The translations under genes were made by a program, and so were the position numbers. A stretch of 64,000 nt of DNA. It comes from Paenibacillus sp. Its GTDB lineage: Bacteria > Bacillota > Bacilli > Paenibacillales > YIM-B00363. The DNA is taken from contig JAPSKX010000001.1 in the NCBI GenBank assembly GCA_031181325.1, forward strand, positions 1-64,000, written 5' to 3'. Each line of letters starts with the position of its first letter. Position 1 is the first letter of the stretch. A model generated the notes under the pieces. That model saw only the letters and a program-made list of their open reading frames with translations. It had not been told where the DNA came from and made no database searches. This document shows, piece after piece, positions 1 to 64,000 of the stretch.

Positions 1-746
1 TCGGTCTCGACTTCCGATCGGCAAGCCGCCTCGATCGCGGCGTGAACGACGCCGTGCACGATGCCCTGCTCTCGGAGATGCGCCTCGATCGCGGCCGGGT
101 CGATGGGGCGATATTGTCTCGTCTCCCGGACGCGCAGCTTCAAGTGGTCGGAGGGTTCGGCATCCTCGAGCACCCGCTGCAGCCCGTATCCGGGCTTGAC
201 GCGCAGTGTCGCCCGCATGCGGCGTTCGTCGACCCGCACTTCCCACTCCGGCTCGACGGCGGGGTCGGACTCGAATTCGACGACGACGACATCCATCTCG
301 CCGATCGGCGTCGTCGTCGTTCGCATTACCGAATTGACGTACAGCAGGACGCCTTCGCACGGCGTGACGAGCGGGTATTTATCGGGGGCATTCCTCGTCC
401 GCAGGATGCCGTCCCGTACCCAGGCCTTCCCTGGATGCGATTCGAGGGAAGAATCGCGGTCATCGCCCGTCATTCGCGGAAGCGGATTTGTCGGTATGGC
501 TTCGAAAGCGGCGGTCGCCTCGGCGGAGTCGGAGATGACATTCGTCATCGGTTCCTCGGGGGAGGGTTCTTCCGCCTTCAACGTGACGCGAACGACGGCA
601 GGCTTCGACTTCCCCCAGAGACTCTTGCGTTCCGGCTCCAACACTTCGATCGACACTTGCTCGCGTGACGCGTCCAACAGATCGAGGGCGGTCGTCACGG
701 CCGTACTTACCGTTGTCCCTCTGGAAATGACGCTCCTCTCCATCAT
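1..746 (-). CDS. FapA/DUF342 family protein, N-terminal part (runs off left edge)
   Basis: Reading down from 746 gives an open frame of at least 248 codons that leaves the window at base 1. The start is the first of two ATG codons at 741-746, with GAGGTG seven bases upstream. The first ~60 residues resemble the Jag_N domain of FapA proteins (LEPERKSLWGKSKPAVVRV). The part nearest the edge has the family pattern of a helix followed by an EQGIVHGVVHAAI-like segment. FapA (DUF342) proteins are cytoplasmic polymer-forming, beta-helix-type proteins; one is linked to polar flagellar assembly in Vibrio, and the role in Firmicutes is poorly known. A c-di-GMP-I riboswitch with terminator lies between promoter and start, so expression should follow the motile/sessile second messenger. 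Family assignment is firm; function is inferred. Confidence 0.85.
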   Translation of the reverse strand, partial: MMERSVISRGTTVSTAVTTALDLLDASREQVSIEVLEPERKSLWGKSKPAVVRVTLKAEEPSPEEPMTNVISDSAEATAAFEAIPTNPLPRMTGDDRDSSLESHPGKAWVRDGILRTRNAPDKYPLVTPCEGVLLYVNSVMRTTTTPIGEMDVVVVEFESDPAVEPEWEVRVDERRMRATLRVKPGYGLQRVLEDAEPSDHLKLRVRETRQYRPIDPAAIEAHLREQGIVHGVVHAAIEAACRSEVET

Positions 747-776
747 GTACACCTCGCTTTTCGTTGCTTGCGTTTG

Positions 777-815
777 AAAAAAAAAGAGAAGACGCCCGAA
801 AAGAGGGGTCTTCTC
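777..815 (-). terminator. Intrinsic terminator in the riboswitch expression platform
   Basis: On the minus strand, GAGAAGAC and GTCTTCTC arms (808-815 and 786-793) are extended by inner G-C pairs and followed by a run of about nine U. It lies after the riboswitch aptamer and before the FapA start codon, so it can act as the ligand-controlled terminator. Confidence 0.85.
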
Positions 816-827
816 CCATGAGCTTTT

Positions 828-905
828 CGGTAGCCCGGCTGCCGTTGCAGCAATCGCTGCGGTAGGCCCGTGGCTTTGCGTCCCCCCCTTTCGAGGGGTT
901 TGCCG
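828..905 (-). promoter_or_regulatory. Cyclic di-GMP-I (GEMM-I) riboswitch aptamer
   Basis: The minus-strand sequence matches the GEMM-I consensus in order: GGCAAACC, a stem closed by a GAAA tetraloop, the conserved core GGGACGCAAAGCC, a CCUA segment, a variable hairpin, and a closing AGCCGGGCUACC that acts as tetraloop receptor and partner strand. GEMM-I aptamers bind cyclic di-GMP. The terminator 13 bases downstream and the FapA gene after it make a standard transcription-control layout. Whether ligand turns the gene on or off depends on an antiterminator pairing that cannot be settled by eye. Confidence 0.93.
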
Positions 906-1022
906 TTATCGTGTTCTCAATTTTATTTAGTTCATTAGTATTGCATCGCATTGAATCTTATGTACTATTTACCTGCAATTTCAGCATACAACGGTCATGG
1001 GGGCGTTTCAACAGGAAAAAAT

Positions 1023-2159
1023 TCACGCGTGCGAACCGTTCAATAGGATGGATATGACGCAGACGTCGTCGAGGATCTTCGCCCGTAAGTCCGAGATCGC
1101 TTGGACGTAGGCGCCGTTTTCCAAGCTTTGCAAGCGAATCGCTTCTTTCTCCAGCGCGTCGATGGAGGCGTAGATGGATCGGCCGGGCGTCTCTACGAGT
1201 CCGTCCGTATACAAGAGAAGCCGCGTACCGTCCCGGTACGGTATGGTACAGAGCGAGGGGGCGGCCATCGTCGATAAGCCGATCGGAATACAAGTTCCTG
1301 CAAGCCGCGTATTGCCGGCTTGGGGATGCAGGAGCAAACCCGGCGGATGACCCGCGTTGAAGTAATCGATCGTGCGTCGTCGGGTATCGATCTCCGCGAA
1401 TATCGCCGTGAAGTACATAAGGCGCTCGCTGGCCTCGAACAGTCGATTCATATATCGGTTCAAATGCTCGTAGATGCGACCCGGGTTTTGGCCGCGATGG
1501 AAGAGGTCGTCCAGGAATGACCGGATGGACATGCTGACGAACGCCGACGAAAGTCCGTGCCCCGCGACGTCGATCAGGATAACGGCGTATCGATGCGAGT
1601 CGATCTGCTTCCAATATAGCATGTCGCCGGATACCTCGTCGGATTGTCGGTATACGCTGTGTATGCGAATGTCTTCGTGCTCGATGGGAGGACTTAAGAC
1701 GCTGCGTTGGACTTGCCTGGCGATTCGCAGTTCTTTGATCAATTTGGCTTCCCGGGATTTCCGACCATCGGTTTCCCGCTTCAGGCTCAGCGCGGATTCG
1801 ACGCGGGCCAGCAATTCGATTCGCTCGCAGCCCTTCTCGATGAAATCCATGCCGCCCGCTTCGAAGGCGGCCGCCATATGGCTTTTGTTCGCCGTTACGA
1901 AAATGATGGGGGTATCCGACCATGCCGCGCAAGACTTAATAATTTTGCAGGCTTCGACGCCGCTCATCTCCGGCATCTCGATGTCCATCAGAATCAAGTC
2001 GACATTCGTCAGCGGCGGACCGGTCTGCTCGATCCCGAGGAGGCGGAACGCTTCGAAGGCGGACCCGGCGACGGAGATGTCGCGATAACCCGCTGTTTCC
2101 AGCTCGTTCCGGAAGAAGCCCAAATTAAAAGACGAGTCGTCAACGATTAAGATTCCCAT
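1023..2159 (-). CDS. Response regulator with C-terminal PP2C/SpoIIE-type phosphatase domain
   Basis: The 378-residue product begins with a receiver domain (about residues 2-125; MGILIVDDSS start, phospho-acceptor Asp in LILMDIEMPEMSG, conserved Lys near IEKG). A short linker with RQVQRSVLSP leads to a PP2C-like RsbU/SpoIIE domain (about 165-375) carrying metal-binding DVAGHG, GHPPG and LLYTDGLVE motifs. Such proteins dephosphorylate anti-sigma-factor antagonists in partner-switching cascades when phosphorylated. The start at 2159 is chosen over a longer frame to 2261 because GGAAGGAG sits seven bases upstream and the receiver domain begins exactly there. No kinase or antagonist gene is adjacent, so the partner is unknown. 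Confidence 0.88.
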   Translation of the reverse strand: MGILIVDDSSFNLGFFRNELETAGYRDISVAGSAFEAFRLLGIEQTGPPLTNVDLILMDIEMPEMSGVEACKIIKSCAAWSDTPIIFVTANKSHMAAAFEAGGMDFIEKGCERIELLARVESALSLKRETDGRKSREAKLIKELRIARQVQRSVLSPPIEHEDIRIHSVYRQSDEVSGDMLYWKQIDSHRYAVILIDVAGHGLSSAFVSMSIRSFLDDLFHRGQNPGRIYEHLNRYMNRLFEASERLMYFTAIFAEIDTRRRTIDYFNAGHPPGLLLHPQAGNTRLAGTCIPIGLSTMAAPSLCTIPYRDGTRLLLYTDGLVETPGRSIYASIDALEKEAIRLQSLENGAYVQAISDLRAKILDDVCVISILLNGSHA

Positions 2160-2247
2160 GCGAGGGCTCCTTCCGGTTGATGCGGTGATTGCTTTCCATC
2201 TTACAACGAATCGCACGTTTCCGTCAGGCAGAATCCACAGGTATTCG

Positions 2248-2275
2248 TTGCTTGTCTTCATTACTCATGTATGAT
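2248..2275 (+). promoter_or_regulatory. Putative sigma-A promoter for secG
   Basis: TTGCTT at 2248 and TATGAT at 2270 are separated by 16 bases and lie about 43 bases before the secG start. The -10 is good and the -35 mediocre. Confidence 0.45.
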
Positions 2276-2317
2276 ACTATTGCTATTACGTGAGTTTTAG
2301 GTCCGGAGGTGGAACGT

Positions 2318-2551
2318 TTGGAAACTTTGTTTAAAGTGCTCTTGATCATCTTCTCTGTCGCATTGATCGCGATCGTGCTGCTTCAGAAGGGGAAGAGCGC
2401 GGGCTTGTCCGGCGCCATCACGGGCGGTGCGGAGCATCTGTTCGGCAAGCAGAAGGCGCGCGGCATGGAGCTTGTGCTGCAGCGCGTAACGATGGGTCTC
2501 GCGGCCGGCTTCTTCATCTTGACGATCGTAGTCGCCTACGTCGTAGGGTGA
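2318..2551 (+). CDS. secG: Preprotein translocase subunit SecG
   Basis: A 77-residue membrane protein with two hydrophobic helices flanking the conserved SecG loop (LLQKGKSAGLSGAI, GGAEHLFGKQKARG). SecG associates with SecYE in the membrane and helps SecA-driven protein export. The TTG start at 2318 is preferred over GTG at 2309 because GGAGGT (2305-2310) would overlap the GTG but sits seven bases before the TTG. It is followed by a terminator and then rnr, as in many Bacilli where secG and rnr are neighbours. Confidence 0.95.
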   Translation: METLFKVLLIIFSVALIAIVLLQKGKSAGLSGAITGGAEHLFGKQKARGMELVLQRVTMGLAAGFFILTIVVAYVVG

Positions 2552-2587
2552 GGCAAGGAACAATTATACATGCATGCGTTCGCTGTA

Positions 2588-2618
2588 CAGCAGGTTACGC
2601 TAAACCTGCTGTTTTTGT
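2588..2618 (+). terminator. Terminator after secG
   Basis: CAGCAGGTT and AACCTGCTG arms with a short loop are followed by TTTTTGTTTT. Confidence 0.8.
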
Positions 2619-2666
2619 TTTGCCTGCGAGTGGATACACTAGAAGTAAGGAATCGAGGTGATCAGC

Positions 2667-5327
2667 TTGGTAACGAAGCAGGAGCTTCTTGAGTTTATGA
2701 GGGAGACGGCGTATAAGCCGATGACTGTCCAGGAATTGGAGAGCCATTACGGCGTGGACGGGGCGGAGGAGTTCAAGGAGCTGGTGAAGCTTCTGAACGA
2801 GATGGAACACGAAGGCGAGATCCTCCGCACGCGCACAGACCGCTACGGCGTGCCCGAGCGGATGAATCTCGTGCGCGGGCGTCTGCACGCCCACCCGAAG
2901 GGGTTCGGCTTCCTGATTCCGGACGACCGCGATCATCCGGATATTTACATTCATCTGAACGACATGAAAGGCGCGATGCAGAACGATACCGTGCTCGGCC
3001 GGGTCACGGGCCGCAGCGGTCCGAACGGCACGAAGCTCGAGGGCGAGGTCGTGCGCGTCGTGAAGCGGGCGAATACGCAAGTCGTCGGGACGTTCGACAG
3101 CCACGAGACGTACGGCTTCGTCCTGCCGGACGATAAGCGAATCCAAAAGGATATCTTCATCCCGCGCGAGAAGTTCATGGGCGCGGTATCCGGCCAGAAG
3201 GTCGTCGTCAACCTCGTGTCGTTCCCGGACGGACGGGCTGCGGCCGAGGGCGAAATCGTGGAAATCCTGGGACACAAGGACGATCCGGGCGTGGACATCT
3301 TGTCCATCATTCGCAAGTTCGGCCTCCCGGAGGCGTTCCCGCCCGAGGTGATGGAGGAAGCGGAGGCGGCGCCGGACACGATCCGCGAGGAGGAGCTCGT
3401 CGGGCGCCGCGATCTGCGCGGCCGCACGATCGTTACGATCGACGGCGAGGACGCGAAGGACCTCGACGACGCCGTCGACGTGCAGCGGCTCGAGAACGGC
3501 AATTACTTGCTGGGCGTGCACATCGCGGACGTAGGGTATTACGTGAAGGAAGGCTCGGCGCTCGATCGGGAAGCGTTCAACCGCGGGACGTCGGTGTACT
3601 TGGTCGACCGCGTCATCCCGATGCTGCCGCACCGCCTCTCCAACGGCATCTGCTCGCTGCATCCGCGCGTCGACCGGCTGACGCTGTCGTGCGAGATGGA
3701 GATCGATGCGACGGGGAAGGTCGTGCGGCATGACATCTTCCCATCGGTGATCAAGACCGTCGAGCGGATGACGTACAAGAACGTGCGTCTGCTCGTGGAC
3801 GAAGAAGCGGAGCCGGAGCCCGAGCTGCTCGAGCGGTACAAGGAGCTGCTGCCGTTCTTCCGGCAGATGCGCGACCTGGCTCTCATCTTGCGCGAGAAAC
3901 GGATGCGCCGCGGCGCGATCGACTTCGACTTCTCGGAATCGAAGGTCATCGTCGACGAGGAAGGCAAGCCGATCGATATCGTGAAGCGGCCGCGGACGAT
4001 CGCGGAGCAGATGATCGAGGAGTTCATGCTGGCGGCGAACGAGACGGTGGCCGAGCATTTCCATTGGCTCAAGGTCCCGTTCCTGTATCGGATCCATGAA
4101 GATCCGGACGGCGAGAAGCTGCTGCACTTCATGCAGTTCATTACGAACTTCGGGTACGTGGTGAAGGGGAAGGGCAACACCGTCCATCCGCGCGCGCTGC
4201 AATCGCTGCTTGAGGAGATTAAGGGCGCGAAGGAGGAAACCGTCATCTCGACCGTCATGCTCCGTTCGATGAAGCAGGCGCGGTACGATGCGGAATCGCT
4301 GGGCCACTTCGGTCTCGCGGCGGAATATTACTCGCACTTCACGTCGCCGATCCGTCGATACCCGGACCTCGTCATTCATCGCGTGATGCGCGAAGTCATC
4401 GACAACGGCGGCGCGCTGCCGGAGCATCGCCAAGACTACTTGGCGTCGCGCATGCCGGATATCGCGCAGCAGTCGTCCGAGCGCGAGCGCCTCGCGGTGG
4501 ACGCGGAGCGGGAGACGGACGCGCTGAAGAAGGCCGAGTACATGGTCGACAAGATCGGCGAGGAGTTCGAAGGCATCATCTCGTCCGTTACGTCGTTCGG
4601 CATGTTCATCGAGCTGGAAAATACGATCGAAGGTCTGGTGCGACTCAGCGACCTGTCCGACGACTATTATCACTTCCATGAGATGCAACTGGCTTTGATC
4701 GGCGAGCGGACGGCCCGCGTGTTCCGGATCGGAGACGAAGTGAAGGTGCGCGTCGCGCGGGTGAACGTCGATGAGCGCAATATCGATTTCGAACTTGTCG
4801 ACATGAAGTCGCGCGCCGGCGGCAAGGCGAACTTCATTCGCGGCGACGCCGACGCGATCGGCCGGGGCGCGGGCGGCCGCACGAAGCGCAGCCGCGGCAA
4901 GGTCATCGCGGCCGAAGGCACGCAGGAGCGGAACGCGCGCGGCACGCGCAATGCCGCCGGGGACGGCGGCACGGATTTCTGGGGCTTCAAGCCGAGCGGC
5001 GAGAAGCGTCGGAGCGGGTCCGGCGGCTCCGCGGGCGGCGGCGCCGGAGCGGGTCCGGGCAAGCGAGGCGGGCCCGGGGGCAAGAAGAAGCCGCGCACGG
5101 GCGGCTTCGGCGGGGGCTTCGCCGCGGGGCCCGGCTCCGGCAAGGGCAAGAGCGCCGGAGGCGGCGGCAAGAAGAAGGGCAAGAACGGCCCTCGCGCGGG
5201 CGGTCCGCGCACGTCGGCGCTGCTCGCGGTCGAGGCGTCCGGCGAATTGACGCCGCCTCGGTTCGAGACGACTTCGGCGGCGGATGCGCCGAAGAAGAAG
5301 CGGTGGAAGAAGAAGCGCAAAGATTAA
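2667..5327 (+). CDS. rnr: Ribonuclease R (RNase II/RNB family 3'-5' exoribonuclease)
   Basis: An 886-residue RNase R. In order it has an N-terminal winged-helix region, two cold-shock/OB domains (around [17 protein letters not shown]), the RNB catalytic domain with the Asp cluster ([16 protein letters not shown]) and [15 protein letters not shown], and a C-terminal S1 domain ([18 protein letters not shown]). RNase R degrades structured RNA and works with tmRNA-SmpB in ribosome rescue. The TTG start at 2667 is supported by GAGGTGATC at 2655-2663; the upstream in-frame GTG lies inside that ribosome binding site. The last ~160 residues form a Gly-, Lys- and Arg-rich low-complexity tail, longer and more Gly-rich than the usual basic tail. 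Confidence 0.96.
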
Positions 5328-5337
5328 CGATATCGAT

Positions 5338-5370
5338 GACCGCGTCCCTCGGGGGCGCGGCTTTTTTTTG
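5338..5370 (+). terminator. Terminator after rnr
   Basis: A CCGCG/CGCGG stem extended by CCC/GGG is followed by eight T. Confidence 0.85.
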
Positions 5371-5439
5371 CGGCATAGTCCGCGCCTGCGCGAAATACAT
5401 GTAAGTATCTTGCTTTCGCGGGGGGAGGAGGGGCGGAGC

Positions 5440-6111
5440 ATGCCGGAGTGCGACAGCGGCTCGGGGATAGAGGAAGCGTATGTCTCGGCGACGTTCCAGG
5501 CGCTGGCGGATGCCGTTCTCCCGCCCGTATGGAAGCGGACGGCGGCGGACGAGACATTCATCCCCGGAGGGGTGCAGCGCTGCGCGGATCAATATGTCCG
5601 AATCGAGCTGGATCGGTCGCGATTCGTTCCCGCGAACGCCGAGGGAGAACGGAGGCCGCGCTTATCCTGGGCGTCGGCGAAGCTGCTGGACGCCGCGGCC
5701 GACGAACTGATCCGGCGAGGCGCGGCGCAGTTCGCGGGCGCACCGCGCCCGTTCCCGGACGGCGGTTCGTTCGCCGCCCTGTCGCGCGAGGATCGGCTCC
5801 AAGCGCTGACGCTGCTCGATCGGATAGACCTTCCGCTGCAGGACCTGCCTCCTCCGTTCGCGGATAACAGCGTCTCGATCCTTGTGATGGCGAATTCGTT
5901 CTACCAACTGACGATATTCGGATATTACTCGGAGTGGCTCGGCTACGGTACGACGCGTCTGTCGCCCCCGCAGGAACGGCGCATGGAATGCTTCCCTCCG
6001 GGTTGGAGCCTGACGGGTTATCCGGGTCCCTCCCCGGGCTATCGGGACCTTCGCGGATTCGAAATCGGCGAATTACTCTCGAAAGGAGTGGATCTGGATC
6101 GCAGAACCTGA
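5440..6111 (+). CDS. Gluconate 2-dehydrogenase subunit 3-like small subunit
   Basis: A 223-residue protein of the family that accompanies GMC-type flavin dehydrogenases. The N-terminus has the family-like pattern FQALADAVLPP and the rest is helical with an aromatic-rich segment (SFYQLTIFGYYSEW). In characterised complexes such a subunit assists maturation or export of the flavoprotein. This copy shows no obvious twin-arginine or Sec signal. The ATG at 5440 follows a GGAGGAGGGG ribosome binding site. Its stop overlaps the beginning of the next gene, which is the expected catalytic partner, so the two are translationally coupled. The substrate is unknown. Confidence 0.75.
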   Translation: MPECDSGSGIEEAYVSATFQALADAVLPPVWKRTAADETFIPGGVQRCADQYVRIELDRSRFVPANAEGERRPRLSWASAKLLDAAADELIRRGAAQFAGAPRPFPDGGSFAALSREDRLQALTLLDRIDLPLQDLPPPFADNSVSILVMANSFYQLTIFGYYSEWLGYGTTRLSPPQERRMECFPPGWSLTGYPGPSPGYRDLRGFEIGELLSKGVDLDRRT

Positions 6112-6118
6112 CGTCATC

Positions 6119-7777
6119 GTGATCGGCTCGGGCGGCGGCGGCGCCGTCGTCGCCAAGGAGCTCGGGGAGAGGGGCCTGAAGGTGCTCGTATTGGAGGCCG
6201 GCCCATGGTACGGCAACGCGCGGTGGCCGGCGCCGAACGATTCCCCCGGCGCGCGGTTCGGCGCCGAACCTTCCGACCTTCATATCGGACTGCTTCGGGA
6301 GCAGTTCAACAAACGGGAAGACGATATGAACAATCTCATCGCGGGCAAGCTCCGTTGGGGGCCGTCGGACCGCGGTCGGCCGCCTTGGTTCCGGAACGTC
6401 CGGGGCGGCGGCTTCGTGTGGCAAAATTCGGGCGTCGGCGGCACGACCCAGTCGTATCTGGCGAATTCCCCCCGCGCCTATCCCTCTTCGGTAGACGGAG
6501 CGTGGCCGATCCCTTACCGGGAGCTAATCCCATACTACGAGCAAGCCGAGCGCACGCTGCCGGTCGCGTTCGCGCCGACGACCTCCAAGGAGGAATTGTT
6601 TTATTTCGGCGCGAGGAAGGCCGGCTGGCGGCTCATCCCGACGTTAGACGTGACGGGGCCCGGGTACCGGCCGCAGCCGAACGCCATCCTGCCGCCCAAC
6701 CCGCGCTTCGCCGATCCGGACGTGTCGACGGAGCGGCTGTCGCATATGGAAGGCTGCACGCTTGCGGGACATTGCATCAACGGCTGTCCGCACGGACCGT
6801 CGGTGGATCGCGTCGCGAAGCGTTCGACCCTCGTCAGCTACGTCCCGCTCGCGCTCCGAACGGGCAACGTCGCCATCCGGCCGAACGCGTTCGCGACGCG
6901 GATCTTGACCGAAGCGCATCCGTCGGAAGGGCAACGCGCAATCGGCGTGCGGGTCCGGGACACGTGGACGGGGGAGACGGAGGACGTTCGCGCCCGCGTC
7001 GTTGTGATGGCCGCGGGCGCGATCGAGAGTCCGCGGCTGTGGCTCAACTCGGGGCTCCCCCGCAACCGATGGGTCGGGAAGGGGCTGTGTAACCACTATC
7101 TCGACTGGGTGACAGGCATGTTTACCGAACGCGAATTGCTGTCGATCTTGGGAAGTCCGAGCGCGAACCCCTTCGCCGGGCATACGTCCGGCGCCAGGCT
7201 CGACGTCCCGGGACTCGGATCGTTGCTTCTTACGGGCTTAAGTCCCGGTTTGACCGCAACGCTAAGCTTCGGGATTACGGAGCCCGGCGGCCTGCCCGGC
7301 ATCGGGCGCGGACGCGCCGTCGGACCGGAGCTTCAGTACTGGATGGAGCGTTATAGGACTTCGTTGAGCATCGCCGTAATCGCGGACGACGAGCCCGATC
7401 CAAGGAACGGCATCGAGGTCGATCCGCGGATGGAAGACGAACACGGCCCCGTACCGGTTATCGCCTACGTTCCGACGCCGAGGAGCCGTAGAAATCGCGA
7501 AGCGCTGGTCGGCGTCGCCGTAGACATCTTGCGGAAGGCGGGCGCCGTACAGGTACATCGCGCGAATTGGCCTGCTTCCCTCATGATCCATATGGAAAGC
7601 ACGATGCGCATGGGGCATGTCGTAGATGTCGACGGCGAGGCGTACCAGACGAAGCGGCTGTACATCGCGGACAACAGCATGCACTATAACGCGATCGGAG
7701 GCGTGAATCCGACGCTAACGACGCAGGCGCTCGCCGTTCGCACGGCGGAAAAGCTCGTCGGAAAATATTTTCAATAA
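6119..7777 (+). CDS. GMC-family FAD-dependent oxidoreductase (start codon uncertain)
   Basis: A ~552-residue glucose-methanol-choline oxidoreductase. It has the FAD-binding glycine motif (VIGSGGGGAVVAKELGERG) followed by VLVLEAGPWYG, a middle Cys-containing GCTLAGHCINGCPHG segment, and the C-terminal family signature around MRMG and NAIGGVNPTLTTQALA. It oxidises an alcohol or sugar, probably passing electrons on through the small subunit encoded just upstream. The only canonical start, GTG at 6119, falls inside the first beta strand of the Rossmann fold and would remove residues before the IGSG. The frame is open upstream. A ribosome binding site (AAAGGAG, 6082-6088) points to a start near 6095-6100, where the best-spaced codon is ATC at 6098. 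A non-standard start or a point mutation is likely. Confidence 0.85.
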   Translation: MIGSGGGGAVVAKELGERGLKVLVLEAGPWYGNARWPAPNDSPGARFGAEPSDLHIGLLREQFNKREDDMNNLIAGKLRWGPSDRGRPPWFRNVRGGGFVWQNSGVGGTTQSYLANSPRAYPSSVDGAWPIPYRELIPYYEQAERTLPVAFAPTTSKEELFYFGARKAGWRLIPTLDVTGPGYRPQPNAILPPNPRFADPDVSTERLSHMEGCTLAGHCINGCPHGPSVDRVAKRSTLVSYVPLALRTGNVAIRPNAFATRILTEAHPSEGQRAIGVRVRDTWTGETEDVRARVVVMAAGAIESPRLWLNSGLPRNRWVGKGLCNHYLDWVTGMFTERELLSILGSPSANPFAGHTSGARLDVPGLGSLLLTGLSPGLTATLSFGITEPGGLPGIGRGRAVGPELQYWMERYRTSLSIAVIADDEPDPRNGIEVDPRMEDEHGPVPVIAYVPTPRSRRNREALVGVAVDILRKAGAVQVHRANWPASLMIHMESTMRMGHVVDVDGEAYQTKRLYIADNSMHYNAIGGVNPTLTTQALAVRTAEKLVGKYFQ

Positions 7778-7822
7778 GTCGCAAAAAAAGTGGACACCCT
7801 ATGGACGAAAGAGGGTGCGACC

Positions 7823-8365
7823 ATGAATATTCTTGAAATTCTTAACGACGCCGTCAAACCGTATTTAAATAAAGAAAAGCCGCCGCTGAACGTCGGAGAA
7901 GTCATGAATCTGTGGTTTTATCTGACGGCGACGGAACAGTCGATGGCGGGCGAACGGGTGTCGTTCAATACGGTGCAGGACGCGGAATTGAAGGAGAAGC
8001 TTAAGGATGCGCTGGAAAATGTCCACAAGCCGATCCGCGAGGAGCTGACGTCGTTCCTGAAAGCCGAAGGCGTGCCGTTGCCCGCCCCGTCGGCGGATAA
8101 ACCGCTCGGCGATTTCAGAAGCGTCCCGGAGGGCTCCAAGCTGACCGACAGCGAGGTCGCGAACTTGGTCAGCTTCAACATCGTCCTGGGCATCAATTAC
8201 GCGACCCGGGGCCTTACGGAATCGGTGCGGCCGGACGTCGCGACGATGTTCGCGAGATTTCAGCTGCGGAAGATCGCGTTTTCGATTCCGTTTCGAGACC
8301 TGTTGGCGAGGAAAGGCTGGCTGCAAGAGCCTCCGCCTTATCGGACGGGAGCGCTCGTGCAGTAG
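7823..8365 (+). CDS. DUF3231 family protein
   Basis: A 180-residue soluble, mostly helical protein resembling the DUF3231 family of Bacillales, which is related in sequence to CotF-like ferritin-fold spore proteins. Only about half of the usual two-copy (~330-residue) version is present, so this is a single-repeat form. The ATG at 7823 follows GAGGGTG. The GMC oxidoreductase ends 46 bases upstream and the terminator lies just downstream, so the gene may be read from the same transcript. No enzymatic motif is visible. Function unknown; a spore-associated role is a guess from the family. Confidence 0.7.
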   Translation: MNILEILNDAVKPYLNKEKPPLNVGEVMNLWFYLTATEQSMAGERVSFNTVQDAELKEKLKDALENVHKPIREELTSFLKAEGVPLPAPSADKPLGDFRSVPEGSKLTDSEVANLVSFNIVLGINYATRGLTESVRPDVATMFARFQLRKIAFSIPFRDLLARKGWLQEPPPYRTGALVQ

Positions 8366-8385
8366 ACGGTTCGAAACAAGCGGCT

Positions 8386-8420
8386 AAGACGTTGACCTAG
8401 GTTAACGTCTTTCTTGTTTT
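8386..8420 (+). terminator. Terminator after the DUF3231 gene
   Basis: AAGACGTT and AACGTCTT arms with further inner pairing are followed by TCTTGTTTT. Confidence 0.75.
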
Positions 8421-8510
8421 CGGCGCAATAAAGCGTTCTTTCGCATAGAACCCGCACGGTTCTGGGCACATTACTCCTAAAGCTAACGACGAAGGAGTGC
8501 ATGTCTCCCG

Positions 8511-8900
8511 ATGCGGACGATCTTGTTGAAGTGGATTCTATATTTGCTGGCGGTCGGTCTCGTCATTCCTGCGTGCAACGCGCAATCGAACGCGCAGCCG
8601 GACGTTCGGGCGGAGGCGTACGGCGCTCCGCGCGCCGTGCAACGCGAGCCTGTGGAGAAGTACGGGAAATGGGGCAAGCTCGGGCTGGAAGCGACCCAAC
8701 GGAAGTACCCGAACGCGAAAATCGTCGACTATGAGCATATGGGGCGGAGCGAGGTCGAGACGTTCCATTACGAGCTGAAGGAAGGCGGCCGGGAGTGGGT
8801 CGTCGAGGTGCGCATGATGTTCGATCCGGAGACCGAAGAAGTGCTCTCCGTCGATTTCGTGCCGGTGCAACCGGACCAAGGGCAGAACCAGTCGAAATAA
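8511..8900 (+). CDS. Small lipoprotein, DUF3889/YqzG-like
   Basis: A 129-residue protein with an N-terminal hydrophobic segment ending in a lipobox-like VIPAC, suggesting a lipoprotein anchored outside the cell membrane. The mature part contains an EKYGKWGKLGLEATQRKYPN segment and an acidic two-strand region (EWVVEVRMMFDPETEEVLSV) typical of the YqzG/DUF3889 group of Bacillales, which has PepSY-like character. The ribosome binding site GAAGGAG is 13 bases before this ATG. A better-spaced ATG at 8501 is in another frame that yields no convincing protein, so translation may be modest. Role unknown. Confidence 0.7.
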   Translation: MRTILLKWILYLLAVGLVIPACNAQSNAQPDVRAEAYGAPRAVQREPVEKYGKWGKLGLEATQRKYPNAKIVDYEHMGRSEVETFHYELKEGGREWVVEVRMMFDPETEEVLSVDFVPVQPDQGQNQSK

Positions 8901-8963
8901 GGGATGGGCGGTGGAATGGGCGGCATTCCACCACTCCCCATACCCATGCGCGCGGGACTGTGG

Positions 8964-8969
8964 TATACT
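8964..8969 (+). promoter_or_regulatory. Extended -10 promoter element for ssrA
   Basis: TGGTATACT gives an extended -10 (TGnTATACT) about 34 bases upstream of the mature tmRNA 5' end; the -35 region is weak. Confidence 0.55.
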
Positions 8970-9002
8970 TGGGTAGTAACGCCGATTCATTGATTGACGC
9001 TC

Positions 9003-9365
9003 GGGGCCGTTTTTGGATTCGACGGGAATAGTTCGAGCATGAGTAGCGAGTAGCGGGGCCGCGTCCGCTTCATCAACGCTAAAGCCATAATAAATGGCAA
9101 AGCACAACCTTCTTACGCAGCAGCAGCTTAATAACCTGCTCTCGTGCTTCTACCTAGCATCGCCCATGTGCTAGGATAGGGGCTCACCTTTAGTGGGATA
9201 CGCCGGTAGGTCTCCGCCTGGGGTCTACCGGAAGAAGACAATCAGGCTGACCCAACGAGAAGTCGGTTACAGGACGTCTCTCGGGTGACATCAAAGCTGT
9301 AACTACACTCGTAGAAGCTTGTGTGCCGTTATTTTCGGACAGGGGTTCGACTCCCCTCGGCTCCA
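9003..9365 (+). ncRNA. ssrA: Transfer-messenger RNA (tmRNA)
   Basis: The 5' end GGGGCCG pairs with the 3' CGGCTCC to form the acceptor stem. The early segment GTTTTTGGATTCGACGGG and the T-arm GGACAGGGGTTCGACTCCCC are hallmark tmRNA sequences. The tag frame encodes GKAQPSYAAAA and stops at 9129 (TAA TAA). Its small hydrophobic C-terminus is the usual degradation signal; the exact resume codon was not resolved. tmRNA with SmpB rescues ribosomes stalled on broken mRNA, and RNase R degrades the mRNA. The CCA end is not fully encoded. smpB lies 33 kb away rather than next door. Confidence 0.96.
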
Positions 9366-9374
9366 TAGGAATAA

Positions 9375-9412
9375 GCAAGAAAGCCTCGTCCATAGGGCGA
9401 GGCTTTCTTGCG
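9375..9412 (+). terminator. Terminator after ssrA
   Basis: A long perfect hairpin (AAGAAAGCCTCG with CGAGGCTTTCTT) starts ten bases after the tmRNA 3' end and ends in TTTCTTG. Confidence 0.85.
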
Positions 9413-9553
9413 TGTTCGGAAGGGGAGACGGCAATCGACGATCGCGCATGCGCAAGAGGAGGTCGCCGAACCGCCGAACGGGTCGAAGACGTCCGCGGGA
9501 TGCCCGAACGGTTGAACCGATTCGCGGCGCCGCCGCAGCGGACGCTCGGATAA

Positions 9554-10546
9554 TCACGTCGTTGTGCCGCGGACCAGGTCGACGTCGACGATAACGTTGT
9601 TGATTAAGTCCTGATTCGTCCCCTCGATCATCTGAATGACAGTGGAGCACAACATCTTGCCGAGCCGATCGGTCGGTTGGCGGACGGTCGTAATCTTCGG
9701 GTGCTGCAGCATGCGGGTGAAGCTGTGGTAATCGTATCCGACGATCTTCAGACGGTTCGGAACGTCGATGCCATGCTCCGTCGCATACGTGTACAGCGCA
9801 TAAGCCATGAGGTCGTTCGTGCAGAAGACGCCGTCGAACTCGGCCAGTTGGCCGGGCGTCAGCTCGCTGCGGATGAATTCGTAGAAGTAATCGAACGTCA
9901 GCTTGTTCGGAGCTCCCTCGATAATTCGGTAAGGGAGCTTGTGCTTCATACAGGTCAAGGTGAACGCGTCCGTTCGTCGGTTCGCAAGCATGTCGACGGA
10001 CAGCGGCCCGCAGATGTGCAATAATTGCTTGCAGCCGAGCGAGACGAGGTGTTCGGTCGCGAGCTCGCCGCCCTTGAAGTTGTCGCCGCCGATGCACGGA
10101 ATGCTCGCGGAGATGATCCGGTCGAAGGAGACGATCGGGAAGTTCACTTTCATATATTCCTTCACATCGAGCGTATGGCTGCACATGACGATGCCGTCGA
10201 CGCGGTTTTGCCGAAGCATATTAATATAGTTCGCTTCTTTCTCCGGGTTCTCCAACGAATTGCAGAGCAATATTTTGTAATTGCGGTCGTTCGCGTAGCA
10301 TTCGATGGATTGAATCAGGTCGGAGAAGAACGGATGGTTCGAATCCGGCACGATCACGCCGAGGAAGAACGATTGACTTTTCTGCAGCGCGCGGGCGATC
10401 TGATTCGGGTGATAATCGAGCGCGTTCATCGCTTGTTCGACCTTCCGACGCGTATTTTTGCCGATGTAGCCCCGATTGTTGATGACGCGGGAAACGGTGG
10501 TCACGGATACGCCCGCTATTTTCGCGACTTCCTTTATGTTCGTCAT
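9554..10546 (-). CDS. LacI-family transcriptional repressor of the sugar operon
   Basis: A 330-residue LacI/GalR regulator. The N-terminal helix-turn-helix is IKEVAKIAGVSVTTVSRVIN, with a hinge ending in ALDYHPNQIARAL, followed by a periplasmic-binding-like effector domain (FFLGVIVPDSNHPFFSDL, YDYHSFTRMLQHPKITTV). It is divergent from an ABC importer, GH32 and GH13 genes, so it most likely represses them and itself until a sugar or sugar phosphate binds. A LacI-type palindrome (10614-10627) lies in the shared intergenic region and a second cre/LacI-like site overlaps the importer transcription start. The ATG at 10546 is the natural start. Confidence 0.92.
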   Translation of the reverse strand: MTNIKEVAKIAGVSVTTVSRVINNRGYIGKNTRRKVEQAMNALDYHPNQIARALQKSQSFFLGVIVPDSNHPFFSDLIQSIECYANDRNYKILLCNSLENPEKEANYINMLRQNRVDGIVMCSHTLDVKEYMKVNFPIVSFDRIISASIPCIGGDNFKGGELATEHLVSLGCKQLLHICGPLSVDMLANRRTDAFTLTCMKHKLPYRIIEGAPNKLTFDYFYEFIRSELTPGQLAEFDGVFCTNDLMAYALYTYATEHGIDVPNRLKIVGYDYHSFTRMLQHPKITTVRQPTDRLGKMLCSTVIQMIEGTNQDLINNVIVDVDLVRGTTT

Positions 10547-10613
10547 CCCGGCTCCCCTGTTTCCTAATTAGTCGTTGAATTGATTATACACGAAATTATA
10601 TGACGCATTAACA

Positions 10614-10627
10614 TGGTAACGATACCA
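10614..10627. promoter_or_regulatory. LacI-type operator palindrome
   Basis: TGGTAACGATACCA is a pseudo-palindrome with the central CG typical of LacI-family operators. It sits just upstream of a possible -10 (TATAAT on the minus strand at 10583-10588) for the repressor gene. A second palindrome, TCACATGTGA, lies at 10637-10646. Confidence 0.6.
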
Positions 10628-10722
10628 CATATATTGTCACATGTGAACACAGTAAATATAAGGGGTTACAAGCACATCAGTTATAAATAACCAATTGAAT
10701 ATGAACAATAATGTGAAAACGA

Positions 10723-10770
10723 TTGACATAAACCCAGATTTCGAAGTAGAATTCACTGGAAGCGCTTTTA
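10723..10770 (+). promoter_or_regulatory. Sugar-operon promoter with overlapping cre/LacI-like operator
   Basis: TTGACA (10723) and TAGAAT (10747) are spaced by 18 bases. TGGAAGCGCTTTTA at 10757-10770 matches the catabolite-responsive pattern TGnAAnCGnTnnCA at all fixed positions but one and would cover the transcription start. It could serve CcpA, the local LacI protein or both. Confidence 0.55.
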
Positions 10771-10794
10771 GACTAAAGCAGAGGGGTAAGAAAC

Positions 10795-12084
10795 ATGAAG
10801 AAACCTATGTTGGTTTTGGGAGCGTCCGTGCTGACGCTGTCCCTTCTTTCGGCTTGCGGAGGCTCGAACGGCGGCGCCGCATCGGGGAAAACCGAAGTGA
10901 CCGTCTTGTTCGGCAAAGAGGTTATCGCGCAGTTCGAAGGGATGATTAAGCAGTACAATGCGTCGCAGGAAGAAGTCGAAGTGAAGCTGGTTCCGCTCGC
11001 GGGGCAGAACGCTTACGAGAAGATGACGACGCTCTACAACTCGGGCAACGCGCCGACGATCATGTCCATGGGGCAAGAATTCACGTCGTTCCGGGATAAG
11101 CTCCTCGACCTGAGCGCGGAGGAGTGGGTCGGCCGCAGCTCGCCGGGCAGCTTGGACTACGTCACGGCGGACGGCAAAGTGTACGGCATGCCGCTGACGG
11201 TCGAGTCGTTCGGCTTGATCTACAACAAAGCCGTCCTCGACGAAGCGTTCGGCGGCGGCTTCGATCCGTCGACGATCACGACGCGCGATGCGCTGAAGGA
11301 TGCGTTCGACAAGGTCGCGACGCTCGAGAGCACGGACGGCGCCGTTCACGTCTCGCCGATGGACTGGTCGCTCGGCGCGCATCTGACGAACATCTTCTTC
11401 ACGGCGCAAGCGGAGACGACGGAAGCGCGTCACCAGTTCATGGCCGACATGAAGGCCGGCACGGTAGGGCTTGCGGACAACGCCGTATACAACGGTTGGC
11501 TCGACACCGTCGACTTGATGCTCGAATACAACTCGGATAAAGCCGCGCCGCTCGCGCCGTTGTACGACGACGGCCCGCTGAAGCTCGCGGACGGCAAGGT
11601 CGGCATGTGGTTCATGGGCAACTGGTCGTACCCGCAGCTCGCGGAGATCGATCCGGACGCCGAATTCGGCTTCCTGCCGGTGCCGATCAGCAACGATCCG
11701 GCGACATACGGCAACACGCAGCTTTCCGTCGGCGTGCCTTCCTACTGGACGATCGACGCTTCGCAGTCGACGCCGGAGGAGCAGCAAGGGGCGAAAGACT
11801 TCTTGAACTGGATGATCACGTCCCCGGAAGGGCAAGAAGGGTATGTCAACAGCTTGAACTTCATCCCGGTATTCGACAACTTCGCGGCGCAGCCGGAAGA
11901 CCCGCTGTCCGCTTCGATCATGGATTACATGAGCCGCGGCAAGACGCTGGAGTGGATGAACACCTATTATCCGGCCGAGGCGTTCCCGGCGATGGGCGCT
12001 TCGCTGCAGAAGTACCTTGGCGGGCAAATCGACCGCGCAGGATTGACCCAAGAGATCGAGGATTACTGGAAGACGGCAAAGTAA
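10795..12084 (+). CDS. Sugar ABC transporter substrate-binding lipoprotein
   Basis: A 429-residue family-1 extracellular solute-binding protein. The signal peptide ends in the lipobox LLSACG, and the mature part has the MalE-like fold with VTVLFGKEVIAQFEGMIKQY at the start and the family segment TLYNSGNAPTIMSMG. It captures an oligosaccharide outside the cell and delivers it to the two permeases encoded next. GGGGTAAGAAAC provides the ribosome binding site. A strong hairpin without a T-run follows the gene, which would favour higher amounts of binding protein than permease. The substrate is inferred from the downstream GH32/GH13 enzymes: sucrose or short fructans. Confidence 0.9.
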   Translation: MKKPMLVLGASVLTLSLLSACGGSNGGAASGKTEVTVLFGKEVIAQFEGMIKQYNASQEEVEVKLVPLAGQNAYEKMTTLYNSGNAPTIMSMGQEFTSFRDKLLDLSAEEWVGRSSPGSLDYVTADGKVYGMPLTVESFGLIYNKAVLDEAFGGGFDPSTITTRDALKDAFDKVATLESTDGAVHVSPMDWSLGAHLTNIFFTAQAETTEARHQFMADMKAGTVGLADNAVYNGWLDTVDLMLEYNSDKAAPLAPLYDDGPLKLADGKVGMWFMGNWSYPQLAEIDPDAEFGFLPVPISNDPATYGNTQLSVGVPSYWTIDASQSTPEEQQGAKDFLNWMITSPEGQEGYVNSLNFIPVFDNFAAQPEDPLSASIMDYMSRGKTLEWMNTYYPAEAFPAMGASLQKYLGGQIDRAGLTQEIEDYWKTAK

Positions 12085-12107
12085 TTACAAATCCGGGCGC
12101 ATACCAC

Positions 12108-12132
12108 GGGATAAGCCTTCGCGGCTTATCCC
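12108..12132 (+). promoter_or_regulatory. Intercistronic hairpin between binding protein and permease genes
   Basis: GGGATAAGCC and GGCTTATCCC arms with a five-base loop and no following T tract. It is more likely an mRNA-stabilising or attenuating hairpin than a full terminator. Confidence 0.7.
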
Positions 12133-12159
12133 TCCGCGTCCTTATCCGGAGGAACGAGA

Positions 12160-13044
12160 ATGTATAACGAAAAGACGGCAGCCGCGCGCTTCCGGTCGTT
12201 CGCCACCTTCGCATTGCTGCCCCTGCTGGTGTTTGGAACGGTCATGCTCGTCCCCTTCGTCGTCGGGATCTTCATGACGTTCACCGACTGGACGGGGGCG
12301 GCGGCCGGGTTCGAATGGCAAGGCATCGCGAATTATGCGTCCGCATTGACCGATCCGTTGTTCTGGAGCTCCATGGGCGTGACGTTGAAATACGTATTTT
12401 TCTCCGTCGCGCTTACGAATGCGTTAGCGTTCGTCCTCGCCTTGCTGGTGACGGGCGGGATGCGCGGGCAGAACTTCTTCCGCACGGGCTTCTTTACTCC
12501 GAATCTCATCGGGGGCATTATTCTCGGGTTTATTTGGCAATTTATGTTTACCCGCGTCCTCGTGCATGTCGGAGAGGCGTTGGGATGGGAGCTGCTCTCT
12601 ACGTCTTGGCTCGGCGATCCGCAGCATGCCTTCTGGGCGCTCGTCATCGTCGGCGTATGGCAGAATGCCGGTTATATGATGCTGATCTATATCGCGGGCC
12701 TCGCGGGCATCTCCGAATCGCTCACCGAGGCGGCGAACCTCGACGGCGCGAACTACTTGCAGCAGCTTTGGAAAATTAAACTGCCGCTCATGGTTCCGGC
12801 GTTCACGATCAGCTTGTTCCTGACGCTGCAACGGAGCTTCCTCGTGTACGACACGAACTTGTCGCTTACGCGCGGCGGTCCGTATCGGTCGACCGAGCTC
12901 GTCGCGATGCACGTATATAACGAAGCGTTCTTGTATCAAAACTTCGGCTCCGGCCAAGCGAAAGCGATCATCTTGTTCGCGATCGTCGCCGCGATCGTGC
13001 TCGTTCAGGTCGGCGTGATGAAGAAAGTCGAGGTGGAATCGTAA
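12160..13044 (+). CDS. Sugar ABC transporter permease (MalF/UgpA type)
   Basis: A 294-residue membrane protein with six predicted hydrophobic segments. It carries the EAA loop (SLTEAANLDGANYLQQLWKI) that docks the ATPase, and the end VAMHVYNEAFLYQNFG is typical of the first permease of such pairs. GGAGG lies nine bases before the ATG. The stop overlaps the next start (TAATG). The operon encodes no ATPase, so a shared MsmX-type ATPase elsewhere must power it. Confidence 0.92.
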   Translation: MYNEKTAAARFRSFATFALLPLLVFGTVMLVPFVVGIFMTFTDWTGAAAGFEWQGIANYASALTDPLFWSSMGVTLKYVFFSVALTNALAFVLALLVTGGMRGQNFFRTGFFTPNLIGGIILGFIWQFMFTRVLVHVGEALGWELLSTSWLGDPQHAFWALVIVGVWQNAGYMMLIYIAGLAGISESLTEAANLDGANYLQQLWKIKLPLMVPAFTISLFLTLQRSFLVYDTNLSLTRGGPYRSTELVAMHVYNEAFLYQNFGSGQAKAIILFAIVAAIVLVQVGVMKKVEVES

Positions 13045-13871
13045 TGGCGCTGCGCAATAAGCTCCGCAAGGGACTGCTGTTCGTCGTGACGCTTCTTCTG
13101 CTCGCGGCCTTCATCGTCCCGCTCGTCATGATCGTGATTAACTCGTTCAAGGAGCGTCTGGACGTCGTTCGCAACCCGTTCGCGCTGCCGAAGACGTTCT
13201 CCTGGGACAACTATGTCGAAGCTTACCAAACGATGAATTACTCGCACGCGTTGATGAATTCCTTGCTTGTCACGATCTTTTCCGTCTTGTTGATCGTCGC
13301 GTTTTCCGCTATGTTGGCGTATTATCTGGTTCGCTGGAAAAGCAAGCTCAACAACGTCATTCTTATGATGCTTGTCGCTTCGATGATTATTCCGTTCCAA
13401 GCGTTAATGATCCCGTTCGTCTCGATTTACGGCAACTTGGGGTTCTTGAATAGCAAATTCGCGCTTATGTATTTCTATCTGGGCTTCGGCTTAGGCCTCG
13501 CGACGTTCATGTATCACGGCTTCGTGAAGGGCGTGCCGAAGGAGCTCGAGGAAGCGGCGATGATCGACGGGGCTTCGCGCCTGCGGGTGTTCGCCCAAGT
13601 CGTCTTCCCGATCTTGAAGCCCATTACGACGACGATCGTCATCTTGGACGTACTCTGGATATGGAACGACTTCTTGCTGCCGTCTCTGGTGCTCGTCGCG
13701 GACGACGCCCGGACGCTGCCGTTGTCCACGTTCTATTTCTTCGGTCAGTATACGTCCAATTACAATACGGCCATGGCCGGTCTCGTGTTATCGATCGCGC
13801 CGGTGCTGCTGTTCTACTTGGTCATGCAAAAGCAAATCATTCAAGGCGTCACGGAAGGCGCCGTCAAGTAA
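13044..13871 (+). CDS. Sugar ABC transporter permease (MalG type)
   Basis: A 275-residue inner-membrane permease, second of the pair, with six hydrophobic segments and the EAA motif (KELEEAAMIDGASRLRVFAQ). The C-terminal MQKQIIQGVTEGAVK is the classic ending of the MalG family. The start codon shares a base with the preceding stop, indicating coupled translation. With the upstream permease it forms the channel for the imported oligosaccharide. Confidence 0.93.
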   Translation: MALRNKLRKGLLFVVTLLLLAAFIVPLVMIVINSFKERLDVVRNPFALPKTFSWDNYVEAYQTMNYSHALMNSLLVTIFSVLLIVAFSAMLAYYLVRWKSKLNNVILMMLVASMIIPFQALMIPFVSIYGNLGFLNSKFALMYFYLGFGLGLATFMYHGFVKGVPKELEEAAMIDGASRLRVFAQVVFPILKPITTTIVILDVLWIWNDFLLPSLVLVADDARTLPLSTFYFFGQYTSNYNTAMAGLVLSIAPVLLFYLVMQKQIIQGVTEGAVK

Positions 13872-13892
13872 TCGATCCGCGAGGTGGCATAT

Positions 13893-15389
13893 ATGGAACG
13901 ACATCAAGAGGCGATTCGCAAAGCGGAACGGGCGGTCGAGCAAGCGCGCATCGAGGTCGAGAAGGACGTGTGGCGGCTTCGATACCACTTGGCGCCGCGA
14001 GCCGGATGGATGAACGACCCGAACGGGTTTTGCTTCTATCGGGGCGAATATCATCTGTTCTACCAGCACCACCCTTACTCGGCGCAATGGGACGATATGC
14101 ACTGGGGGCACGCGAAGAGCGCCGACCTCGGGAATTGGGAACACTTGCCGATCGCGCTCGCGCCGTCGGAGGCGTACGATCGGGACGGCTGCTTCTCCGG
14201 CAGCGCCTTCGAGAAGGACGGGAGGCTGTACCTCATGTACACGGGGCATACGTGGACGGGGCCGGACCGCGACGTCGATCTAGCGCAGGTGCAATGCTTG
14301 GCCGCCAGCGAGGACGGCGTCCGCTTCGAGAAGCTGCCGGGCAATCCGGTCATCGCGAAGGCGCCGGACGGGGACATTCACCCGAATCACTTCCGCGACC
14401 CGAAGGTATGGCAGGAAGGCGAATGGTACTACTGCGTCCTAGGCAACAAGACGAAGGACAACATCGGCCAGATGCTGTTGTTCCGGTCCAAGGACCTGAC
14501 GGCCTGGGAATTCGTCGGGGTCTCCGCGACGGACGACAAGGACGGGGCCTTCATGTGGGAGTGTCCCGATCTGTTCCGGCTCGGCGATCGCGACGTGCTC
14601 GTGGTCTCCCCGCAGGGCATGAAGCCGGAGGGCGACCGATTCCATAACCTGCATCAGTCCGGTTATATGATCGGCCGCCTGGACCGCGATACGGGAGCGT
14701 TCGAGCATGAGCCGTTCGAGATGCTCGATTACGGATTCGATTTCTACGCGCCGCAGACGACGACGGACGCGCAAGGCCGTCGCGTGCTCATCGCATGGAT
14801 GGCGATGTGGGAGAACGAGATGCCGGAGCAGCGCCGGGGCTGGGCGGGCGCGATGACGCTGCCGCGCGAGCTTCGGCTCGAAGACGGTCGTATCGTCAGC
14901 CGTCCGCTTCCGGAATTGGCCGCGCTTCGCGGCGCGAAGACCGCGTACGAGGGCATCGCCTTCGACGGCGCGTTGTCGCTGCCCGGCGTCGAAGGCGACA
15001 GCTACGAGCTCGAGCTCGAGCTCGACGTGGCTCAGGCCGAGACGGCCGGCATTCGGCTGCGGACGAGCGCGTCCGGCGACGAAGAGACGGTGCTGTCGTG
15101 GAATCGCGCCGAAGGAAAGCTGACGCTCGACCGGAGCCGCTCGGGGCAAGGGCCGGGCGGGGTCCGGAAGGCGCCGATGGCGCTCGACGAGGGGCGGCTC
15201 CGTCTGCGCCTGTTCGTCGACCGCTCCTCGGTCGAAGCGTTCGTCGGGGACGGCGACAAGGTCATGACGGCGCGGATTTATCCGGATCCGAACTCGACGG
15301 GCGTTCGCTTGTTCTCGGACGGACCGGCGACGCTCGTGCGTCTGAGCCACTGGCCGATGCAAGGCATGAAGGAGCCGGTCCGCTCATGA
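13893..15389 (+). CDS. GH32 beta-fructofuranosidase / sucrose-6-phosphate hydrolase family
   Basis: A 498-residue cytoplasmic enzyme without a signal peptide. The GH32 five-bladed propeller motifs are present: WMNDPNG with the nucleophile Asp (~residue 41), FRDPKV with the transition-state Asp (~168) and WECPDLF with the acid/base Glu (~223). A C-terminal beta-sandwich includes VDRSSVEAFVGDG. It cleaves terminal beta-fructosyl bonds of sucrose, raffinose or short fructans. The ATG at 13893 follows GAGGTGG; an in-frame GTG nine bases earlier is part of that site. Because import is by ABC transporter and not PTS, an unphosphorylated substrate is more likely than sucrose-6-phosphate. The next gene overlaps its stop. 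Confidence 0.93.
   Translation: MERHQEAIRKAERAVEQARIEVEKDVWRLRYHLAPRAGWMNDPNGFCFYRGEYHLFYQHHPYSAQWDDMHWGHAKSADLGNWEHLPIALAPSEAYDRDGCFSGSAFEKDGRLYLMYTGHTWTGPDRDVDLAQVQCLAASEDGVRFEKLPGNPVIAKAPDGDIHPNHFRDPKVWQEGEWYYCVLGNKTKDNIGQMLLFRSKDLTAWEFVGVSATDDKDGAFMWECPDLFRLGDRDVLVVSPQGMKPEGDRFHNLHQSGYMIGRLDRDTGAFEHEPFEMLDYGFDFYAPQTTTDAQGRRVLIAWMAMWENEMPEQRRGWAGAMTLPRELRLEDGRIVSRPLPELAALRGAKTAYEGIAFDGALSLPGVEGDSYELELELDVAQAETAGIRLRTSASGDEETVLSWNRAEGKLTLDRSRSGQGPGGVRKAPMALDEGRLRLRLFVDRSSVEAFVGDGDKVMTARIYPDPNSTGVRLFSDGPATLVRLSHWPMQGMKEPVRS
15006..15023 (+). repeat. GAGCTC x3 hexamer repeat inside the GH32 gene
   Basis: Three perfect copies of GAGCTC encode an alternating Glu-Leu stretch in the beta-sandwich domain. 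A similar GACCTC x3 run (16244-16261) encodes Asp-Leu repeats in the GH13 gene. Both keep the frame. Confidence 0.7.
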
Positions 15390-17050
15390 CGCGCGAACCG
15401 TGGTGGAAGGAAAGCGTCGTGTACCAAATATACCCCCGCAGCTTCCAAGACTCGAACGGAGACGGCGTCGGCGACTTGCGCGGGGTCATCGATCGACTCG
15501 ATTACTTGCAGGAGCTCGGGATTGACGTCGTCTGGATTTGCCCGGTGTACGATTCGCCGAACGACGACAACGGGTACGACATTCGCGATTACGAGGACAT
15601 CTTGGGCGAATTCGGCACGATGGCGGACATGGACGAGCTGCTCGCGAAGGCGAAGGAGCGGGGCATCCGCATCGTGATGGATCTGGTCGCCAACCATACG
15701 TCCGACGAGCACGCATGGTTCGTCGAATCTCGCAGCTCGGTCGACAGCCCGAAACGGGATTGGTATATTTGGAAGCCGGGGAAGGACGGGCGCGAGCCGA
15801 CGAACTGGGAGTCCGTCTTCGGCGGCTCCGTCTGGGAATACGATGCGGCGAGCGGGGAGTATTATTTCCATGCGTTTTCCAAGAAACAGCCCGACTTGAA
15901 CTGGGAAAATCCCGAGGTGCGGCAAGCGATCTATCGCATGATGGAGCGGTGGATCGACCGGGGCGTCGCCGGCTTCCGCGTCGATGCGATTACCTTCATT
16001 AAGAAGGATCAGGCTTACCCGGAGCTTCCGGCGCCGGAGGGGCGGTCGCTCGCTCCTCTGGAGGGAGGCAGCTTAAATCAGCCCGGCATACTCGACTTCT
16101 TGCGCGAGATGAAGCGGGAGGTGCTGGCGCCTCGAGACGTCGTGACGGTCGCGGAAGCGCCGGGGGTGCCCGTCGATCAGGTGCGCGAGTACCTGGACGA
16201 GCGGGACGGCGTGTTCTCGATGCTGTTCCAATTCGAACACGTCGACCTCGACCTCGACCTCGACCCGCGGGCGAAGGCAGTATATCGTCCGTGGAAGCTG
16301 ACGGATTTCAAGGAGAAGCTGGACAAGTGGCAGCGCGAAACCGGGAAATACGGCTGGCTGGCGTTGTATATGGAAAATCACGACCACGTCCGCTCCGTCT
16401 CCAAGTTCGGCGACGACGGGGCGTATCGCGCGCGGTCGGCGCAGATGCTTGCGGCGTACTACTTCCTGATGCGAGGGACGCCGTTCATCTATCAGGGGCA
16501 AGAGATCGGCATGACGAACGCGCCGTTCGAGACGATCGACGAATACGACGATATCCAAAGCCGGCAGATCTATCGCGAGGAGCTGGCGCGAGGCCGTTCG
16601 GAGCGGGACGTGCTGGCCTACTTGGGCAAGCGGAGCCGCGATCACGGGCGGACGCCGATGCAGTGGAACGACGGCCCCTCCGCCGGATTCACGACGGGAA
16701 AGCCGTGGCTGAAGGTGAATCCGAATTACCCGGCGATCAATGTAGAGCGGGAGAAGAACGATCCGGATTCGGTGTTCCACTTCTATCGCCGATTGATTCG
16801 GCTGCGTCGATCGCATCCGGCGCTCGTGCACGGCGACTATCGGCCGATCCACGAGTCGTCCGAATCGATCGGCGGCTACGAGCGGACGCACGGCGGCGAG
16901 CGGTGGACGGTGCTGTGCAACTTCACGGACCGGACCGTATCCGTCGAGCGGCCGAACGACGCGGAGCTTCGCCTTACGAACGTCGCGGAAGGGCGCCTGC
17001 CGGGCGCGCTGTCGCCTTATGAGACGGCGGTGTATCGAAGTAAAAAGTAA
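15386..17050 (+). CDS. GH13 alpha-glucosidase (oligo-1,6-glucosidase type)
   Basis: A 554-residue cytoplasmic GH13 enzyme beginning EPWWKESVVYQIYPRSFQD. It shows region I (MDLVANHTSDEH), region II with nucleophile Asp (GFRVDAI, ~residue 199), region III Glu (VAEAPG, ~257) and region IV (ENHDHVRSVSKFGD). GH13 members of this type cut alpha-1,4 or alpha-1,6 glucosidic bonds, and some act on sucrose, isomaltulose or trehalose-6-phosphate. The NHDH variant of the usual NHDxPR could tune specificity. ATGA overlap with the GH32 gene means the two enzymes are made together, so together they probably degrade a mixed glucosyl-fructosyl oligosaccharide. Confidence 0.92.
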   Translation: MTREPWWKESVVYQIYPRSFQDSNGDGVGDLRGVIDRLDYLQELGIDVVWICPVYDSPNDDNGYDIRDYEDILGEFGTMADMDELLAKAKERGIRIVMDLVANHTSDEHAWFVESRSSVDSPKRDWYIWKPGKDGREPTNWESVFGGSVWEYDAASGEYYFHAFSKKQPDLNWENPEVRQAIYRMMERWIDRGVAGFRVDAITFIKKDQAYPELPAPEGRSLAPLEGGSLNQPGILDFLREMKREVLAPRDVVTVAEAPGVPVDQVREYLDERDGVFSMLFQFEHVDLDLDLDPRAKAVYRPWKLTDFKEKLDKWQRETGKYGWLALYMENHDHVRSVSKFGDDGAYRARSAQMLAAYYFLMRGTPFIYQGQEIGMTNAPFETIDEYDDIQSRQIYREELARGRSERDVLAYLGKRSRDHGRTPMQWNDGPSAGFTTGKPWLKVNPNYPAINVEREKNDPDSVFHFYRRLIRLRRSHPALVHGDYRPIHESSESIGGYERTHGGERWTVLCNFTDRTVSVERPNDAELRLTNVAEGRLPGALSPYETAVYRSKK

Positions 17051-17106
17051 GTCCGACCTACGGGGACTGCGGTAAGCTTCCATCGAGGCGAAGATTCATA
17101 TCTTTC

Positions 17107-17136
17107 GGGACGTCCGATCAGGGCGTCCTTTTCTGT
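17107..17136 (+). terminator. Terminator after the sugar operon
   Basis: GGACG-TCC pairs with GG-G-CGTCC around a GATCA loop, followed by TTTTCTGTTCTT. Confidence 0.7.
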
Positions 17137-17273
17137 TCTTGGAACGGTGTGTATTCTTTATGAACGATTGCGAACAGACGTTGTTACTCGAGACGGGTTC
17201 GAGTACATTCTAATAGACGCAAGCTATCGCAATGTTACGTAAGTACTTACTGAACGTGTGAGGAGGGAATGCG

Positions 17274-17696
17274 ATGATCCATGGACTTGCTTGGGCGGTG
17301 GCCGGCATCTTGATGTTGCTGAGCGCCGTTCATTGGTATTGGACGGCGGGCGGAAGAAGAGGAGCTCGCGCGGCGGTCCCAAGCGACGGATCGAAGCTGT
17401 TATTTCGCCCCTCGGCGTTCGCGACGGGGATCGTAGCGGGGTTGTTGAGTTTGGCGGCATGGTTCGTGCTGGAGCTCGGAGGCGCGGTACAGCCTCTGCT
17501 TTACCCGAATTGGGCGCTATCGTACGGCGGATGGGCGTTATCCGCAATATTTCTTTTGCGAGCGATCGGCGATTTGCGGTGGGTAGGTTTCTTTAAAAGG
17601 CGGAAAGGCACTTTATTCGCGATATGGGATACGATGCTGTATTCTCCGTTATGCCTTCTCATCGGATTCGGGATGATGGCGATCGCGCGGGCGTAA
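17274..17696 (+). CDS. DUF3995 family membrane protein
   Basis: A 140-residue protein with four hydrophobic segments. The spaced motifs AVHWYWTAGG, LYPNWALSYGGWAL and LRAIGDLRWVGFFKR are typical of the DUF3995 family of small integral membrane proteins. The ribosome binding site is GAGGAGGG before the ATG. The gene stands alone between the sugar operon and a small DNA-binding-like gene. Function unknown. Confidence 0.8.
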   Translation: MIHGLAWAVAGILMLLSAVHWYWTAGGRRGARAAVPSDGSKLLFRPSAFATGIVAGLLSLAAWFVLELGGAVQPLLYPNWALSYGGWALSAIFLLRAIGDLRWVGFFKRRKGTLFAIWDTMLYSPLCLLIGFGMMAIARA

Positions 17697-17775
17697 TGGC
17701 GTATTGTCATTCGGACATAAGCGCGTGTTATACTTACCTTGTTCCGAACGAGCAGGAACCAGAGAGGCTGTCTAC

Positions 17776-18003
17776 ATGAACGAGTTTAAAGATTGGAATC
17801 AAAAGGTGAAGAAGACGTTCAATGCGACAAGCAAGGAAAGCGTGCTGACGGTGACGGAGGCGGGCATGGCGATCGGACTCTTCAAGGACCAGATGAAACT
17901 TTATGTAGATAAGCATAAGCTGACTAAAGTTCCGATTTCGCGAAGCGTTCACCGATACTTGTTATTAAAAAGCGAAATCGACCGTATTGTGGCATTGCAA
18001 TAG
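17776..18003 (+). CDS. Small protein with an excisionase/MerR-like helix-turn-helix
   Basis: A 75-residue soluble, basic protein. Residues ~25-72 (LTVTEAGMAIGLFKDQMKLY, then a KLTKVPISRSVHRYLLLKSE stretch) resemble the winged helix-turn-helix of excisionases and short MerR-type regulators. In that family the first helix pair reads the groove and a conserved (R)xYLxxSEID ending closes the domain. The ATG at 17776 follows a weak AGAGAGG. A strong terminator follows 23 bases after the stop, so it is monocistronic. The neighbour downstream is an isoprenoid synthase; no link can be shown. Confidence 0.6.
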   Translation: MNEFKDWNQKVKKTFNATSKESVLTVTEAGMAIGLFKDQMKLYVDKHKLTKVPISRSVHRYLLLKSEIDRIVALQ

Positions 18004-18026
18004 CGCCGGACAGGGGTTATGGAAGA

Positions 18027-18056
18027 GAGCGCCGGCCGCGGCGCTCTTTTTCGCTT
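18027..18056 (+). terminator. Terminator after the small HTH gene
   Basis: GAGCGCCG and CGGCGCTC arms form an eight-pair GC-rich stem followed by TTTTTCGCTTTT. Confidence 0.88.
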
Positions 18057-18363
18057 TTGCCGGCCTTGACTAGTTAAAATGACCCACTTACAATATTATG
18101 ATATAAAATATAAACGGGTCTAAGGGGTTTAGGACGGCTCGGTTGCCGAATATATCGTTCCCGCTGCGCACGTTCCTCAAGGTACGCGCTTTTTTATTTA
18201 TTGGGGGAAAATTTTGACCTTGCGCAGTCGGAAAGTCGGCGCCTATGAAAGCTTCATTCCCTGCGCTTTCGACGCTAATCGAGCGCATGCTCGCAACCTG
18301 CCAAGTTCTCGCCCCGTAATGCTACATATAAATCGGAACCGACGAAGACGAGGGATGCGCTGC

Positions 18364-20748
18364 ATGGATGAGGGTTTACGATTAGATCCCGAAGCCGGAT
18401 ATGGACTGGCGGAACGGAAAGCCGCGCGCTACTTCGCGACTCTATACGAGCAGGCGACAGGGAACAGGTATGTTTCCGATTTGACGGAGGACATACGGCT
18501 GTGGAGACGAAATCATGCCCATCGAGGGCCGTGGCTGTCGTTCGTTTCGCGGGGGAAGCAGAAATCGAAGTCCGGGGACGAATCGAGTTACTTGACTTGG
18601 CTGAACCGAACAGGCAGATTGGATGCGTACTTGCGTCGGAGCATCTCATACATTTACATGAGGGATCTGGGAAGCGCGATGGATTCGCCGGATACGCAGG
18701 CCAAGATTCATCGTACGGCCGCCGACGTCAAGCGCCGCTTGGTTTCTTCCGACAAAGCCAAGCCGGGAGAACAGCCGGAGTTGTTCGGGATCGCGGACTT
18801 GTACCGGTGGGCCCAGAAGGAAGGCGTCGAGACCGCCGTCATCTGGGCGATCGAGAAGCTGAGGAACGTGGCCGCGAATCTGCCCGAGGGCATGAACGCC
18901 GAGCACGCGCAGCGCAAGCTGATTAAGATTATGATCGGCGTGGTGCTGCATGCGAACGAAGCGATGGACGGCGAACGACCGCCGGCGGAACGCGCCCGCC
19001 GCCTCGACGCAGCGATCCGGCTCGGTTACTCCTACGGACTGACGTATCCGTTCATCGACGATCTTCTGGATGCGAAGGTGCTGACCGTTCCTGAGAAGAC
19101 GCAGTATTCCAACGTCATCCGGGAAGCGCTCCGTACGGGCGCCTGGCCGGCTTCGGTCGAGTGGACCGGTACGAACGAGGCGATGCTGCAGTTTATCCAC
19201 GCGGAGCTGCGGGAAGCTTTCGAGACGATCAAGCGGAGTCAGACGAACGAGACGCAGCGTCGCTTTTTCGAGCAGGCCTATGTGTTCTTCCACGCCCAAG
19301 AGTCGGATCGCGCGAAAGAGCTGTCCTACGCGGCGTACACGAACGAAGAACTGTATATTCCTATTATTCTGAAGTCCGCCTACTCCCGCTTGATCGCCAG
19401 ATCCGTCATCGGCGCTCCGCCGGACGAGGGCTTCGAGGAGCGTACCTTCTACTATGGCATCTATAACCAGCTGGCCGACGATTTAGCGGATCTATTCGAG
19501 GATTTGGAAGACGGAGCGGTCACGCCCTACACCTACTATGTTACGCACGCCGATCGACGTCCGGATCTGATCAATCCCTTCGAGCTATATTGGGCAGTCG
19601 TTCGCCATCTGATTCGTCAGGTGTATGGCGCTAATGCGGAGGCCCGCGAGGCGATCCTTAGCCGCGTCTTCAACGGCCTCAAGCGTTACCGGGCGCGAAT
19701 CGGCACGGAGTCGTACGATCGCGTGATGGATCGACTCGCTTCCGGACATCCGGCGTTCCATCGATTCGTCCAGAGGATCGTTCGACAAGCGGACGATGTG
19801 GATTTCCTCGACAAGCTGCTCCGGGACCGACTGATCTTGAATCTAACGAACGAACAGAAGGCGAGAGAGGCTTTCTTCGAAACCGTCCGAGCGGCTCGCG
19901 AGCAGATTAACAGCACCTTGCAAATCGTTAAGACGGGCGGGATGCCGCCGATGAAAGAGACGCTGATCGACGCGGCGAATTACAGCTTGGCCGGCGACGG
20001 GAAACGACTGCGACCCGTATTGACCTTGGTCATGGGCGTGCAAGAGTATGGACTGCGGGAGACGGCGATCGTGCCCCTGTTGCGATCGTTGGAGTATTTG
20101 CATACCGCCTCCCTCGTCTTCGACGACTTGCCGTCGCAGGACAATGCGGCGATCCGAAGAGGTCGCGCAACCCTGCATACGGTCCATGACAGCGCCACGG
20201 CGGAGTTGACCGGCCTCTTCCTGATTCAGAAGGCGATTCAGGATCAAGCGTCGCTGGATCAGTTCGATGCCAAGACCGTGCTCGCTCTGATCCGATATTC
20301 GGCCCGCACGGCGGAGGATTTGTGCATGGGGCAAGCGATGGACTTGAACGCGAAGGGCAAAGCGATGACGCTGGAGCAATTGAATACCATCTGCTATTAC
20401 AAAACCGGAGTCGCCTTCGAGGCCGCCTTAGTGATGCCGGCCATTCTCGCGCAGGCGGACGAACGGGAAATCTCGGCGTTGAAAACCTTCGCTTATCATG
20501 CGGGCATCGCCTTTCAGATTCGGGACGATCTGCTTGACGGCGAAGGCGACGAGCGTACGCTCGGCAAGCCGGTCGGGCAAGACGTCGAGAACAACGCCTC
20601 AACGTTCGTAACCGTATTAGGAGCGGAAGGCGCGAAGAAGGAGATGTGGCAGCACTACTGTCTCGCGCTGGAGGCGTTGAACGGGCTGCCGCGCCGCAAT
20701 GCGTTCTTGCCGCAATTATTGGATTACATCATGTACCGGGATCGATAA
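18364..20748 (+). CDS. Two-module class I isoprenoid synthase (C-terminal polyprenyl diphosphate synthase)
   Basis: About 794 residues from ATG 18364 (ATG 18355 is possible; the frame is open to 18214). The C-terminal ~300 residues are a complete trans-prenyltransferase: GDGKRLRP (~545-551), first Asp-rich motif DDLPSQDN with RRGR (~587-601), KTG (~680) and second Asp-rich motif FQIRDDLLDGEGD (~717-729). These bind isopentenyl and allylic diphosphates with Mg2+. The N-terminal ~490 residues are helical and carry two more Asp-rich stretches in family-like settings, YPFIDDLLD (~228-236) and NQLADDLADLFED (~368-380), but no clear first-motif or KRLRP equivalent. Normal enzymes of this family are ~300 residues, so this is a fusion. 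The N-module may be a regulatory or terpene-synthase-like partner. Alanine five residues before the first motif suggests products longer than farnesyl; that is inference. Confidence 0.85.
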   Translation: MDEGLRLDPEAGYGLAERKAARYFATLYEQATGNRYVSDLTEDIRLWRRNHAHRGPWLSFVSRGKQKSKSGDESSYLTWLNRTGRLDAYLRRSISYIYMRDLGSAMDSPDTQAKIHRTAADVKRRLVSSDKAKPGEQPELFGIADLYRWAQKEGVETAVIWAIEKLRNVAANLPEGMNAEHAQRKLIKIMIGVVLHANEAMDGERPPAERARRLDAAIRLGYSYGLTYPFIDDLLDAKVLTVPEKTQYSNVIREALRTGAWPASVEWTGTNEAMLQFIHAELREAFETIKRSQTNETQRRFFEQAYVFFHAQESDRAKELSYAAYTNEELYIPIILKSAYSRLIARSVIGAPPDEGFEERTFYYGIYNQLADDLADLFEDLEDGAVTPYTYYVTHADRRPDLINPFELYWAVVRHLIRQVYGANAEAREAILSRVFNGLKRYRARIGTESYDRVMDRLASGHPAFHRFVQRIVRQADDVDFLDKLLRDRLILNLTNEQKAREAFFETVRAAREQINSTLQIVKTGGMPPMKETLIDAANYSLAGDGKRLRPVLTLVMGVQEYGLRETAIVPLLRSLEYLHTASLVFDDLPSQDNAAIRRGRATLHTVHDSATAELTGLFLIQKAIQDQASLDQFDAKTVLALIRYSARTAEDLCMGQAMDLNAKGKAMTLEQLNTICYYKTGVAFEAALVMPAILAQADEREISALKTFAYHAGIAFQIRDDLLDGEGDERTLGKPVGQDVENNASTFVTVLGAEGAKKEMWQHYCLALEALNGLPRRNAFLPQLLDYIMYRDR

Positions 20749-20754
20749 GCATAT

Positions 20755-20793
20755 AAGAAGGCCGCGCCCGATTCGGGGCGCGGCCTTCTTGTG
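20755..20793. terminator. Bidirectional terminator between isoprenoid synthase and SLH protein genes
   Basis: AAGGCCGCGCCC and GGGCGCGGCCTT arms around a short loop. It serves both convergent genes although the T-runs are short. Confidence 0.85.
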
Positions 20794-20795
20794 CT

Positions 20796-23700
20796 TTACC
20801 GATTAATGAGGTCTGCGGCTTGCAGCAGGCGGCGTACGAGCACTGCCGTCTCCGCGCGAGTCAAGCTCGCGGCGACGTCGAGTCGGTCGCCCCGGCCGTT
20901 GATCAGACCAAGCTCGACGGCCGCCGCGACGTTCGCCCGCGCCCATCCGGCAACCTCGCCGCCGTCGGCGAAAGCGGACAACGCGCGGTCCGCTTCCGCG
21001 TCGAGTACCGTCGACTTCAGCTTCGCGATCGCCGACGCGCGGGACAATACGACCGCGGCTTCCTGACGGCTGATGCGTTGCTTCGGACGGAACGCGCCCT
21101 CTTCGTAGCCGTCGATCAAGCCGTAATCGACGGCGGCCTGTACGGCTCCGGCATACCAGTCGGACGCGTCGACATCCGCGAAGGCGTCCGCGTACGGCGC
21201 GCCTTGGATGCCGAGGCCGCGCGTCACGATCGCGGCGAACTCCGCTCGCGTAACCGACGCGTCGGGACGGAACTCCGTCGCCGATACGCCTTCGACGATC
21301 AAGCGGGAGGCCATGTCGTTCACTTCGGCGTTCGCCCAATGTCCCGCGACGTCAACCATCTCGCTAGGGTTATAGATGACGGAATAGGTGCTGTTCGTCA
21401 AGCTGTTCATGACCGCGTAGGCGACTCCGTTCTGCCGGATAACGACGGTCGGCACATGGAACAGCTCGCCGCCTTGCGTCAGCACGACGCCCGTCGTGAT
21501 GTCCGCCGAATCGATGCCTTCCGGCAGCGCGATCATCCGTTCGACGTAGCTGTTGAATCGGTTCGCCTGCACGACTTGCGCTCCGTAGGTAGCGGTAATT
21601 TCGAAGTCGACCGGATGCACGATGGAACGGTACCCTTCGCGCTCCGCCGCGGCTTGCACCTGCGCCGCTTTCTCCCCGGATGCCTCGATGATTTGAATCT
21701 GGATCGTAATGTCTTCAAGCTTCGCATCCAGGCCGATTTGCGCGGAGATGCTGTCGATGTCGAGTTGCGCCGCCGGCAGCGTGTACGCGGCGCGATCGGT
21801 GACGATGCGGATTTCCGCGGCATTCGTTTCCATCGCTTTCACTAGGCTTCCGGTCAGCAGACCGACGACGACTTGGCTGTTCCCGGAGATCGGGATCGTC
21901 AGCAGCTTATTGTTTTCCCGCGCCAGCTTGTCAATGATCTTCCGGCTGTCCAACACGACCTTCGTGACCGTCCGACCGTCGATCGTGTCTTGTTCCGCCG
22001 CGGCCAATCGTTCTTGCTCCACGCCGTCGACGATGACCTTCACGCCGGGAGGCGTAGTCCCGGTTACGCCTGTCGAACCTGTGGTGCTTGGTTGGTTCGG
22101 CGACTCCGTTGGGCTTTCCGGGCTCTCGGGCGGGTTCTCCGGGCTTCCCGGGTTCTCCGGCGTCACCGGCGGATTCTCCGGTTCCTCCGGGTTCTCCGGC
22201 GTCACCGGCGGATTCCCCGGCTCCTCCGGGTTTTCCGGGTTCTCCGGCGTCACCGGCGGGTTCTCGGGGTTCCCCGGCGTCACCGGCGGATCGGTCGGCG
22301 TCAGCGGCGCGATGACCGTTACGTTGGCCTTCGCTTGATGGCTCCCGTATACGGCAGTGATCACGGCTTCTCCGCTTGCGTTAGCGTTGACCAAGCCCGT
22401 GTCGGGGCTCACCGAGGCGATCGCCGGTTTATCGGACGAGAACGTAACGCCCGAGAGGAGCGGCTGCTTGCTGTCGTCCGAATATACGGCCGTTACGACG
22501 GTCTGATGCGTCTCGCCGACGGACAGGGAATAACTCGCGCTGTCAAGCTCCAGCCGGGATACGGTCGGAGCGCTCGGCGCTTGGTAGCTGTAGTATGCCG
22601 TATACGACTTGTTGCCGAAAATAGCTGCAGCGCCCAGTTCACTGCTGCTAAGCAGCGTCGTTCCGCCGTCGCTGCTCCAACCGAGGAACGTATATCCCGG
22701 ATTCGGCGTTACCGTCGGCACCGAAGCGGGGGAGCCGCCTGCCGCGACCGTCTCGCTGGCGGCGCCGGCGAAGGTGCCGCCTATCCCGGCACTATAGGTT
22801 ACCGTGAACGTTGCGGAAGCCGGCAACCAGACGGCATACAAGGTGACGCTCCGCTTTAAAGCGATCGTATCGCCCGGAGCGTATGCAGTTCCCGACCCGT
22901 CCGATTCCGTGTTCCAGCCGCCGAAGATCTCTCCCGACTTCGTCAGAGCGCTTTGTCCGAGGACCGTAGCGACCTCGCCAGGCTTATATCCTTTGTCGTC
23001 CGTCGGAGCGGCACCGCTGCCGCCGTTCCCGTCGTACGTCACGGCCGCCATCAATCGGACGACGTTAAGACGTTCAAAGTTTACAGAGTATTGATACCCA
23101 TATTTGTCCGCAGCTACATCGAACAGCATGCCGCCCGAGCCCGGCGTCGCCTCGACGGTCGACCAGTCGTCGGAGCTTTGTCCATATTTCAGCTTTCTCA
23201 CGGAGCCGGATATGAGATCCGCCGCTAGCACATTATCGTACGGATCGACGTCGAGGCCGAACGCGATGAACGGAGCCTGTCCGGCCGTCGGCGTTACGCT
23301 CGTCCAACTGCCGTCTTTCGCTCCAAGTTTGAAGAGGTTTGCCGCCGAAAGGCTGTCGAATGACGGGATATCGGTGACGAACACATTCCCTTCGCCGTCC
23401 ACCGCGATATCGAAAGGGTTTTCCAATGGGGATGCGAGTCCTGTAATGTCGCTCCATTCCGTCGAGCCGTTGGTCAATTTCCAAATCTTCGGCGCCGGCG
23501 TCGTGCTGTCGTCGGGGTCCGAGAAGACGCTGTCGACGGCGTAGACGTTGCCCTGCGAATCCGTCGCGATGCCCAGCACGGCATGCATTCCCGCGCCTTC
23601 GGCAATATCGTCCGGCGTGTAGGTGCCAGGGGTCGCGCCGGGGGGGAATTTCAAAATTCTGGCCGTGTTCCCCACCCAGGTGGAATCGGGACGGCTGAAA

Positions 23701-24149
23701 CCGGGAATGGGCGTATATTTGCTATTGTCGGCGACGTATACGTTTCCGGATGGATCGACGGCGATGCCTGCGGGATAATGTAGGTCGGCATCGTAAATCG
23801 TATCGGTCCGCTGTCCGTCGTTCGATATTTTCTCCACCTTGCCGCTAGGTTCGGGCGAAGTGAGATGGTACGAAAACTTGGTCACGTATACGTTGTCGTC
23901 GGCGTCCATGTCCAGCATAAAAGGAATGTATATTCCTCCGATCGGTGATAAGGGAGGCGTGTAATCCTTCCATGTCAGCGCCCCTTCGTAACCCGGCGAC
24001 ACCTCGTCGCGCGGGACGTAATCGGACGGTTCCGCGTAAGCCGTGCCGCCGCCGGCGGCGAACGGCGTCAGCGAGGCAAGGAGCATTGCAGCGCTCAACA
24101 GCGCGGATAATACGTTTCTTTTCGTCGTCCTGCTTGTCATTCTCGGCAT
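20796..24149 (-). CDS. SLH-domain surface protein with NHL propeller, InlB-type repeats and Big2 domain
   Basis: A 1117-residue exported protein. In order: a signal peptide (residues ~1-40, ending TAYA), an NHL-type beta-propeller (~60-370, repeats such as GIAVDPSGNVYVADN), two InlB/Flg_new-type repeats ending in GWNT and LGWSSDG (~366-528), a Big2 Ig-like domain (~530-613), and a Pro/Glu-rich PENP-repeat linker (~613-690). An uncharacterised region follows, then three SLH domains (~930-1117: HWANAEVNDMASRLIVEG, DWYAGAVQAAVDYGLIDGY and a third). SLH domains anchor proteins to pyruvylated cell-wall polymer, so this sits on the cell surface. The start at 24149 is supported by GAGGAGAGAA just upstream; the longer frame to 24230 lacks a site. 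Ligand unknown. Confidence 0.9.
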   Translation of the reverse strand: MPRMTSRTTKRNVLSALLSAAMLLASLTPFAAGGGTAYAEPSDYVPRDEVSPGYEGALTWKDYTPPLSPIGGIYIPFMLDMDADDNVYVTKFSYHLTSPEPSGKVEKISNDGQRTDTIYDADLHYPAGIAVDPSGNVYVADNSKYTPIPGFSRPDSTWVGNTARILKFPPGATPGTYTPDDIAEGAGMHAVLGIATDSQGNVYAVDSVFSDPDDSTTPAPKIWKLTNGSTEWSDITGLASPLENPFDIAVDGEGNVFVTDIPSFDSLSAANLFKLGAKDGSWTSVTPTAGQAPFIAFGLDVDPYDNVLAADLISGSVRKLKYGQSSDDWSTVEATPGSGGMLFDVAADKYGYQYSVNFERLNVVRLMAAVTYDGNGGSGAAPTDDKGYKPGEVATVLGQSALTKSGEIFGGWNTESDGSGTAYAPGDTIALKRSVTLYAVWLPASATFTVTYSAGIGGTFAGAASETVAAGGSPASVPTVTPNPGYTFLGWSSDGGTTLLSSSELGAAAIFGNKSYTAYYSYQAPSAPTVSRLELDSASYSLSVGETHQTVVTAVYSDDSKQPLLSGVTFSSDKPAIASVSPDTGLVNANASGEAVITAVYGSHQAKANVTVIAPLTPTDPPVTPGNPENPPVTPENPENPEEPGNPPVTPENPEEPENPPVTPENPGSPENPPESPESPTESPNQPSTTGSTGVTGTTPPGVKVIVDGVEQERLAAAEQDTIDGRTVTKVVLDSRKIIDKLARENNKLLTIPISGNSQVVVGLLTGSLVKAMETNAAEIRIVTDRAAYTLPAAQLDIDSISAQIGLDAKLEDITIQIQIIEASGEKAAQVQAAAEREGYRSIVHPVDFEITATYGAQVVQANRFNSYVERMIALPEGIDSADITTGVVLTQGGELFHVPTVVIRQNGVAYAVMNSLTNSTYSVIYNPSEMVDVAGHWANAEVNDMASRLIVEGVSATEFRPDASVTRAEFAAIVTRGLGIQGAPYADAFADVDASDWYAGAVQAAVDYGLIDGYEEGAFRPKQRISRQEAAVVLSRASAIAKLKSTVLDAEADRALSAFADGGEVAGWARANVAAAVELGLINGRGDRLDVAASLTRAETAVLVRRLLQAADLINR

Positions 24150-24509
24150 GCGGATCTTCTCTCCTCGGGCGTGAGTTCGAACGTCTCGTTCTTTCGCTTC
24201 TGTCGAAACTCGGAAGCTTCGTTTCCTCAAGAATGCATAAGAATGGAAGAACTTTCAACAATAATTCGGGAGATTATTTTATAATCCGACACAATTCGAC
24301 TTCGTTCGATCGAAGCTTCGACTCGATTTTCGACATTCCTGACATTATACGCCAGGACGCTGAACAAAGACTGAACACTCGCGGAATCGACGAGAGCATG
24401 GTCGATCTCCGGACGGAGGCTGCTGCGATGCGGAAAGCATTGATCGCTGACGCGAACGACGGCGATATGATATGATGCAGGAACCGAGAATACAGTTGGG
24501 GGCGTTCAT
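24150..24509. other. Intergenic region between divergent SLH protein and sensor kinase genes
   Basis: No gene seen. The region is AT-rich near 24230-24300. It holds two overlapping perfect palindromes, TTCGATCGAA (24305-24314) and TCGAAGCTTCGA (24310-24321), and a TATAAT-like element on the minus strand near 24346-24351, which could be the SLH gene promoter. The palindromes are candidate operator or hairpin sequences. Confidence 0.5.
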
Positions 24510-26243
24510 ATGAAATTGATTGCGAATCCTTGGAATAAATCGGCGCTCCGGCGCCTCATCCTGTCGTTCATTTGCATTCTATTGCCGCTGTATATATTGG
24601 CGATCGTCATATATAACTGGGGAATCGGAACGCTGCAGACGGAAATCTCGAGATCGATGACTTCGCAGGTGTCGCAATATTTCGGCGAGTTGGAAAACGA
24701 ATTCAGCCGGATTCGCGGGCTGCAGCTGGATGTCCTGAGCGATACGAACTTGAACTCGCTGTCGGCCATCCCGGAATACTACGATCCGATCGAGAAGCTG
24801 CAGCGAATGCTAAGCCTGCAGCAGCGGCTTAACGCGATCCGAAATAGCAGCGCTTACATCGAGGAGGTACACGCGTACATCCCCGCGATCGGGAAAGATA
24901 TTTCCGCGTTGACCGTGTCCGACTTCGATCGCGATAGATACAACGAATTCATGAACGCGCCGGACGCGGATGAAGCGCAGGTGGTGAACATCCGCGGCAA
25001 GATGTACATGGTCGCCGGGTATCCTTATTTACTGGCGCTCAACAAGCGAGAGCCGATCTTTATCGTCGCCATCGAGCTGTCGTTGGGCAAGGTGAAGGAG
25101 GCGATGCATGCGATGCGCCATTCGCCGGAGGAGGGGCTGCTCTATATAAGCCCTCAATTCCAGATTGCCGCGAGCCCCGCCGCCGATCTGAACGAGACGT
25201 TCGTGCGTCGCATCGTGCAGGGGCAGGGGCAGACCGACGAGGCCCGCATCGTCAGCGTCGACGGGCAGCGCTACTTGACCGTCAACACCGCGTCGAGCTT
25301 CTTCGGAGCCCAGCTGATTAAGTACATTCCCGAAAGCGCTGTCTTCCAGCCTCTAGAGAAGTTTCGGAATTGGTTCGTCCTGTTCGCCGCGGTATCGCTG
25401 GTGATCATTCTCGTGTATTCGCTGTATGTGTACAAGTTTATTCACCAGCCGCTGGACCGGTTGGCGAAGGCGTTCCGCAAGGTAGAGCTGGGCGACGTCA
25501 GCGTGCAAATCCGACATGAGAGCAAAGACGAATTCCATTATATTTATACCCGATTCAATGCGATGCTCGACAACATTAAGTCGTTGATCGATCAGGTGTA
25601 TATGCAGCGAATTCTAACGCAGAAAGCGGAGCTGAAGCAGCTGCAGTCGCAAATCAATCCGCATTTTCTATATAACAGCTTCTTCATCATCAATACGATG
25701 ACCCGCCTCGGAGATTACGATCAAGTGGAACGGTTCGCCAATCAGCTCGGGGAGTACTTCCAGTTCGTAACGCGAAACACGAAAGACGAAGTGCCGCTCG
25801 GGAAAGAAGTACAGCATGCGAAAGTGTACGCCGAAATCCAAGGCATGCGGTTCGCCAACCGCGTGACGGTGACGTTCGGGGAACTTCCCGAACAGACGGG
25901 GCACATCATGGTGCCGAGGCTCATACTGCAGCCGCTCATCGAGAACGCGTTCGAGCACGGGTTGGAAAAGAAGGCGTCCGCCGGACGCCTGGACGTCCGA
26001 TTCGAGAAAGAGGACAACAGGCTCCTGCTGATCGTGGAGGACAACGGCGAGTCGCTCGACGACGAGGGCATCGAGCGGATCAATCGGGAGATGGAATCGC
26101 AGGAAGAAGTCACGGCGCTCATTAATATTCACCAGCGAATCCGACTGAAATTCGGGCCCGGCAGCGGGCTGTCCATCGCGCGAAGCGCGTGGGGCGGCGC
26201 GAAGACGATGATTACGATCGAATTATCGGAAGGGAGAGGATGA
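24510..26243 (+). CDS. YesM-type sensor histidine kinase
   Basis: A 577-residue two-component sensor. A transmembrane helix at ~15-37 is followed by an extracellular sensing region, a second helix at ~285-305, a HAMP segment (HQPLDRLAKAFRKVELGDV) and a His_kinase domain with the phospho-acceptor His in NPHFLYNSFF (~383). The ATPase domain contains LILQPLIENAFEHGL and a later EDNGE box. The overlap of its stop with the next start couples it to the AraC-type response regulator. In Paenibacillus such pairs adjoin and control polysaccharide-uptake operons, here the importer and xylanase that follow. Confidence 0.94.
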   Translation: MKLIANPWNKSALRRLILSFICILLPLYILAIVIYNWGIGTLQTEISRSMTSQVSQYFGELENEFSRIRGLQLDVLSDTNLNSLSAIPEYYDPIEKLQRMLSLQQRLNAIRNSSAYIEEVHAYIPAIGKDISALTVSDFDRDRYNEFMNAPDADEAQVVNIRGKMYMVAGYPYLLALNKREPIFIVAIELSLGKVKEAMHAMRHSPEEGLLYISPQFQIAASPAADLNETFVRRIVQGQGQTDEARIVSVDGQRYLTVNTASSFFGAQLIKYIPESAVFQPLEKFRNWFVLFAAVSLVIILVYSLYVYKFIHQPLDRLAKAFRKVELGDVSVQIRHESKDEFHYIYTRFNAMLDNIKSLIDQVYMQRILTQKAELKQLQSQINPHFLYNSFFIINTMTRLGDYDQVERFANQLGEYFQFVTRNTKDEVPLGKEVQHAKVYAEIQGMRFANRVTVTFGELPEQTGHIMVPRLILQPLIENAFEHGLEKKASAGRLDVRFEKEDNRLLLIVEDNGESLDDEGIERINREMESQEEVTALINIHQRIRLKFGPGSGLSIARSAWGGAKTMITIELSEGRG

Positions 26244-27922
26244 CCATGTACCGATTGCTGGTCGTCGACGACGAAGCGATCATCGCGGACGGATTGTACG
26301 AGGTAATGCTAGGGGTTCCGGATTTGGAGCTGGACGTCTATAAAGCGTATTCGGGGCATGAGGCGATCAAGCTGTTCGAGAAGACGCGCTTCGACATCGT
26401 GTTGACCGATATTCGGATGCCGGAGATGGACGGGCTTCAGCTGCTGGAGAAAATAAGGGCCAAGTGGCCGCGGTGCCGCGTCATCTTCCTGACCGGATAT
26501 CATGAATTTTCGTATGTATACACCGCGATTCAACACGATTGCGTGAATTATCTGCTGAAGACCGAAGGGTACGATAAGGTGATCCAGACCGTCGCCCAAG
26601 CGGTTGCCGACATGGAAGCGGAGTGGCGCGCGGAAGCGCTGCTCGAGCAGGCCCGGGAACAATCCGAGAAGGCGCAAGAGCTGCTCCGCAAAGAGTTCTT
26701 GTACGGCGTGCTGCGAGAGCGCATCGAGGCCGGAGAAATCTGCGGGGAGCAGTTCGCGGAACTGGGCGTTCCGCTGCGCGCGAACGAGCCTGTTCTGCTG
26801 CTGCTCGGCAGGGTGAGCGGCTTGAACGGCTGCGGGACGTATTCGGCCAAGATGAAGCGGCTCTATCGCGTAAGAACCGTCGCGCGGTCTTATATCTCGC
26901 CTCGCGCCGCCTTCGTCGACCTGGTGCACGAGCAATACGATCTTGTCTGGCTGCTGCAGCCGCTGGCTAGGGACGCCGACGACGGGCAGACGGAAGGCGA
27001 TTCGTGGTCCGGGCTGCTGACGTTCTTGAAGGGGAGTCTGGAGCTGGTGCAGGCCGCTTGCAAAGAATCGTCGGAGGCGGAATTGTCGCTCGTGTTGGAC
27101 GACGGCCCCGTCGCATGGGGAGGCGCCGCGGAACGGTTCTCCCAGCTTCATATGCTGATGAATTATCGGATCGGCCGCTCGCACGGTCTGCTGCTCGACA
27201 AGCAGGCGGCGGCCGGAAGCGAGCGGGATGCGGATAATCATAAATCCAACAAATTGCGCGTGCGTCCGGCCGTGCTGGATTTGTTGACGGAACAGCTCGA
27301 GCACGGCAGGAGGGACGAGTTCGTTCGAACGTTGAACGAGGCGACGGCCGCGCTGCGGGACGTGGAGACGATGCATCACGCGCAGGCGCAGGAGCTCTAT
27401 TATGCCATCGCGCTCATCTTCCTCTCCTATATGAATCGGTGGAAGCTGACGGAGGAGGCGGCAGCCGCCATCGGGCTGCACAAGCTGATGCGTCCGGCCG
27501 ACCATGAATCATGGGCTGTCGCGATCGCTTACTTGGGCAAGGTCGGCGGCGTGTTGTTTCAGCTGCAAAACCAGGAAGAGGAACGCAGAGCGCATGCGGT
27601 CGTCTCGACGATCCAGAAGCATATCCAAGCGAACCTCCACGATCCGAACGAGATTTCGCTCGTCCGACTGGCGGAGCTTGCCTTCTTCAATCCCTCGTAT
27701 TTATCGAGGCTGTTCAAGCAGGTGACCGGCATCAACCTGTCCGAATATATCGCGGAGGCGCGCATGACGCGCGCCAAGCGGCTCCTCGAGGACCCGTATT
27801 TGAAAATCCAAGAAGTCGCGGAACGGCTCGGATACGGCACCGCGACGAACTTCACGCGTTCGTTCCGGAAGGCGATGAATATGACGCCCCAGGATTACCG
27901 CGCATCGATCGTAAACAAGTAA
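26240..27922 (+). CDS. YesN-type response regulator with AraC DNA-binding domain
   Basis: A 560-residue response regulator. The receiver domain (~1-120) has the acidic pair VVDDE and phospho-Asp in DIVLTDIRMPEMDG. A ~300-residue linker region follows, then two AraC helix-turn-helix motifs at the C-terminus (ISLVRLAELAFFNPSYLSRL and IQEVAERLGYGTATNFTRSF). ATG 26240 overlaps the kinase stop; ATG 26246, six bases later, has slightly better ribosome-binding-site spacing and is an alternative. It should activate the neighbouring solute-binding protein, permease and xylanase genes when phosphorylated. Confidence 0.93.
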   Translation: MTMYRLLVVDDEAIIADGLYEVMLGVPDLELDVYKAYSGHEAIKLFEKTRFDIVLTDIRMPEMDGLQLLEKIRAKWPRCRVIFLTGYHEFSYVYTAIQHDCVNYLLKTEGYDKVIQTVAQAVADMEAEWRAEALLEQAREQSEKAQELLRKEFLYGVLRERIEAGEICGEQFAELGVPLRANEPVLLLLGRVSGLNGCGTYSAKMKRLYRVRTVARSYISPRAAFVDLVHEQYDLVWLLQPLARDADDGQTEGDSWSGLLTFLKGSLELVQAACKESSEAELSLVLDDGPVAWGGAAERFSQLHMLMNYRIGRSHGLLLDKQAAAGSERDADNHKSNKLRVRPAVLDLLTEQLEHGRRDEFVRTLNEATAALRDVETMHHAQAQELYYAIALIFLSYMNRWKLTEEAAAAIGLHKLMRPADHESWAVAIAYLGKVGGVLFQLQNQEEERRAHAVVSTIQKHIQANLHDPNEISLVRLAELAFFNPSYLSRLFKQVTGINLSEYIAEARMTRAKRLLEDPYLKIQEVAERLGYGTATNFTRSFRKAMNMTPQDYRASIVNK

Positions 27923-27966
27923 ACGGCTGATCGGAATGTCAAGCGATGAATATAGTTTTCTTCCCT

Positions 27967-27981
27967 TGTAAAGCGCTATCA
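27967..27981 (+). promoter_or_regulatory. cre-like catabolite control site before the importer operon
   Basis: TGTAAAGCGCTATCA contains the AAAGCGCT core of CcpA sites and the final CA of the consensus, with one extra base in the left arm. It lies about 50 bases before the solute-binding protein start. Confidence 0.45.
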
Positions 27982-28030
27982 TTAACTTGTAAGCAGGACG
28001 GCACAATATAAGATTACAGGGGGTTGAGCA

Positions 28031-29728
28031 ATGAGTATGAAACGCAAAGCCAACACGGCATTCGCCCTGACCATGGCAGCCATGCTCGCATTGACGGCAT
28101 GCGGATCGGGCGGAACGACCGGCACGAGCGACAGCGGCGGATCGAACGATGGAGGAAGCGCAACGCCGGCGCCTGCAGAAAACCAGCCGGCCGCTCCCGC
28201 GGAGCTGGACATCGCGGCCAAATACGAGCCGCCCGTCGAAGTGACGGCATGGCGATATACGGAATCTACCTACAAGTACGAGAACGGGGACACGATCGAG
28301 GACAATATTTATACGAGAGCATACAGAGACGATCTGGGCATCAACCTGAAATACAAGTGGACGGTGCCGATCGAGCAATTCGAACAGAAGATGAACGTAT
28401 CGATCGCTTCGGGCGACCTGCCGGACATTATGTGGCTGACGAACAAGCAGCTGACGGACTTGGCCGATAACGACTTGCTGTACGACTTGACCGATCTGTA
28501 CGAGAAATATGCGTCGCCGCTGGCCAAGGAAATTCTGCAGCAGGATCAGCAGGCGTTCGACACGGCGAAGATCGGCGGCCGCTTGATGGCGATCCCGAAG
28601 ACGGCATCGGCCGTGGACGGTCTCCCGATTCTTCATGTGCGTACGGACTGGCTGCAGAAGCTGAACTTGCCGGAGCCGAAGACGATGGATGACCTCGTCC
28701 ATATCGCGAGAGCGTTCGTCACGCAAGATCCGGACGGCAACAATCAAGCCGATACGATCGGCCTCGGGCTCACCAAGACGTTCCTGAAGGACAACCACTT
28801 CGGCACGGCGGGCTTCTTCGCAGGCTTCCATGCGTATCCGCAGAAGTGGGTGAAGGAGGATTCCGGCAACCTCGTGTACGGCAGCATTCAACCGGGCGCC
28901 AAGGAAGGCCTGAAGCTGCTGCAAGACATGTATAAGGAAGGACTGTTGGATCTGGAGTTCGGCGTGAAGGACCGCGCCAAGGTGACCGAGTCGGTCGTCA
29001 GCGGCAAGCTCGGCATGTTCTACGGCGGCATGTCCTCGCCGGGCGCCGTGATCCAGGACAACGTAACGAACGATCCGAACGCGGAGTGGAAGGCGTTCGC
29101 GCTCGTATCCGCGGACGAAGTCGCGGCGATGCCGATGGGCAAGGTGCCGGTTCAGCTGTACTACGCCGTAAGCAAAGAGAGCAAACATCCGGAAGCGATC
29201 TTCAAGATGCTCAACCTCAGCATGGAAGGCTTCGCCCCCGACGCCCCGGCGGATACAGGCTTCAGCTTTAGCCCGAGCGGCATTCCGGTGTACCTGTACA
29301 ATTTCATCGGACCGGAGCCGGCGATGAAGAACCTCAATGCGCATCGTAACGTCGTGAAGGCGCTGGAAACGAAGGATCCTTCCACGCTGACGACGGAAGA
29401 GAAGACGTATTACGACAAGATCATCTCCCACCAGTCGGGCAACCGCGCGGATTGGGGACAAGAGCGCATCTTCGGCACGCCGAGCAGCTTCGACGTCATC
29501 GAACAGTACGTCGAAGCCGACAATTACACGCTCGACGCCTTCTACGGCGGTTCGACGCCGACGATGGTCGAGAAGCTCGCTTCGCTCCAGCAGATGGAAG
29601 AAGAAGTGTATACGAAGATCATCATGGGCCAATCGGTCGACACCTTCGATAAGTTCGTTCAGGATTGGATGAACCTGGGCGGGGAGCAAATCACGAAGGA
29701 AGTCAACGAATGGGCCGCCAAGCAATAG
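28031..29728 (+). CDS. Extracellular solute-binding lipoprotein (LplA/aldouronate type)
   Basis: A 565-residue binding protein of the large LplA-like class. The lipobox is LALTACG, followed by a Gly/Ser/Ala/Pro-rich low-complexity linker and a two-lobed binding fold (WTVPIEQFEQKMNVSIASGD, WLQKLNLPEPKTMDDLVHIA). GGGGGTTGAGCA precedes the ATG. The setting (YesM/YesN upstream, LplB/YtcP permeases and GH10 downstream) matches the aldouronate-utilisation cluster known from Paenibacillus sp. JDR-2, so methylglucuronoxylan fragments are the probable ligand. Confidence 0.88.
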   Translation: MSMKRKANTAFALTMAAMLALTACGSGGTTGTSDSGGSNDGGSATPAPAENQPAAPAELDIAAKYEPPVEVTAWRYTESTYKYENGDTIEDNIYTRAYRDDLGINLKYKWTVPIEQFEQKMNVSIASGDLPDIMWLTNKQLTDLADNDLLYDLTDLYEKYASPLAKEILQQDQQAFDTAKIGGRLMAIPKTASAVDGLPILHVRTDWLQKLNLPEPKTMDDLVHIARAFVTQDPDGNNQADTIGLGLTKTFLKDNHFGTAGFFAGFHAYPQKWVKEDSGNLVYGSIQPGAKEGLKLLQDMYKEGLLDLEFGVKDRAKVTESVVSGKLGMFYGGMSSPGAVIQDNVTNDPNAEWKAFALVSADEVAAMPMGKVPVQLYYAVSKESKHPEAIFKMLNLSMEGFAPDAPADTGFSFSPSGIPVYLYNFIGPEPAMKNLNAHRNVVKALETKDPSTLTTEEKTYYDKIISHQSGNRADWGQERIFGTPSSFDVIEQYVEADNYTLDAFYGGSTPTMVEKLASLQQMEEEVYTKIIMGQSVDTFDKFVQDWMNLGGEQITKEVNEWAAKQ

Positions 29729-29767
29729 ACGAATCGCGTCGTCGGTCGCGCGACTCGTGACGCGTGC

Positions 29768-29806
29768 GATGGGGAAAGCGTTCATGGCTTTCCCCATCTT
29801 TATTCT
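29768..29806 (+). terminator. Intercistronic hairpin/attenuator after the binding-protein gene
   Basis: GATGGGGAAAGC and GCTTTCCCCATC form a 12-pair stem followed by TTTATTCT. Read-through past this partial terminator would give less permease than binding protein. Confidence 0.7.
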
Positions 29807-29830
29807 CGCAAGGAAGCAGGAGGTGGCATC

Positions 29831-30730
29831 ATGTCTTGGAAGAAGAGCCTGCAGGAAATGCCGTTGCACATCATGTTAATCCCCGGCGTGATCCTCACGC
29901 TGATCTTCAGCTACGTGCCGATCGCCGGCATCGTGATCGCGTTCCAGAACTTTAAACCGGCCAAGGGGATCTTCGGGTCCGAATGGATCGGCTTCGAAAA
30001 TTTTGAGTACATGCTCCAAATGCCGAACTTCACCAGCATTCTATGGAACACTGTATTTATTGCCGTATTGAAAATAATCGCCGGCTTGGTCGTGCCGATC
30101 ATCGCCGCGTTGTTGCTTAACGAAGTGGCGAACGCCTTCTTCAAGCGGACGGTGCAAACCATCATTTATTTTCCGCACTTCTTGTCTTGGGTCATTCTCG
30201 GCGGTATCCTGATCGACATCCTGTCGCCCTCGAGCGGCCTCGTGAATCAATTCCTCGGCCTCTTCGGCTTCGAGCCGACGTTCTTCCTCGGCGACGACCG
30301 ATGGTTCCCGTATACGCTCGTCATTTCGGATACGTGGAAGCACTTCGGATACGGCACGATCGTCTATCTCGCCGCGCTGACGGGCATCGACCAGAGCCTG
30401 TACGAGGCTGCGGTCGTCGACGGCGCGGATCGCTGGAAGCAGACGCTGCACGTGACGCTGCCCGGCATGATGCCGATCATTACGCTGATGACCGTGCTCA
30501 GCCTCGGGAACGTGTTGAATGCCGGCTTCGAGCAAGTGTTCAACCTGTACAGCCCGATGGTATACAGCACAGGCGATATTATCGACACGTTCGTCTACCG
30601 GATCGGTCTGATCGACGCGCAGTACGGCGTAGCGACCGCGGTCGGCTTGTTCAAGTCGGTCATCTCGTTCGGATTGATCGTCTTGTCGAACAAGCTCGCA
30701 AGTACGTACGCCGGCTATCGGGTTTTCTAA
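29831..30730 (+). CDS. ABC transporter permease, LplB family
   Basis: A 299-residue permease with six hydrophobic segments, the family start PLHIMLIPGVILTLIFSYVP and the EAA loop (QSLYEAAVVDGADRWKQTLH). It ends SNKLASTYAGYRVF as LplB homologues do. GCAGGAGGTGG precedes the ATG. It pairs with the next permease to import the oligosaccharide caught by the upstream lipoprotein; no ATPase is encoded nearby. Confidence 0.93.
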   Translation: MSWKKSLQEMPLHIMLIPGVILTLIFSYVPIAGIVIAFQNFKPAKGIFGSEWIGFENFEYMLQMPNFTSILWNTVFIAVLKIIAGLVVPIIAALLLNEVANAFFKRTVQTIIYFPHFLSWVILGGILIDILSPSSGLVNQFLGLFGFEPTFFLGDDRWFPYTLVISDTWKHFGYGTIVYLAALTGIDQSLYEAAVVDGADRWKQTLHVTLPGMMPIITLMTVLSLGNVLNAGFEQVFNLYSPMVYSTGDIIDTFVYRIGLIDAQYGVATAVGLFKSVISFGLIVLSNKLASTYAGYRVF

Positions 30731-30742
30731 GGGGGGATTTCC

Positions 30743-31624
30743 GTGCACAAACTTTCGATGGGTCGCAAAGCATTCCTCGTCGTCAATTACACCCTGTTGC
30801 TGCTCGCTGCCCTGGCGTGCATCCTGCCGCTGATCAACGTGCTGGCGATTTCCTTCAGCTCGAAGGCGGCCGCCGCCGCGGGCTACGTGAAGCTGTGGCC
30901 GGTCGACTTCACGCTCTCTTCGTACCAATACGCGCTGTCGAAGCCCGAATTCTTGGACGGCTTCCTCGTCTCGGTGGAGCGGGTCGCGCTCGGCTTCGGC
31001 GTCAACATGCTGCTGACGGTCTTAACGGCTTACCCGCTCGCGAAGGAAAGATCGGCGTTCCGCACGCGACATATTTATGCGTGGTTCTTCATCGTCACGA
31101 TGCTGTTCAACGGCGGCTTGATCCCGACGTACATGACGATCAAGGAGACGGGGCTGCTGGATTCGATCTGGGCGCTCGTGCTTCCGGGCGCGGTCCCGGT
31201 GTTCAACGTCATCCTGCTGATGAACTTCTTCCGGAACCTGCCGAAGGAAATCGAAGAGGCCGCGTTGATCGACGGCGCCGGACATTGGCGGATCCTGTGG
31301 CAAATCTTCGTGCCGCTGTCGCTGCCGGCGATCGCGACGGTGACGTTGTTTACCGTCGTGCATCACTGGAATTCCTGGTTCGACGGATTGATCTATATGA
31401 ACTCGCCGGCGAATTATCCGCTTCAGAGCTACCTGCAGACGATCATCATTACGCCGGAACTGAACGCGGTGTCGGGCAACGAGCTGCTGGACATGAACGA
31501 AGTGTCCGACCGGACGTTCAAGGCGGCGCAAGTGTTCCTCGCGTCCTTGCCGGTATTAGTGCTCTATCCGTTCTTGCAGAAATTTTTCATGAAAGGGCTT
31601 GTCATGGGCAGCGTCAAGGGATAA
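30743..31624 (+). CDS. ABC transporter permease, YtcP/LplC family
   Basis: A 293-residue permease starting with GTG at 30743 after AGGGGGGAT. It has six hydrophobic segments and the EAA motif (KEIEEAALIDGAGHWRILWQ). The ending QKFFMKGLVMGSVKG is the signature of the YtcP/LplC group. Twelve bases separate it from the LplB gene and 40 from the xylanase gene, consistent with one operon. Confidence 0.93.
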   Translation: MHKLSMGRKAFLVVNYTLLLLAALACILPLINVLAISFSSKAAAAAGYVKLWPVDFTLSSYQYALSKPEFLDGFLVSVERVALGFGVNMLLTVLTAYPLAKERSAFRTRHIYAWFFIVTMLFNGGLIPTYMTIKETGLLDSIWALVLPGAVPVFNVILLMNFFRNLPKEIEEAALIDGAGHWRILWQIFVPLSLPAIATVTLFTVVHHWNSWFDGLIYMNSPANYPLQSYLQTIIITPELNAVSGNELLDMNEVSDRTFKAAQVFLASLPVLVLYPFLQKFFMKGLVMGSVKG

Positions 31625-31664
31625 TCGTCGCAGCCATGTAAGATTAACGATGGAGGGATCGAAC

Positions 31665-32678
31665 ATGAGTGACCGTGTAGAAAAGGACAACATTCCCGCG
31701 TTGCATGAAGCCTTCGCCGACTGCTTCCCGATCGGCGCCGCGGTCAATCCGGCGACGCTGGAAGCCGCAGGGCCGCTGATCGCGCGCCACTATAACAGCC
31801 TGACGGCCGAAAATCATATGAAGCCGGAAGAAATCCAGCCGCAGGAAGGCGTCTATACGTTCGAGAAGGCCGACGGCATCGTCGACTTCGCGAAACGGCA
31901 CGGCATGCGGATGCGGGGGCACACGCTCGTGTGGCATAATCAGACGCCGGATTGGGTGTTCGAGGATAAGGACGGCGGCCCGGCCTCCCGGGAGCTGCTG
32001 TTGTCGCGTATGAAGTCGCATATCGACGCCGTCGTCGGACGGTACCGCGGCTCGATCTACGCGTGGGACGTCGTGAACGAGGCGATCCACGACAAAGACC
32101 CGGACATCCTGCTGCGCCGCAGCCGCTGGCTCGAGCTCGTCGGCGAAGACTATATCCAGAAAGCGTACGAGTATGCGCATGAGGCCGACCCGAACGCTCT
32201 GCTGTTCTACAACGATTACCACGAGGCGGTTCCGGAGAAGCGGGAGAAGATGTATACGCTCGTCAAGAGCTTGCTCGACCGCGGAACGCCGCTCCACGGC
32301 ATCGGCATGCAGGGACACTACAACATCTACGAGCCTGCCGTCGAGGAGATGCGGATCACGATCGAGCGGTTCGCGTCCTTGGGGCTGCAGCTGCAAATTA
32401 CGGAGCTCGATCTGCCGATGTTCCGGAACGACGACAAGCGCCGGGATCTGACGGAGCCGACCGAAGAGATGGTCGAGCAGCAGCGCGTGCGATACGGCGA
32501 AATCTTCGACTTGTACCGCGAATACAAGGATGTGATTACGGGCGTAACGTTCTGGGGAGCCGCGGACGATTATACGTGGCTGGATTATTTCGTCGGGAAG
32601 GAACGCAGAACGTGGCCGATGCTGTTTAACGACTCCCACGAGCCTAAGCCGTGCTTCTGGGCGGTAGTCAAGAATTAA
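31665..32678 (+). CDS. GH10 endo-beta-1,4-xylanase, intracellular
   Basis: A 337-residue single-domain GH10 enzyme with no signal peptide. It shows SLTAENHMKPEEI, the acid/base Glu in WDVVNEAI (~residue 140), the nucleophile Glu in LQITELDLPMF (~247), and the C-terminal ADDYTWL substrate-site segment. Intracellular GH10 enzymes trim short xylo- and aldouronate oligomers after import. The ATG at 31665 follows TGGAGGG. In JDR-2-type clusters a GH67 alpha-glucuronidase and a GH43 xylosidase flank this gene; neither is present here, so the cluster is a reduced version. Confidence 0.95.
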   Translation: MSDRVEKDNIPALHEAFADCFPIGAAVNPATLEAAGPLIARHYNSLTAENHMKPEEIQPQEGVYTFEKADGIVDFAKRHGMRMRGHTLVWHNQTPDWVFEDKDGGPASRELLLSRMKSHIDAVVGRYRGSIYAWDVVNEAIHDKDPDILLRRSRWLELVGEDYIQKAYEYAHEADPNALLFYNDYHEAVPEKREKMYTLVKSLLDRGTPLHGIGMQGHYNIYEPAVEEMRITIERFASLGLQLQITELDLPMFRNDDKRRDLTEPTEEMVEQQRVRYGEIFDLYREYKDVITGVTFWGAADDYTWLDYFVGKERRTWPMLFNDSHEPKPCFWAVVKN

Positions 32679-32687
32679 GCTGCAAGC

Positions 32688-32722
32688 GCGAGGCCTCACC
32701 CGACAGGGTGGGGCCTCTTCGT
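32688..32722 (+). terminator. Terminator after the xylanase operon
   Basis: GAGGCCTCACCC pairs with GGGTGGGGCCTC around GACA; the T-run after it is short. Confidence 0.65.
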
Positions 32723-32799
32723 ATGCCGAGGTCAAGCGGGGTCTACACTTATGATATAATGGAATCAAATCATCGGACGAAGGGTGTTTTCCGCCAATC

Positions 32800-34110
32800 A
32801 TGAATGGGGATCGGACTTCCGCGCACCATACGCTGATCATTATCGGCGCGGGCGCATCAGGACTCATGGCCGCCGTCACGGCGAGGGACCTCGGGATCGA
32901 CGTCGCCGTCCTCGAGGGCAACGACCGCATCGGCAAGAAGATCGCCATGACGGGCGACGGCCGGTGCAACATCACGAACGAGTCCACGGCGACGGGGACG
33001 GACGAGGCGGAGGCCCTGCTGCGCAAATACCACGGCAATCAGCCGGACTTCCCGCTGCCCGCGCTGCGGCAATTCGGCATCCGCCCCACGATAGATTTCT
33101 TTCAGGTGTTAGGACTGCCGCTGACGAAGCTGAAGGAGGGCTTCCTATACCCGATGTCGCTGCAGGCGTCGTCGGTGTTGGACATCTTCGAGCTAGCGCT
33201 TGAGGATCGAGACGTTCCGGTGTACTTGAACCGCAAAGTCGCGGAAATCACCGTATTGGAGGAGAGCCCGCGGTTTACGATGGTGTGCCGAACCGAAACC
33301 GAGGAGCAAGCGGTGTATACGAGCGATTACCTGTTTCTGTGCACGGGCGGTCTGACCGGACCGAACGCGGGCACGGACGGTTCCGGGTATTCGTTCGCCG
33401 AGCGGCTGGGGCATACCCTGATCGAGCCGCTGCCGGCGATCGTGCAGCTGAGGGTAGATTACCCGCATCTGAAGGCGTTGTCCGGCATCAAGCTGCAGGG
33501 GCGAGCTCATATTCTGGTGAACGGTCAAGTCCTGCGCAGCGAATCCGGCGAAATCCACTTCGCCGAATACGGCCTCTCCGGTCCGCCGATTCTGCAGCTC
33601 AGCCGGATCGCCGCCGTGCATCTCGCGAGAGGGGATAAGGTGACGGTATCCGTCGATCTGATGCCGGGCCGCTCGGAGGAAGAGGTCGTCGAATTTCTGG
33701 AGATGAACTGGGGAACGTTCGCGCATCGGGCGGTGCCGGAGTCGTTCGTCGGGTTCCTCCATAAGAAGCTGGTACCGGTCCTCTTGAAGGAAGCGGGCAT
33801 CGACCAAGAGCCGGACCTGCTCTGCCAGGATCTCTCGTGGAAGACGAAGGGCATCTTCTATAAACTATTGAAGCGATGGGACTTCAAAGTGACCGGCACC
33901 CACAGCTTCGAGAACGCGCAGGCCACCGCCGGCGGCATCGCGACGAAGGAGATCCATGCGGATACGCTGGAGTCCAAGCTCGTGCCGGGGCTGTACTTGG
34001 CCGGCGAGGTGATGGACGTCGACGGCGACTTCGGCGGCTACAATCTGCAATGGGCCTGGAGCTCCGGGTATGCGGCCGCGATGGCGCTCGGGAGAAGCAT
34101 AAACAAGTGA
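32800..34110 (+). CDS. HI0933/BaiN-family flavoprotein (copy 1)
   Basis: A 436-residue FAD-dependent oxidoreductase of the HI0933-like family (YhiN/BaiN). Evidence is the N-terminal dinucleotide motif IIIGAGASGLMAAVTARDLG, the family segment GDGRCNITN, FLCTGGLTGPNAGTDGSGY, and the C-terminal AGEVMDVDGDFGGYNLQWAW. Family members are soluble flavoproteins with poorly defined reactions; BaiN was implicated in bile-acid dehydroxylation and others in flavin-linked reduction. The ATG at 32800 has only a distant GAAGGGTG. The next gene is a close paralogue whose reading frame begins at this gene's stop. Confidence 0.85.
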   Translation: MNGDRTSAHHTLIIIGAGASGLMAAVTARDLGIDVAVLEGNDRIGKKIAMTGDGRCNITNESTATGTDEAEALLRKYHGNQPDFPLPALRQFGIRPTIDFFQVLGLPLTKLKEGFLYPMSLQASSVLDIFELALEDRDVPVYLNRKVAEITVLEESPRFTMVCRTETEEQAVYTSDYLFLCTGGLTGPNAGTDGSGYSFAERLGHTLIEPLPAIVQLRVDYPHLKALSGIKLQGRAHILVNGQVLRSESGEIHFAEYGLSGPPILQLSRIAAVHLARGDKVTVSVDLMPGRSEEEVVEFLEMNWGTFAHRAVPESFVGFLHKKLVPVLLKEAGIDQEPDLLCQDLSWKTKGIFYKLLKRWDFKVTGTHSFENAQATAGGIATKEIHADTLESKLVPGLYLAGEVMDVDGDFGGYNLQWAWSSGYAAAMALGRSINK

Positions 34111-34127
34111 ATCTATTGGAAAAAGGA

Positions 34128-35456
34128 ATGCATTCGACGCATATGAAAGAATCTCCGTCCAGCAAGCACCATGAATTGTTCATCATCGGTGCGGGCGCTT
34201 CCGGCCTCATGGCCGCCGTCACGGCGCGCGATCTCGGGATCGACGTCGGCATCGTCGAGAGCAACGACCGGGTCGGGAAGAAGGTATTGACGACCGGCAA
34301 CGGCCGCTGCAATATTACGAACCAATCTACGTTGAACGGATCGGACGAGACGGTCGCGCTGTCGCATAAATATCATAGCAGCCAAGCGGACTTCCCGCTG
34401 CCCGTGCTGAAGCAATTCGGGGTCCGGCAGACGGTCGAATTTTTCAACGCGCTCGGCTTGCCGCTGGTCGCCATCGAGAACGGCCGGATGTACCCGATGT
34501 CGCTGCAGGCGGCGTCGGTGCTGGAGATCTTCCGCATCGCGCTGGAGGATCGGGACGTTCCGATCTACTTCAAGACCAAGGTGTTGGACGTGTCCGTGTC
34601 GGCGGGTCATCCGCGCTTCACGATCTCTTGCCAGTCCGAGACCGACGGACCGGTCGTGTACACCAGCGATTATCTGTTCCTCTGCACGGGCGGACTGACC
34701 GCGCCGAAAACCGGGACGGACGGCTCCGGCTATTCGTTGGCGCAGCGGCTCGGACACACGCTCATCCATCCGGTGCCGGGCATCGTGCAGCTGAAGCTGG
34801 ATTATCCGTATTTGAAGGAGCTGTCCGGCGTGAAGTTCGAGGGGCTGGGCCACATCGTCGTGAACGGCGAGTGCATTCGCAGCGAATACGGGGAAATCTT
34901 GTTTACGGACTACGGCGCCTCCGGCCCGCCGATTCTCCAGCTCAGCCGGAAGGCGGCGCATCGCCTCGCGCAAGGGGATCAAGTCTTTCTGTCGCTGGAG
35001 CTGATGCCGGATCGCACGGAGGAAGAGGTCGTCGATTTTCTCGATACGCATTGGGGCATGTTCGGACACCGCACGGTCGCGGCGTCCTTCATCGGCATCC
35101 TGAACAAGAAGCTGATTCCCGTCCTGCTGAAGGAGGCGGGGATCGATCAGGAGCAGAATTTGCTCTGTCAGGATCTATCTTGGAAGACGAAGAAAACGTT
35201 GTATCGGCTCATGAAGCAATGGGACTTCCCCGTGCTGGATACGAACGGCTTCGCGAATGCGCAAACGACGGCCGGCGGCATCGATACGACGGAGCTCACG
35301 CCGGGCACGCTGGAGTCGAAGCTTGTGCCGGGGCTCTACTTGTGCGGCGAGGTAATGGACGTGGACGGCGATTGCGGCGGCTACAACCTGCAATGGGCCT
35401 GGAGCTCCGGTTACGTCGCCGCGATGGCGCTCGCCGATCGAATGACGGGCGCGTAA
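34128..35456 (+). CDS. HI0933/BaiN-family flavoprotein (copy 2, tandem paralogue)
   Basis: A ~442-residue paralogue of the upstream gene with long identical stretches (ASGLMAAVTARDLGID, NLQWAWSSGY) and the same FAD motif and CTGGLTAPKTGTDGSGY segment. The start is uncertain: GTG 34107 overlaps the previous stop, and ATG 34128 and ATG 34143 are in frame; 34128 is chosen for ribosome-binding-site spacing. Conserved flavin-site motifs are intact in both copies, so both are probably active. The tandem arrangement suggests duplication followed by specialisation, or a heterodimer. Confidence 0.85.
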   Translation: MHSTHMKESPSSKHHELFIIGAGASGLMAAVTARDLGIDVGIVESNDRVGKKVLTTGNGRCNITNQSTLNGSDETVALSHKYHSSQADFPLPVLKQFGVRQTVEFFNALGLPLVAIENGRMYPMSLQAASVLEIFRIALEDRDVPIYFKTKVLDVSVSAGHPRFTISCQSETDGPVVYTSDYLFLCTGGLTAPKTGTDGSGYSLAQRLGHTLIHPVPGIVQLKLDYPYLKELSGVKFEGLGHIVVNGECIRSEYGEILFTDYGASGPPILQLSRKAAHRLAQGDQVFLSLELMPDRTEEEVVDFLDTHWGMFGHRTVAASFIGILNKKLIPVLLKEAGIDQEQNLLCQDLSWKTKKTLYRLMKQWDFPVLDTNGFANAQTTAGGIDTTELTPGTLESKLVPGLYLCGEVMDVDGDCGGYNLQWAWSSGYVAAMALADRMTGA

Positions 35457-35459
35457 ACT

Positions 35460-35491
35460 AGAAGCGGCATCCTAATGCGGATGCCGCTTCT
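35460..35491. terminator. Bidirectional terminator
   Basis: AGAAGCGGCATCC and GGATGCCGCTTCT arms lie between the convergent flavoprotein and membrane-protein genes. Confidence 0.85.
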
Positions 35492-35510
35492 TTCCGCGTC
35501 GATAAGGTAA

Positions 35511-36083
35511 TCAGGCGCTCAAGGAATCGGTCCGTTGCAAGGCCGCTTGGTTCAGCTTCCCGGCCCAGATGCAGTACCCCATGCCGACATACGAGATTCC
35601 CCAAAACGCGGCGAAATACTGGTTGTCCCCGATCGGGAGGAAGATGGTAAGCAGCATCAGCGCCATCAAGCCCGGCACCCAACGCGGGAACACCTTCGCT
35701 CGGAACGTCACCACCGCGAAGACGAGCGTGCCGAGCATCATGCCGACCATGTTGATCATTCGCGAGATGTCGACCATCACGCCTTCCGGCATCGGACCGC
35801 CGGCGCCGAAGACGAACGCCGACCATACCATCGCGGTCGTCACGATATTCGCGACGATGATCGCGAGCACCGCAATGAAGCCGATCGCCCCGGTTTCGCG
35901 GGATTGGACCAAATACGCGCCGATCGTGCCGACCGACATCAACACGCAGGCGATGAAGCCGAAGGTCAGCTCCTGCGGACTATCCGTTCCCCAGACGATC
36001 GCGGTCGGCGTCATGCCGATGCGCGCGATGCCCGCCAAGATGCAAATCATGCCTAACCAACGGATCACTTGTTGTACATTCAT
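35511..36083 (-). CDS. Six-helix integral membrane protein of unknown function
   Basis: A 190-residue protein made almost entirely of hydrophobic segments (about six helices) with short charged loops. The ribosome binding site is CGGAGGG before the ATG at 36083. I do not recognise the family; the helix pattern resembles small DUF4386-like membrane proteins. It is divergent from a sensor kinase gene, and the shared intergenic region carries two GGGAATTCCC palindromes, so it is a likely target of that two-component system. Confidence 0.65.
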   Translation of the reverse strand: MNVQQVIRWLGMICILAGIARIGMTPTAIVWGTDSPQELTFGFIACVLMSVGTIGAYLVQSRETGAIGFIAVLAIIVANIVTTAMVWSAFVFGAGGPMPEGVMVDISRMINMVGMMLGTLVFAVVTFRAKVFPRWVPGLMALMLLTIFLPIGDNQYFAAFWGISYVGMGYCIWAGKLNQAALQRTDSLSA

Positions 36084-36145
36084 TTTTATTTCCCTCCGAA
36101 AATGAGATCTCGCGATTGTTCATCGCTTCGCGTCTTATCGTACGG

Positions 36146-36215
36146 CGCGGGAATTCCCGCGAACTAGAGCAGGGAATTCCCGATGTTTCGGGAAGACGGG
36201 AGCATTTTCGGGAGA
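36146..36215. promoter_or_regulatory. Operator array: two GGGAATTCCC palindromes and phased CGGGA half-sites
   Basis: CGCGGGAATTCCCGCG (36146-36161) and GGGAATTCCC (36172-36181) have centres 23 bases apart. TTTCGGGA follows at 36186 and again about 21 bases later at 36207. This approximately two-helical-turn phasing between divergent genes suggests cooperative binding of a dimeric regulator, most simply the LuxR-type response regulator encoded downstream. Confidence 0.6.
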
Positions 36216-36316
36216 GAAGAAGGAGATTGGCGGGAAGTGACGGAAAGCCGTATTCAAGAACTGGTGCGGACCTCTATAATTAGAGCTAAATCCTGCGAAC
36301 GGAAGGCGTGTCGGGA

Positions 36317-38488
36317 ATGGCGTGGTGTGGGTGGGATAGGATCGATCGGAAGAGTGCCGGCCCGCTGCTGCTCGCCGTTGCGTTCTGCGTCGCGGTCATG
36401 GGCATGTATGTCGGGAGCATTCCTCGCTATTACACGGCGTTAGTAGAAACTTGCCTCGTCCGAGGATGCGGGGACATCGTGCCCGCGATGACGTTCCCGG
36501 CGGCGGGGCAAGGGTTTGCCTTGGAAAGCTATGCCCTGCTGTTCGTGGCGATCGATTGCTCGTTTACGTTCGCGTTCTACGCATCGGGCGCGATCTTGCT
36601 TTGGAAAGGGGCGCGTCAGCCGATGAGTCTGCTGGCCGCCGTCGCGATGGTATCCTTCGGCACGTCGTTCCCGTCGCTGGCGGCGGTCGCCTCTCAGGCT
36701 AGCCCGTTCGCGGAGCAGTCGTTCATGCTGATCGCCATGCTGGGCTGGATCACGTTGTCGTTGTTCTTCTTTCTGTTTCCCGACGGCTACTTCGTCCCAA
36801 GGTGGACTCTTTACGTGTTCTTCTTGATCGTCGCCGTGGACGTTGTTCAATTCCTGAATCGCGGCCGGACTTGGGAACTGCTGCATGTGTCGGAGGTTGT
36901 GCAGCTGCTGTGGTACGTCGGCTCGACGGGCATTCTGATCTACTCGCAGGTTCATCGGTTCCGGAACGTGTCTCCGCCGGTCGAGCGGCAGCGAACGAAG
37001 TGGGTCGTGTACGGGGTGTCGATCGGGGTCGTCGGGTTTCTCGTGATGAGCATCCTGTTCGATCCCGCGCTTCACGACGGCTCCGCGACGGCGTATCTAT
37101 ACTTGAACGCGATTCTGAACGCGTCGCTGACGGCGATTCCGATCACGCTGACGATCGCGGTGCTGCGCCGGCGTCTCTGGAATATCGATCCGCTCGTGAA
37201 CCGCACTCTCGTCTATGCGGCGCTGACCGTCTGCGTCGTCGTGCTGTATACCGTCGTCGTGATCTATTTGGGCCGATTGTTCCACGCGAAGGATAATTTC
37301 GTCGTGTCGCTGCTGTCGACCGCCGTCGTTGCCGCCCTGTTCGCGCCGCTCAAGGAGTGGCTTCAGCGACGAATCCATCGGTTCATGAAAGGCCGCCACG
37401 ACGATCCGTACGCCGTGCTCCTCGAGCTAGGCGACCAGCTCATCCGTCCGCTGCCGCCGGAGGCGATGCTCGACGCGATCGTGCGCACCGTGAAGGAGGC
37501 GCTTCGCGTTCCTTATGCGGGTCTCTCGATCGGCGTCGGGGACGGCGGACAGGAGCGGTTTGTCGCGTCGGCGGGGGAATCGGCCGACTGCGAGAGGTAT
37601 GCCTACCCCGTTCTTCATCGGGGGGAGCGGCTCGGCACGTTGTACATCGCCGAGCGCTCTCCGGGGGAGCGCTTCGACGCCGAGGACCGCAAGTTTCTCG
37701 ATGTGCTGCTTCGGCAGGCCGGTCCGATCGTCGAGAACGTGAATATGACGCTGGGGATGAAGCTGTTGGCGAAGGACCTGCAGCTCTCGCGGGAGAAGCT
37801 GGTGCTTGCGCGGGAGGAAGAGCGCCGCCGCATTCGGAACAATCTGCATGACGATCTCGCACCTAAGTTGGCCGCGTTGGCGCTCAATGCGGCTACTGCC
37901 CGGAAATACGTCGAGAAGCAGCCCGCCGTCGCCATCGACATGCTGGAGGACCTTCGCCAGGTCATTCGCTCGACCGTCGGCGAAATCCGCACGATGGTTC
38001 ATGATTTGCGGCCGCCTGCCTTAGACGAGCTCGGGTTGATCGGGGCGATCGGGGAGCGAGTTCACGAGCTGTCTAAGCCCGCGCTGCTACTGGCGGAAGA
38101 AGAGGGGGCCGAGCCGCTGCGCATCGAGGTCCGCGCGCCCGAGGCGCTGCCGGCGCTGCCCGCCGCGGTCGAGGTGGCGGCCTATCGCATCGTCGTCGAG
38201 TCGGTCGTGAACGTCGTGAAGCATACGCGTGCGACCGCGTGCACGGTGCGCCTGGAGGTGCGGGACGATGGGCGATTGACGGTGGAGATCGAGGACGACG
38301 GCATCGCTAGCGGCGCTGTCGCCGGAACGGCGGATCCCGCCTACTCCGCCGGCAAAGGCGGAATCGGCCGGCAGTCGATTCGCGAACGAACCGCCGAGCT
38401 GGGCGGCCAATGCGCGATCGAACGCTCGGCACAAGGCGGTACGTTGGTGCGCGCCGTGCTACCGTTCGAAGATGGAAGGGGTGCTTGA
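36317..38488 (+). CDS. Multi-transmembrane NarL-type sensor histidine kinase with GAF domain
   Basis: A 723-residue sensor. The N-terminal ~340 residues hold about eight hydrophobic segments, followed by a GAF-like domain (~370-490). The HisKA_3 dimerisation region carries the phospho-acceptor His in NNLHDDLAPKLA (~510), and a HATPase domain with EDDGI and GIGRQSIRERTAELGG ends the protein. The layout resembles ComP-type kinases. ATG 36317 is chosen over GTG 36308 because GGAAGG is ten bases upstream. The stop overlaps the region of the next start, making a coupled two-gene operon. The signal is unknown. Confidence 0.9.
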   Translation: MAWCGWDRIDRKSAGPLLLAVAFCVAVMGMYVGSIPRYYTALVETCLVRGCGDIVPAMTFPAAGQGFALESYALLFVAIDCSFTFAFYASGAILLWKGARQPMSLLAAVAMVSFGTSFPSLAAVASQASPFAEQSFMLIAMLGWITLSLFFFLFPDGYFVPRWTLYVFFLIVAVDVVQFLNRGRTWELLHVSEVVQLLWYVGSTGILIYSQVHRFRNVSPPVERQRTKWVVYGVSIGVVGFLVMSILFDPALHDGSATAYLYLNAILNASLTAIPITLTIAVLRRRLWNIDPLVNRTLVYAALTVCVVVLYTVVVIYLGRLFHAKDNFVVSLLSTAVVAALFAPLKEWLQRRIHRFMKGRHDDPYAVLLELGDQLIRPLPPEAMLDAIVRTVKEALRVPYAGLSIGVGDGGQERFVASAGESADCERYAYPVLHRGERLGTLYIAERSPGERFDAEDRKFLDVLLRQAGPIVENVNMTLGMKLLAKDLQLSREKLVLAREEERRRIRNNLHDDLAPKLAALALNAATARKYVEKQPAVAIDMLEDLRQVIRSTVGEIRTMVHDLRPPALDELGLIGAIGERVHELSKPALLLAEEEGAEPLRIEVRAPEALPALPAAVEVAAYRIVVESVVNVVKHTRATACTVRLEVRDDGRLTVEIEDDGIASGAVAGTADPAYSAGKGGIGRQSIRERTAELGGQCAIERSAQGGTLVRAVLPFEDGRGA

Positions 38489-38490
38489 AG

Positions 38491-39132
38491 TTGAGAATCG
38501 TCATCGCCGACGATCATCCGTTGTTTCGGAGCGGCGTGCGCAACTTGCTCGGCACGACAGAGGACTTGGCCGTCGTAGGAGAAGCGTCGACCGGCGACGA
38601 AGCGCTGGAGCTTGCCGCCGCGCTGCAGCCGGACGTCATCTTAATGGACATTCGCATGCCCGGCTTGAACGGCATCGAGGCGACCCGCCTCATTAAGGAG
38701 CGGTATCCGAGCGTGGAAATCTTGGTGCTCACCATGTTCCAGGACGATCAGTCCGTGTTCACGGCCATGCGCGCCGGAGCGAAAGGATATGTGCTGAAGG
38801 ATGCCGACGAACCGGAGCTGCTGCATTCGATCCGTATGGTAGGGAGCGGCGGGGCGGTGTTCAGCGCGGATATCGCGTCGCGGATGATTCATTACTTCGC
38901 GGCGCCTAAGACGGCCGCTCGGCCGGAGCATCCGGCGCTGGCCGAGCTGTCGAAGCGGGAGACGGCCATCTTGGCGCGCATCGCCGAAGGGGAGACGAAC
39001 GCGCAGATCGCCTCGCGTCTGTTCATCAGCGCCAAGACGGTGGCGAACAACATCTCCACGATCTTGAATAAGCTGCAAGTCGCGGATCGGAACGCGGCGA
39101 GCCGTCTCTGGAAGGAGTCGCGGATGGAGTAG
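38491..39132 (+). CDS. LuxR/NarL-family response regulator
   Basis: A 213-residue regulator. The receiver domain has IADDHPLFRSG and phospho-Asp in VILMDIRMPGLNGIEATRLI. The C-terminal LuxR helix-turn-helix is LSKRETAILARIAEGETNAQ with ISAKTVANNIS. TTG at 38491 follows AAGGGG with nine-base spacing; TTG 38485, overlapping the kinase stop, is the alternative. It is partner of the upstream kinase and the best candidate to bind the GGGAATTCCC array before it. Confidence 0.93.
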   Translation: MRIVIADDHPLFRSGVRNLLGTTEDLAVVGEASTGDEALELAAALQPDVILMDIRMPGLNGIEATRLIKERYPSVEILVLTMFQDDQSVFTAMRAGAKGYVLKDADEPELLHSIRMVGSGGAVFSADIASRMIHYFAAPKTAARPEHPALAELSKRETAILARIAEGETNAQIASRLFISAKTVANNISTILNKLQVADRNAASRLWKESRME

Positions 39133-39173
39133 AGCAGGCCGCCGCGTGTCGAAGGCGCCGACGCCAGGAACGC

Positions 39174-40043
39174 TCACAGCAGCGTAAGCGCGTCGACCGC
39201 GCCTTCTCCGGACGCTTCCCGGAATTCCGTAGGCGAGCATCCCGCGAGCTGACGGAACGCCTTGCCGAAGTAGCTGACGCTCTCGAAGCCGCAGTACGCC
39301 GCGATCTCGCCGATCGGCATCCCGCTTTGGCGAAGCAGCCGCGACGCCTCCTCGACCTTGCGCTTGCGAAGCAGCTGCATCGGCGGGAGCCCGTACCAGT
39401 GCGCGAAGCGCTTGCAGAAGTGATGCTTCGACACGTTCAGTCGGGCCGCCAGCTCGTCGAGCGTCGGCGACGAACGGTATTCCGCAAGCATCCATCGGTA
39501 GATGGCTTGATATTCCGGCGGAATGTCGCCCCCTGCGGCCGAGCCGGCGCGAAGCTGCTTCTGCAAGGCGACGATCCATTCGTACAACCGAAGCGACAGC
39601 GTATACGCATCGTCCAGCGACTGCGCCGCCGCGTCTTCGTATAAGCGATGCAGCAAGCGGAACGCCGGCGCTTCCCTAGGGAACGCGACGACGGGGCCTA
39701 TCGTGCGTTGCCACTCGGACCACAGCGCCCGCGTATGCACTCCTTGCAGACGAATCCACAGAAAACTCCACGGTCGTTCCTCCCCCCCTTCGAAGAAGTA
39801 ACGATGCCTCCCCGGAACGGTCGCCAGGAAGGCCGAGCCCCGGGGGACGTCGTACCGGCGCCCTTCGAACAACAGCGAACCGTTCCCTTCCAATGTATAT
39901 TGCAGGATGACGCTGTCTCCCGGCCGGCGCGTCCCGTCCCAGTCGTAGCCCGCGTCGGACACGGTCTGCCTGCCGATCGTCTCCAATCGAAACAACGGGG
40001 GCAGATGGACGTCTTCGTATTTGAATCCATAGATGCGTTGCAC
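39174..40043 (-). CDS. AraC-family transcriptional regulator
   Basis: A 289-residue regulator. An N-terminal cupin-like sugar-sensing domain (DSVILQYTLEGNGSLLFEG) is followed by two AraC helix-turn-helix units (LDELAARLNVSKHHFCKRFA and IGEIAAYCGFESVSYFGKAF). The start is GTG at 40043 with a modest GGTGG upstream. It is divergent from a GH36-like alpha-galactosidase over a ~100-base spacer, so it probably activates that gene in response to an alpha-galactoside. Confidence 0.9.
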   Translation of the reverse strand: MQRIYGFKYEDVHLPPLFRLETIGRQTVSDAGYDWDGTRRPGDSVILQYTLEGNGSLLFEGRRYDVPRGSAFLATVPGRHRYFFEGGEERPWSFLWIRLQGVHTRALWSEWQRTIGPVVAFPREAPAFRLLHRLYEDAAAQSLDDAYTLSLRLYEWIVALQKQLRAGSAAGGDIPPEYQAIYRWMLAEYRSSPTLDELAARLNVSKHHFCKRFAHWYGLPPMQLLRKRKVEEASRLLRQSGMPIGEIAAYCGFESVSYFGKAFRQLAGCSPTEFREASGEGAVDALTLL

Positions 40044-40145
40044 AATAAATTACCACCGTTTCTCCAAAACATCGGATTGAATGGCCGCTCTTCTCGCTCT
40101 ATCGTGTATATAAGATACAACAATCGCGTGCGAGGGGGAAGGCGC

Positions 40146-42248
40146 TTGGAAGCTGCATTCGAGGATTGTTATGTACGCGCGGCCGAAGACGGGCGTATGG
40201 AAATCGGGAACGGGAGGATCGCGCGCGTCATCGACTTGTCGACGGGCCGCCCGTTGTCGGTCTCGCTTAGGAACGAGGGGAACGGCGACGAATGGGTCGG
40301 CGGCGGACGCCGGCCGTTGTTCGACGTGCCGTGGCTGCCGGCGGAGGCGGACGGGATGTTCGTACGCGCGCTCGTCGACGACGACTGCGGCATCGCGGCG
40401 CCTCACTTACGGGCGGAGCTGACGATGCTATACGAGAGGAAGCGCGTCGCTCTTCGCGTCGTGTTCCGGGTGTATCCGGGGGCGGCCGTGCTTCGGCAAG
40501 AGCTTCAGGCGAAGCGCCTTGCCCCCGGGGAGGCTCCGCTGGGCGAGCGGCTGCGAATCGGGCGGAGGGAAGCGGCGCTCGCGACCGTCGGCGGCATGCG
40601 GCTCGACGCGAACAACCCGGAGGCCGGCGTCGTCGCTGAGCGACGCGAGTCGATCGACGGTTATGCGCTTCGCGAGCTGCACTGCCGGTGGCGAAGCGTC
40701 TCGTTGCGCGATCGGACGGATACGAACAACAACCTGACGAGCGAAGAAGACGGCTTGCTGTACCCGAACGAGCGGCGAAGCCTTCGCGGCAATCTTCTCT
40801 TCCTGGAGAAGAACCTCTCTCCGGGCGGCTTGCTGATCGTGAAGGAAAGTCCGACGGCGCTCGCGCAGCTGCGCGACGCGGGGGAGGACTTCCGTTTTGA
40901 AGGCACGTATTTGACGGTCGTCGGGGGCGGAGCAGCGGAAGAAGATTTGGAGGAAGACAGGTATCTATCGTTCTACGGTACGGCTGTCGGCGCGTATGAC
41001 GGTAGCGAATACGAGCGTCTCCGTCTGATGCGGACGTACCATGACAAGCTGAGGGTCCCTCGTCCGGAGCGGGACGTGTTTCTGATGAGCAATACGTGGG
41101 GAGATCGGTCCAGAGACGGACGCGTCAACGAAGCGTTCATCGTTCGCGAGATCGATGAGGCGCGCGCCTTGGGCATTACGCACGTCCAGATCGACGACGG
41201 GTGGCAGAAGGGAGCGACGAGCAACTCCGTCGCGCCAGGCGGTCGCTGGGGCGATTACTACAGCCAAGACGACGGGTTTTGGGACGTGCATCCGGAGCGG
41301 TTCCCCCGCGGGTTGGAACCGGTCGTCCGGCGCGCTCGAGAGTCAGGCGTCGAGCTGGGGCTCTGGTTTTCCCCCGACGGCTCGGACGAGTTCCGTCATT
41401 GGAGAAGGGATGCCGAGCAGCTCATTCGCTTGTACGATCGATTCGCGGTGCGCTATTTCAAGCTCGACGGCATTCGCTTGACCTCGAAGGCAGCGGAAGA
41501 AAATCTAGTCGGCATGATGCAGGCCGTCGTCCGCCATAGCGGCGGGGACGTCTATTTCAATCTCGACACGACGTCGGAGGTGCGGCTCGGTTATTTCGGC
41601 AGGGTGCAGTACGGAGGACTGTTCTTGGAGAATCGGTATACCGACTGGAGCAACTATTACCCGCATTGGACGTTCCGGAACCTATGGAAGCTCAGCGCCT
41701 ATTTCCCGGCGCAGCGGCTGCAGATGGAGTTTCTGAACGTCCGTCGAAACCGGGAAGCGTACGACAAGTCGGATCCGCTTGCGCCGAGCCGGTGCGGCAT
41801 CGGCTACGCGTTCTTGATCGTCGCGTTCTCGAATCCGCTCGCATGGATGGAGCTGTCCTCCTTGCCGGAGGACGACGCGGCGCGCCTTGAGGCGTGCATT
41901 CGGCGCATCCGTCCGCTGCATCGGGACATTGTCTCGGGGCTGATCGCGCCGATCGGCGAAGAGCCTACGGGCACGAGCTGGAGCGGGCTGCAGTCGATCG
42001 CGAACGACGGCGGCGGGTTTCTGCTCGTCGTTCGCGAGTACAACGACGCGCCGAAGGGTCGGTTCCGCCTGCGGGACGCGAAGGGACGGAAGCTGAGGCT
42101 TTCGACGGTCTGCGTCGTCGAAGGCGGAGAGCCGACCGCGGCCGACGACGCGGAAGAAGCGCTCGTCGAACCGGGACCGGCCGGCGACTACGTCATTCGT
42201 CTTGGGCGTCCGCTCAGCGCCGCCGTGTACCGCTATGCGTGGACGTAA
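40146..42248 (+). CDS. GH36/clan GH-D alpha-galactosidase-like glycosidase
   Basis: About 700 residues from TTG 40146, which follows GAGGGGGAAGG; the longer frame from 39648 is only the open antisense of the AraC gene. An N-terminal beta-sandwich (~1-290) precedes a (beta/alpha)8 barrel with ITHVQIDDGWQ (~348), LGLWFSPDG and RYFKLDGIRL, whose Asp (~440) is at the clan GH-D nucleophile position. A C-terminal beta domain ends SAAVYRYAWT. There is no signal peptide, so it acts on imported alpha-galactosides. The usual KWD nucleophile motif is replaced by KLD, so the exact activity may differ from classical alpha-galactosidase. Confidence 0.8.
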   Translation: MEAAFEDCYVRAAEDGRMEIGNGRIARVIDLSTGRPLSVSLRNEGNGDEWVGGGRRPLFDVPWLPAEADGMFVRALVDDDCGIAAPHLRAELTMLYERKRVALRVVFRVYPGAAVLRQELQAKRLAPGEAPLGERLRIGRREAALATVGGMRLDANNPEAGVVAERRESIDGYALRELHCRWRSVSLRDRTDTNNNLTSEEDGLLYPNERRSLRGNLLFLEKNLSPGGLLIVKESPTALAQLRDAGEDFRFEGTYLTVVGGGAAEEDLEEDRYLSFYGTAVGAYDGSEYERLRLMRTYHDKLRVPRPERDVFLMSNTWGDRSRDGRVNEAFIVREIDEARALGITHVQIDDGWQKGATSNSVAPGGRWGDYYSQDDGFWDVHPERFPRGLEPVVRRARESGVELGLWFSPDGSDEFRHWRRDAEQLIRLYDRFAVRYFKLDGIRLTSKAAEENLVGMMQAVVRHSGGDVYFNLDTTSEVRLGYFGRVQYGGLFLENRYTDWSNYYPHWTFRNLWKLSAYFPAQRLQMEFLNVRRNREAYDKSDPLAPSRCGIGYAFLIVAFSNPLAWMELSSLPEDDAARLEACIRRIRPLHRDIVSGLIAPIGEEPTGTSWSGLQSIANDGGGFLLVVREYNDAPKGRFRLRDAKGRKLRLSTVCVVEGGEPTAADDAEEALVEPGPAGDYVIRLGRPLSAAVYRYAWT

Positions 42249-42323
42249 CCGGGAATCTTGATTTCGCGGGCCGCTGTTGGTATGATGAAGTACTACCGAA
42301 CATTGCGCGGAGGTGCGTCTCGC

Positions 42324-42806
42324 ATGGCGAAGAAGAAGAACGACGATAAGCTGCTGGCCCAAAATCGCAAATCGTCGCATGACTACTTCATCGAAGAAAC
42401 CTACGAGGCGGGACTCGTGCTGACCGGCACCGAGATCAAGTCGCTGCGAGGCGGGAAGGCGAACATCTCGGATGCGTTCGCCACGATTCGCAACGGGGAA
42501 GCGTTCGTACACAACATGCATATTTCGCCGTTCGAGCAGGGCAACCGGTTCAACCCGACGGATCCGACCCGGGCGCGCAAGCTGCTTCTGCATAAGAAGG
42601 AGATCGCGAAGCTGCTCGGGCTGTCGAAGCAAGAGGGCTACACAATCGTGCCGCTCAAGGTGTATCTGAAGAACGGCTTCGCCAAGATGCTGATCGGGCT
42701 GGGCAAAGGCAAGAAGAACTATGACAAGCGCGAGTCGGCCGCGAAGAAAGACGCGCAGCGCGATATCCAGCGCGCGCTGAAGGAACGCCAGAAGGTCGCA
42801 AGGTAA
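42324..42806 (+). CDS. smpB: SsrA-binding protein SmpB
   Basis: A 160-residue SmpB with the diagnostic motifs [38 protein letters not shown] and the basic tail [19 protein letters not shown]. It binds tmRNA and is essential for trans-translation. GGAGGTG precedes the ATG at 42324. In most Bacilli it lies directly between rnr and ssrA; here it is 37 kb after rnr and 33 kb after ssrA, next to a glycosidase gene and an AT-rich accessory patch. Confidence 0.97.
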
Positions 42807-42818
42807 GAGTTCGCGATC

Positions 42819-42846
42819 CGCCGCCGCTTATCGACGCGGCGGCGGT
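42819..42846. terminator. GC-rich hairpin after smpB
   Basis: CCGCCGCCGC and GCGGCGGCGG arms form a ten-pair stem. There is no proper T-run, so it is a terminator candidate only. Confidence 0.5.
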
Positions 42847-42932
42847 GCATTATAAAACTCCATTATTGATCTCCAGGGCATATAAATATGTCTGTCAAAT
42901 GACCTCAATACTTCTATAATACAATGATTCCA

Positions 42933-43568
42933 TTAATCCCCGACAATATGAAACACGCCAATTACGGTTTCGCCGTCGACATCATACAGTGGAATATCTC
43001 GACCACCCGGTGGTCTACTCCTTTGTATAGCCAGTGCCTCCTCGGGTTTTTTTGGCAGTTCACCGTCTAAATCCTTTTTCAGCACATATCCCGAAGTGCC
43101 ATCTACACCCACTGCACGAATTAAATCAGGTTCCGTCCCAGGGGTTCCATGAGAGGTAAGAGAATTAGCGTCTGCGGCAGAACCGTAAGTCTGTCCATTT
43201 TCATTTGTTGGGTAGACTTGATCCATAACGCCAATATGATAAGAACCAATTATGGTTTTTCCATGAACGTCATACAGCGGGACAGTACAACCACACCCAC
43301 TGAGATAATCTTTTTTCAGCAAATATCCTGCAGTGCCATCCACGCTTCCTGCATGAATTAAGTCAGGCAGCGTTTCAACCGAAGGGGCATCGATTGCGAA
43401 ACCGTATGTCAGCCCGTTTTTATTTTTAGGATAGTCAGGGGCTTTTGTAGTCAATTGATTCAAAATGCTTTCGGCAAATGTGCTTTTGAATGCCATCGTA
43501 CCTCCCACTGCGCAGATGGCAAAAAGAACACCAATGATTATTCCGATGCGTTTCGAGGTAACCCCCAT
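42933..43568 (-). CDS. Membrane-anchored protein with two ~80-residue repeats (BlaR1 C-terminal-like)
   Basis: A 211-residue protein. One N-terminal transmembrane helix (~8-30) is followed by two homologous units. Each has an NGxTYG start, an EPDLI/LPDLI core, a VDGTxGYxLKKD segment and a (V/I)PLYDVxGxTVIG ending. Similar repeats occur in the extracellular C-termini of BlaR1-like M56 proteins of Bacillales, but the peptidase part is absent. GGGAGTGAGAAG precedes ATG 43568. Base composition is clearly lower in GC than the flanking genes, suggesting acquisition. Function unknown. Confidence 0.65.
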   Translation of the reverse strand: MGVTSKRIGIIIGVLFAICAVGGTMAFKSTFAESILNQLTTKAPDYPKNKNGLTYGFAIDAPSVETLPDLIHAGSVDGTAGYLLKKDYLSGCGCTVPLYDVHGKTIIGSYHIGVMDQVYPTNENGQTYGSAADANSLTSHGTPGTEPDLIRAVGVDGTSGYVLKKDLDGELPKKPEEALAIQRSRPPGGRDIPLYDVDGETVIGVFHIVGD

Positions 43569-43740
43569 CTTCTCACTCCCAGATATATGTGAATTTATGG
43601 ATGATAAACCATAACTAGATGTACGCAACAAAGGCGATGGATCGGTTCCATCGCCGCGCTTACGTCACCGTTAGCATAGGTATGGGGCGGGCGTACATCG
43701 CCACATTTTATACCCATAATTTCATTAGCCGTTGGCAGCC

Positions 43741-44253
43741 TTATTTATTCCATTTACTTTGCCAATCGTCAAGCCACTGGCCGTATGTCAACCCTGTCTT
43801 TTCCTCTAAAGTTTTCCCGTCCACAGTATATACCCAGCCGGCTAAGCCTTCCTTTTTTGGCCATGAGTAACCTCCTATGGCTTTTCCTTCCGCTAACATG
43901 ACGAATATCATCGCAGTCGAATCGTAAATCTCCTGTAGCGGATGATTTCTCACCTCGAAACCGATCGTCGCAATTTCCTTACCCAGGAAATCTGTAGGGT
44001 TGGCATCTTGAACACTCCAGTACATGTTGTAAGGCATCTCCCGAAGCATCTCTTTTTCGAGTACATATGACGACTGCTGGGATGCATCGCCGATCACTTC
44101 ATATCCTTTTTTGGTAATGAATTCATCCGCTGTCTCGTCTGCCGTTATTTCTGTATGTGACTCATTGTTAACTTTGCCGAGATTTTTGTCCGGGGTCGGG
44201 CTACAAGCAGTAAAAATAAAAATGGACAAAAACAATACAAGTACCCATTTCAT
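43741..44253 (-). CDS. Putative lipoprotein of unknown function
   Basis: A 170-residue lipoprotein: signal segment MKWVLVLFLSIFIFTACS with the lipobox Cys, then an acidic region and a globular part (VIGDASQQSSYVLEKEMLRE, WPKKEGLAGWVYTVDGKTLE). GAGGGGGGATATA precedes ATG 44253. It is tandem with the two-repeat membrane protein and shares its AT-rich composition; both may have arrived together. A DUF4830-like affinity is possible but not secure. Confidence 0.6.
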   Translation of the reverse strand: MKWVLVLFLSIFIFTACSPTPDKNLGKVNNESHTEITADETADEFITKKGYEVIGDASQQSSYVLEKEMLREMPYNMYWSVQDANPTDFLGKEIATIGFEVRNHPLQEIYDSTAMIFVMLAEGKAIGGYSWPKKEGLAGWVYTVDGKTLEEKTGLTYGQWLDDWQSKWNK

Positions 44254-44789
44254 TATATCCCCCCTCTTCATTATGACGTAACCGATACAAAATAGTTGCT
44301 ATTTACAAGTGCTCTTATTTTCAAAAAAACTGAAACTCTACTGCACAGTTATTTCAACGAACAACGGCAGCCGATCGTGGCTGCCGTCGAGTCTTTTTTT
44401 AGCTCCGCCAAATGATTAAAAGGACTAAGATATTGCTTCAGACATTTGAAAAACATAATAATACACTAAAACAAATCTGCAAAAAAAGTAGAAAGCTACG
44501 GCAAGTCTAGTTACGAATCCAAAGTACGCTCTTACGAATTATACATACGTGTACGTAGGATATTAGAACGACTCCTGCTAGCTGTCCCAATCATAAATCC
44601 TCCTGTCAATCTTACATCTATAGGCTCAGATTTGTAGTGGCACTTTAGAGAAGCCATCGCTGAGCAAAACGACAACCCCAAATATTACCCCGATAGGGGA
44701 ACGACGGAAGACGGTCGTATCTTCTGGAGCTCACGTACCCAATAGTTCAATCGGTCCTGGTAACCGATTTGTCATGGTTCGCCTTGTCC
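44254..44789. other. AT-rich intergenic region, no gene
   Basis: No open frame or recognisable RNA is seen in 536 bases. It contains a terminator-like hairpin (44364-44400) that closes no visible gene, and otherwise AT-rich, degenerate-looking sequence, consistent with decayed insertion material. Confidence 0.5.
44364..44400 (+). repeat. GGCAGCC hairpin, copy 1
   Basis: ACGGCAGCC and GGCTGCCGT arms followed by TTTTTTT. The flank AACGAACAACGGCAGCC is nearly the same as AATGAACAAAGGCAGCC at the second copy (46450-46490). It is an orphan terminator or dispersed repeat. Confidence 0.6.
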
Positions 44790-45710
44790 TTATGAAACGG
44801 TCTCCCCGGTAAGCGCTGCAGCTCGAAAACGCCGGATGTCCCTGACCGGGGGCAGACCAAATATACGGGCATATTCGCGGCTAAAATGCGAGGGACTTTC
44901 GTAGCCGACCTGAAACGCAGCCTCGGCCGCTTCTATCGTTTCGGAGAGGAGCAACCGACGCGCCTCTTGCAGCCTAATCTGTTTTTGGTATTGTATCGGG
45001 CTCATTCCCGTTACTTCCTTGAAGTAACTATACAAGGACGAGGCACTCATGCGAGCTTCCTTTGCTAATTCATCAACGTGCAGAGGCAATGCGAAGTCGC
45101 GGTTAAGCCGCTCAATCACCTTTGCGATCCGCTGCGCATGGCTGCCGATTAATGCAAACTGCTTAAGGACAGCATTTTGTTCATCCTGAAGAACCCGGTA
45201 GATGATCTCGCGTATTGCATAAGGCGCAAGCACCGGAATGTCTTGCGGCGTCTCCAGCAACTTGACAAGTCGCAACACGGCATCGTGAAGCGTTCCGTTC
45301 ATTCGGCTTATCACCAGGCCGCGTCCGGATTCGCGTTTGATTCTTACGGCATGTTCGGAGGCTTGTATGACATCTAGGATTTGGTTCATATCAAATTTTA
45401 ACTGTAGGCTTAAATACGGCGCCCCTTGCGAAGCCTCCACGACTTGCCCTGTAATCGGCAAATGCACGGATGCTGTTAAATAACTGTCGGGATCGTACTG
45501 GTAACTCTCTTGCCCCATCATGACAACCTTCGAGCCCTGCGCGACGATGCAAAGAGAGGGCTCATAGACGGAATAAACTGGTTCCGATATCCGGGACGCA
45601 CGAATAAAGCGCAAGGCGGGAATCGCCGTCTCATGTGTACCGTCCTGTTTCGCAAACCGTTCGATCACCCGCACCAATTCTCCACTCCGCTTTACGGACC
45701 TTTCATCCAT
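44790..45710 (-). CDS. AraC-family regulator with AraC_N domain (YqhC-like)
   Basis: A 306-residue regulator. The AraC_N domain (~15-175) has EPSLCIVAQGSKVVMMGQES and SYLTASVHLPITGQV, followed by two helix-turn-helix motifs (VDELAKEARMSASSLYSYFK and IEAAEAAFQVGYESPSHFSR). ATG 45710 follows GGGAGGCGAT; a longer frame to 45776 has no site. Regulators of this subgroup usually sit beside aldo/keto or short-chain dehydrogenase genes. Here the divergent neighbour is an Atu4866-type lipoprotein followed by a decayed short-chain dehydrogenase, which may have been its target. Confidence 0.88.
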   Translation of the reverse strand: MDERSVKRSGELVRVIERFAKQDGTHETAIPALRFIRASRISEPVYSVYEPSLCIVAQGSKVVMMGQESYQYDPDSYLTASVHLPITGQVVEASQGAPYLSLQLKFDMNQILDVIQASEHAVRIKRESGRGLVISRMNGTLHDAVLRLVKLLETPQDIPVLAPYAIREIIYRVLQDEQNAVLKQFALIGSHAQRIAKVIERLNRDFALPLHVDELAKEARMSASSLYSYFKEVTGMSPIQYQKQIRLQEARRLLLSETIEAAEAAFQVGYESPSHFSREYARIFGLPPVRDIRRFRAAALTGETVS

Positions 45711-45866
45711 TCTTATCGCCTCCCGGTTTTTCGACCTCATGATCTTAACAATATGATCTTCTGGAGGATTAGGCAATAGCAGCGTATCATCAGGCTACCG
45801 TTTTTCCTTCGAGCGGCGCCATAATTAAATGGTATCAAGCGCTCAGTCTGGTAAGGAGGCGGCGAC

Positions 45867-46229
45867 ATGTCGACCAAAATCATAGTACTTGTCATACTGC
45901 TTAGCGCCATGACGCTGCAGTCCTGTCAAGATGAGCCGTTATTCCGGGATTCGAACGCAAAAGGAGAGGATAGGATGAATAACAGAAACGAAGCCCCGCA
46001 TCCCTATGTCGGCATGTGGGTGACGAAAGACGGATATATCCGGCATGAGCTGCTGCCGAACGGTCGGTACGACGAGGCACGCGGAAACCGTAAAAGCGCC
46101 TATCAGGGCCATTATACGGTCGAAGGCGACCATATCGAATATGTGGATGATACGGGGTTCACGGCCGACGGCGACTTTCGCGACGGGGTACTGTACCATG
46201 CGGGCATGGTGCTCTATCGGGAAGAGTAG
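45867..46229 (+). CDS. Atu4866-domain lipoprotein
   Basis: A 120-residue protein with a short hydrophobic signal and lipobox-like TLQSC. The Atu4866-type domain (~45-120) carries PYVGMWVTKDGYIRHELLPN, GRYDEARGNR and VDDTGFTADG. AAGGAGGCGG precedes the ATG. The Atu4866 family is a small beta-rich domain of unknown function often near short-chain dehydrogenases and AraC_N regulators, which matches the context here. Confidence 0.8.
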   Translation: MSTKIIVLVILLSAMTLQSCQDEPLFRDSNAKGEDRMNNRNEAPHPYVGMWVTKDGYIRHELLPNGRYDEARGNRKSAYQGHYTVEGDHIEYVDDTGFTADGDFRDGVLYHAGMVLYREE

Positions 46230-46257
46230 CGGCGCGGCAACTTTTTACTAGTAATCA

Positions 46258-46437
46258 ATGGAGATGGAGGCGGTCATCCGCTTGGCGAAGAGCAGGTTCG
46301 GCAATGCTGGCGTGATGCCGCTCTCGCCCTTGCAAGCCTTGAAGATCGATGAATGGAACCGCATAATCGACGTCAATATCCGCGGCGATCTACATGGCAC
46401 TGCCGCTGGGCATCCCCTCATTACTGATACCTTCTAG
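46258..46437 (+). pseudogene. Short-chain dehydrogenase remnant
   Basis: A 59-codon frame reads EAVIRLAKSRFG directly followed by NAGVMPLSPLQALKIDEWNR and IIDVNIRG, then a degenerate tail and a stop. This is the middle of a classical SDR, whose NAG motif is normally preceded by about eight more residues (the xxDVLVN segment). The N-terminal Rossmann half, the Ser-Tyr-Lys catalytic part and that short segment are all missing. It is the remains of a dehydrogenase next to its likely AraC_N regulator. Confidence 0.8.
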
Positions 46438-46449
46438 TGAAAATGATCA

Positions 46450-46490
46450 ATGAACAAAGGCAGCCGGCCAGTGTGTGAGGCTGCCGTCTT
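46450..46490. repeat. GGCAGCC hairpin, copy 2
   Basis: GGCAGCC (46459-46465) and GGCTGCC (46479-46485) with flanks like those of the copy at 44364. The two copies bracket the AraC_N/Atu4866/SDR-remnant segment. Confidence 0.55.
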
Positions 46491-46603
46491 GTGATGTGGA
46501 GCGATCGTACCCGTCGTTCAATTAATATTAACGGCAATACGGCAGGAATATTTGACTGGATTGCAGAAAATATACCAGGACTTTACTCCTGGAGGGAACT
46601 GAA

Positions 46604-48535
46604 TTGAAGGGGATTTTTCGTTTTCTCGTATTCGTCGTCGTCTTTTCGCTAACGGCGAGCACGGCGCCGCTCGCCTCGTCGGCATCCGCCGCATCCAACG
46701 ATTGGACGTGGTCGCTCGTGCAAGGCAAACAGCACGCAGCGCTGCATGCCGTGGTCGAGCTTGCCGGCGGTGTCCGCATCGCCGTCGGGGACAACGCCGC
46801 GGTATTTCGCTCCGACACCGAAGGAACATGGGATCTCGTTCCGTTCCCGGTCGCCGCTCATTTGACGTCCACGGCGTCGAACGGGAACATCGCCGTCGTG
46901 GCCGGCGACGGAGTTATCGCATATACGAAGGACGGACTTACCTGGCGGACGGTCGTGTCGCAGGGGAAGTTTGCGCCGAGACAATTTTTCCCGAGCTCTA
47001 TAACCAACGAACCGTTTGATTTGCGGTCGGAAGCGGTTTTTTGGCACGACGTTGTGTGGGACGGTAGGCAATTTGTTGCCGTCGGCAGAATGGGTCATTA
47101 TTTTGTATCCGCCGCTTCTTCCGACGGATCGAATTGGAAATTGGCGCCGATGCCGACTTCGAAAGTGATGAGCACCATTATGGGGACGGCCCAGCTATCA
47201 AAGTTCAAAGGAAGTTGGATCGCCGTGCATGGGGACGGCATCTTCTATTCGCCGGATGCGACGACCTGGACCTTCCGCGATATAGAGTTGGGCGGATCGA
47301 TTCACGATGTGGCTGAGAACGGAGAGAACATCGTCGCGGTCGGATGGGATGGCCGCGCAGGGACGGGGCGACCGATAAGCGGAACCCTCTTTTCTTCGTC
47401 GGACGGGGTAACGTGGGAGCGACAATCGAAGCTCCGGGGTTTGTCCTCCGTCAACGGCGTCACGTGGGACGGCGCACAATTTATCGCTGTTGGCCATTAC
47501 GGGACGATCCTGCTGTCGACGGACGGAAGCACGTGGGAAAATAAGACCCCGTTCAACGGATCCGTTAATGAGAACCCGCTTTTTTATGTTCAGTACAAGG
47601 GGCTTCGAAGCAATATCAACGCGATCATGAAATCCGGCGGCTCCTATATTGCCGTCGGCGAGGTAGGCACGATCCGCACCGCGGCAGGTCTGGATGAAAC
47701 GTGGAAGCTGGAGGCGGCCGGCACGATGGGCGACCTGTACGGTATCGAGCATGTAAACGGAACGTATTTGGTTGCTGGGAACGGAACGCTAAGCGTCTCC
47801 ACGGATCTGCAGTCGTGGAGTGCGGTCGATAGTGACACAATCGCGGACGGCAACGACCTGTACGAATTGTCGGGCACCGCCGGAACGGCTCTCATGACGG
47901 GGTATTGGAAAGGCGATGGAATGTTGGAACGTGTCGCATATGCATTCGCCGACGGACAGTTGACGAACGTTCAGGGCATTCCCTTGGACGATATCGACGG
48001 CTCCGCAGCCATCAGCCGATCGTTGCGGTTGTTCGGCGGCGGGAAAGGGTACATCAGTTACGACGCCGGCAAGACGTGGGCGCCGTTGCCGGGCGTGCAG
48101 GCGGTTCCGACTGCGGTTAGCGCTACCCAACGATGGATCGGCTATTCGGGAGACACGAACTACGTTTCCGCCGACGGCATCGCATGGAAACCAACGAAGA
48201 GCACCGTCGGCGCAATCGAAAAAGCCATATGGGACGGCAACCGGTTCGTCGGCATTTACGGGGGGTCTCTATACGTATCGTACGACGGGATAACATGGAC
48301 GCCTTCAGTGGAGGGTGTCGAAGATGCTCCGCAATTCGGGGCGCTGGCCGTGAATCCGCAAGGCGTCGTTGCCGCTGTTGGCCGAAAAGGGATTTATTTG
48401 AATGAAGACCGAAAAAAATGGACAAAAATGTCCGTACCGGTAAAGGCGGATCTTCGCGATGTCCTTTGGGACGGTCGGCAATTCGTCGCAGTGGGAGAAG
48501 GCGGCGTCGTTATCGCCGGGAAGCCCCGCGAATAA
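46604..48535 (+). CDS. Secreted beta-propeller (BNR/YCF48-like) protein
   Basis: A 643-residue exported protein: signal peptide (~1-30, ending ASA), then repeated ~45-residue blades with the pattern WDGxQFVAVGxxG...SxDGxTW (for example VVWDGRQFVAVGRMG, VTWDGAQFIAVGHYG, DVLWDGRQFVAVGEGG). This is the Asp-box/BNR-like propeller common in secreted Paenibacillus proteins; no catalytic motif is evident and no wall anchor is seen. The TTG start at 46604 follows GGAGGG. A terminator follows. It probably binds an extracellular polymer or protein; role unknown. Confidence 0.8.
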   Translation: MKGIFRFLVFVVVFSLTASTAPLASSASAASNDWTWSLVQGKQHAALHAVVELAGGVRIAVGDNAAVFRSDTEGTWDLVPFPVAAHLTSTASNGNIAVVAGDGVIAYTKDGLTWRTVVSQGKFAPRQFFPSSITNEPFDLRSEAVFWHDVVWDGRQFVAVGRMGHYFVSAASSDGSNWKLAPMPTSKVMSTIMGTAQLSKFKGSWIAVHGDGIFYSPDATTWTFRDIELGGSIHDVAENGENIVAVGWDGRAGTGRPISGTLFSSSDGVTWERQSKLRGLSSVNGVTWDGAQFIAVGHYGTILLSTDGSTWENKTPFNGSVNENPLFYVQYKGLRSNINAIMKSGGSYIAVGEVGTIRTAAGLDETWKLEAAGTMGDLYGIEHVNGTYLVAGNGTLSVSTDLQSWSAVDSDTIADGNDLYELSGTAGTALMTGYWKGDGMLERVAYAFADGQLTNVQGIPLDDIDGSAAISRSLRLFGGGKGYISYDAGKTWAPLPGVQAVPTAVSATQRWIGYSGDTNYVSADGIAWKPTKSTVGAIEKAIWDGNRFVGIYGGSLYVSYDGITWTPSVEGVEDAPQFGALAVNPQGVVAAVGRKGIYLNEDRKKWTKMSVPVKADLRDVLWDGRQFVAVGEGGVVIAGKPRE

Positions 48536-48552
48536 GGCCTATCGTAGGCAGG

Positions 48553-48592
48553 AAGCTCCCGTCTCGTTCGCTCTGAGACGGGAGCTTTTTAC
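48553..48592 (+). terminator. Terminator after the beta-propeller gene
   Basis: AAGCTCCCGTCTC and GAGACGGGAGCTT arms followed by TTTACG. Confidence 0.8.
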
Positions 48593-48826
48593 GACCATTT
48601 CAAGCAACAATTATATAGAACGTTTGTCCATTAACGAGGGATCGCCAAATGCAATGCCGGATGCTTCCTCCGCCATTCATTACGGCAATAGGGGTAGTGG
48701 GCACAACAAATAAGCCGAGTGTAATTGCAGAAACACAACCCCGCTCTCTTCTTGGCTGTCCGAATGCTCCTTAGTCTTTGGATCGCAGCATAACGGTCCA
48801 TTCGAACACCCGCCGGTTCAACCCCG

Positions 48827-49303
48827 TCATTCGGCGGCGAGCACTTCAATTACAATGCTGCCGAATAATGCGCCGCCGACATACGCATCGAACTTCCACG
48901 TCCCGGGGGACGGGATGGTAATGAGGGTAGGAACCTGTGCATCCGCTCCATCCGTACCGTAGGCGATCGCGCTATTTTTAACGATGGAGATGGGTTCCGA
49001 TCCTTGCGTTCGCGCCGTTAATGCGAACGACTTGCTCACCAACTCCTCGGGCTCACCCCACAGAAACCAATGAATCCCCATCTGTTTTCCTGCAATCATA
49101 GCAGGATCCATAATGCCGATTTTCGATGGTTGGCCGATCATCGTCTGATCGCCGACTTGAAAGACGGGGCTGACGGCCCAAGCCTGTTCATCGATCATGG
49201 CCTCCTCGGAAGCTCGGTTCTCATTCCAACGCGTATGGATGAGCTGCGAGAGGAGCAATACGGCCAGAAACAGCGACCCGATCCACATATATTCTCTCTT
49301 CAT
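48827..49303 (-). CDS. DUF4871 family exported protein
   Basis: A 158-residue protein with an N-terminal transmembrane or signal helix (~6-22). The domain has FQVGDQTMIGQPSKIGIMD, GIHWFLWGEPEELVSKSF and a closing PSPGTWKFDAYVGGALFGSI, matching the DUF4871 pattern of Bacillales extracytoplasmic proteins. CGGAGGGAAATC precedes the ATG. No operon partner is close. Function unknown. Confidence 0.75.
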   Translation of the reverse strand: MKREYMWIGSLFLAVLLLSQLIHTRWNENRASEEAMIDEQAWAVSPVFQVGDQTMIGQPSKIGIMDPAMIAGKQMGIHWFLWGEPEELVSKSFALTARTQGSEPISIVKNSAIAYGTDGADAQVPTLITIPSPGTWKFDAYVGGALFGSIVIEVLAAE

Positions 49304-49379
49304 GATTTCCCTCCGTCAATGACTCTTATTCCAGTTCATACCAGTTATATACGTAGCGAAGCGGGGCCGGGTTTATGCA

Positions 49380-49417
49380 AAAAGAGTCCAGCCGGCGTCC
49401 TGCGGCTGAACTCTTTT
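49380..49417 (-). terminator. Terminator after the YitT-family gene
   Basis: On the minus strand, AAAAGAGT and ACTCTTTT arms plus an inner CAGCCG/CGGCTG stem end in a T-run. Confidence 0.75.
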
Positions 49418-49432
49418 CCATGGCCTAATTTC

Positions 49433-50302
49433 CTAATGAATATCGTGTTTCTTGAAGTTGCCGCCCTTCACTTCGGCGACGTCATATACCATGACGAAGG
49501 CGTTCGGATCGATCTCCTCGATAATTTCCTTCATCTTGCTTTCTTCCAGCCGGTTAATGACGCAATTGATTTCTTTGAACTGTTCGTTGGAGTAGCCGCC
49601 TTCGACGAGATTGTAGGTCGCGCCGCGCCCTAATCGGTCGCGAATGGTCTCGACCATGACCTCGGGATGCTTGGTGATGATCTTGAACGTCTTCGCTCCG
49701 CTCAAGCCTTCCTCCACGATATGTATGACTTTGGAGGCGATGAAGTAGGCGATGCCCGACAAGATCGCCCCTTGCAGGCCGAAGACAGTCGAGACGACGA
49801 TAAACACGAACAAGTTCAAAAATAAGATGAGATCGCTGGTGCCGAATGGCAATTTGCGGGAGAGAAGCACGGCTAACATATCGATCCCATCCAACGCGCC
49901 GCCGTTCCGTAAAGCCAAACCCATCCCGAAGCCGATAATAATGCCGCCGACGACAGTGATCAGAAGGGTGTCTCCTTCGATGATGGTCGGGATGTGATGC
50001 ATAAGGACCGTGCCGACGGCGAGCGAAGCGATGCCGAGCACAGAGTAGATCGCGAAGCTTTTGCCGATTTGCTTATACCCCAGAAAGATGAAGGGAACGT
50101 TCAGCGCCGCGATCAGAAGTCCCAACGGCAGTCCGATCAGCTGCGACCCCACGATGCTTAAGCCCGTCACGCCGCCGTCGGATACGTTGTTCGGGATTAA
50201 TACGGCTTCGAGTCCGTAAGCGGTAATGAAGCCTCCGATCACCACGGCGAGTCCTCGCAGCAACCTTTTTACAACCGAAGGCGATTTCTGGCCTGTCTTC
50301 AT
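49433..50302 (-). CDS. YitT family membrane protein (DUF161/DUF2179)
   Basis: A 289-residue protein. About five to six hydrophobic segments with the family motifs NNVSDGGVTGLSI and NGGALDGIDMLAVLLSRK are followed by a C-terminal soluble DUF2179 domain (RGATYNLVEGGYSNEQFKEI, IDPNAFVMVYDV). YitT proteins are integral membrane proteins of uncertain transport function. ATG 50302 has GGGGTC upstream; the in-frame ATG codons at 50320 and 50350 lack good sites. Confidence 0.9.
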   Translation of the reverse strand: MKTGQKSPSVVKRLLRGLAVVIGGFITAYGLEAVLIPNNVSDGGVTGLSIVGSQLIGLPLGLLIAALNVPFIFLGYKQIGKSFAIYSVLGIASLAVGTVLMHHIPTIIEGDTLLITVVGGIIIGFGMGLALRNGGALDGIDMLAVLLSRKLPFGTSDLILFLNLFVFIVVSTVFGLQGAILSGIAYFIASKVIHIVEEGLSGAKTFKIITKHPEVMVETIRDRLGRGATYNLVEGGYSNEQFKEINCVINRLEESKMKEIIEEIDPNAFVMVYDVAEVKGGNFKKHDIH

Positions 50303-50424
50303 ATAACGACCCCATTTCATAGTTTCGTAGTCCCGGACGTGAAGGGGCATTCCTGCCGCGCGCGAGAAAACCGTGGAATTATTTTACCTGAAAATAAAAA
50401 GAATATCATGTTTTCAAATCATGA

Positions 50425-51258
50425 CTAGCCTTCGACCCTCGCGGCATGCTTCCTCCGAAGCTCGTAGAGCCGTTCCAACCGTTCCATCGCCTGAGCGTCC
50501 TTCCGCGCCAGCGCGACCGTCAGCGAGTCGATGACCGCGACCGGCGCCGCCATGGAGTGGAACTCCCCAGGCTCGCCCCGATACGCGAACAGCACGGCGG
50601 AGGCCATGGCATGCAGCTCGGAGACGACCATGTCGGTGAACAGGATCAGCTTCGCTCCGGCCTCGCTCCCCGCGTTCATGACCGTGCGGACGTCCGGCGG
50701 AAACCCGTAGAAGCCGAACGTCACCAACGCGTCGTCCGACGTCATATGCGTCAGCTGCTCGAACATATCGTTCGAGCCCGTCGGGATCGGCACCATCGCG
50801 AAGCCGAACCGATTGAGGCGGAACAGAAGCAGCTCCGTCAGCGCGCGGGACGGTCCTGTGCCGAACACGAAGACGCGCTTCGCCCGCAGCAGCGCCTCCG
50901 CCGCGGCGTCGAAGCTCTCCGCGGACAAGAGCCGCTTCGTCTCTTCCAAGTTTCGAATTTCCATATCGATCATCTGCATCGGCAACGGGCTCTCCGACAT
51001 CCGGCTCAGCTTGTCCTTCATCTTATCCGCCGGACGGGCAGCCCCCTGCGATTGCTGACGTCTCTTCACGTCCTTCAGATTATCGAAGCCGATCGCGCTC
51101 CAGAAGCGGGAGACGGTCGCCACGCTGACGCCGGTTTCGCGGGCGATGTCGTGTTCGGTCAAGTAAGGGATATCGGACTCATGCCGGACGAGATAGCCGG
51201 CGATGCGCTGTTGGGCGCGAGACAATTTATTCGCGTTCGCAATGGCGGACTGGATCAT
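50425..51258 (-). CDS. MurR/RpiR-family transcriptional regulator
   Basis: A 277-residue regulator. An N-terminal HTH_6 domain (LTEHDIARETGVSVATVSRFWSAIGF) precedes a SIS sugar-phosphate-binding domain (VFVFGTGPSRALTELLLFRL; LVTFGFYGFPPDVRTVMN). Family members sense phosphosugars. AGGAGGAGAGAAT precedes the ATG. It is divergent from an ECF transporter operon and likely controls it through the ATTTCA/TGAAAT inverted repeat in the shared region. A phosphosugar effector would hint that the transporter substrate is a sugar-like compound or a phosphorylated vitamin. Confidence 0.9.
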   Translation of the reverse strand: MIQSAIANANKLSRAQQRIAGYLVRHESDIPYLTEHDIARETGVSVATVSRFWSAIGFDNLKDVKRRQQSQGAARPADKMKDKLSRMSESPLPMQMIDMEIRNLEETKRLLSAESFDAAAEALLRAKRVFVFGTGPSRALTELLLFRLNRFGFAMVPIPTGSNDMFEQLTHMTSDDALVTFGFYGFPPDVRTVMNAGSEAGAKLILFTDMVVSELHAMASAVLFAYRGEPGEFHSMAAPVAVIDSLTVALARKDAQAMERLERLYELRRKHAARVEG

Positions 51259-51335
51259 ATTCTCTCTCCTCCTAGCTTCTTTCTAACACAATGCGATGGG
51301 GAAGACAATGCGAGCAAGCATAAAATGAAAAAGAA

Positions 51336-51360
51336 ATTTCATAATATAATTTTGTGAAAT
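51336..51360. promoter_or_regulatory. Inverted repeat over a putative -10 between MurR-type regulator and ECF operon
   Basis: ATTTCA (51336) and TGAAAT (51355) flank a TATAAT (51345-51350), a plausible operator blocking RNA polymerase. Confidence 0.45.
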
Positions 51361-51455
51361 AAATTTTACAACTTCTCTATATTCCGCTAATCTTGCGTTA
51401 ACAAACGCTGTCTAAGATGGGGGTAATCATAACACGATCCCATGGAGGTTGAACC

Positions 51456-52316
51456 ATGCTTTCGACGAACAAGCCGTTAAGCCCGGCGCAGAAAACGATG
51501 GTATTCGTATTGTCGATGTCGCTGTTCGGATTGTCCGACCTGGTCACCGAATTAATCCCCCAGCCCGAGTTCGGCCCCATCGAATTGAACATTCCGTATT
51601 TCGCGTTCATCCCGCTCGTCTTGGCCATTCTGTTCAGTCCCTTGCACGCGGCGCTCGGCGCGGCGCTCGGCGAGCTGATCTTCGGAGATCTGCTGATGGG
51701 AGATTTCGGGGGACTCAGCGAGCTGGAAGGCTTTCTTCAATTGTTCGTGGGGATGTATATCGCCGGACTGCTGGTCCGCAACGTGAAGAACAAGAGTCTC
51801 ATCGTCTTCGCTTGCTTGGTCGGCGTCGGCATCGAGCAGCTGCTGGGCTTCCTGACGGACGTCGCGAAGGTGTGGGTCGGCGTGGAAGACTTCGAAGCGG
51901 TCGAAGGGCTGCCGCAAAGCGTCGTGATCGTCGAGGGCATCGAATTCCTCTATGAATGGATCGTGGCCGGAGTGCTGGTCGGCCTTCTCCCCGTGCTTTA
52001 CTTGGTGCCGCGGCTGCACGGCAAGATCGAACCGCTGCTCGGCATGCGTCCCCGCACGCCGGAGGATGCGCCGCGAATCGGCGGCGGGCGGGGCTGGAGA
52101 TGGTTCGCCGGGGTCGTCGGCGCCGGCGTCGCGGCGGGCGCGATCGCGATCGTCACGGAGATGGACTTCAATCCCGGCGAGTGGGAGGCGGCGTTCGCCG
52201 AGGACCTCGGCAGCGGCTATGTGTGGCTGATGATCGGAGCGGCGGCGCTGCTTGGCCTAGCCACCTTCTTGATCGCGATGGCCGGAGCCAAGAAGTCGCC
52301 GCCGAAGGCAGGATGA
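51456..52316 (+). CDS. ECF transporter substrate-specific (S) component, unknown ligand
   Basis: A 286-residue membrane protein with about six or more hydrophobic segments. The first half resembles S components (IPYFAFIPLVLAILFSPLHA, the LGAALGELIFGDLLMG segment). A further pair of helices at the C-terminus (residues ~215-235 and ~255-275) makes it longer than the usual ~180-200 residues. GGAGGTTGAACC precedes the ATG. It stands first in an operon with the fused ATPase and T component. No riboswitch was recognised upstream that would reveal the vitamin or metabolite. Confidence 0.75.
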   Translation: MLSTNKPLSPAQKTMVFVLSMSLFGLSDLVTELIPQPEFGPIELNIPYFAFIPLVLAILFSPLHAALGAALGELIFGDLLMGDFGGLSELEGFLQLFVGMYIAGLLVRNVKNKSLIVFACLVGVGIEQLLGFLTDVAKVWVGVEDFEAVEGLPQSVVIVEGIEFLYEWIVAGVLVGLLPVLYLVPRLHGKIEPLLGMRPRTPEDAPRIGGGRGWRWFAGVVGAGVAAGAIAIVTEMDFNPGEWEAAFAEDLGSGYVWLMIGAAALLGLATFLIAMAGAKKSPPKAG

Positions 52317-52322
52317 TCCTCC

Positions 52323-54044
52323 ATGGCTGAAACTCTTATTCGCCTGGACAACGTGTCCTTCCGTTATCCGGGCGCGGAGCGGAACGTCTTGAACGGCGTC
52401 AGCTTAGAAATCTATGAAGGGGATTTCGTCGCGGTCATCGGCGGCAACGGCAGCGGGAAGTCCACGTTGTGCAAGACGTTCAACGGCTTGATTCCCCACT
52501 TCTATAACGGCGACTTCGAAGGTGACGCGCAGGTGATGGGCGCGTCGACCCTGGCGCAGAGCGTCGACGCGCTGTCCAAGCGAATCGGATACGTGTATCA
52601 GGATTTCGAAAATCAACTCGTCCGCCCGACCGTCTACGACGAAATCGCGTTCGGTCCGATCAACTTCGGTATGGCGGATTATCGGGAACGCGCGGAGCGG
52701 GCGCTGGATCTGCTCGATCTGCGGCCGATTCGCGATGAATTCGTCTGGCAGCTCAGCGGAGGCCAGAAGCACCTCGTCGCGCTGGCCGGCGCGCTGGCGC
52801 TGGATCCGGACGTTATCGTCGTCGACGAGCCGGTCGCGCAGCTCGACCCCGTTCATGCGGAGGCTCTCTACGACAAGCTCCGGCAGCTCAACGAACGGTA
52901 CGGCAAGACGATCGTCGTCATCGAGCACCACACGGAATACATCGCCGAATACTGCAAGCATGCGATCCTGATGGACGGAGGCCGCCTGCGCTGGAGGAAG
53001 GACGTACGAACGGCGCTGAACGAAATCGGCACGCTGGCGGAGCTTCATATCCTGCCGCCCCAAGTGACGCAGGCCGCGCATCGGCTGCGAGGGGAGGAGG
53101 CATCCGGCATCGGCGCCTCGCAGCCGCTTCCGATCACGATCGGGGAAGCCGCGGAGCGATGGCTGGCGCCGCTCCCCGCCTCGATCGAGGACGCGCCGAC
53201 CCCGGCGCCGCCGCGCGAACCGAGCGGCGCGCCTGTCCTTCGCATCGCAGGGCTGCGCCATGAATACAAGACGATCGACAAGCGCAAGGCGAACGCGCTG
53301 GAGTCGATCGATCTGGAGCTGTTCGAAGGGGATCGCGTCGCGCTCGTGGGGAACAACGGCGCGGGGAAGTCGACCCTGCTGAAGCTGATTACCGGCATCG
53401 TCAAGCCGGCCGAAGGCGAAATCACGCTGCTAGGTCAGAACGCGTTGAAGCTCTCGCCGGAGCGCATTGCGGAGATGGCGGCTTACATTTATCAGAATCC
53501 CGAGGAGATGTTCATCGCCGACCATATTCGGGCGGATATCGAATATTTCTTGGCTTCGAGGAACGAGGACGGCTACGGCGCGTTCGTCGACGAGCTCGTT
53601 CGCATCTTCCGGCTCGCCGACTTGCAGCATCGGGACGGGCGGCTGCTGAGCGGCGGCCAGCAGCGGAGGGCATCCCTCGCCGTCGGCATGGCGATGCGTC
53701 CGCAGCTGATGCTGCTGGACGAACCGACCTCGAGTCTGGACGTCTCCAGCCGCAAGGAGCTGGTGCGCATGCTGGAGCACCTGCGCGGCCGGGTGAAAGC
53801 CGTCGTCGTAGCGACGCACGATATGCAGCTCGCCGCCGAGTGGGCCAATCGGGTGATCGTCATGCATCGCGGACGGATCCGGGCGGACGTCGCCCCCAGC
53901 GACTTGTTCCGCGACGAGGCGCTGATGCGGGCATGCGGCCTGAAAGCGCCGCAAATCGTGGAATGGAGCCGGCGCTGCGGGTTCGAGCCGCCGGCGCTGA
54001 GCGTGGAAGAATTCGTCGTTCGGGCGGCCGGAAGGAGAGAATGA
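52323..54044 (+). CDS. Fused double energy-coupling ATPase (EcfA-EcfA)
   Basis: A 573-residue protein with two complete ABC ATPase domains. Domain 1 has Walker A GGNGSGKST (~40), signature QLSGGQKH (~143) and Walker B DVIVVDEP. Domain 2 has GNNGAGKST (~343), signature LLSGGQQRR (~441) and LMLLDEPTSSLD. A short Pro/Ala linker lies around residues 285-300. It supplies ATP hydrolysis to the ECF module; normally EcfA and EcfA' are separate genes. Seven bases separate it from the S component. Confidence 0.93.
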   Translation: MAETLIRLDNVSFRYPGAERNVLNGVSLEIYEGDFVAVIGGNGSGKSTLCKTFNGLIPHFYNGDFEGDAQVMGASTLAQSVDALSKRIGYVYQDFENQLVRPTVYDEIAFGPINFGMADYRERAERALDLLDLRPIRDEFVWQLSGGQKHLVALAGALALDPDVIVVDEPVAQLDPVHAEALYDKLRQLNERYGKTIVVIEHHTEYIAEYCKHAILMDGGRLRWRKDVRTALNEIGTLAELHILPPQVTQAAHRLRGEEASGIGASQPLPITIGEAAERWLAPLPASIEDAPTPAPPREPSGAPVLRIAGLRHEYKTIDKRKANALESIDLELFEGDRVALVGNNGAGKSTLLKLITGIVKPAEGEITLLGQNALKLSPERIAEMAAYIYQNPEEMFIADHIRADIEYFLASRNEDGYGAFVDELVRIFRLADLQHRDGRLLSGGQQRRASLAVGMAMRPQLMLLDEPTSSLDVSSRKELVRMLEHLRGRVKAVVVATHDMQLAAEWANRVIVMHRGRIRADVAPSDLFRDEALMRACGLKAPQIVEWSRRCGFEPPALSVEEFVVRAAGRRE

Positions 54045-54045
54045 G

Positions 54046-54870
54046 TTGAGCTACATTGACCGTCTGTTTCACAGCGTGTCGATCGAAAATGTGAAGCTGG
54101 CGTTATTCCGAATCGCGTATCTCCGGAAAAACACGCTCTTCGAGAAGGTCGATCCGCGCATTTTACTGCTATGGTACTTCGTCTTCGCGATTCTCCCATG
54201 GTTTTTCCATAGTCGAACTACCTTACTGCTGTTGGCCGGCTTCGTCGTCCTATGCGCCGCGATCGCGAAGGTGAGCCGATTGATCTTGTTCCTCATGACG
54301 GTCAGCATGGCGGCGCATTTGTTTTACCTTGGCATCATGACCATCTTCATGGGCGGCCAGATCGACGCCTTCTGGTCGCTGTTCGCGTATACGCTCAAGC
54401 TGCTGACGCTCGCGCTCGTCAGCGTCGCGGTGTTTTCCAGTATGGATCCCGAGCGGTTCAGCGATACGATGCTGGCGCTGGGTTTTCCGGCCGCCTTCAG
54501 CTTCGGAGTCGGCTACGGCTATCGGATGCTGCCGATTCTGGTGCAGGAGTACAACAACATCATCTATTCGTACCGAATGCGCGGCAGAGCCCCGGCGAGC
54601 AAGGGCTTTCTGTATTCGAAGCACATCCTCTACTTCGCGAAGATCGCGATGAAGGCATTCTATCCGATGATGCTGAATACGGCGAAGCGCACGAGAACGA
54701 CGGTCGAGGCGCTGGAATGCAAGGGATTCACGTATTCCGGGAAGCATCCCGAGGCGAAGCGGCTGCGGCTGGCTTATTTAAAGCTCAAGCCGACGGACGG
54801 GTTGTTCCTCGGCGGTTCGTTCGGGATCGCCGCCGTGCTGATTTACATCGGCGAACGGTTCCCCGTCTAA
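54046..54870 (+). CDS. ECF transporter T component (EcfT)
   Basis: A 274-residue membrane protein starting with TTG 54046, one base after the ATPase stop, with GGAAGGAGAG upstream. Five or six hydrophobic segments are present, with the two cytoplasmic coupling motifs resembling Ala-Arg-Gly sequences (SYRMRGRAPASKGF and TVEALECKGFTYSGK). It transmits ATPase movement to the S component. The context makes this a dedicated (group I) ECF system rather than a shared one. Confidence 0.9.
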   Translation: MSYIDRLFHSVSIENVKLALFRIAYLRKNTLFEKVDPRILLLWYFVFAILPWFFHSRTTLLLLAGFVVLCAAIAKVSRLILFLMTVSMAAHLFYLGIMTIFMGGQIDAFWSLFAYTLKLLTLALVSVAVFSSMDPERFSDTMLALGFPAAFSFGVGYGYRMLPILVQEYNNIIYSYRMRGRAPASKGFLYSKHILYFAKIAMKAFYPMMLNTAKRTRTTVEALECKGFTYSGKHPEAKRLRLAYLKLKPTDGLFLGGSFGIAAVLIYIGERFPV

Positions 54871-54904
54871 CGCCGCGTCCGACAACGAAGAGGAGACGAA
54901 ACGC

Positions 54905-55657
54905 ATGATGATTATCGATTTCCACACGCATACCAAGATGTCGAAGAAAGCCGCCTTCGACATGAACTATTTTCGCCGGATGGTCGCGTCCGCGCGGAGG
55001 AACGGCTTGACCGCGCTCGCCCTGACGGAGCACTTCAACACGTCGAACTTCGAAGACATCTACGATCATCTGGACCGATCGCTGCCGTATCGCGAGCATT
55101 ATTACGATCTCGGCGGCTTCAAGGTATTCCCTGGCATGGAGATCGACATCAGCGAGACCGGGCACAATCTCATCATCGGTCATCGGCAGGACATTCGCGA
55201 GCTGCGGCATCGCTTCCGCGACCGGACGAAGAAGGATCGCTTCCCTTCGTACGACGAGCTGTTCGACGCCCTTCGGTCGCACGACGTGCTTAAGATCGGC
55301 GCGCACCCGACGCGCCGTTCCACGCCGCTGACCCAACTCGGAGAGGACCGTCTGCGCAACTACGACGCCTTCGATCTGAACGGGAAGGACCTCGCGAAGC
55401 AGAAGGACACGAAAGAGCAGGTATACGCGCTGGCCGCGTCCTTGGGCAAGCCGGTCGTAGGGGGCAGCGATGCGCACCTGCCGATCCAGCTCGGCGCCGT
55501 CCGCAACGTATTCCGGCAAGATTGCCGGACGGTCCAAGAGCTGCGGAGCTGCATCGCCAAGGGGGAATACACCACGACCGTCTCTCCGGCGGTGCAGTGG
55601 AAGGTGTACTCCGCCGCCGTGATGAAGACGATCGCGAAGAAAGTGCAGGGGTTGTAG
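54905..55657 (+). CDS. PHP-domain metal-dependent phosphoesterase
   Basis: A 250-residue PHP protein with metal-ligand motifs IDFHTHTKMS (HxH), ALTEHFNTSN (His), FPGMEIDIS (Glu), LKIGAHPTR (His) and VGGSDAHLP (DxH). PHP enzymes hydrolyse phosphate esters such as histidinol phosphate, nucleotides or phosphorylated small molecules. It is the last gene of the ECF operon (35 bases after EcfT, GAGGAGACG site), so it may dephosphorylate the imported compound or its precursor. Confidence 0.88.
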   Translation: MMIIDFHTHTKMSKKAAFDMNYFRRMVASARRNGLTALALTEHFNTSNFEDIYDHLDRSLPYREHYYDLGGFKVFPGMEIDISETGHNLIIGHRQDIRELRHRFRDRTKKDRFPSYDELFDALRSHDVLKIGAHPTRRSTPLTQLGEDRLRNYDAFDLNGKDLAKQKDTKEQVYALAASLGKPVVGGSDAHLPIQLGAVRNVFRQDCRTVQELRSCIAKGEYTTTVSPAVQWKVYSAAVMKTIAKKVQGL

Positions 55658-55746
55658 GGAGCATCTGCAGCGGTTATTGCATTGGACTACATATTCGGAT
55701 GATCGTAGGAGAATCGAATGCGGGAAATCGCATCCGGTTCAGGGAG

Positions 55747-55777
55747 AGGCCCGCGCGAAGACGCAGGGCCTTTTTCC
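55747..55777 (+). terminator. Terminator after the ECF/PHP operon
   Basis: AGGCCC and GGGCCT arms followed by TTTTTCCTTTTG. Confidence 0.65.
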
Positions 55778-55972
55778 TTTTGTAAAAAATCCGCGCCCCG
55801 GCAACCTTCCTGATTCGGCCGGTTCGACAGCGTTGCCGTTTCAACTTTTTATACGATATCCGCGAGGTGACGAATGGATCATTCTAATCAAATTAAGGAT
55901 GAAAAAAAGACCTAAAATAATCAATAATATAAGAATATGATGCATATTGATCATAAAATTAAGCAATTGTGA

Positions 55973-56002
55973 TTGACACTTGACACTACTTGATTCTATT
56001 CT
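55973..56002 (+). promoter_or_regulatory. Putative sigma-A promoter for the GH9 gene
   Basis: TTGACA and TATTCT with an 18-base spacer lie about 220 bases before the start codon, leaving a long untranslated leader. Confidence 0.5.
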
Positions 56003-56220
56003 TGGCATGTATTTGAAAATCGGTCTTCATGCCGAGCGAAAGTAGGAGGATGAGCGACAAGGGCGACCGGACGTCGAAGCCGAAAGGAGGTGATATTGTG
56101 CAGCAATAAATGCCGATCGAGGCGATTCCATTTCCGGAGCGTTGTGAATTCGTTTCCAGGCATCTGCAATCGGGAGGTAACTGAATTAAAATTCAATAAG
56201 AAAGAAGGAGAGAAAATAAC

Positions 56221-59200
56221 ATGTTGGCAAATCACACGCGGAGGCTGCTTGCCTTCTTGGTCGTCTCGATCGTATTCGGGTTCGGACTTATGGCGGCTCC
56301 GAGCAGTACGGCGTTCGCGTTGAAGGAGCGGGCGCCCGTCGCGCCCGTCGAACAGAAATCTTATGCCGGCGTCCTCAATTCGCAATGGATGGAATATGCG
56401 CTTGTGGATAACCCCTATGCCGACGAGCATGTAACGAATACCGACTATTATACGATCACCAGTACGGAAGACCCGGACTTCTCCGGCGGCGTCACGCCGG
56501 TGCTCGTCGATTACCGGTATTTCCCCGAGCAGGCGCCCTATAACGGGTCCCATAAGCAAAATAAAGGGAAAATTCAGGTTTTCTATCGGGCGTTCCTTAA
56601 GCTCCCTTCTTCCGTCAAATTCAAGGAAGGCATGACCTACACCCTCTCCATCAACACGAAGGTCGCCAATGCCGGACCGTTCGACTTTACGTACGACCTG
56701 AACAAGCCGAATCTTGTCATCCATTCCAACCAAGTCGGGTACTTGTCGGAAGGGCCGAAGGTCGCCTACCTGTCCCACTGGACCGGACATGGAAGCATCG
56801 ACTTCAGCGGATACAAGCAGTTCCACGTGTTGGATGCGGACACCGGGAGCAAGGTGTATACCGGGGACATCACCCTCCATATCGAGGATGATCGGTGGTC
56901 GCAGAGCGATATTTTCGCGATGGACTTCAGTTCGCTAAAGGCCGAGGGGAATTACCGCCTCTATGTCCCGGGCGTCGGCACATCCTATCCGTTCGCCGTC
57001 GGCAGCCGGATTTACAAGGATAACATCGCGTATACCATCACGCGCGCCTTGTTCCATCAACGCGACGGCAAGCACGGGCTTGATAATCCCGCCTTTACCC
57101 ATTGGAACCGTCCGCCCGCGCATGAGGACGATGGAATCGATCAAGCTTTGTACATCGATAACAACTACGATCTGACGAAGGCGAGAGTCGACCTAATCGG
57201 CGGTCACATGGATGCCGGAGATCGCGGCAAATATCCGTACAATTCGGCATACGTCGGGATCGATATGCTGCTCGGCGCCAAGTATTATCCGGAGGAGATC
57301 GAGGCGTTGGGAGAATCGTTGGAGTTCCCGGAGTCGGGCAACGGCATCCCCGATTTCCTCGACGAGCTGGTCTATGAGCTCGATTGGTTGACCAAAGCGA
57401 TCATGAATACTTCTACCGACGGGATGCTGGCGAATTACCTGAGACCGCAGTCTCACGACCCCGAAGTCGGCACCTACGAGGCCGGTCTGCCGCTGGACGG
57501 CGCCAAGAACCGGATGTTCTACAACCGGACGCAAGGACCGAACAAGGCCGAGACCTTGTTCGCCGCAGGCGTGCTGGCGCAAGCCTATAATACGCCGATC
57601 ATGAAGAAATACATCGATCCCGAGAAGCTGGAGGGGTACCTTACGGCTGCGCTTCGAGCTTACAACGGTTTTAAGCTGTACGAGAACAAGCCCGACTCTA
57701 AGAACGGGACCTATTACGATCAGACGCGCGAAGGAACCCCCCATACGTGGTCGAACGAGATGTTATTGGCTGCCAGCGCTCTATTGGTCGCTACGGGAGA
57801 TGAGGAAGAATTCGAACCGTGGATCGAGCGCGAGATGGCGGAGGACATGACGGACTACACCTCCATCAAGCATTGGGAATGGGTGCTGGACCGGGCCTGG
57901 ATCGGCGTCTTCGTCTCTATGTACGAGAATCCGTATCTTTCGCAAGAACTTCGGGATTGGGCTCGAGGCGGAATTCTGAACTATGCGGAGTCGGAGATGA
58001 ATCACGAAACGCCGTTCGGCGCTTCCACGCAAGACGAAGGATTCCCGGATCGGATCGGATGGCGGTTCACGAGCTCGACCTTGATGCCGCTTGTCGTAGG
58101 CTACAAGGTAACAGAGGATCCGGCTAAGAAGGAGGCTTACCTGGAGCGCATCCGGAAGACTTGGGATTATACCTTAGGCACCAATCCGGTAAGCCGCTCG
58201 TTTATTACGGGACTCGGGGACCCGCAGCGGTCGCCGAGATGGTTCGTCCACGAGATCAGTCAGTATCAGTGGGTTCAGCATGTTCTGGGAGATCCGGCAA
58301 ACCCCGGGTGGGTCGAACCGCCGCCGGGACTGCCGAATTCGGACCTTCAGAGCGCCCCGTATCCGTACTGGTTCGACGATGCGGCGAACGCAGTGGCGAA
58401 GACGAAGGCATATCCGACCTATAACGATCACGCCGTCATGTACCGTTACACGGACTCTTGGAACACGCAGAATGAATTTTCGGTCAACATCTTGTCGGCG
58501 AACGCGACGTCCATGCTGCCGTTAATCCCGGTAGAGACTCGTACGCTCACGGTGAATTCCGTCGATGGACAGGTGCTCCCGGCGGGAGGGACGTACAGCA
58601 AGGGGATGAAGCTCACCCTTACGGCGAAGGGGAACGTCGGCCATAAATTCTCCCACTGGAGCGGGGATGTCGAAAGCGAGGATAACTCCATCGACATTAC
58701 GATGGACCGGGATATGAACGTCGTCGCCAATTATATCGATGTTCCGGTCCATTCCGTCAAGGTGACGGCGGAGAACGGCACCGTTACGCTGGATCACGCG
58801 GACGGACGATATAGCGAGAACGATGTCGCTACCCTCACCGCGGAAGCGATGTACGGATTTAAGTTTTCGCGTTGGAGCGGCGACGCGACGGGGACCGAAC
58901 CAACCATAGAAGTGGAGATGGATAGGCCCAAGAACATCGTCGCGGAGTTCGTACCGCTTAAACCGTTTACGCTATCGACCGATTCGGATGAGAGTATGGG
59001 TACGGTCAAGGTCAATCCCGCGAAGGCGAACGGGATCTATCTGGAAGACGACGAAATCATTCTCACCGCCGTCAAGAAGTTCGGCTACCGATTCACCGAA
59101 TGGACCGGCGATTATTCCGGCACCGCCAATCCCGCGATCGTGAAGATGGACGGGGAAAAGGAGATCACAGCCAATTTCCGGGCTGTGCCGATCTACAAGG

Positions 59201-61992
59201 TAACCGCGCATACGACGGAAGGCGGCACCGTAGCGACATCCGTCGATCAGCCTGCGAACGTACAAGACGGGATGATCGAAGAAGGAACGCTCGTGAGTCT
59301 GACGGCAACCGCCGAGCCGGGCTATCTGTTTACCGGTTGGAGCGGCGATGCGGTCAGCAGCGCGAACCCGCTGAAAATCAAGCTAAGCGGCGACCGGACG
59401 GTCACGGCGAACTTCCAGCTCGCCAACGGGCTGATGAGCGTGGACGTCACGCCGACCGGAACGCCGGGCAGCTCGGACATCGCCGACGGGCTCTATACGC
59501 TGGCCACCAGCGGCAATAAATTCGGCGTGGCGCCCGACAGCTTCCGGTATTTGTTCCGCGCGGGACAGAAGGGAGACGCGGTGTTTACGGCCAAGCTCGA
59601 CTCCTTCTCCAGCGACAATCCCGAGGGAGCGGCAGCCGGCATCCAGGTGCGTAAGAATTTAGCCGACGATTCCTCGTACGCGGCGATCATGGTGAAGAAC
59701 GGCAAGCTCGTCGTACAGATTCGCAAAGGCGGGATCTACTACGATGCGCATCCGAAAGAACCGGCCGAGCAGCTTGACGTGAACGGGCCGATATGGCTGC
59801 AGATCAAACGGACGATCAACCGGGACATCGAGCTGTCCTGGTCGAATGACGGCGAGACCTGGAATAGTTACCGGAAGGAAACGTTCTGGGGATGGGACGG
59901 CGCCAATACGGAACTGACGATGGGACTGTTTGCTTCCGCCGGTCAGACGAAAGAAGCGGGCGAGACTCGAACGGCTTCCGCCCGGTTCAGCGAGGTCCAG
60001 TGGCCGGGCATGTATTATCTTACTGTCGAGGCCGGCGACGGAGGGTCGGTGACGACCGCATCCGGACTGTATAATGCGGGTGCGGACGTGAAGCTGACCG
60101 CCGTACGGGATGCGGGCTATTCGTTCGCAGGTTGGGATAAGGATCTGACGGGCAAGGCGAATCCCAACACCATTCGAATGGACGGGAACAAGACGGTAAG
60201 GGCGAACTTCAGTCTGATGCCGAAAACCCCTCTTCTCACGGTAGGCGAACTGAGCGGCGGCAGGATCGAGTTCGATCCCCCCGGCGGCGCATATGAGCCG
60301 GATCAGACGGTCCAAGTGAAGGCGGTACCGGATGCCGGGTACAACTTCGTCAAGTGGCAAGGGGATTTGATCGGAACCGAAAACCCCGCCGCCATCCAAA
60401 TGGATGGCCACAAGACGATATCGGCGCAATTCGTACCCTATAAGAACATCGATATTCTGACGCAACATGCCGGGAGCACGGACGAGGACGAGAACGGCAT
60501 CTCGGTCAAAGCTTCCGGAACCAGCCTGTGGGGAGAAAACGACAGCTTCCGTTACGTGTTTAAAGAAAATCTGACCGGAGACGTCGACATGATCGCGAAG
60601 GTAACCGACTTCGACGGGACGGCCGGCAATGCGCTCGCCGGCATCATGGTACGGCAAGGGACTAGCGTGACCAACGACTATCAAGGGATCTTCGTGACGA
60701 ACGAGAAGAAACTGCGCAGTCAGTTCAGAATCAACGGGAAATGGACGGTTACCGAGCATACGGGCACCGAAGCCGTCGAGCTTCCGATCTGGTTGAAGGT
60801 GGAGAAGCGCGGCAAACAGTTGACTACGTATTCCAAGACGGAAGGCGGCGATTGGATTCGGAGAGGCTCGCAGACGATTGCTTCCTTCGAGGGTCCGTTC
60901 ACCGCGGGCTTAGCCGTAACGGCAGGACAAGACGGGAAATTCGCAACGGCTGCGTTCGACGACGTCGAATGGCCCGGAGCGCTCTATTACACGTTAAGTA
61001 CCGAGGCCAGCGGCGGCACCATATCGACGGACTTGCCCGGCCCGACGTATCCGGCGGGAAGCTCGGTTACGGTGACGGCCGCCGCCTACCAGGGCTACGT
61101 ATTCACCGGGTGGAGCAACGGGTTGAGCGGTCTGACCAACCCGGCCGTCGTCACGATGGATGCCGACAAGACGATTCAAGCGAATTTCAGACCGGAGACG
61201 GACCGTTATACGCTGACGGTCCATTCCGATCATGGCGATGTTACGCTGGATTCCGTGCAGGATGTCTACGCTCCCGGTACGCCGGTCGTCGTTCGCGTCG
61301 AACCGCATGACGGGTACGCGTTCATCGGCTGGAGCGACGATTTGACCGGCGTGACCAACCCGGCTACGGTCATCATGGACGGCGACAAGACGATCACGGC
61401 GAACTTTATTCGCGCGAACTTCGGGAGCGGCGATATCGGGACCGGTCACGCGGGCGCGACGGAGATCGGAGAGACGTCCGTCACGGTGAGAGGCTCCGGA
61501 ACGAATATCTGGGGAATGAGCGATATGTTCAGATATGTATCCCAGAACGGACTGACCGGAGACCATACGATCGCTGCTCGAATCGATCGGGTCACCCACC
61601 AGGGCGTTACCCCGCACAAGGATGTTAAGGTCGGCGTTATGGTCCGTCAAAGCGCGGATGCGGACAGCGCCCATCAAGGCATATTCCTCGACGGGAACCG
61701 CGCGATTACGCCGATCAAGCGAGATTACGCCGGCGCTTGGTCGCAGAGGAACGCGGATCCTACCGCCCCGGTAGAAGGACCCGTCTGGCTGAAAGTCGAG
61801 AAGGTCGGCAACGTCGTGAAAACCTACTCGTCGCTCGACGGCGCGGAATGGATCGAGCGCAGTACGCATCAGCTGAATTTGACCGAGCCCTATACCATGG
61901 GATTGGTCGTATCCGCGGCGATCGACGGTCAGTATGTAGAAGCAGTCTTCAGCGATATAACGTGGCCGGTGCCGCCCACGGGGACAAACTAG
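56221..61992 (+). CDS. Giant secreted GH9 glycanase with eight InlB-type repeats and three beta-sandwich modules
   Basis: A 1923-residue secreted enzyme. A signal peptide (~1-34, ending AFA) and a ~125-residue N-region precede a CelD_N Ig-like domain (~160-260, NLVIHSNQVGYLSEGPKVAY) and a GH9 barrel (~265-760). The catalytic base Asp is in GGHMDAGD (~326) and the acid Glu in NEFSVNILSANATSM (~752). Then come four InlB-type repeats (~773-1065, each with a GYxFxxWSGD-type core), a DUF1349-like lectin sandwich (~1070-1260), two repeats, a second sandwich (~1410-1585), two repeats and a third sandwich (~1736-1915). There is no SLH, sortase or dockerin signal. GH9 enzymes cut beta-1,4-glucans; the repeats probably act as spacers and binding modules. 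AAGAAGGAGAG precedes the ATG. Confidence 0.9.
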   Translation: MLANHTRRLLAFLVVSIVFGFGLMAAPSSTAFALKERAPVAPVEQKSYAGVLNSQWMEYALVDNPYADEHVTNTDYYTITSTEDPDFSGGVTPVLVDYRYFPEQAPYNGSHKQNKGKIQVFYRAFLKLPSSVKFKEGMTYTLSINTKVANAGPFDFTYDLNKPNLVIHSNQVGYLSEGPKVAYLSHWTGHGSIDFSGYKQFHVLDADTGSKVYTGDITLHIEDDRWSQSDIFAMDFSSLKAEGNYRLYVPGVGTSYPFAVGSRIYKDNIAYTITRALFHQRDGKHGLDNPAFTHWNRPPAHEDDGIDQALYIDNNYDLTKARVDLIGGHMDAGDRGKYPYNSAYVGIDMLLGAKYYPEEIEALGESLEFPESGNGIPDFLDELVYELDWLTKAIMNTSTDGMLANYLRPQSHDPEVGTYEAGLPLDGAKNRMFYNRTQGPNKAETLFAAGVLAQAYNTPIMKKYIDPEKLEGYLTAALRAYNGFKLYENKPDSKNGTYYDQTREGTPHTWSNEMLLAASALLVATGDEEEFEPWIEREMAEDMTDYTSIKHWEWVLDRAWIGVFVSMYENPYLSQELRDWARGGILNYAESEMNHETPFGASTQDEGFPDRIGWRFTSSTLMPLVVGYKVTEDPAKKEAYLERIRKTWDYTLGTNPVSRSFITGLGDPQRSPRWFVHEISQYQWVQHVLGDPANPGWVEPPPGLPNSDLQSAPYPYWFDDAANAVAKTKAYPTYNDHAVMYRYTDSWNTQNEFSVNILSANATSMLPLIPVETRTLTVNSVDGQVLPAGGTYSKGMKLTLTAKGNVGHKFSHWSGDVESEDNSIDITMDRDMNVVANYIDVPVHSVKVTAENGTVTLDHADGRYSENDVATLTAEAMYGFKFSRWSGDATGTEPTIEVEMDRPKNIVAEFVPLKPFTLSTDSDESMGTVKVNPAKANGIYLEDDEIILTAVKKFGYRFTEWTGDYSGTANPAIVKMDGEKEITANFRAVPIYKVTAHTTEGGTVATSVDQPANVQDGMIEEGTLVSLTATAEPGYLFTGWSGDAVSSANPLKIKLSGDRTVTANFQLANGLMSVDVTPTGTPGSSDIADGLYTLATSGNKFGVAPDSFRYLFRAGQKGDAVFTAKLDSFSSDNPEGAAAGIQVRKNLADDSSYAAIMVKNGKLVVQIRKGGIYYDAHPKEPAEQLDVNGPIWLQIKRTINRDIELSWSNDGETWNSYRKETFWGWDGANTELTMGLFASAGQTKEAGETRTASARFSEVQWPGMYYLTVEAGDGGSVTTASGLYNAGADVKLTAVRDAGYSFAGWDKDLTGKANPNTIRMDGNKTVRANFSLMPKTPLLTVGELSGGRIEFDPPGGAYEPDQTVQVKAVPDAGYNFVKWQGDLIGTENPAAIQMDGHKTISAQFVPYKNIDILTQHAGSTDEDENGISVKASGTSLWGENDSFRYVFKENLTGDVDMIAKVTDFDGTAGNALAGIMVRQGTSVTNDYQGIFVTNEKKLRSQFRINGKWTVTEHTGTEAVELPIWLKVEKRGKQLTTYSKTEGGDWIRRGSQTIASFEGPFTAGLAVTAGQDGKFATAAFDDVEWPGALYYTLSTEASGGTISTDLPGPTYPAGSSVTVTAAAYQGYVFTGWSNGLSGLTNPAVVTMDADKTIQANFRPETDRYTLTVHSDHGDVTLDSVQDVYAPGTPVVVRVEPHDGYAFIGWSDDLTGVTNPATVIMDGDKTITANFIRANFGSGDIGTGHAGATEIGETSVTVRGSGTNIWGMSDMFRYVSQNGLTGDHTIAARIDRVTHQGVTPHKDVKVGVMVRQSADADSAHQGIFLDGNRAITPIKRDYAGAWSQRNADPTAPVEGPVWLKVEKVGNVVKTYSSLDGAEWIERSTHQLNLTEPYTMGLVVSAAIDGQYVEAVFSDITWPVPPTGTN

Positions 61993-62012
61993 AGCCGCCG
62001 GCATGAAGGGGA

Positions 62013-62048
62013 GGGGACCCGCGAGCAGTCGTGAGTCTCCTTCTGTAT
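62013..62048 (+). terminator. Terminator after the GH9 gene
   Basis: GGGGACCCGCGA pairs with TCGTGAGTCTCC around GCAG (eleven of twelve positions including G-T pairs), followed by TTCTGT; the T-run is weak. Confidence 0.5.
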
Positions 62049-62147
62049 CGCCCGCCGCAATTGGAATTGTTTGTATTGCACATAACGGAACGGGTATGAT
62101 GAAGGAAGCGCTCCTCGGCGCGAGTCGAACGTCAGGGGATGGTCTTT

Positions 62148-62567
62148 GTGAGTACGATACATAATCCCGCCGTAGCGGCGGTATTCGAACAGTACCCGGA
62201 GCCGATGCGAACGCGGTTATTGTTCCTTCGCCGGTTGGTGCTGGACGCGGCGACGGAGACAGAGGGCGTCGATGCCGTGGAAGAGACGTTGCGATGGGGG
62301 GAACCCAGCTACATCGCGAAAAGCGGCAGCGCCGTCCGCATGGACTGGAAAGCGACGGCGCCTCGTCAGTATGCCATGTACTTCAACTGCAAGACCGCGT
62401 TAGTGGACACGTTCAAGGCGCTGTATGGAGATCTGTTCAAATATGAAGGCAATCGGGCGATCGTATTCGACGAGAACGAGGAGATTCCGATCGACGAATT
62501 GAAGCATTGTATCGCGTTGTCGCTTACATACAGGAAAAGAAAGCATCTTCCGATGCTGGGCGCATGA
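62148..62567 (+). CDS. DUF1801 family protein
   Basis: A 139-residue soluble protein of the DUF1801 family: LRRLVLDAATETEGVDAVEE, LRWGEPSYI, MYFNCKTALVDTFKALYG, and the closing ELKHCIALSLTYRKRKHLP. The family shares the fold of frataxin-like/YdhG proteins, with unknown biochemical role. GTG 62148 follows AGGGGATGG with nine-base spacing; ATG 62139 is in frame but lies within that site. Single gene. Confidence 0.8.
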   Translation: MSTIHNPAVAAVFEQYPEPMRTRLLFLRRLVLDAATETEGVDAVEETLRWGEPSYIAKSGSAVRMDWKATAPRQYAMYFNCKTALVDTFKALYGDLFKYEGNRAIVFDENEEIPIDELKHCIALSLTYRKRKHLPMLGA

Positions 62568-62757
62568 CGCGCGAACGGCTCGACAAAGAAATCATGACTC
62601 GCTCGAGCGCAGTCTTCCTTCGGCGGTTCGCCGGGGCGAAGGCTGTTTTTGCGCCTTCCGCCGGTATTGGATCGTTGATTTTCTGACATAATGATGGTCG
62701 GGCCTCTATCTTTCCGGGGCTTCGCTCACTACAATGAGGGAAGGGGGGATACCGGAC

Positions 62758-63477
62758 ATGAAGCGGTGCACAGTCATGATCGTGGAGGACGAGGTGCCGA
62801 TGCGCGAGCAGCTGCGGGCGTTCCCGTGGGAGCGGCACGGCTTCGAGCTGGCGGGCGAGGCGCGGCACGGATTGGAAGCGCTGTCGCTGTTCGAGGCGCT
62901 GCGTCCGGACATCGTCGTGACCGACGTAGCGATGCCGTTCATGGACGGCCTGGAGCTGATGCGGAGGCTGAAGGAAGCGGATGCCGAGGCGCAGTTCGTA
63001 TTGCTCACGTGCCACAGCGAGTTCGGATACGTGCGGGACGCATTGCTCCTAGGCGCTTGCGATTACCTCGTGAAGGGCATGTATCGGGAGGCCGATCTGC
63101 TCGAAGCGCTCGAGCGGGCGAGGGGGAAGCGGGGCGAAGCGTCGAGCGTCGATCCCGGCATGCGGTTCGAAATCCGACAGGCCGTTCAATTCATAGAGAA
63201 CCATCTGCACTTGCCCTTCACCGTGACGGACGTCGCGGAACGCGTGGGCCTCAGCCAGAATTACTTCGGCATCTTGTTCCGCCGCGAGACCGGACGGTAT
63301 TTCCAAGATTACGTCAAGGGGCTCCGCATGGAAAAGGCGGCCGCCCTGCTGAGAAACAGCTCGCTGAAAATATACGAAATCGCCGAGCAAGTCGGCATCG
63401 GCAATTACAGATACTTCACCGACGTGTTCCAGAAGCACTTCGGCATCAATCCGCGGGAATTCAGGGGGAAGTCATAG
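62758..63477 (+). CDS. Response regulator with AraC-type DNA-binding domain
   Basis: A 239-residue short YesN-like regulator. The receiver domain has MIVEDEVPMRE and phospho-Asp in DIVVTDVAMPFMDGLELM. The AraC domain follows directly (VTDVAERVGLSQNYFGILFR and IYEIAEQVGIGNYRYFTDVF) without the long linker seen in the 560-residue regulator of the xylan cluster. ATG 62758 follows GGGGGATACC; ATG 62734 has no site. It precedes its likely sensor kinase by three bases and probably controls a further sugar operon beyond the right edge. Confidence 0.9.
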   Translation: MKRCTVMIVEDEVPMREQLRAFPWERHGFELAGEARHGLEALSLFEALRPDIVVTDVAMPFMDGLELMRRLKEADAEAQFVLLTCHSEFGYVRDALLLGACDYLVKGMYREADLLEALERARGKRGEASSVDPGMRFEIRQAVQFIENHLHLPFTVTDVAERVGLSQNYFGILFRRETGRYFQDYVKGLRMEKAAALLRNSSLKIYEIAEQVGIGNYRYFTDVFQKHFGINPREFRGKS

Positions 63478-63479
63478 GC

Positions 63480-64000
63480 ATGAGACTTTGGCGAGCGCTG
63501 CGCAACCGGCCCTACCTCAGCATGCAGATGAAGCTGTTTTATACGCTCACGACGGCAAGCCTGATCTTATTTTCGGGTTTGCTGTTTTTTAGTTTGAACG
63601 GATTCAAGGATGCGTTCTACGAACAGAAGACGGACGATATGACGCTCTATACGGAGCGTACGGGGCAATTCCTCGACATGTACTTCCAGAACGTGAGGAA
63701 CATCCTGTTGGAGGCGTCCCGGACGCTCGGGGAAGACGGGTTGCAGATGCCTGAGGAGGCGGAGGCGAATTTGGCGCGGGTGCTGGAGCTGAATCGCGAA
63801 TTCATCAGCCAAATCTATGTGCTGACGGAGCGGGGAGACGTCTTATCCGGTGATCGGCTGCTCTACGACATCATCGAGCATCCCCAACTGACGGAGGCGT
63901 TCCGCATCGTAGACGAGAACCCGGGTCTGATCAGTTGGAGCCAGCCCTATTATTCGCCTATGCTCGTCGACGACACGGTCGCGTTCGCGCTGAGCGTGAC
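63480..64000 (+). CDS. Sensor histidine kinase, N-terminal part (runs off right edge)
   Basis: An open frame from ATG 63480, three bases after the response-regulator stop, continues to the window end (173 codons seen). It begins with a basic region and one transmembrane helix (LFYTLTTASLILFSGLLFFS), then an extracellular helical sensing region. This is the architecture of YesM-type kinases; the catalytic part lies outside. Assignment rests on the N-terminal layout and on the adjacent regulator. Confidence 0.8.
   Translation, partial: MRLWRALRNRPYLSMQMKLFYTLTTASLILFSGLLFFSLNGFKDAFYEQKTDDMTLYTERTGQFLDMYFQNVRNILLEASRTLGEDGLQMPEEAEANLARVLELNREFISQIYVLTERGDVLSGDRLLYDIIEHPQLTEAFRIVDENPGLISWSQPYYSPMLVDDTVAFALSV

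Follow-up and report, generated by a model that had tools for sequence, protein, structure and literature searches.

The window that we analysed, a 64,000-nucleotide stretch of a Paenibacillus sp. genome, carries on its forward strand a 794-residue open reading frame (18364-20748) which we annotate as a fused two-domain isoprenoid synthase. Its reading frame and start were confirmed by the sequence and by comparison with homologues: the ATG at 18364 agrees with the homologues' starts and is preceded by a ribosome-binding site, GAGGG, at 18350-18354, with GAGG at the same position in most homologues. Upstream of the gene there is a 360-bp gap, and downstream a terminator-like hairpin with a perfect 15-bp stem (20755-20790, forward strand; a shorter version was flagged separately) separates it from a convergent gene. 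We conclude that the fusion gene is real, and that it probably has its own promoter and terminator. The convergent gene (20799-24230, reverse strand) encodes three SLH domains together with Big_2, Listeria-Bacteroides and NHL/beta-propeller repeats. Elsewhere on the forward strand of the window are genes for a GH9 cellulase-type protein that contains eight divergent InlB B-repeats and ends in a DUF1349 match (56221-61989) and for a secreted-looking protein of 643 residues without a Pfam match (46604-48532).

The C-terminal half of the protein (residues 499-794; 19858-20745, forward strand, as are all features of the gene given below) is, as judged by profile, motifs and model, a complete trans-isoprenyl diphosphate synthase. 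Residues 533-760 match PF00348 at 4e-50 and 170.8 bits, against a curated cut-off of 27. Superposed on E. coli FPP synthase (1rqi), the model of residues 499-794 gives a Z-score of 37.6 and an rmsd of 1.9 over 289 residues. The initial annotation had described a complete trans-prenyltransferase with both Asp-rich motifs, and in this it was correct: among 120 distinct homologues, with identities down to 44%, from which all our conservation counts are taken, the GKRLRP, DDLPSQD, RRG, QxxD, KT and DDLLD motifs are invariant or nearly so. Within the IPP-site signature KRLRP (547-551; 20002-20016), K547 and R550 are invariant and R548 and P551 are present in 119 of the homologues, and the first Asp-rich motif, DDLPSQD (587-593; 20122-20142), is separated by 134 residues from the second, DDLLD (721-725; 20524-20538). 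From what is established on chain-length control in these enzymes, a small residue at the fifth position before the first motif points to a product longer than C15. That position is occupied here by A582 (20107-20109), an alanine in 119/120 homologues, so we infer a product longer than C15; of the host's paralogues, the FPP-synthase-like one has Tyr at this position and the heptaprenyl-type one Ala. Residues 616-618 (20209-20217) read TGL instead of the AGD usual in trans-prenyltransferases, a change that is fixed in the family (G617 in 119/120 and L618 in 116/120 homologues).

The N-terminal half (residues 1-482; 18364-19809) is unannotated. We found no match to it in Pfam, NCBIfam or PDB sequences and no credible match in PHROGs; the PDB sequence search with the single-protein N-terminal half gave nothing up to an E-value of 10, and its profile matches were weak and unrelated. 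No curated family was matched in these searches, and hence none that is well studied and of single function. Its AlphaFold2 models are helical and confident, both for residues 1-482 alone (pLDDT 87.9, pTM 0.88) and for the whole chain (pLDDT 86.1, pTM 0.84), in which a continuous helix, 482-518, connects the two halves. All 50 of the 50 PDB matches listed for the N-terminal model were terpene synthases or prenyltransferases, and these structures cover residues 92-445 (18637-19698). The best were the terpene synthases 1hx9 (Z 14.0, rmsd 5.0, 256 residues aligned) and BjKS, 4xlx (Z 13.8, rmsd 4.0, 245/279 residues), and the best prenyltransferase (Z 12.6) ranked about 1.4 Z lower. Foldseek similarly listed isoprenoid synthases throughout, with modest E-values (best 4e-3). 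A Z-score of about 14 is, by itself, within reach of unrelated helical models and not decisive, but because every listed match belongs to one superfamily and the corresponding motifs are conserved, the N-terminal half very likely has a class I isoprenoid-synthase fold, as predicted from model and sequence, and not an unrelated one.

The motifs in question follow the order that they have in a prenyltransferase, at similar spacing. The initial annotation had pointed to the DDLLD and DDLADLFED segments of the N-terminal half, whose Asp residues proved to be invariant, but it had seen no recognisable first Asp-rich motif; in fact DDLLD (232-236; 19057-19071) stands where the first motif belongs, and 140 residues separate it from the second, DDLADLFED (372-380; 19477-19503), which a profile alignment places on the prenyltransferase second motif. 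Between the two lie Q312xxD315 (19297-19308) and K337 (19372-19374), which in order and similar spacing match Q657xxD660 and K680 of the C-terminal half. D232, D233, D236, Q312, D315, K337, D372, D373, D376 and D380 are invariant in 120/120 homologues. The IPP-binding signatures GKRxRP and RRG, both present in the C-terminal half, are absent from the N-terminal sequence, and this absence suggests a terpene-synthase-type reaction.

Might the N-terminal half, then, act as a prenyltransferase? The PF00348 profile does not match the N-terminal half in the window, and those of its relatives score no higher than 18.5 bits against the cut-off of 27, with weak matches in five of 14 members (best E 0.0012). 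When an N-terminal profile that included the unfused relatives described below was aligned with a prenyltransferase profile built from 30 prenyltransferases of Bacillota genomes and those of the fusion family itself, the two were collinear over residues 204-391, motif 1 falling on motif 1 and motif 2 on motif 2; the score of this alignment was 42.9, whereas reversing the profile gave 22.7 and none of 60 block shuffles exceeded 32.5. The broader set was needed, since with the profile of the C-terminal half alone just one motif was matched. By the collinear alignment, trans-prenyltransferases are the closest relatives in sequence; this, the weak PF00348 matches and the prenyltransferase-like QxxD and K337, both retained, would fit an enzyme that, in the manner of ComQ or squalene synthase, passes the product of the C-terminal half to an acceptor other than IPP, be it a peptide, an aromatic ring, a polyol or a second prenyl chain. 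We regard such an enzyme as unlikely, because terpene cyclases are the best structural matches of the N-terminal half and because no acceptor gene of small-peptide or UbiA type is conserved nearby among the clustered ORFs, those of at least 80 residues. The common fold and motif order would also suit two prenyltransferases working in series, both halves elongating the chain, but an elongating N-terminal half would be expected to bind IPP and it has neither GKRxRP nor RRG, which makes this arrangement very improbable. The missing IPP signatures and the ranking of the fold matches favour a terpene-synthase-type reaction, as far as sequence and model can indicate one.

Relatives of the fusion protein are encoded at 365 loci of the genome collection, mostly in Paenibacillaceae, and each of the best 80 of these 365 can be aligned along almost its entire length. 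Together with the invariant Asp residues of the N-terminal half, this puts the fusion far beyond chance. The relatives occur mainly in Paenibacillus and also in Cohnella, Brevibacillus, Neobacillus and Bacillus. In 399 sampled genomes of Bacilli, all 44 full-length matches to the N-terminal half lie in open frames of 776-871 residues, which fits a fusion in every case. The proposal that two isoprenoid-synthase modules are joined in one conserved bacterial polypeptide is thereby upheld, with a predicted class I fold in the N-terminal half and PF00348 in the C-terminal one. The plasmid collection held no full-length match, only matches to the prenyltransferase half.

A profile search across Bacillota recovered an unfused relative of the N-terminal half (E 2e-9) and a second one in the same genus, which belongs to another class of the phylum. 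Both (L148:6-1193, reverse strand, and L155:6302-7558, forward strand) are about 400 residues long, have no Pfam match and come without a prenyltransferase. They have DNFLD or DNYLD at the first motif and DDLQDVSED or DDLQDVKED at the second, and they keep D232, D236 and K337. In L155, phosphopantetheinyl-transferase-like and NRPS-like ORFs are found 4-7 kb downstream of the unfused gene.

These relatives bear on the question of whether the N-terminal half is a catalyst at all. Foldseek's top match to it was 9kp1_B, one of the chains in the HepST heterodimer from B. subtilis, and the pTM of the whole-chain model, which contains no long disordered linker, suggests that the halves pack against each other; both observations could be accommodated if the half were a regulatory subunit without catalytic activity, which like a covalently attached HepS or HexA fixes the chain length of the C-terminal product. 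For such a subunit, however, there would be no need to keep K337, Q312 and seven Asp residues of the metal type invariant in 120 homologues, and most of these residues are retained in the unfused relatives, which are without the prenyltransferase. We therefore consider a purely regulatory role rather improbable.

The surroundings of the gene offered no partner. Within 6 kb, no neighbour was conserved in most of 100 loci, and thus none of the kind of the ComX, ComP and ComA genes that would accompany a ComQ-type peptide prenyltransferase, among the ORFs that were clustered, those of at least 80 residues and so above the size of a ComX-like peptide. With no neighbouring gene widely conserved, the fusion gene appears to act alone. 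Squalene-hopene cyclase was considered as a partner that might track with the fusion, and was rejected after it was not found in several fusion-bearing genomes.

A further question is whether the N-terminal half is simply an ordinary tetraprenyl-beta-curcumene synthase of the DUF2600 family (PF10776), the class IB terpene synthases that include YtpB and BalTS (5yo8), to which its motifs are alike in spacing and form. The DUF2600 motifs are DYLDNLxD and DY(F,L,W)IDxxED (PMC7839719); FIDDLLD and DDLADLFED of the N-terminal half are similar but not identical to them, the Tyr of the second DUF2600 motif being replaced by Asp. Out of 169,100 ungapped pairings of 21 residues, the best set motif 2 on motif 2 (372/261) and the second best motif 1 on motif 1 (216/84), with the third (409/310) collinear. 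This resemblance in sequence is supportive only, since five block shuffles out of 300 scored at least as high as the best window and hhalign of the two gave a score of 20.4, which is not significant. BalTS was not among the 50 structural matches listed, an absence that does not by itself argue against a likeness. Besides the motif-level similarity, the comparable ECF control of B. subtilis ytpB would speak for an ordinary DUF2600 enzyme. Against it, no N-terminal half that was scanned matched PF10776 at E-values up to 1 (up to 5 where tried), and DUF2600 is represented by a gene of its own in this and in related genomes. We consider this identity extremely unlikely; in its sequence, below Pfam detection, and in its fusion to a prenyltransferase the N-terminal half differs from DUF2600. 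The host's own DUF2600 gene is present as two partial pieces on two contigs (G000:C73:3634-4164 and G000:C320:6357-6836), the latter with an internal TAG; the split is probably an assembly break and possibly reflects a broken gene.

How is the gene controlled? Comparison of upstream regions across the family identified a putative ECF-sigma-type promoter at 18292-18319, consisting of CGCAACC (18292-18298) and CGTAA (18315-18319); relative to the consensus, GTAACC-N15-CGTAT, each box has one mismatch and the spacer is one base longer. Of 94 dissimilar regions upstream of homologues, 77 (L204, L206-L210, L213, L216, L219 and L225 among them) contain the pattern G[TC]AAC-N16/17-CGTA, compared with a mean of 0.46 in shuffled sequences and 0 for the reverse strand. 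The strict motif was counted 22 times across 12 genomes; ten of these occurrences precede the fusion gene, one each in ten genomes, and those remaining lie mostly within ORFs. A reversed control pattern gave nine matches in all. Several more distant homologues, including those of Bacillus and Neobacillus, have no such motif upstream. Promoters of Bacillus ECF sigma factors have the form of the GTAACC-N15-CGTAT type, and we predict from sequence that this is an ECF-type promoter, nearly private to the fusion gene in Paenibacillus genomes, whose form points to control by envelope stress. Matches to the motif in the genomes gave no clear wider regulon apart from a kinase-like ORF, preceded by CGCAACC-N15-CGTAT in both L226 and L229, two related genomes; this ORF may be the regulon's second member. 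In B. subtilis, ytpAB is under the control of the ECF factor sigma-M, and YtpB starts sesquarterpene synthesis (PMC8144471, PMC11708026). Given the ECF-type promoter and this analogy, a role of the product in the envelope or membrane is plausible.

What does the protein make? We think it fairly probable, on the combined reading of sequence and models, that it is a bifunctional prenyltransferase/terpene synthase which evolved independently in bacteria, and which would make a prenyl chain and then cyclise or rearrange it. Its activity may be an undescribed one, as the initial annotation proposed. The C-terminal domain would condense IPP with an allylic diphosphate to form a linear prenyl diphosphate, probably of C20 or longer. 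This product would be handed over to the N-terminal class I domain, which may grip its diphosphate through Mg2+ held by the two Asp-rich motifs and ionise it, giving a cyclic or rearranged terpene. An ECF sigma factor would turn the gene on, and the product would probably serve the cell envelope or membrane. Points that speak against this reading are the modest fold scores with only about 1.4 Z between terpene-synthase and prenyltransferase matches, the weakness of the DUF2600 similarity, the lack of a conserved neighbour that would indicate a pathway, and the TGL that stands for AGD in the C-terminal half.

Each half of the protein has counterparts among known enzymes. The C-terminal half corresponds in full to the type II FPP/GGPP synthases of PF00348, whereas the N-terminal half shares with them the fold, Q312xxD315, K337 and a QxxDDxxD pattern but is without the IPP signatures and extends about 100 residues further at its N-terminus. 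As in the HepST and HexAB heterodimers, two class I helical units are associated, one of them with full motifs; unlike in those systems, the units are fused and the extra unit retains metal motifs. The closest parallel in architecture is found in the prenyltransferase-terpene synthase chimeras of fungi. In the fungal PaFS the cyclase is N-terminal and the prenyltransferase C-terminal (PMC8190136), so the order of an unknown module followed by a prenyltransferase, to which the initial annotation had attached weight, is not unusual: both proteins place a class I fold before a trans-prenyltransferase in one chain of similar total length. They differ in that PaFS has a flexible linker of about 70 residues (PMC8190136), whereas our model has the continuous helix, and in that the present protein is bacterial, with an N-terminal half that has no detectable sequence similarity to any PDB chain. 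Chimeric terpene synthases were described in 2021 as restricted to fungi (PMC8307374), and we found no bacterial fusion of this type in the literature searched, which leaves out most subscription papers. It is quite possible, and we propose it tentatively, that bacteria evolved such chimeras independently of fungi by way of an unrecognised class I family, and that they use them, under a dedicated ECF sigma factor, to make a terpenoid of C20 or longer in response to envelope stress in Paenibacillaceae. If this were true, assembly-line terpene synthesis would have arisen a second time, independently, in a protein shared by hundreds of species, a new family of terpene synthases would have been concealed behind a recognised polyprenyl-synthetase domain, and there would be a lead to a Paenibacillus terpenoid with a stress-linked promoter. 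In a different group of organisms, and with an N-terminal family that is unnamed in the libraries searched, the protein follows the same logic as the fungal chimeras.
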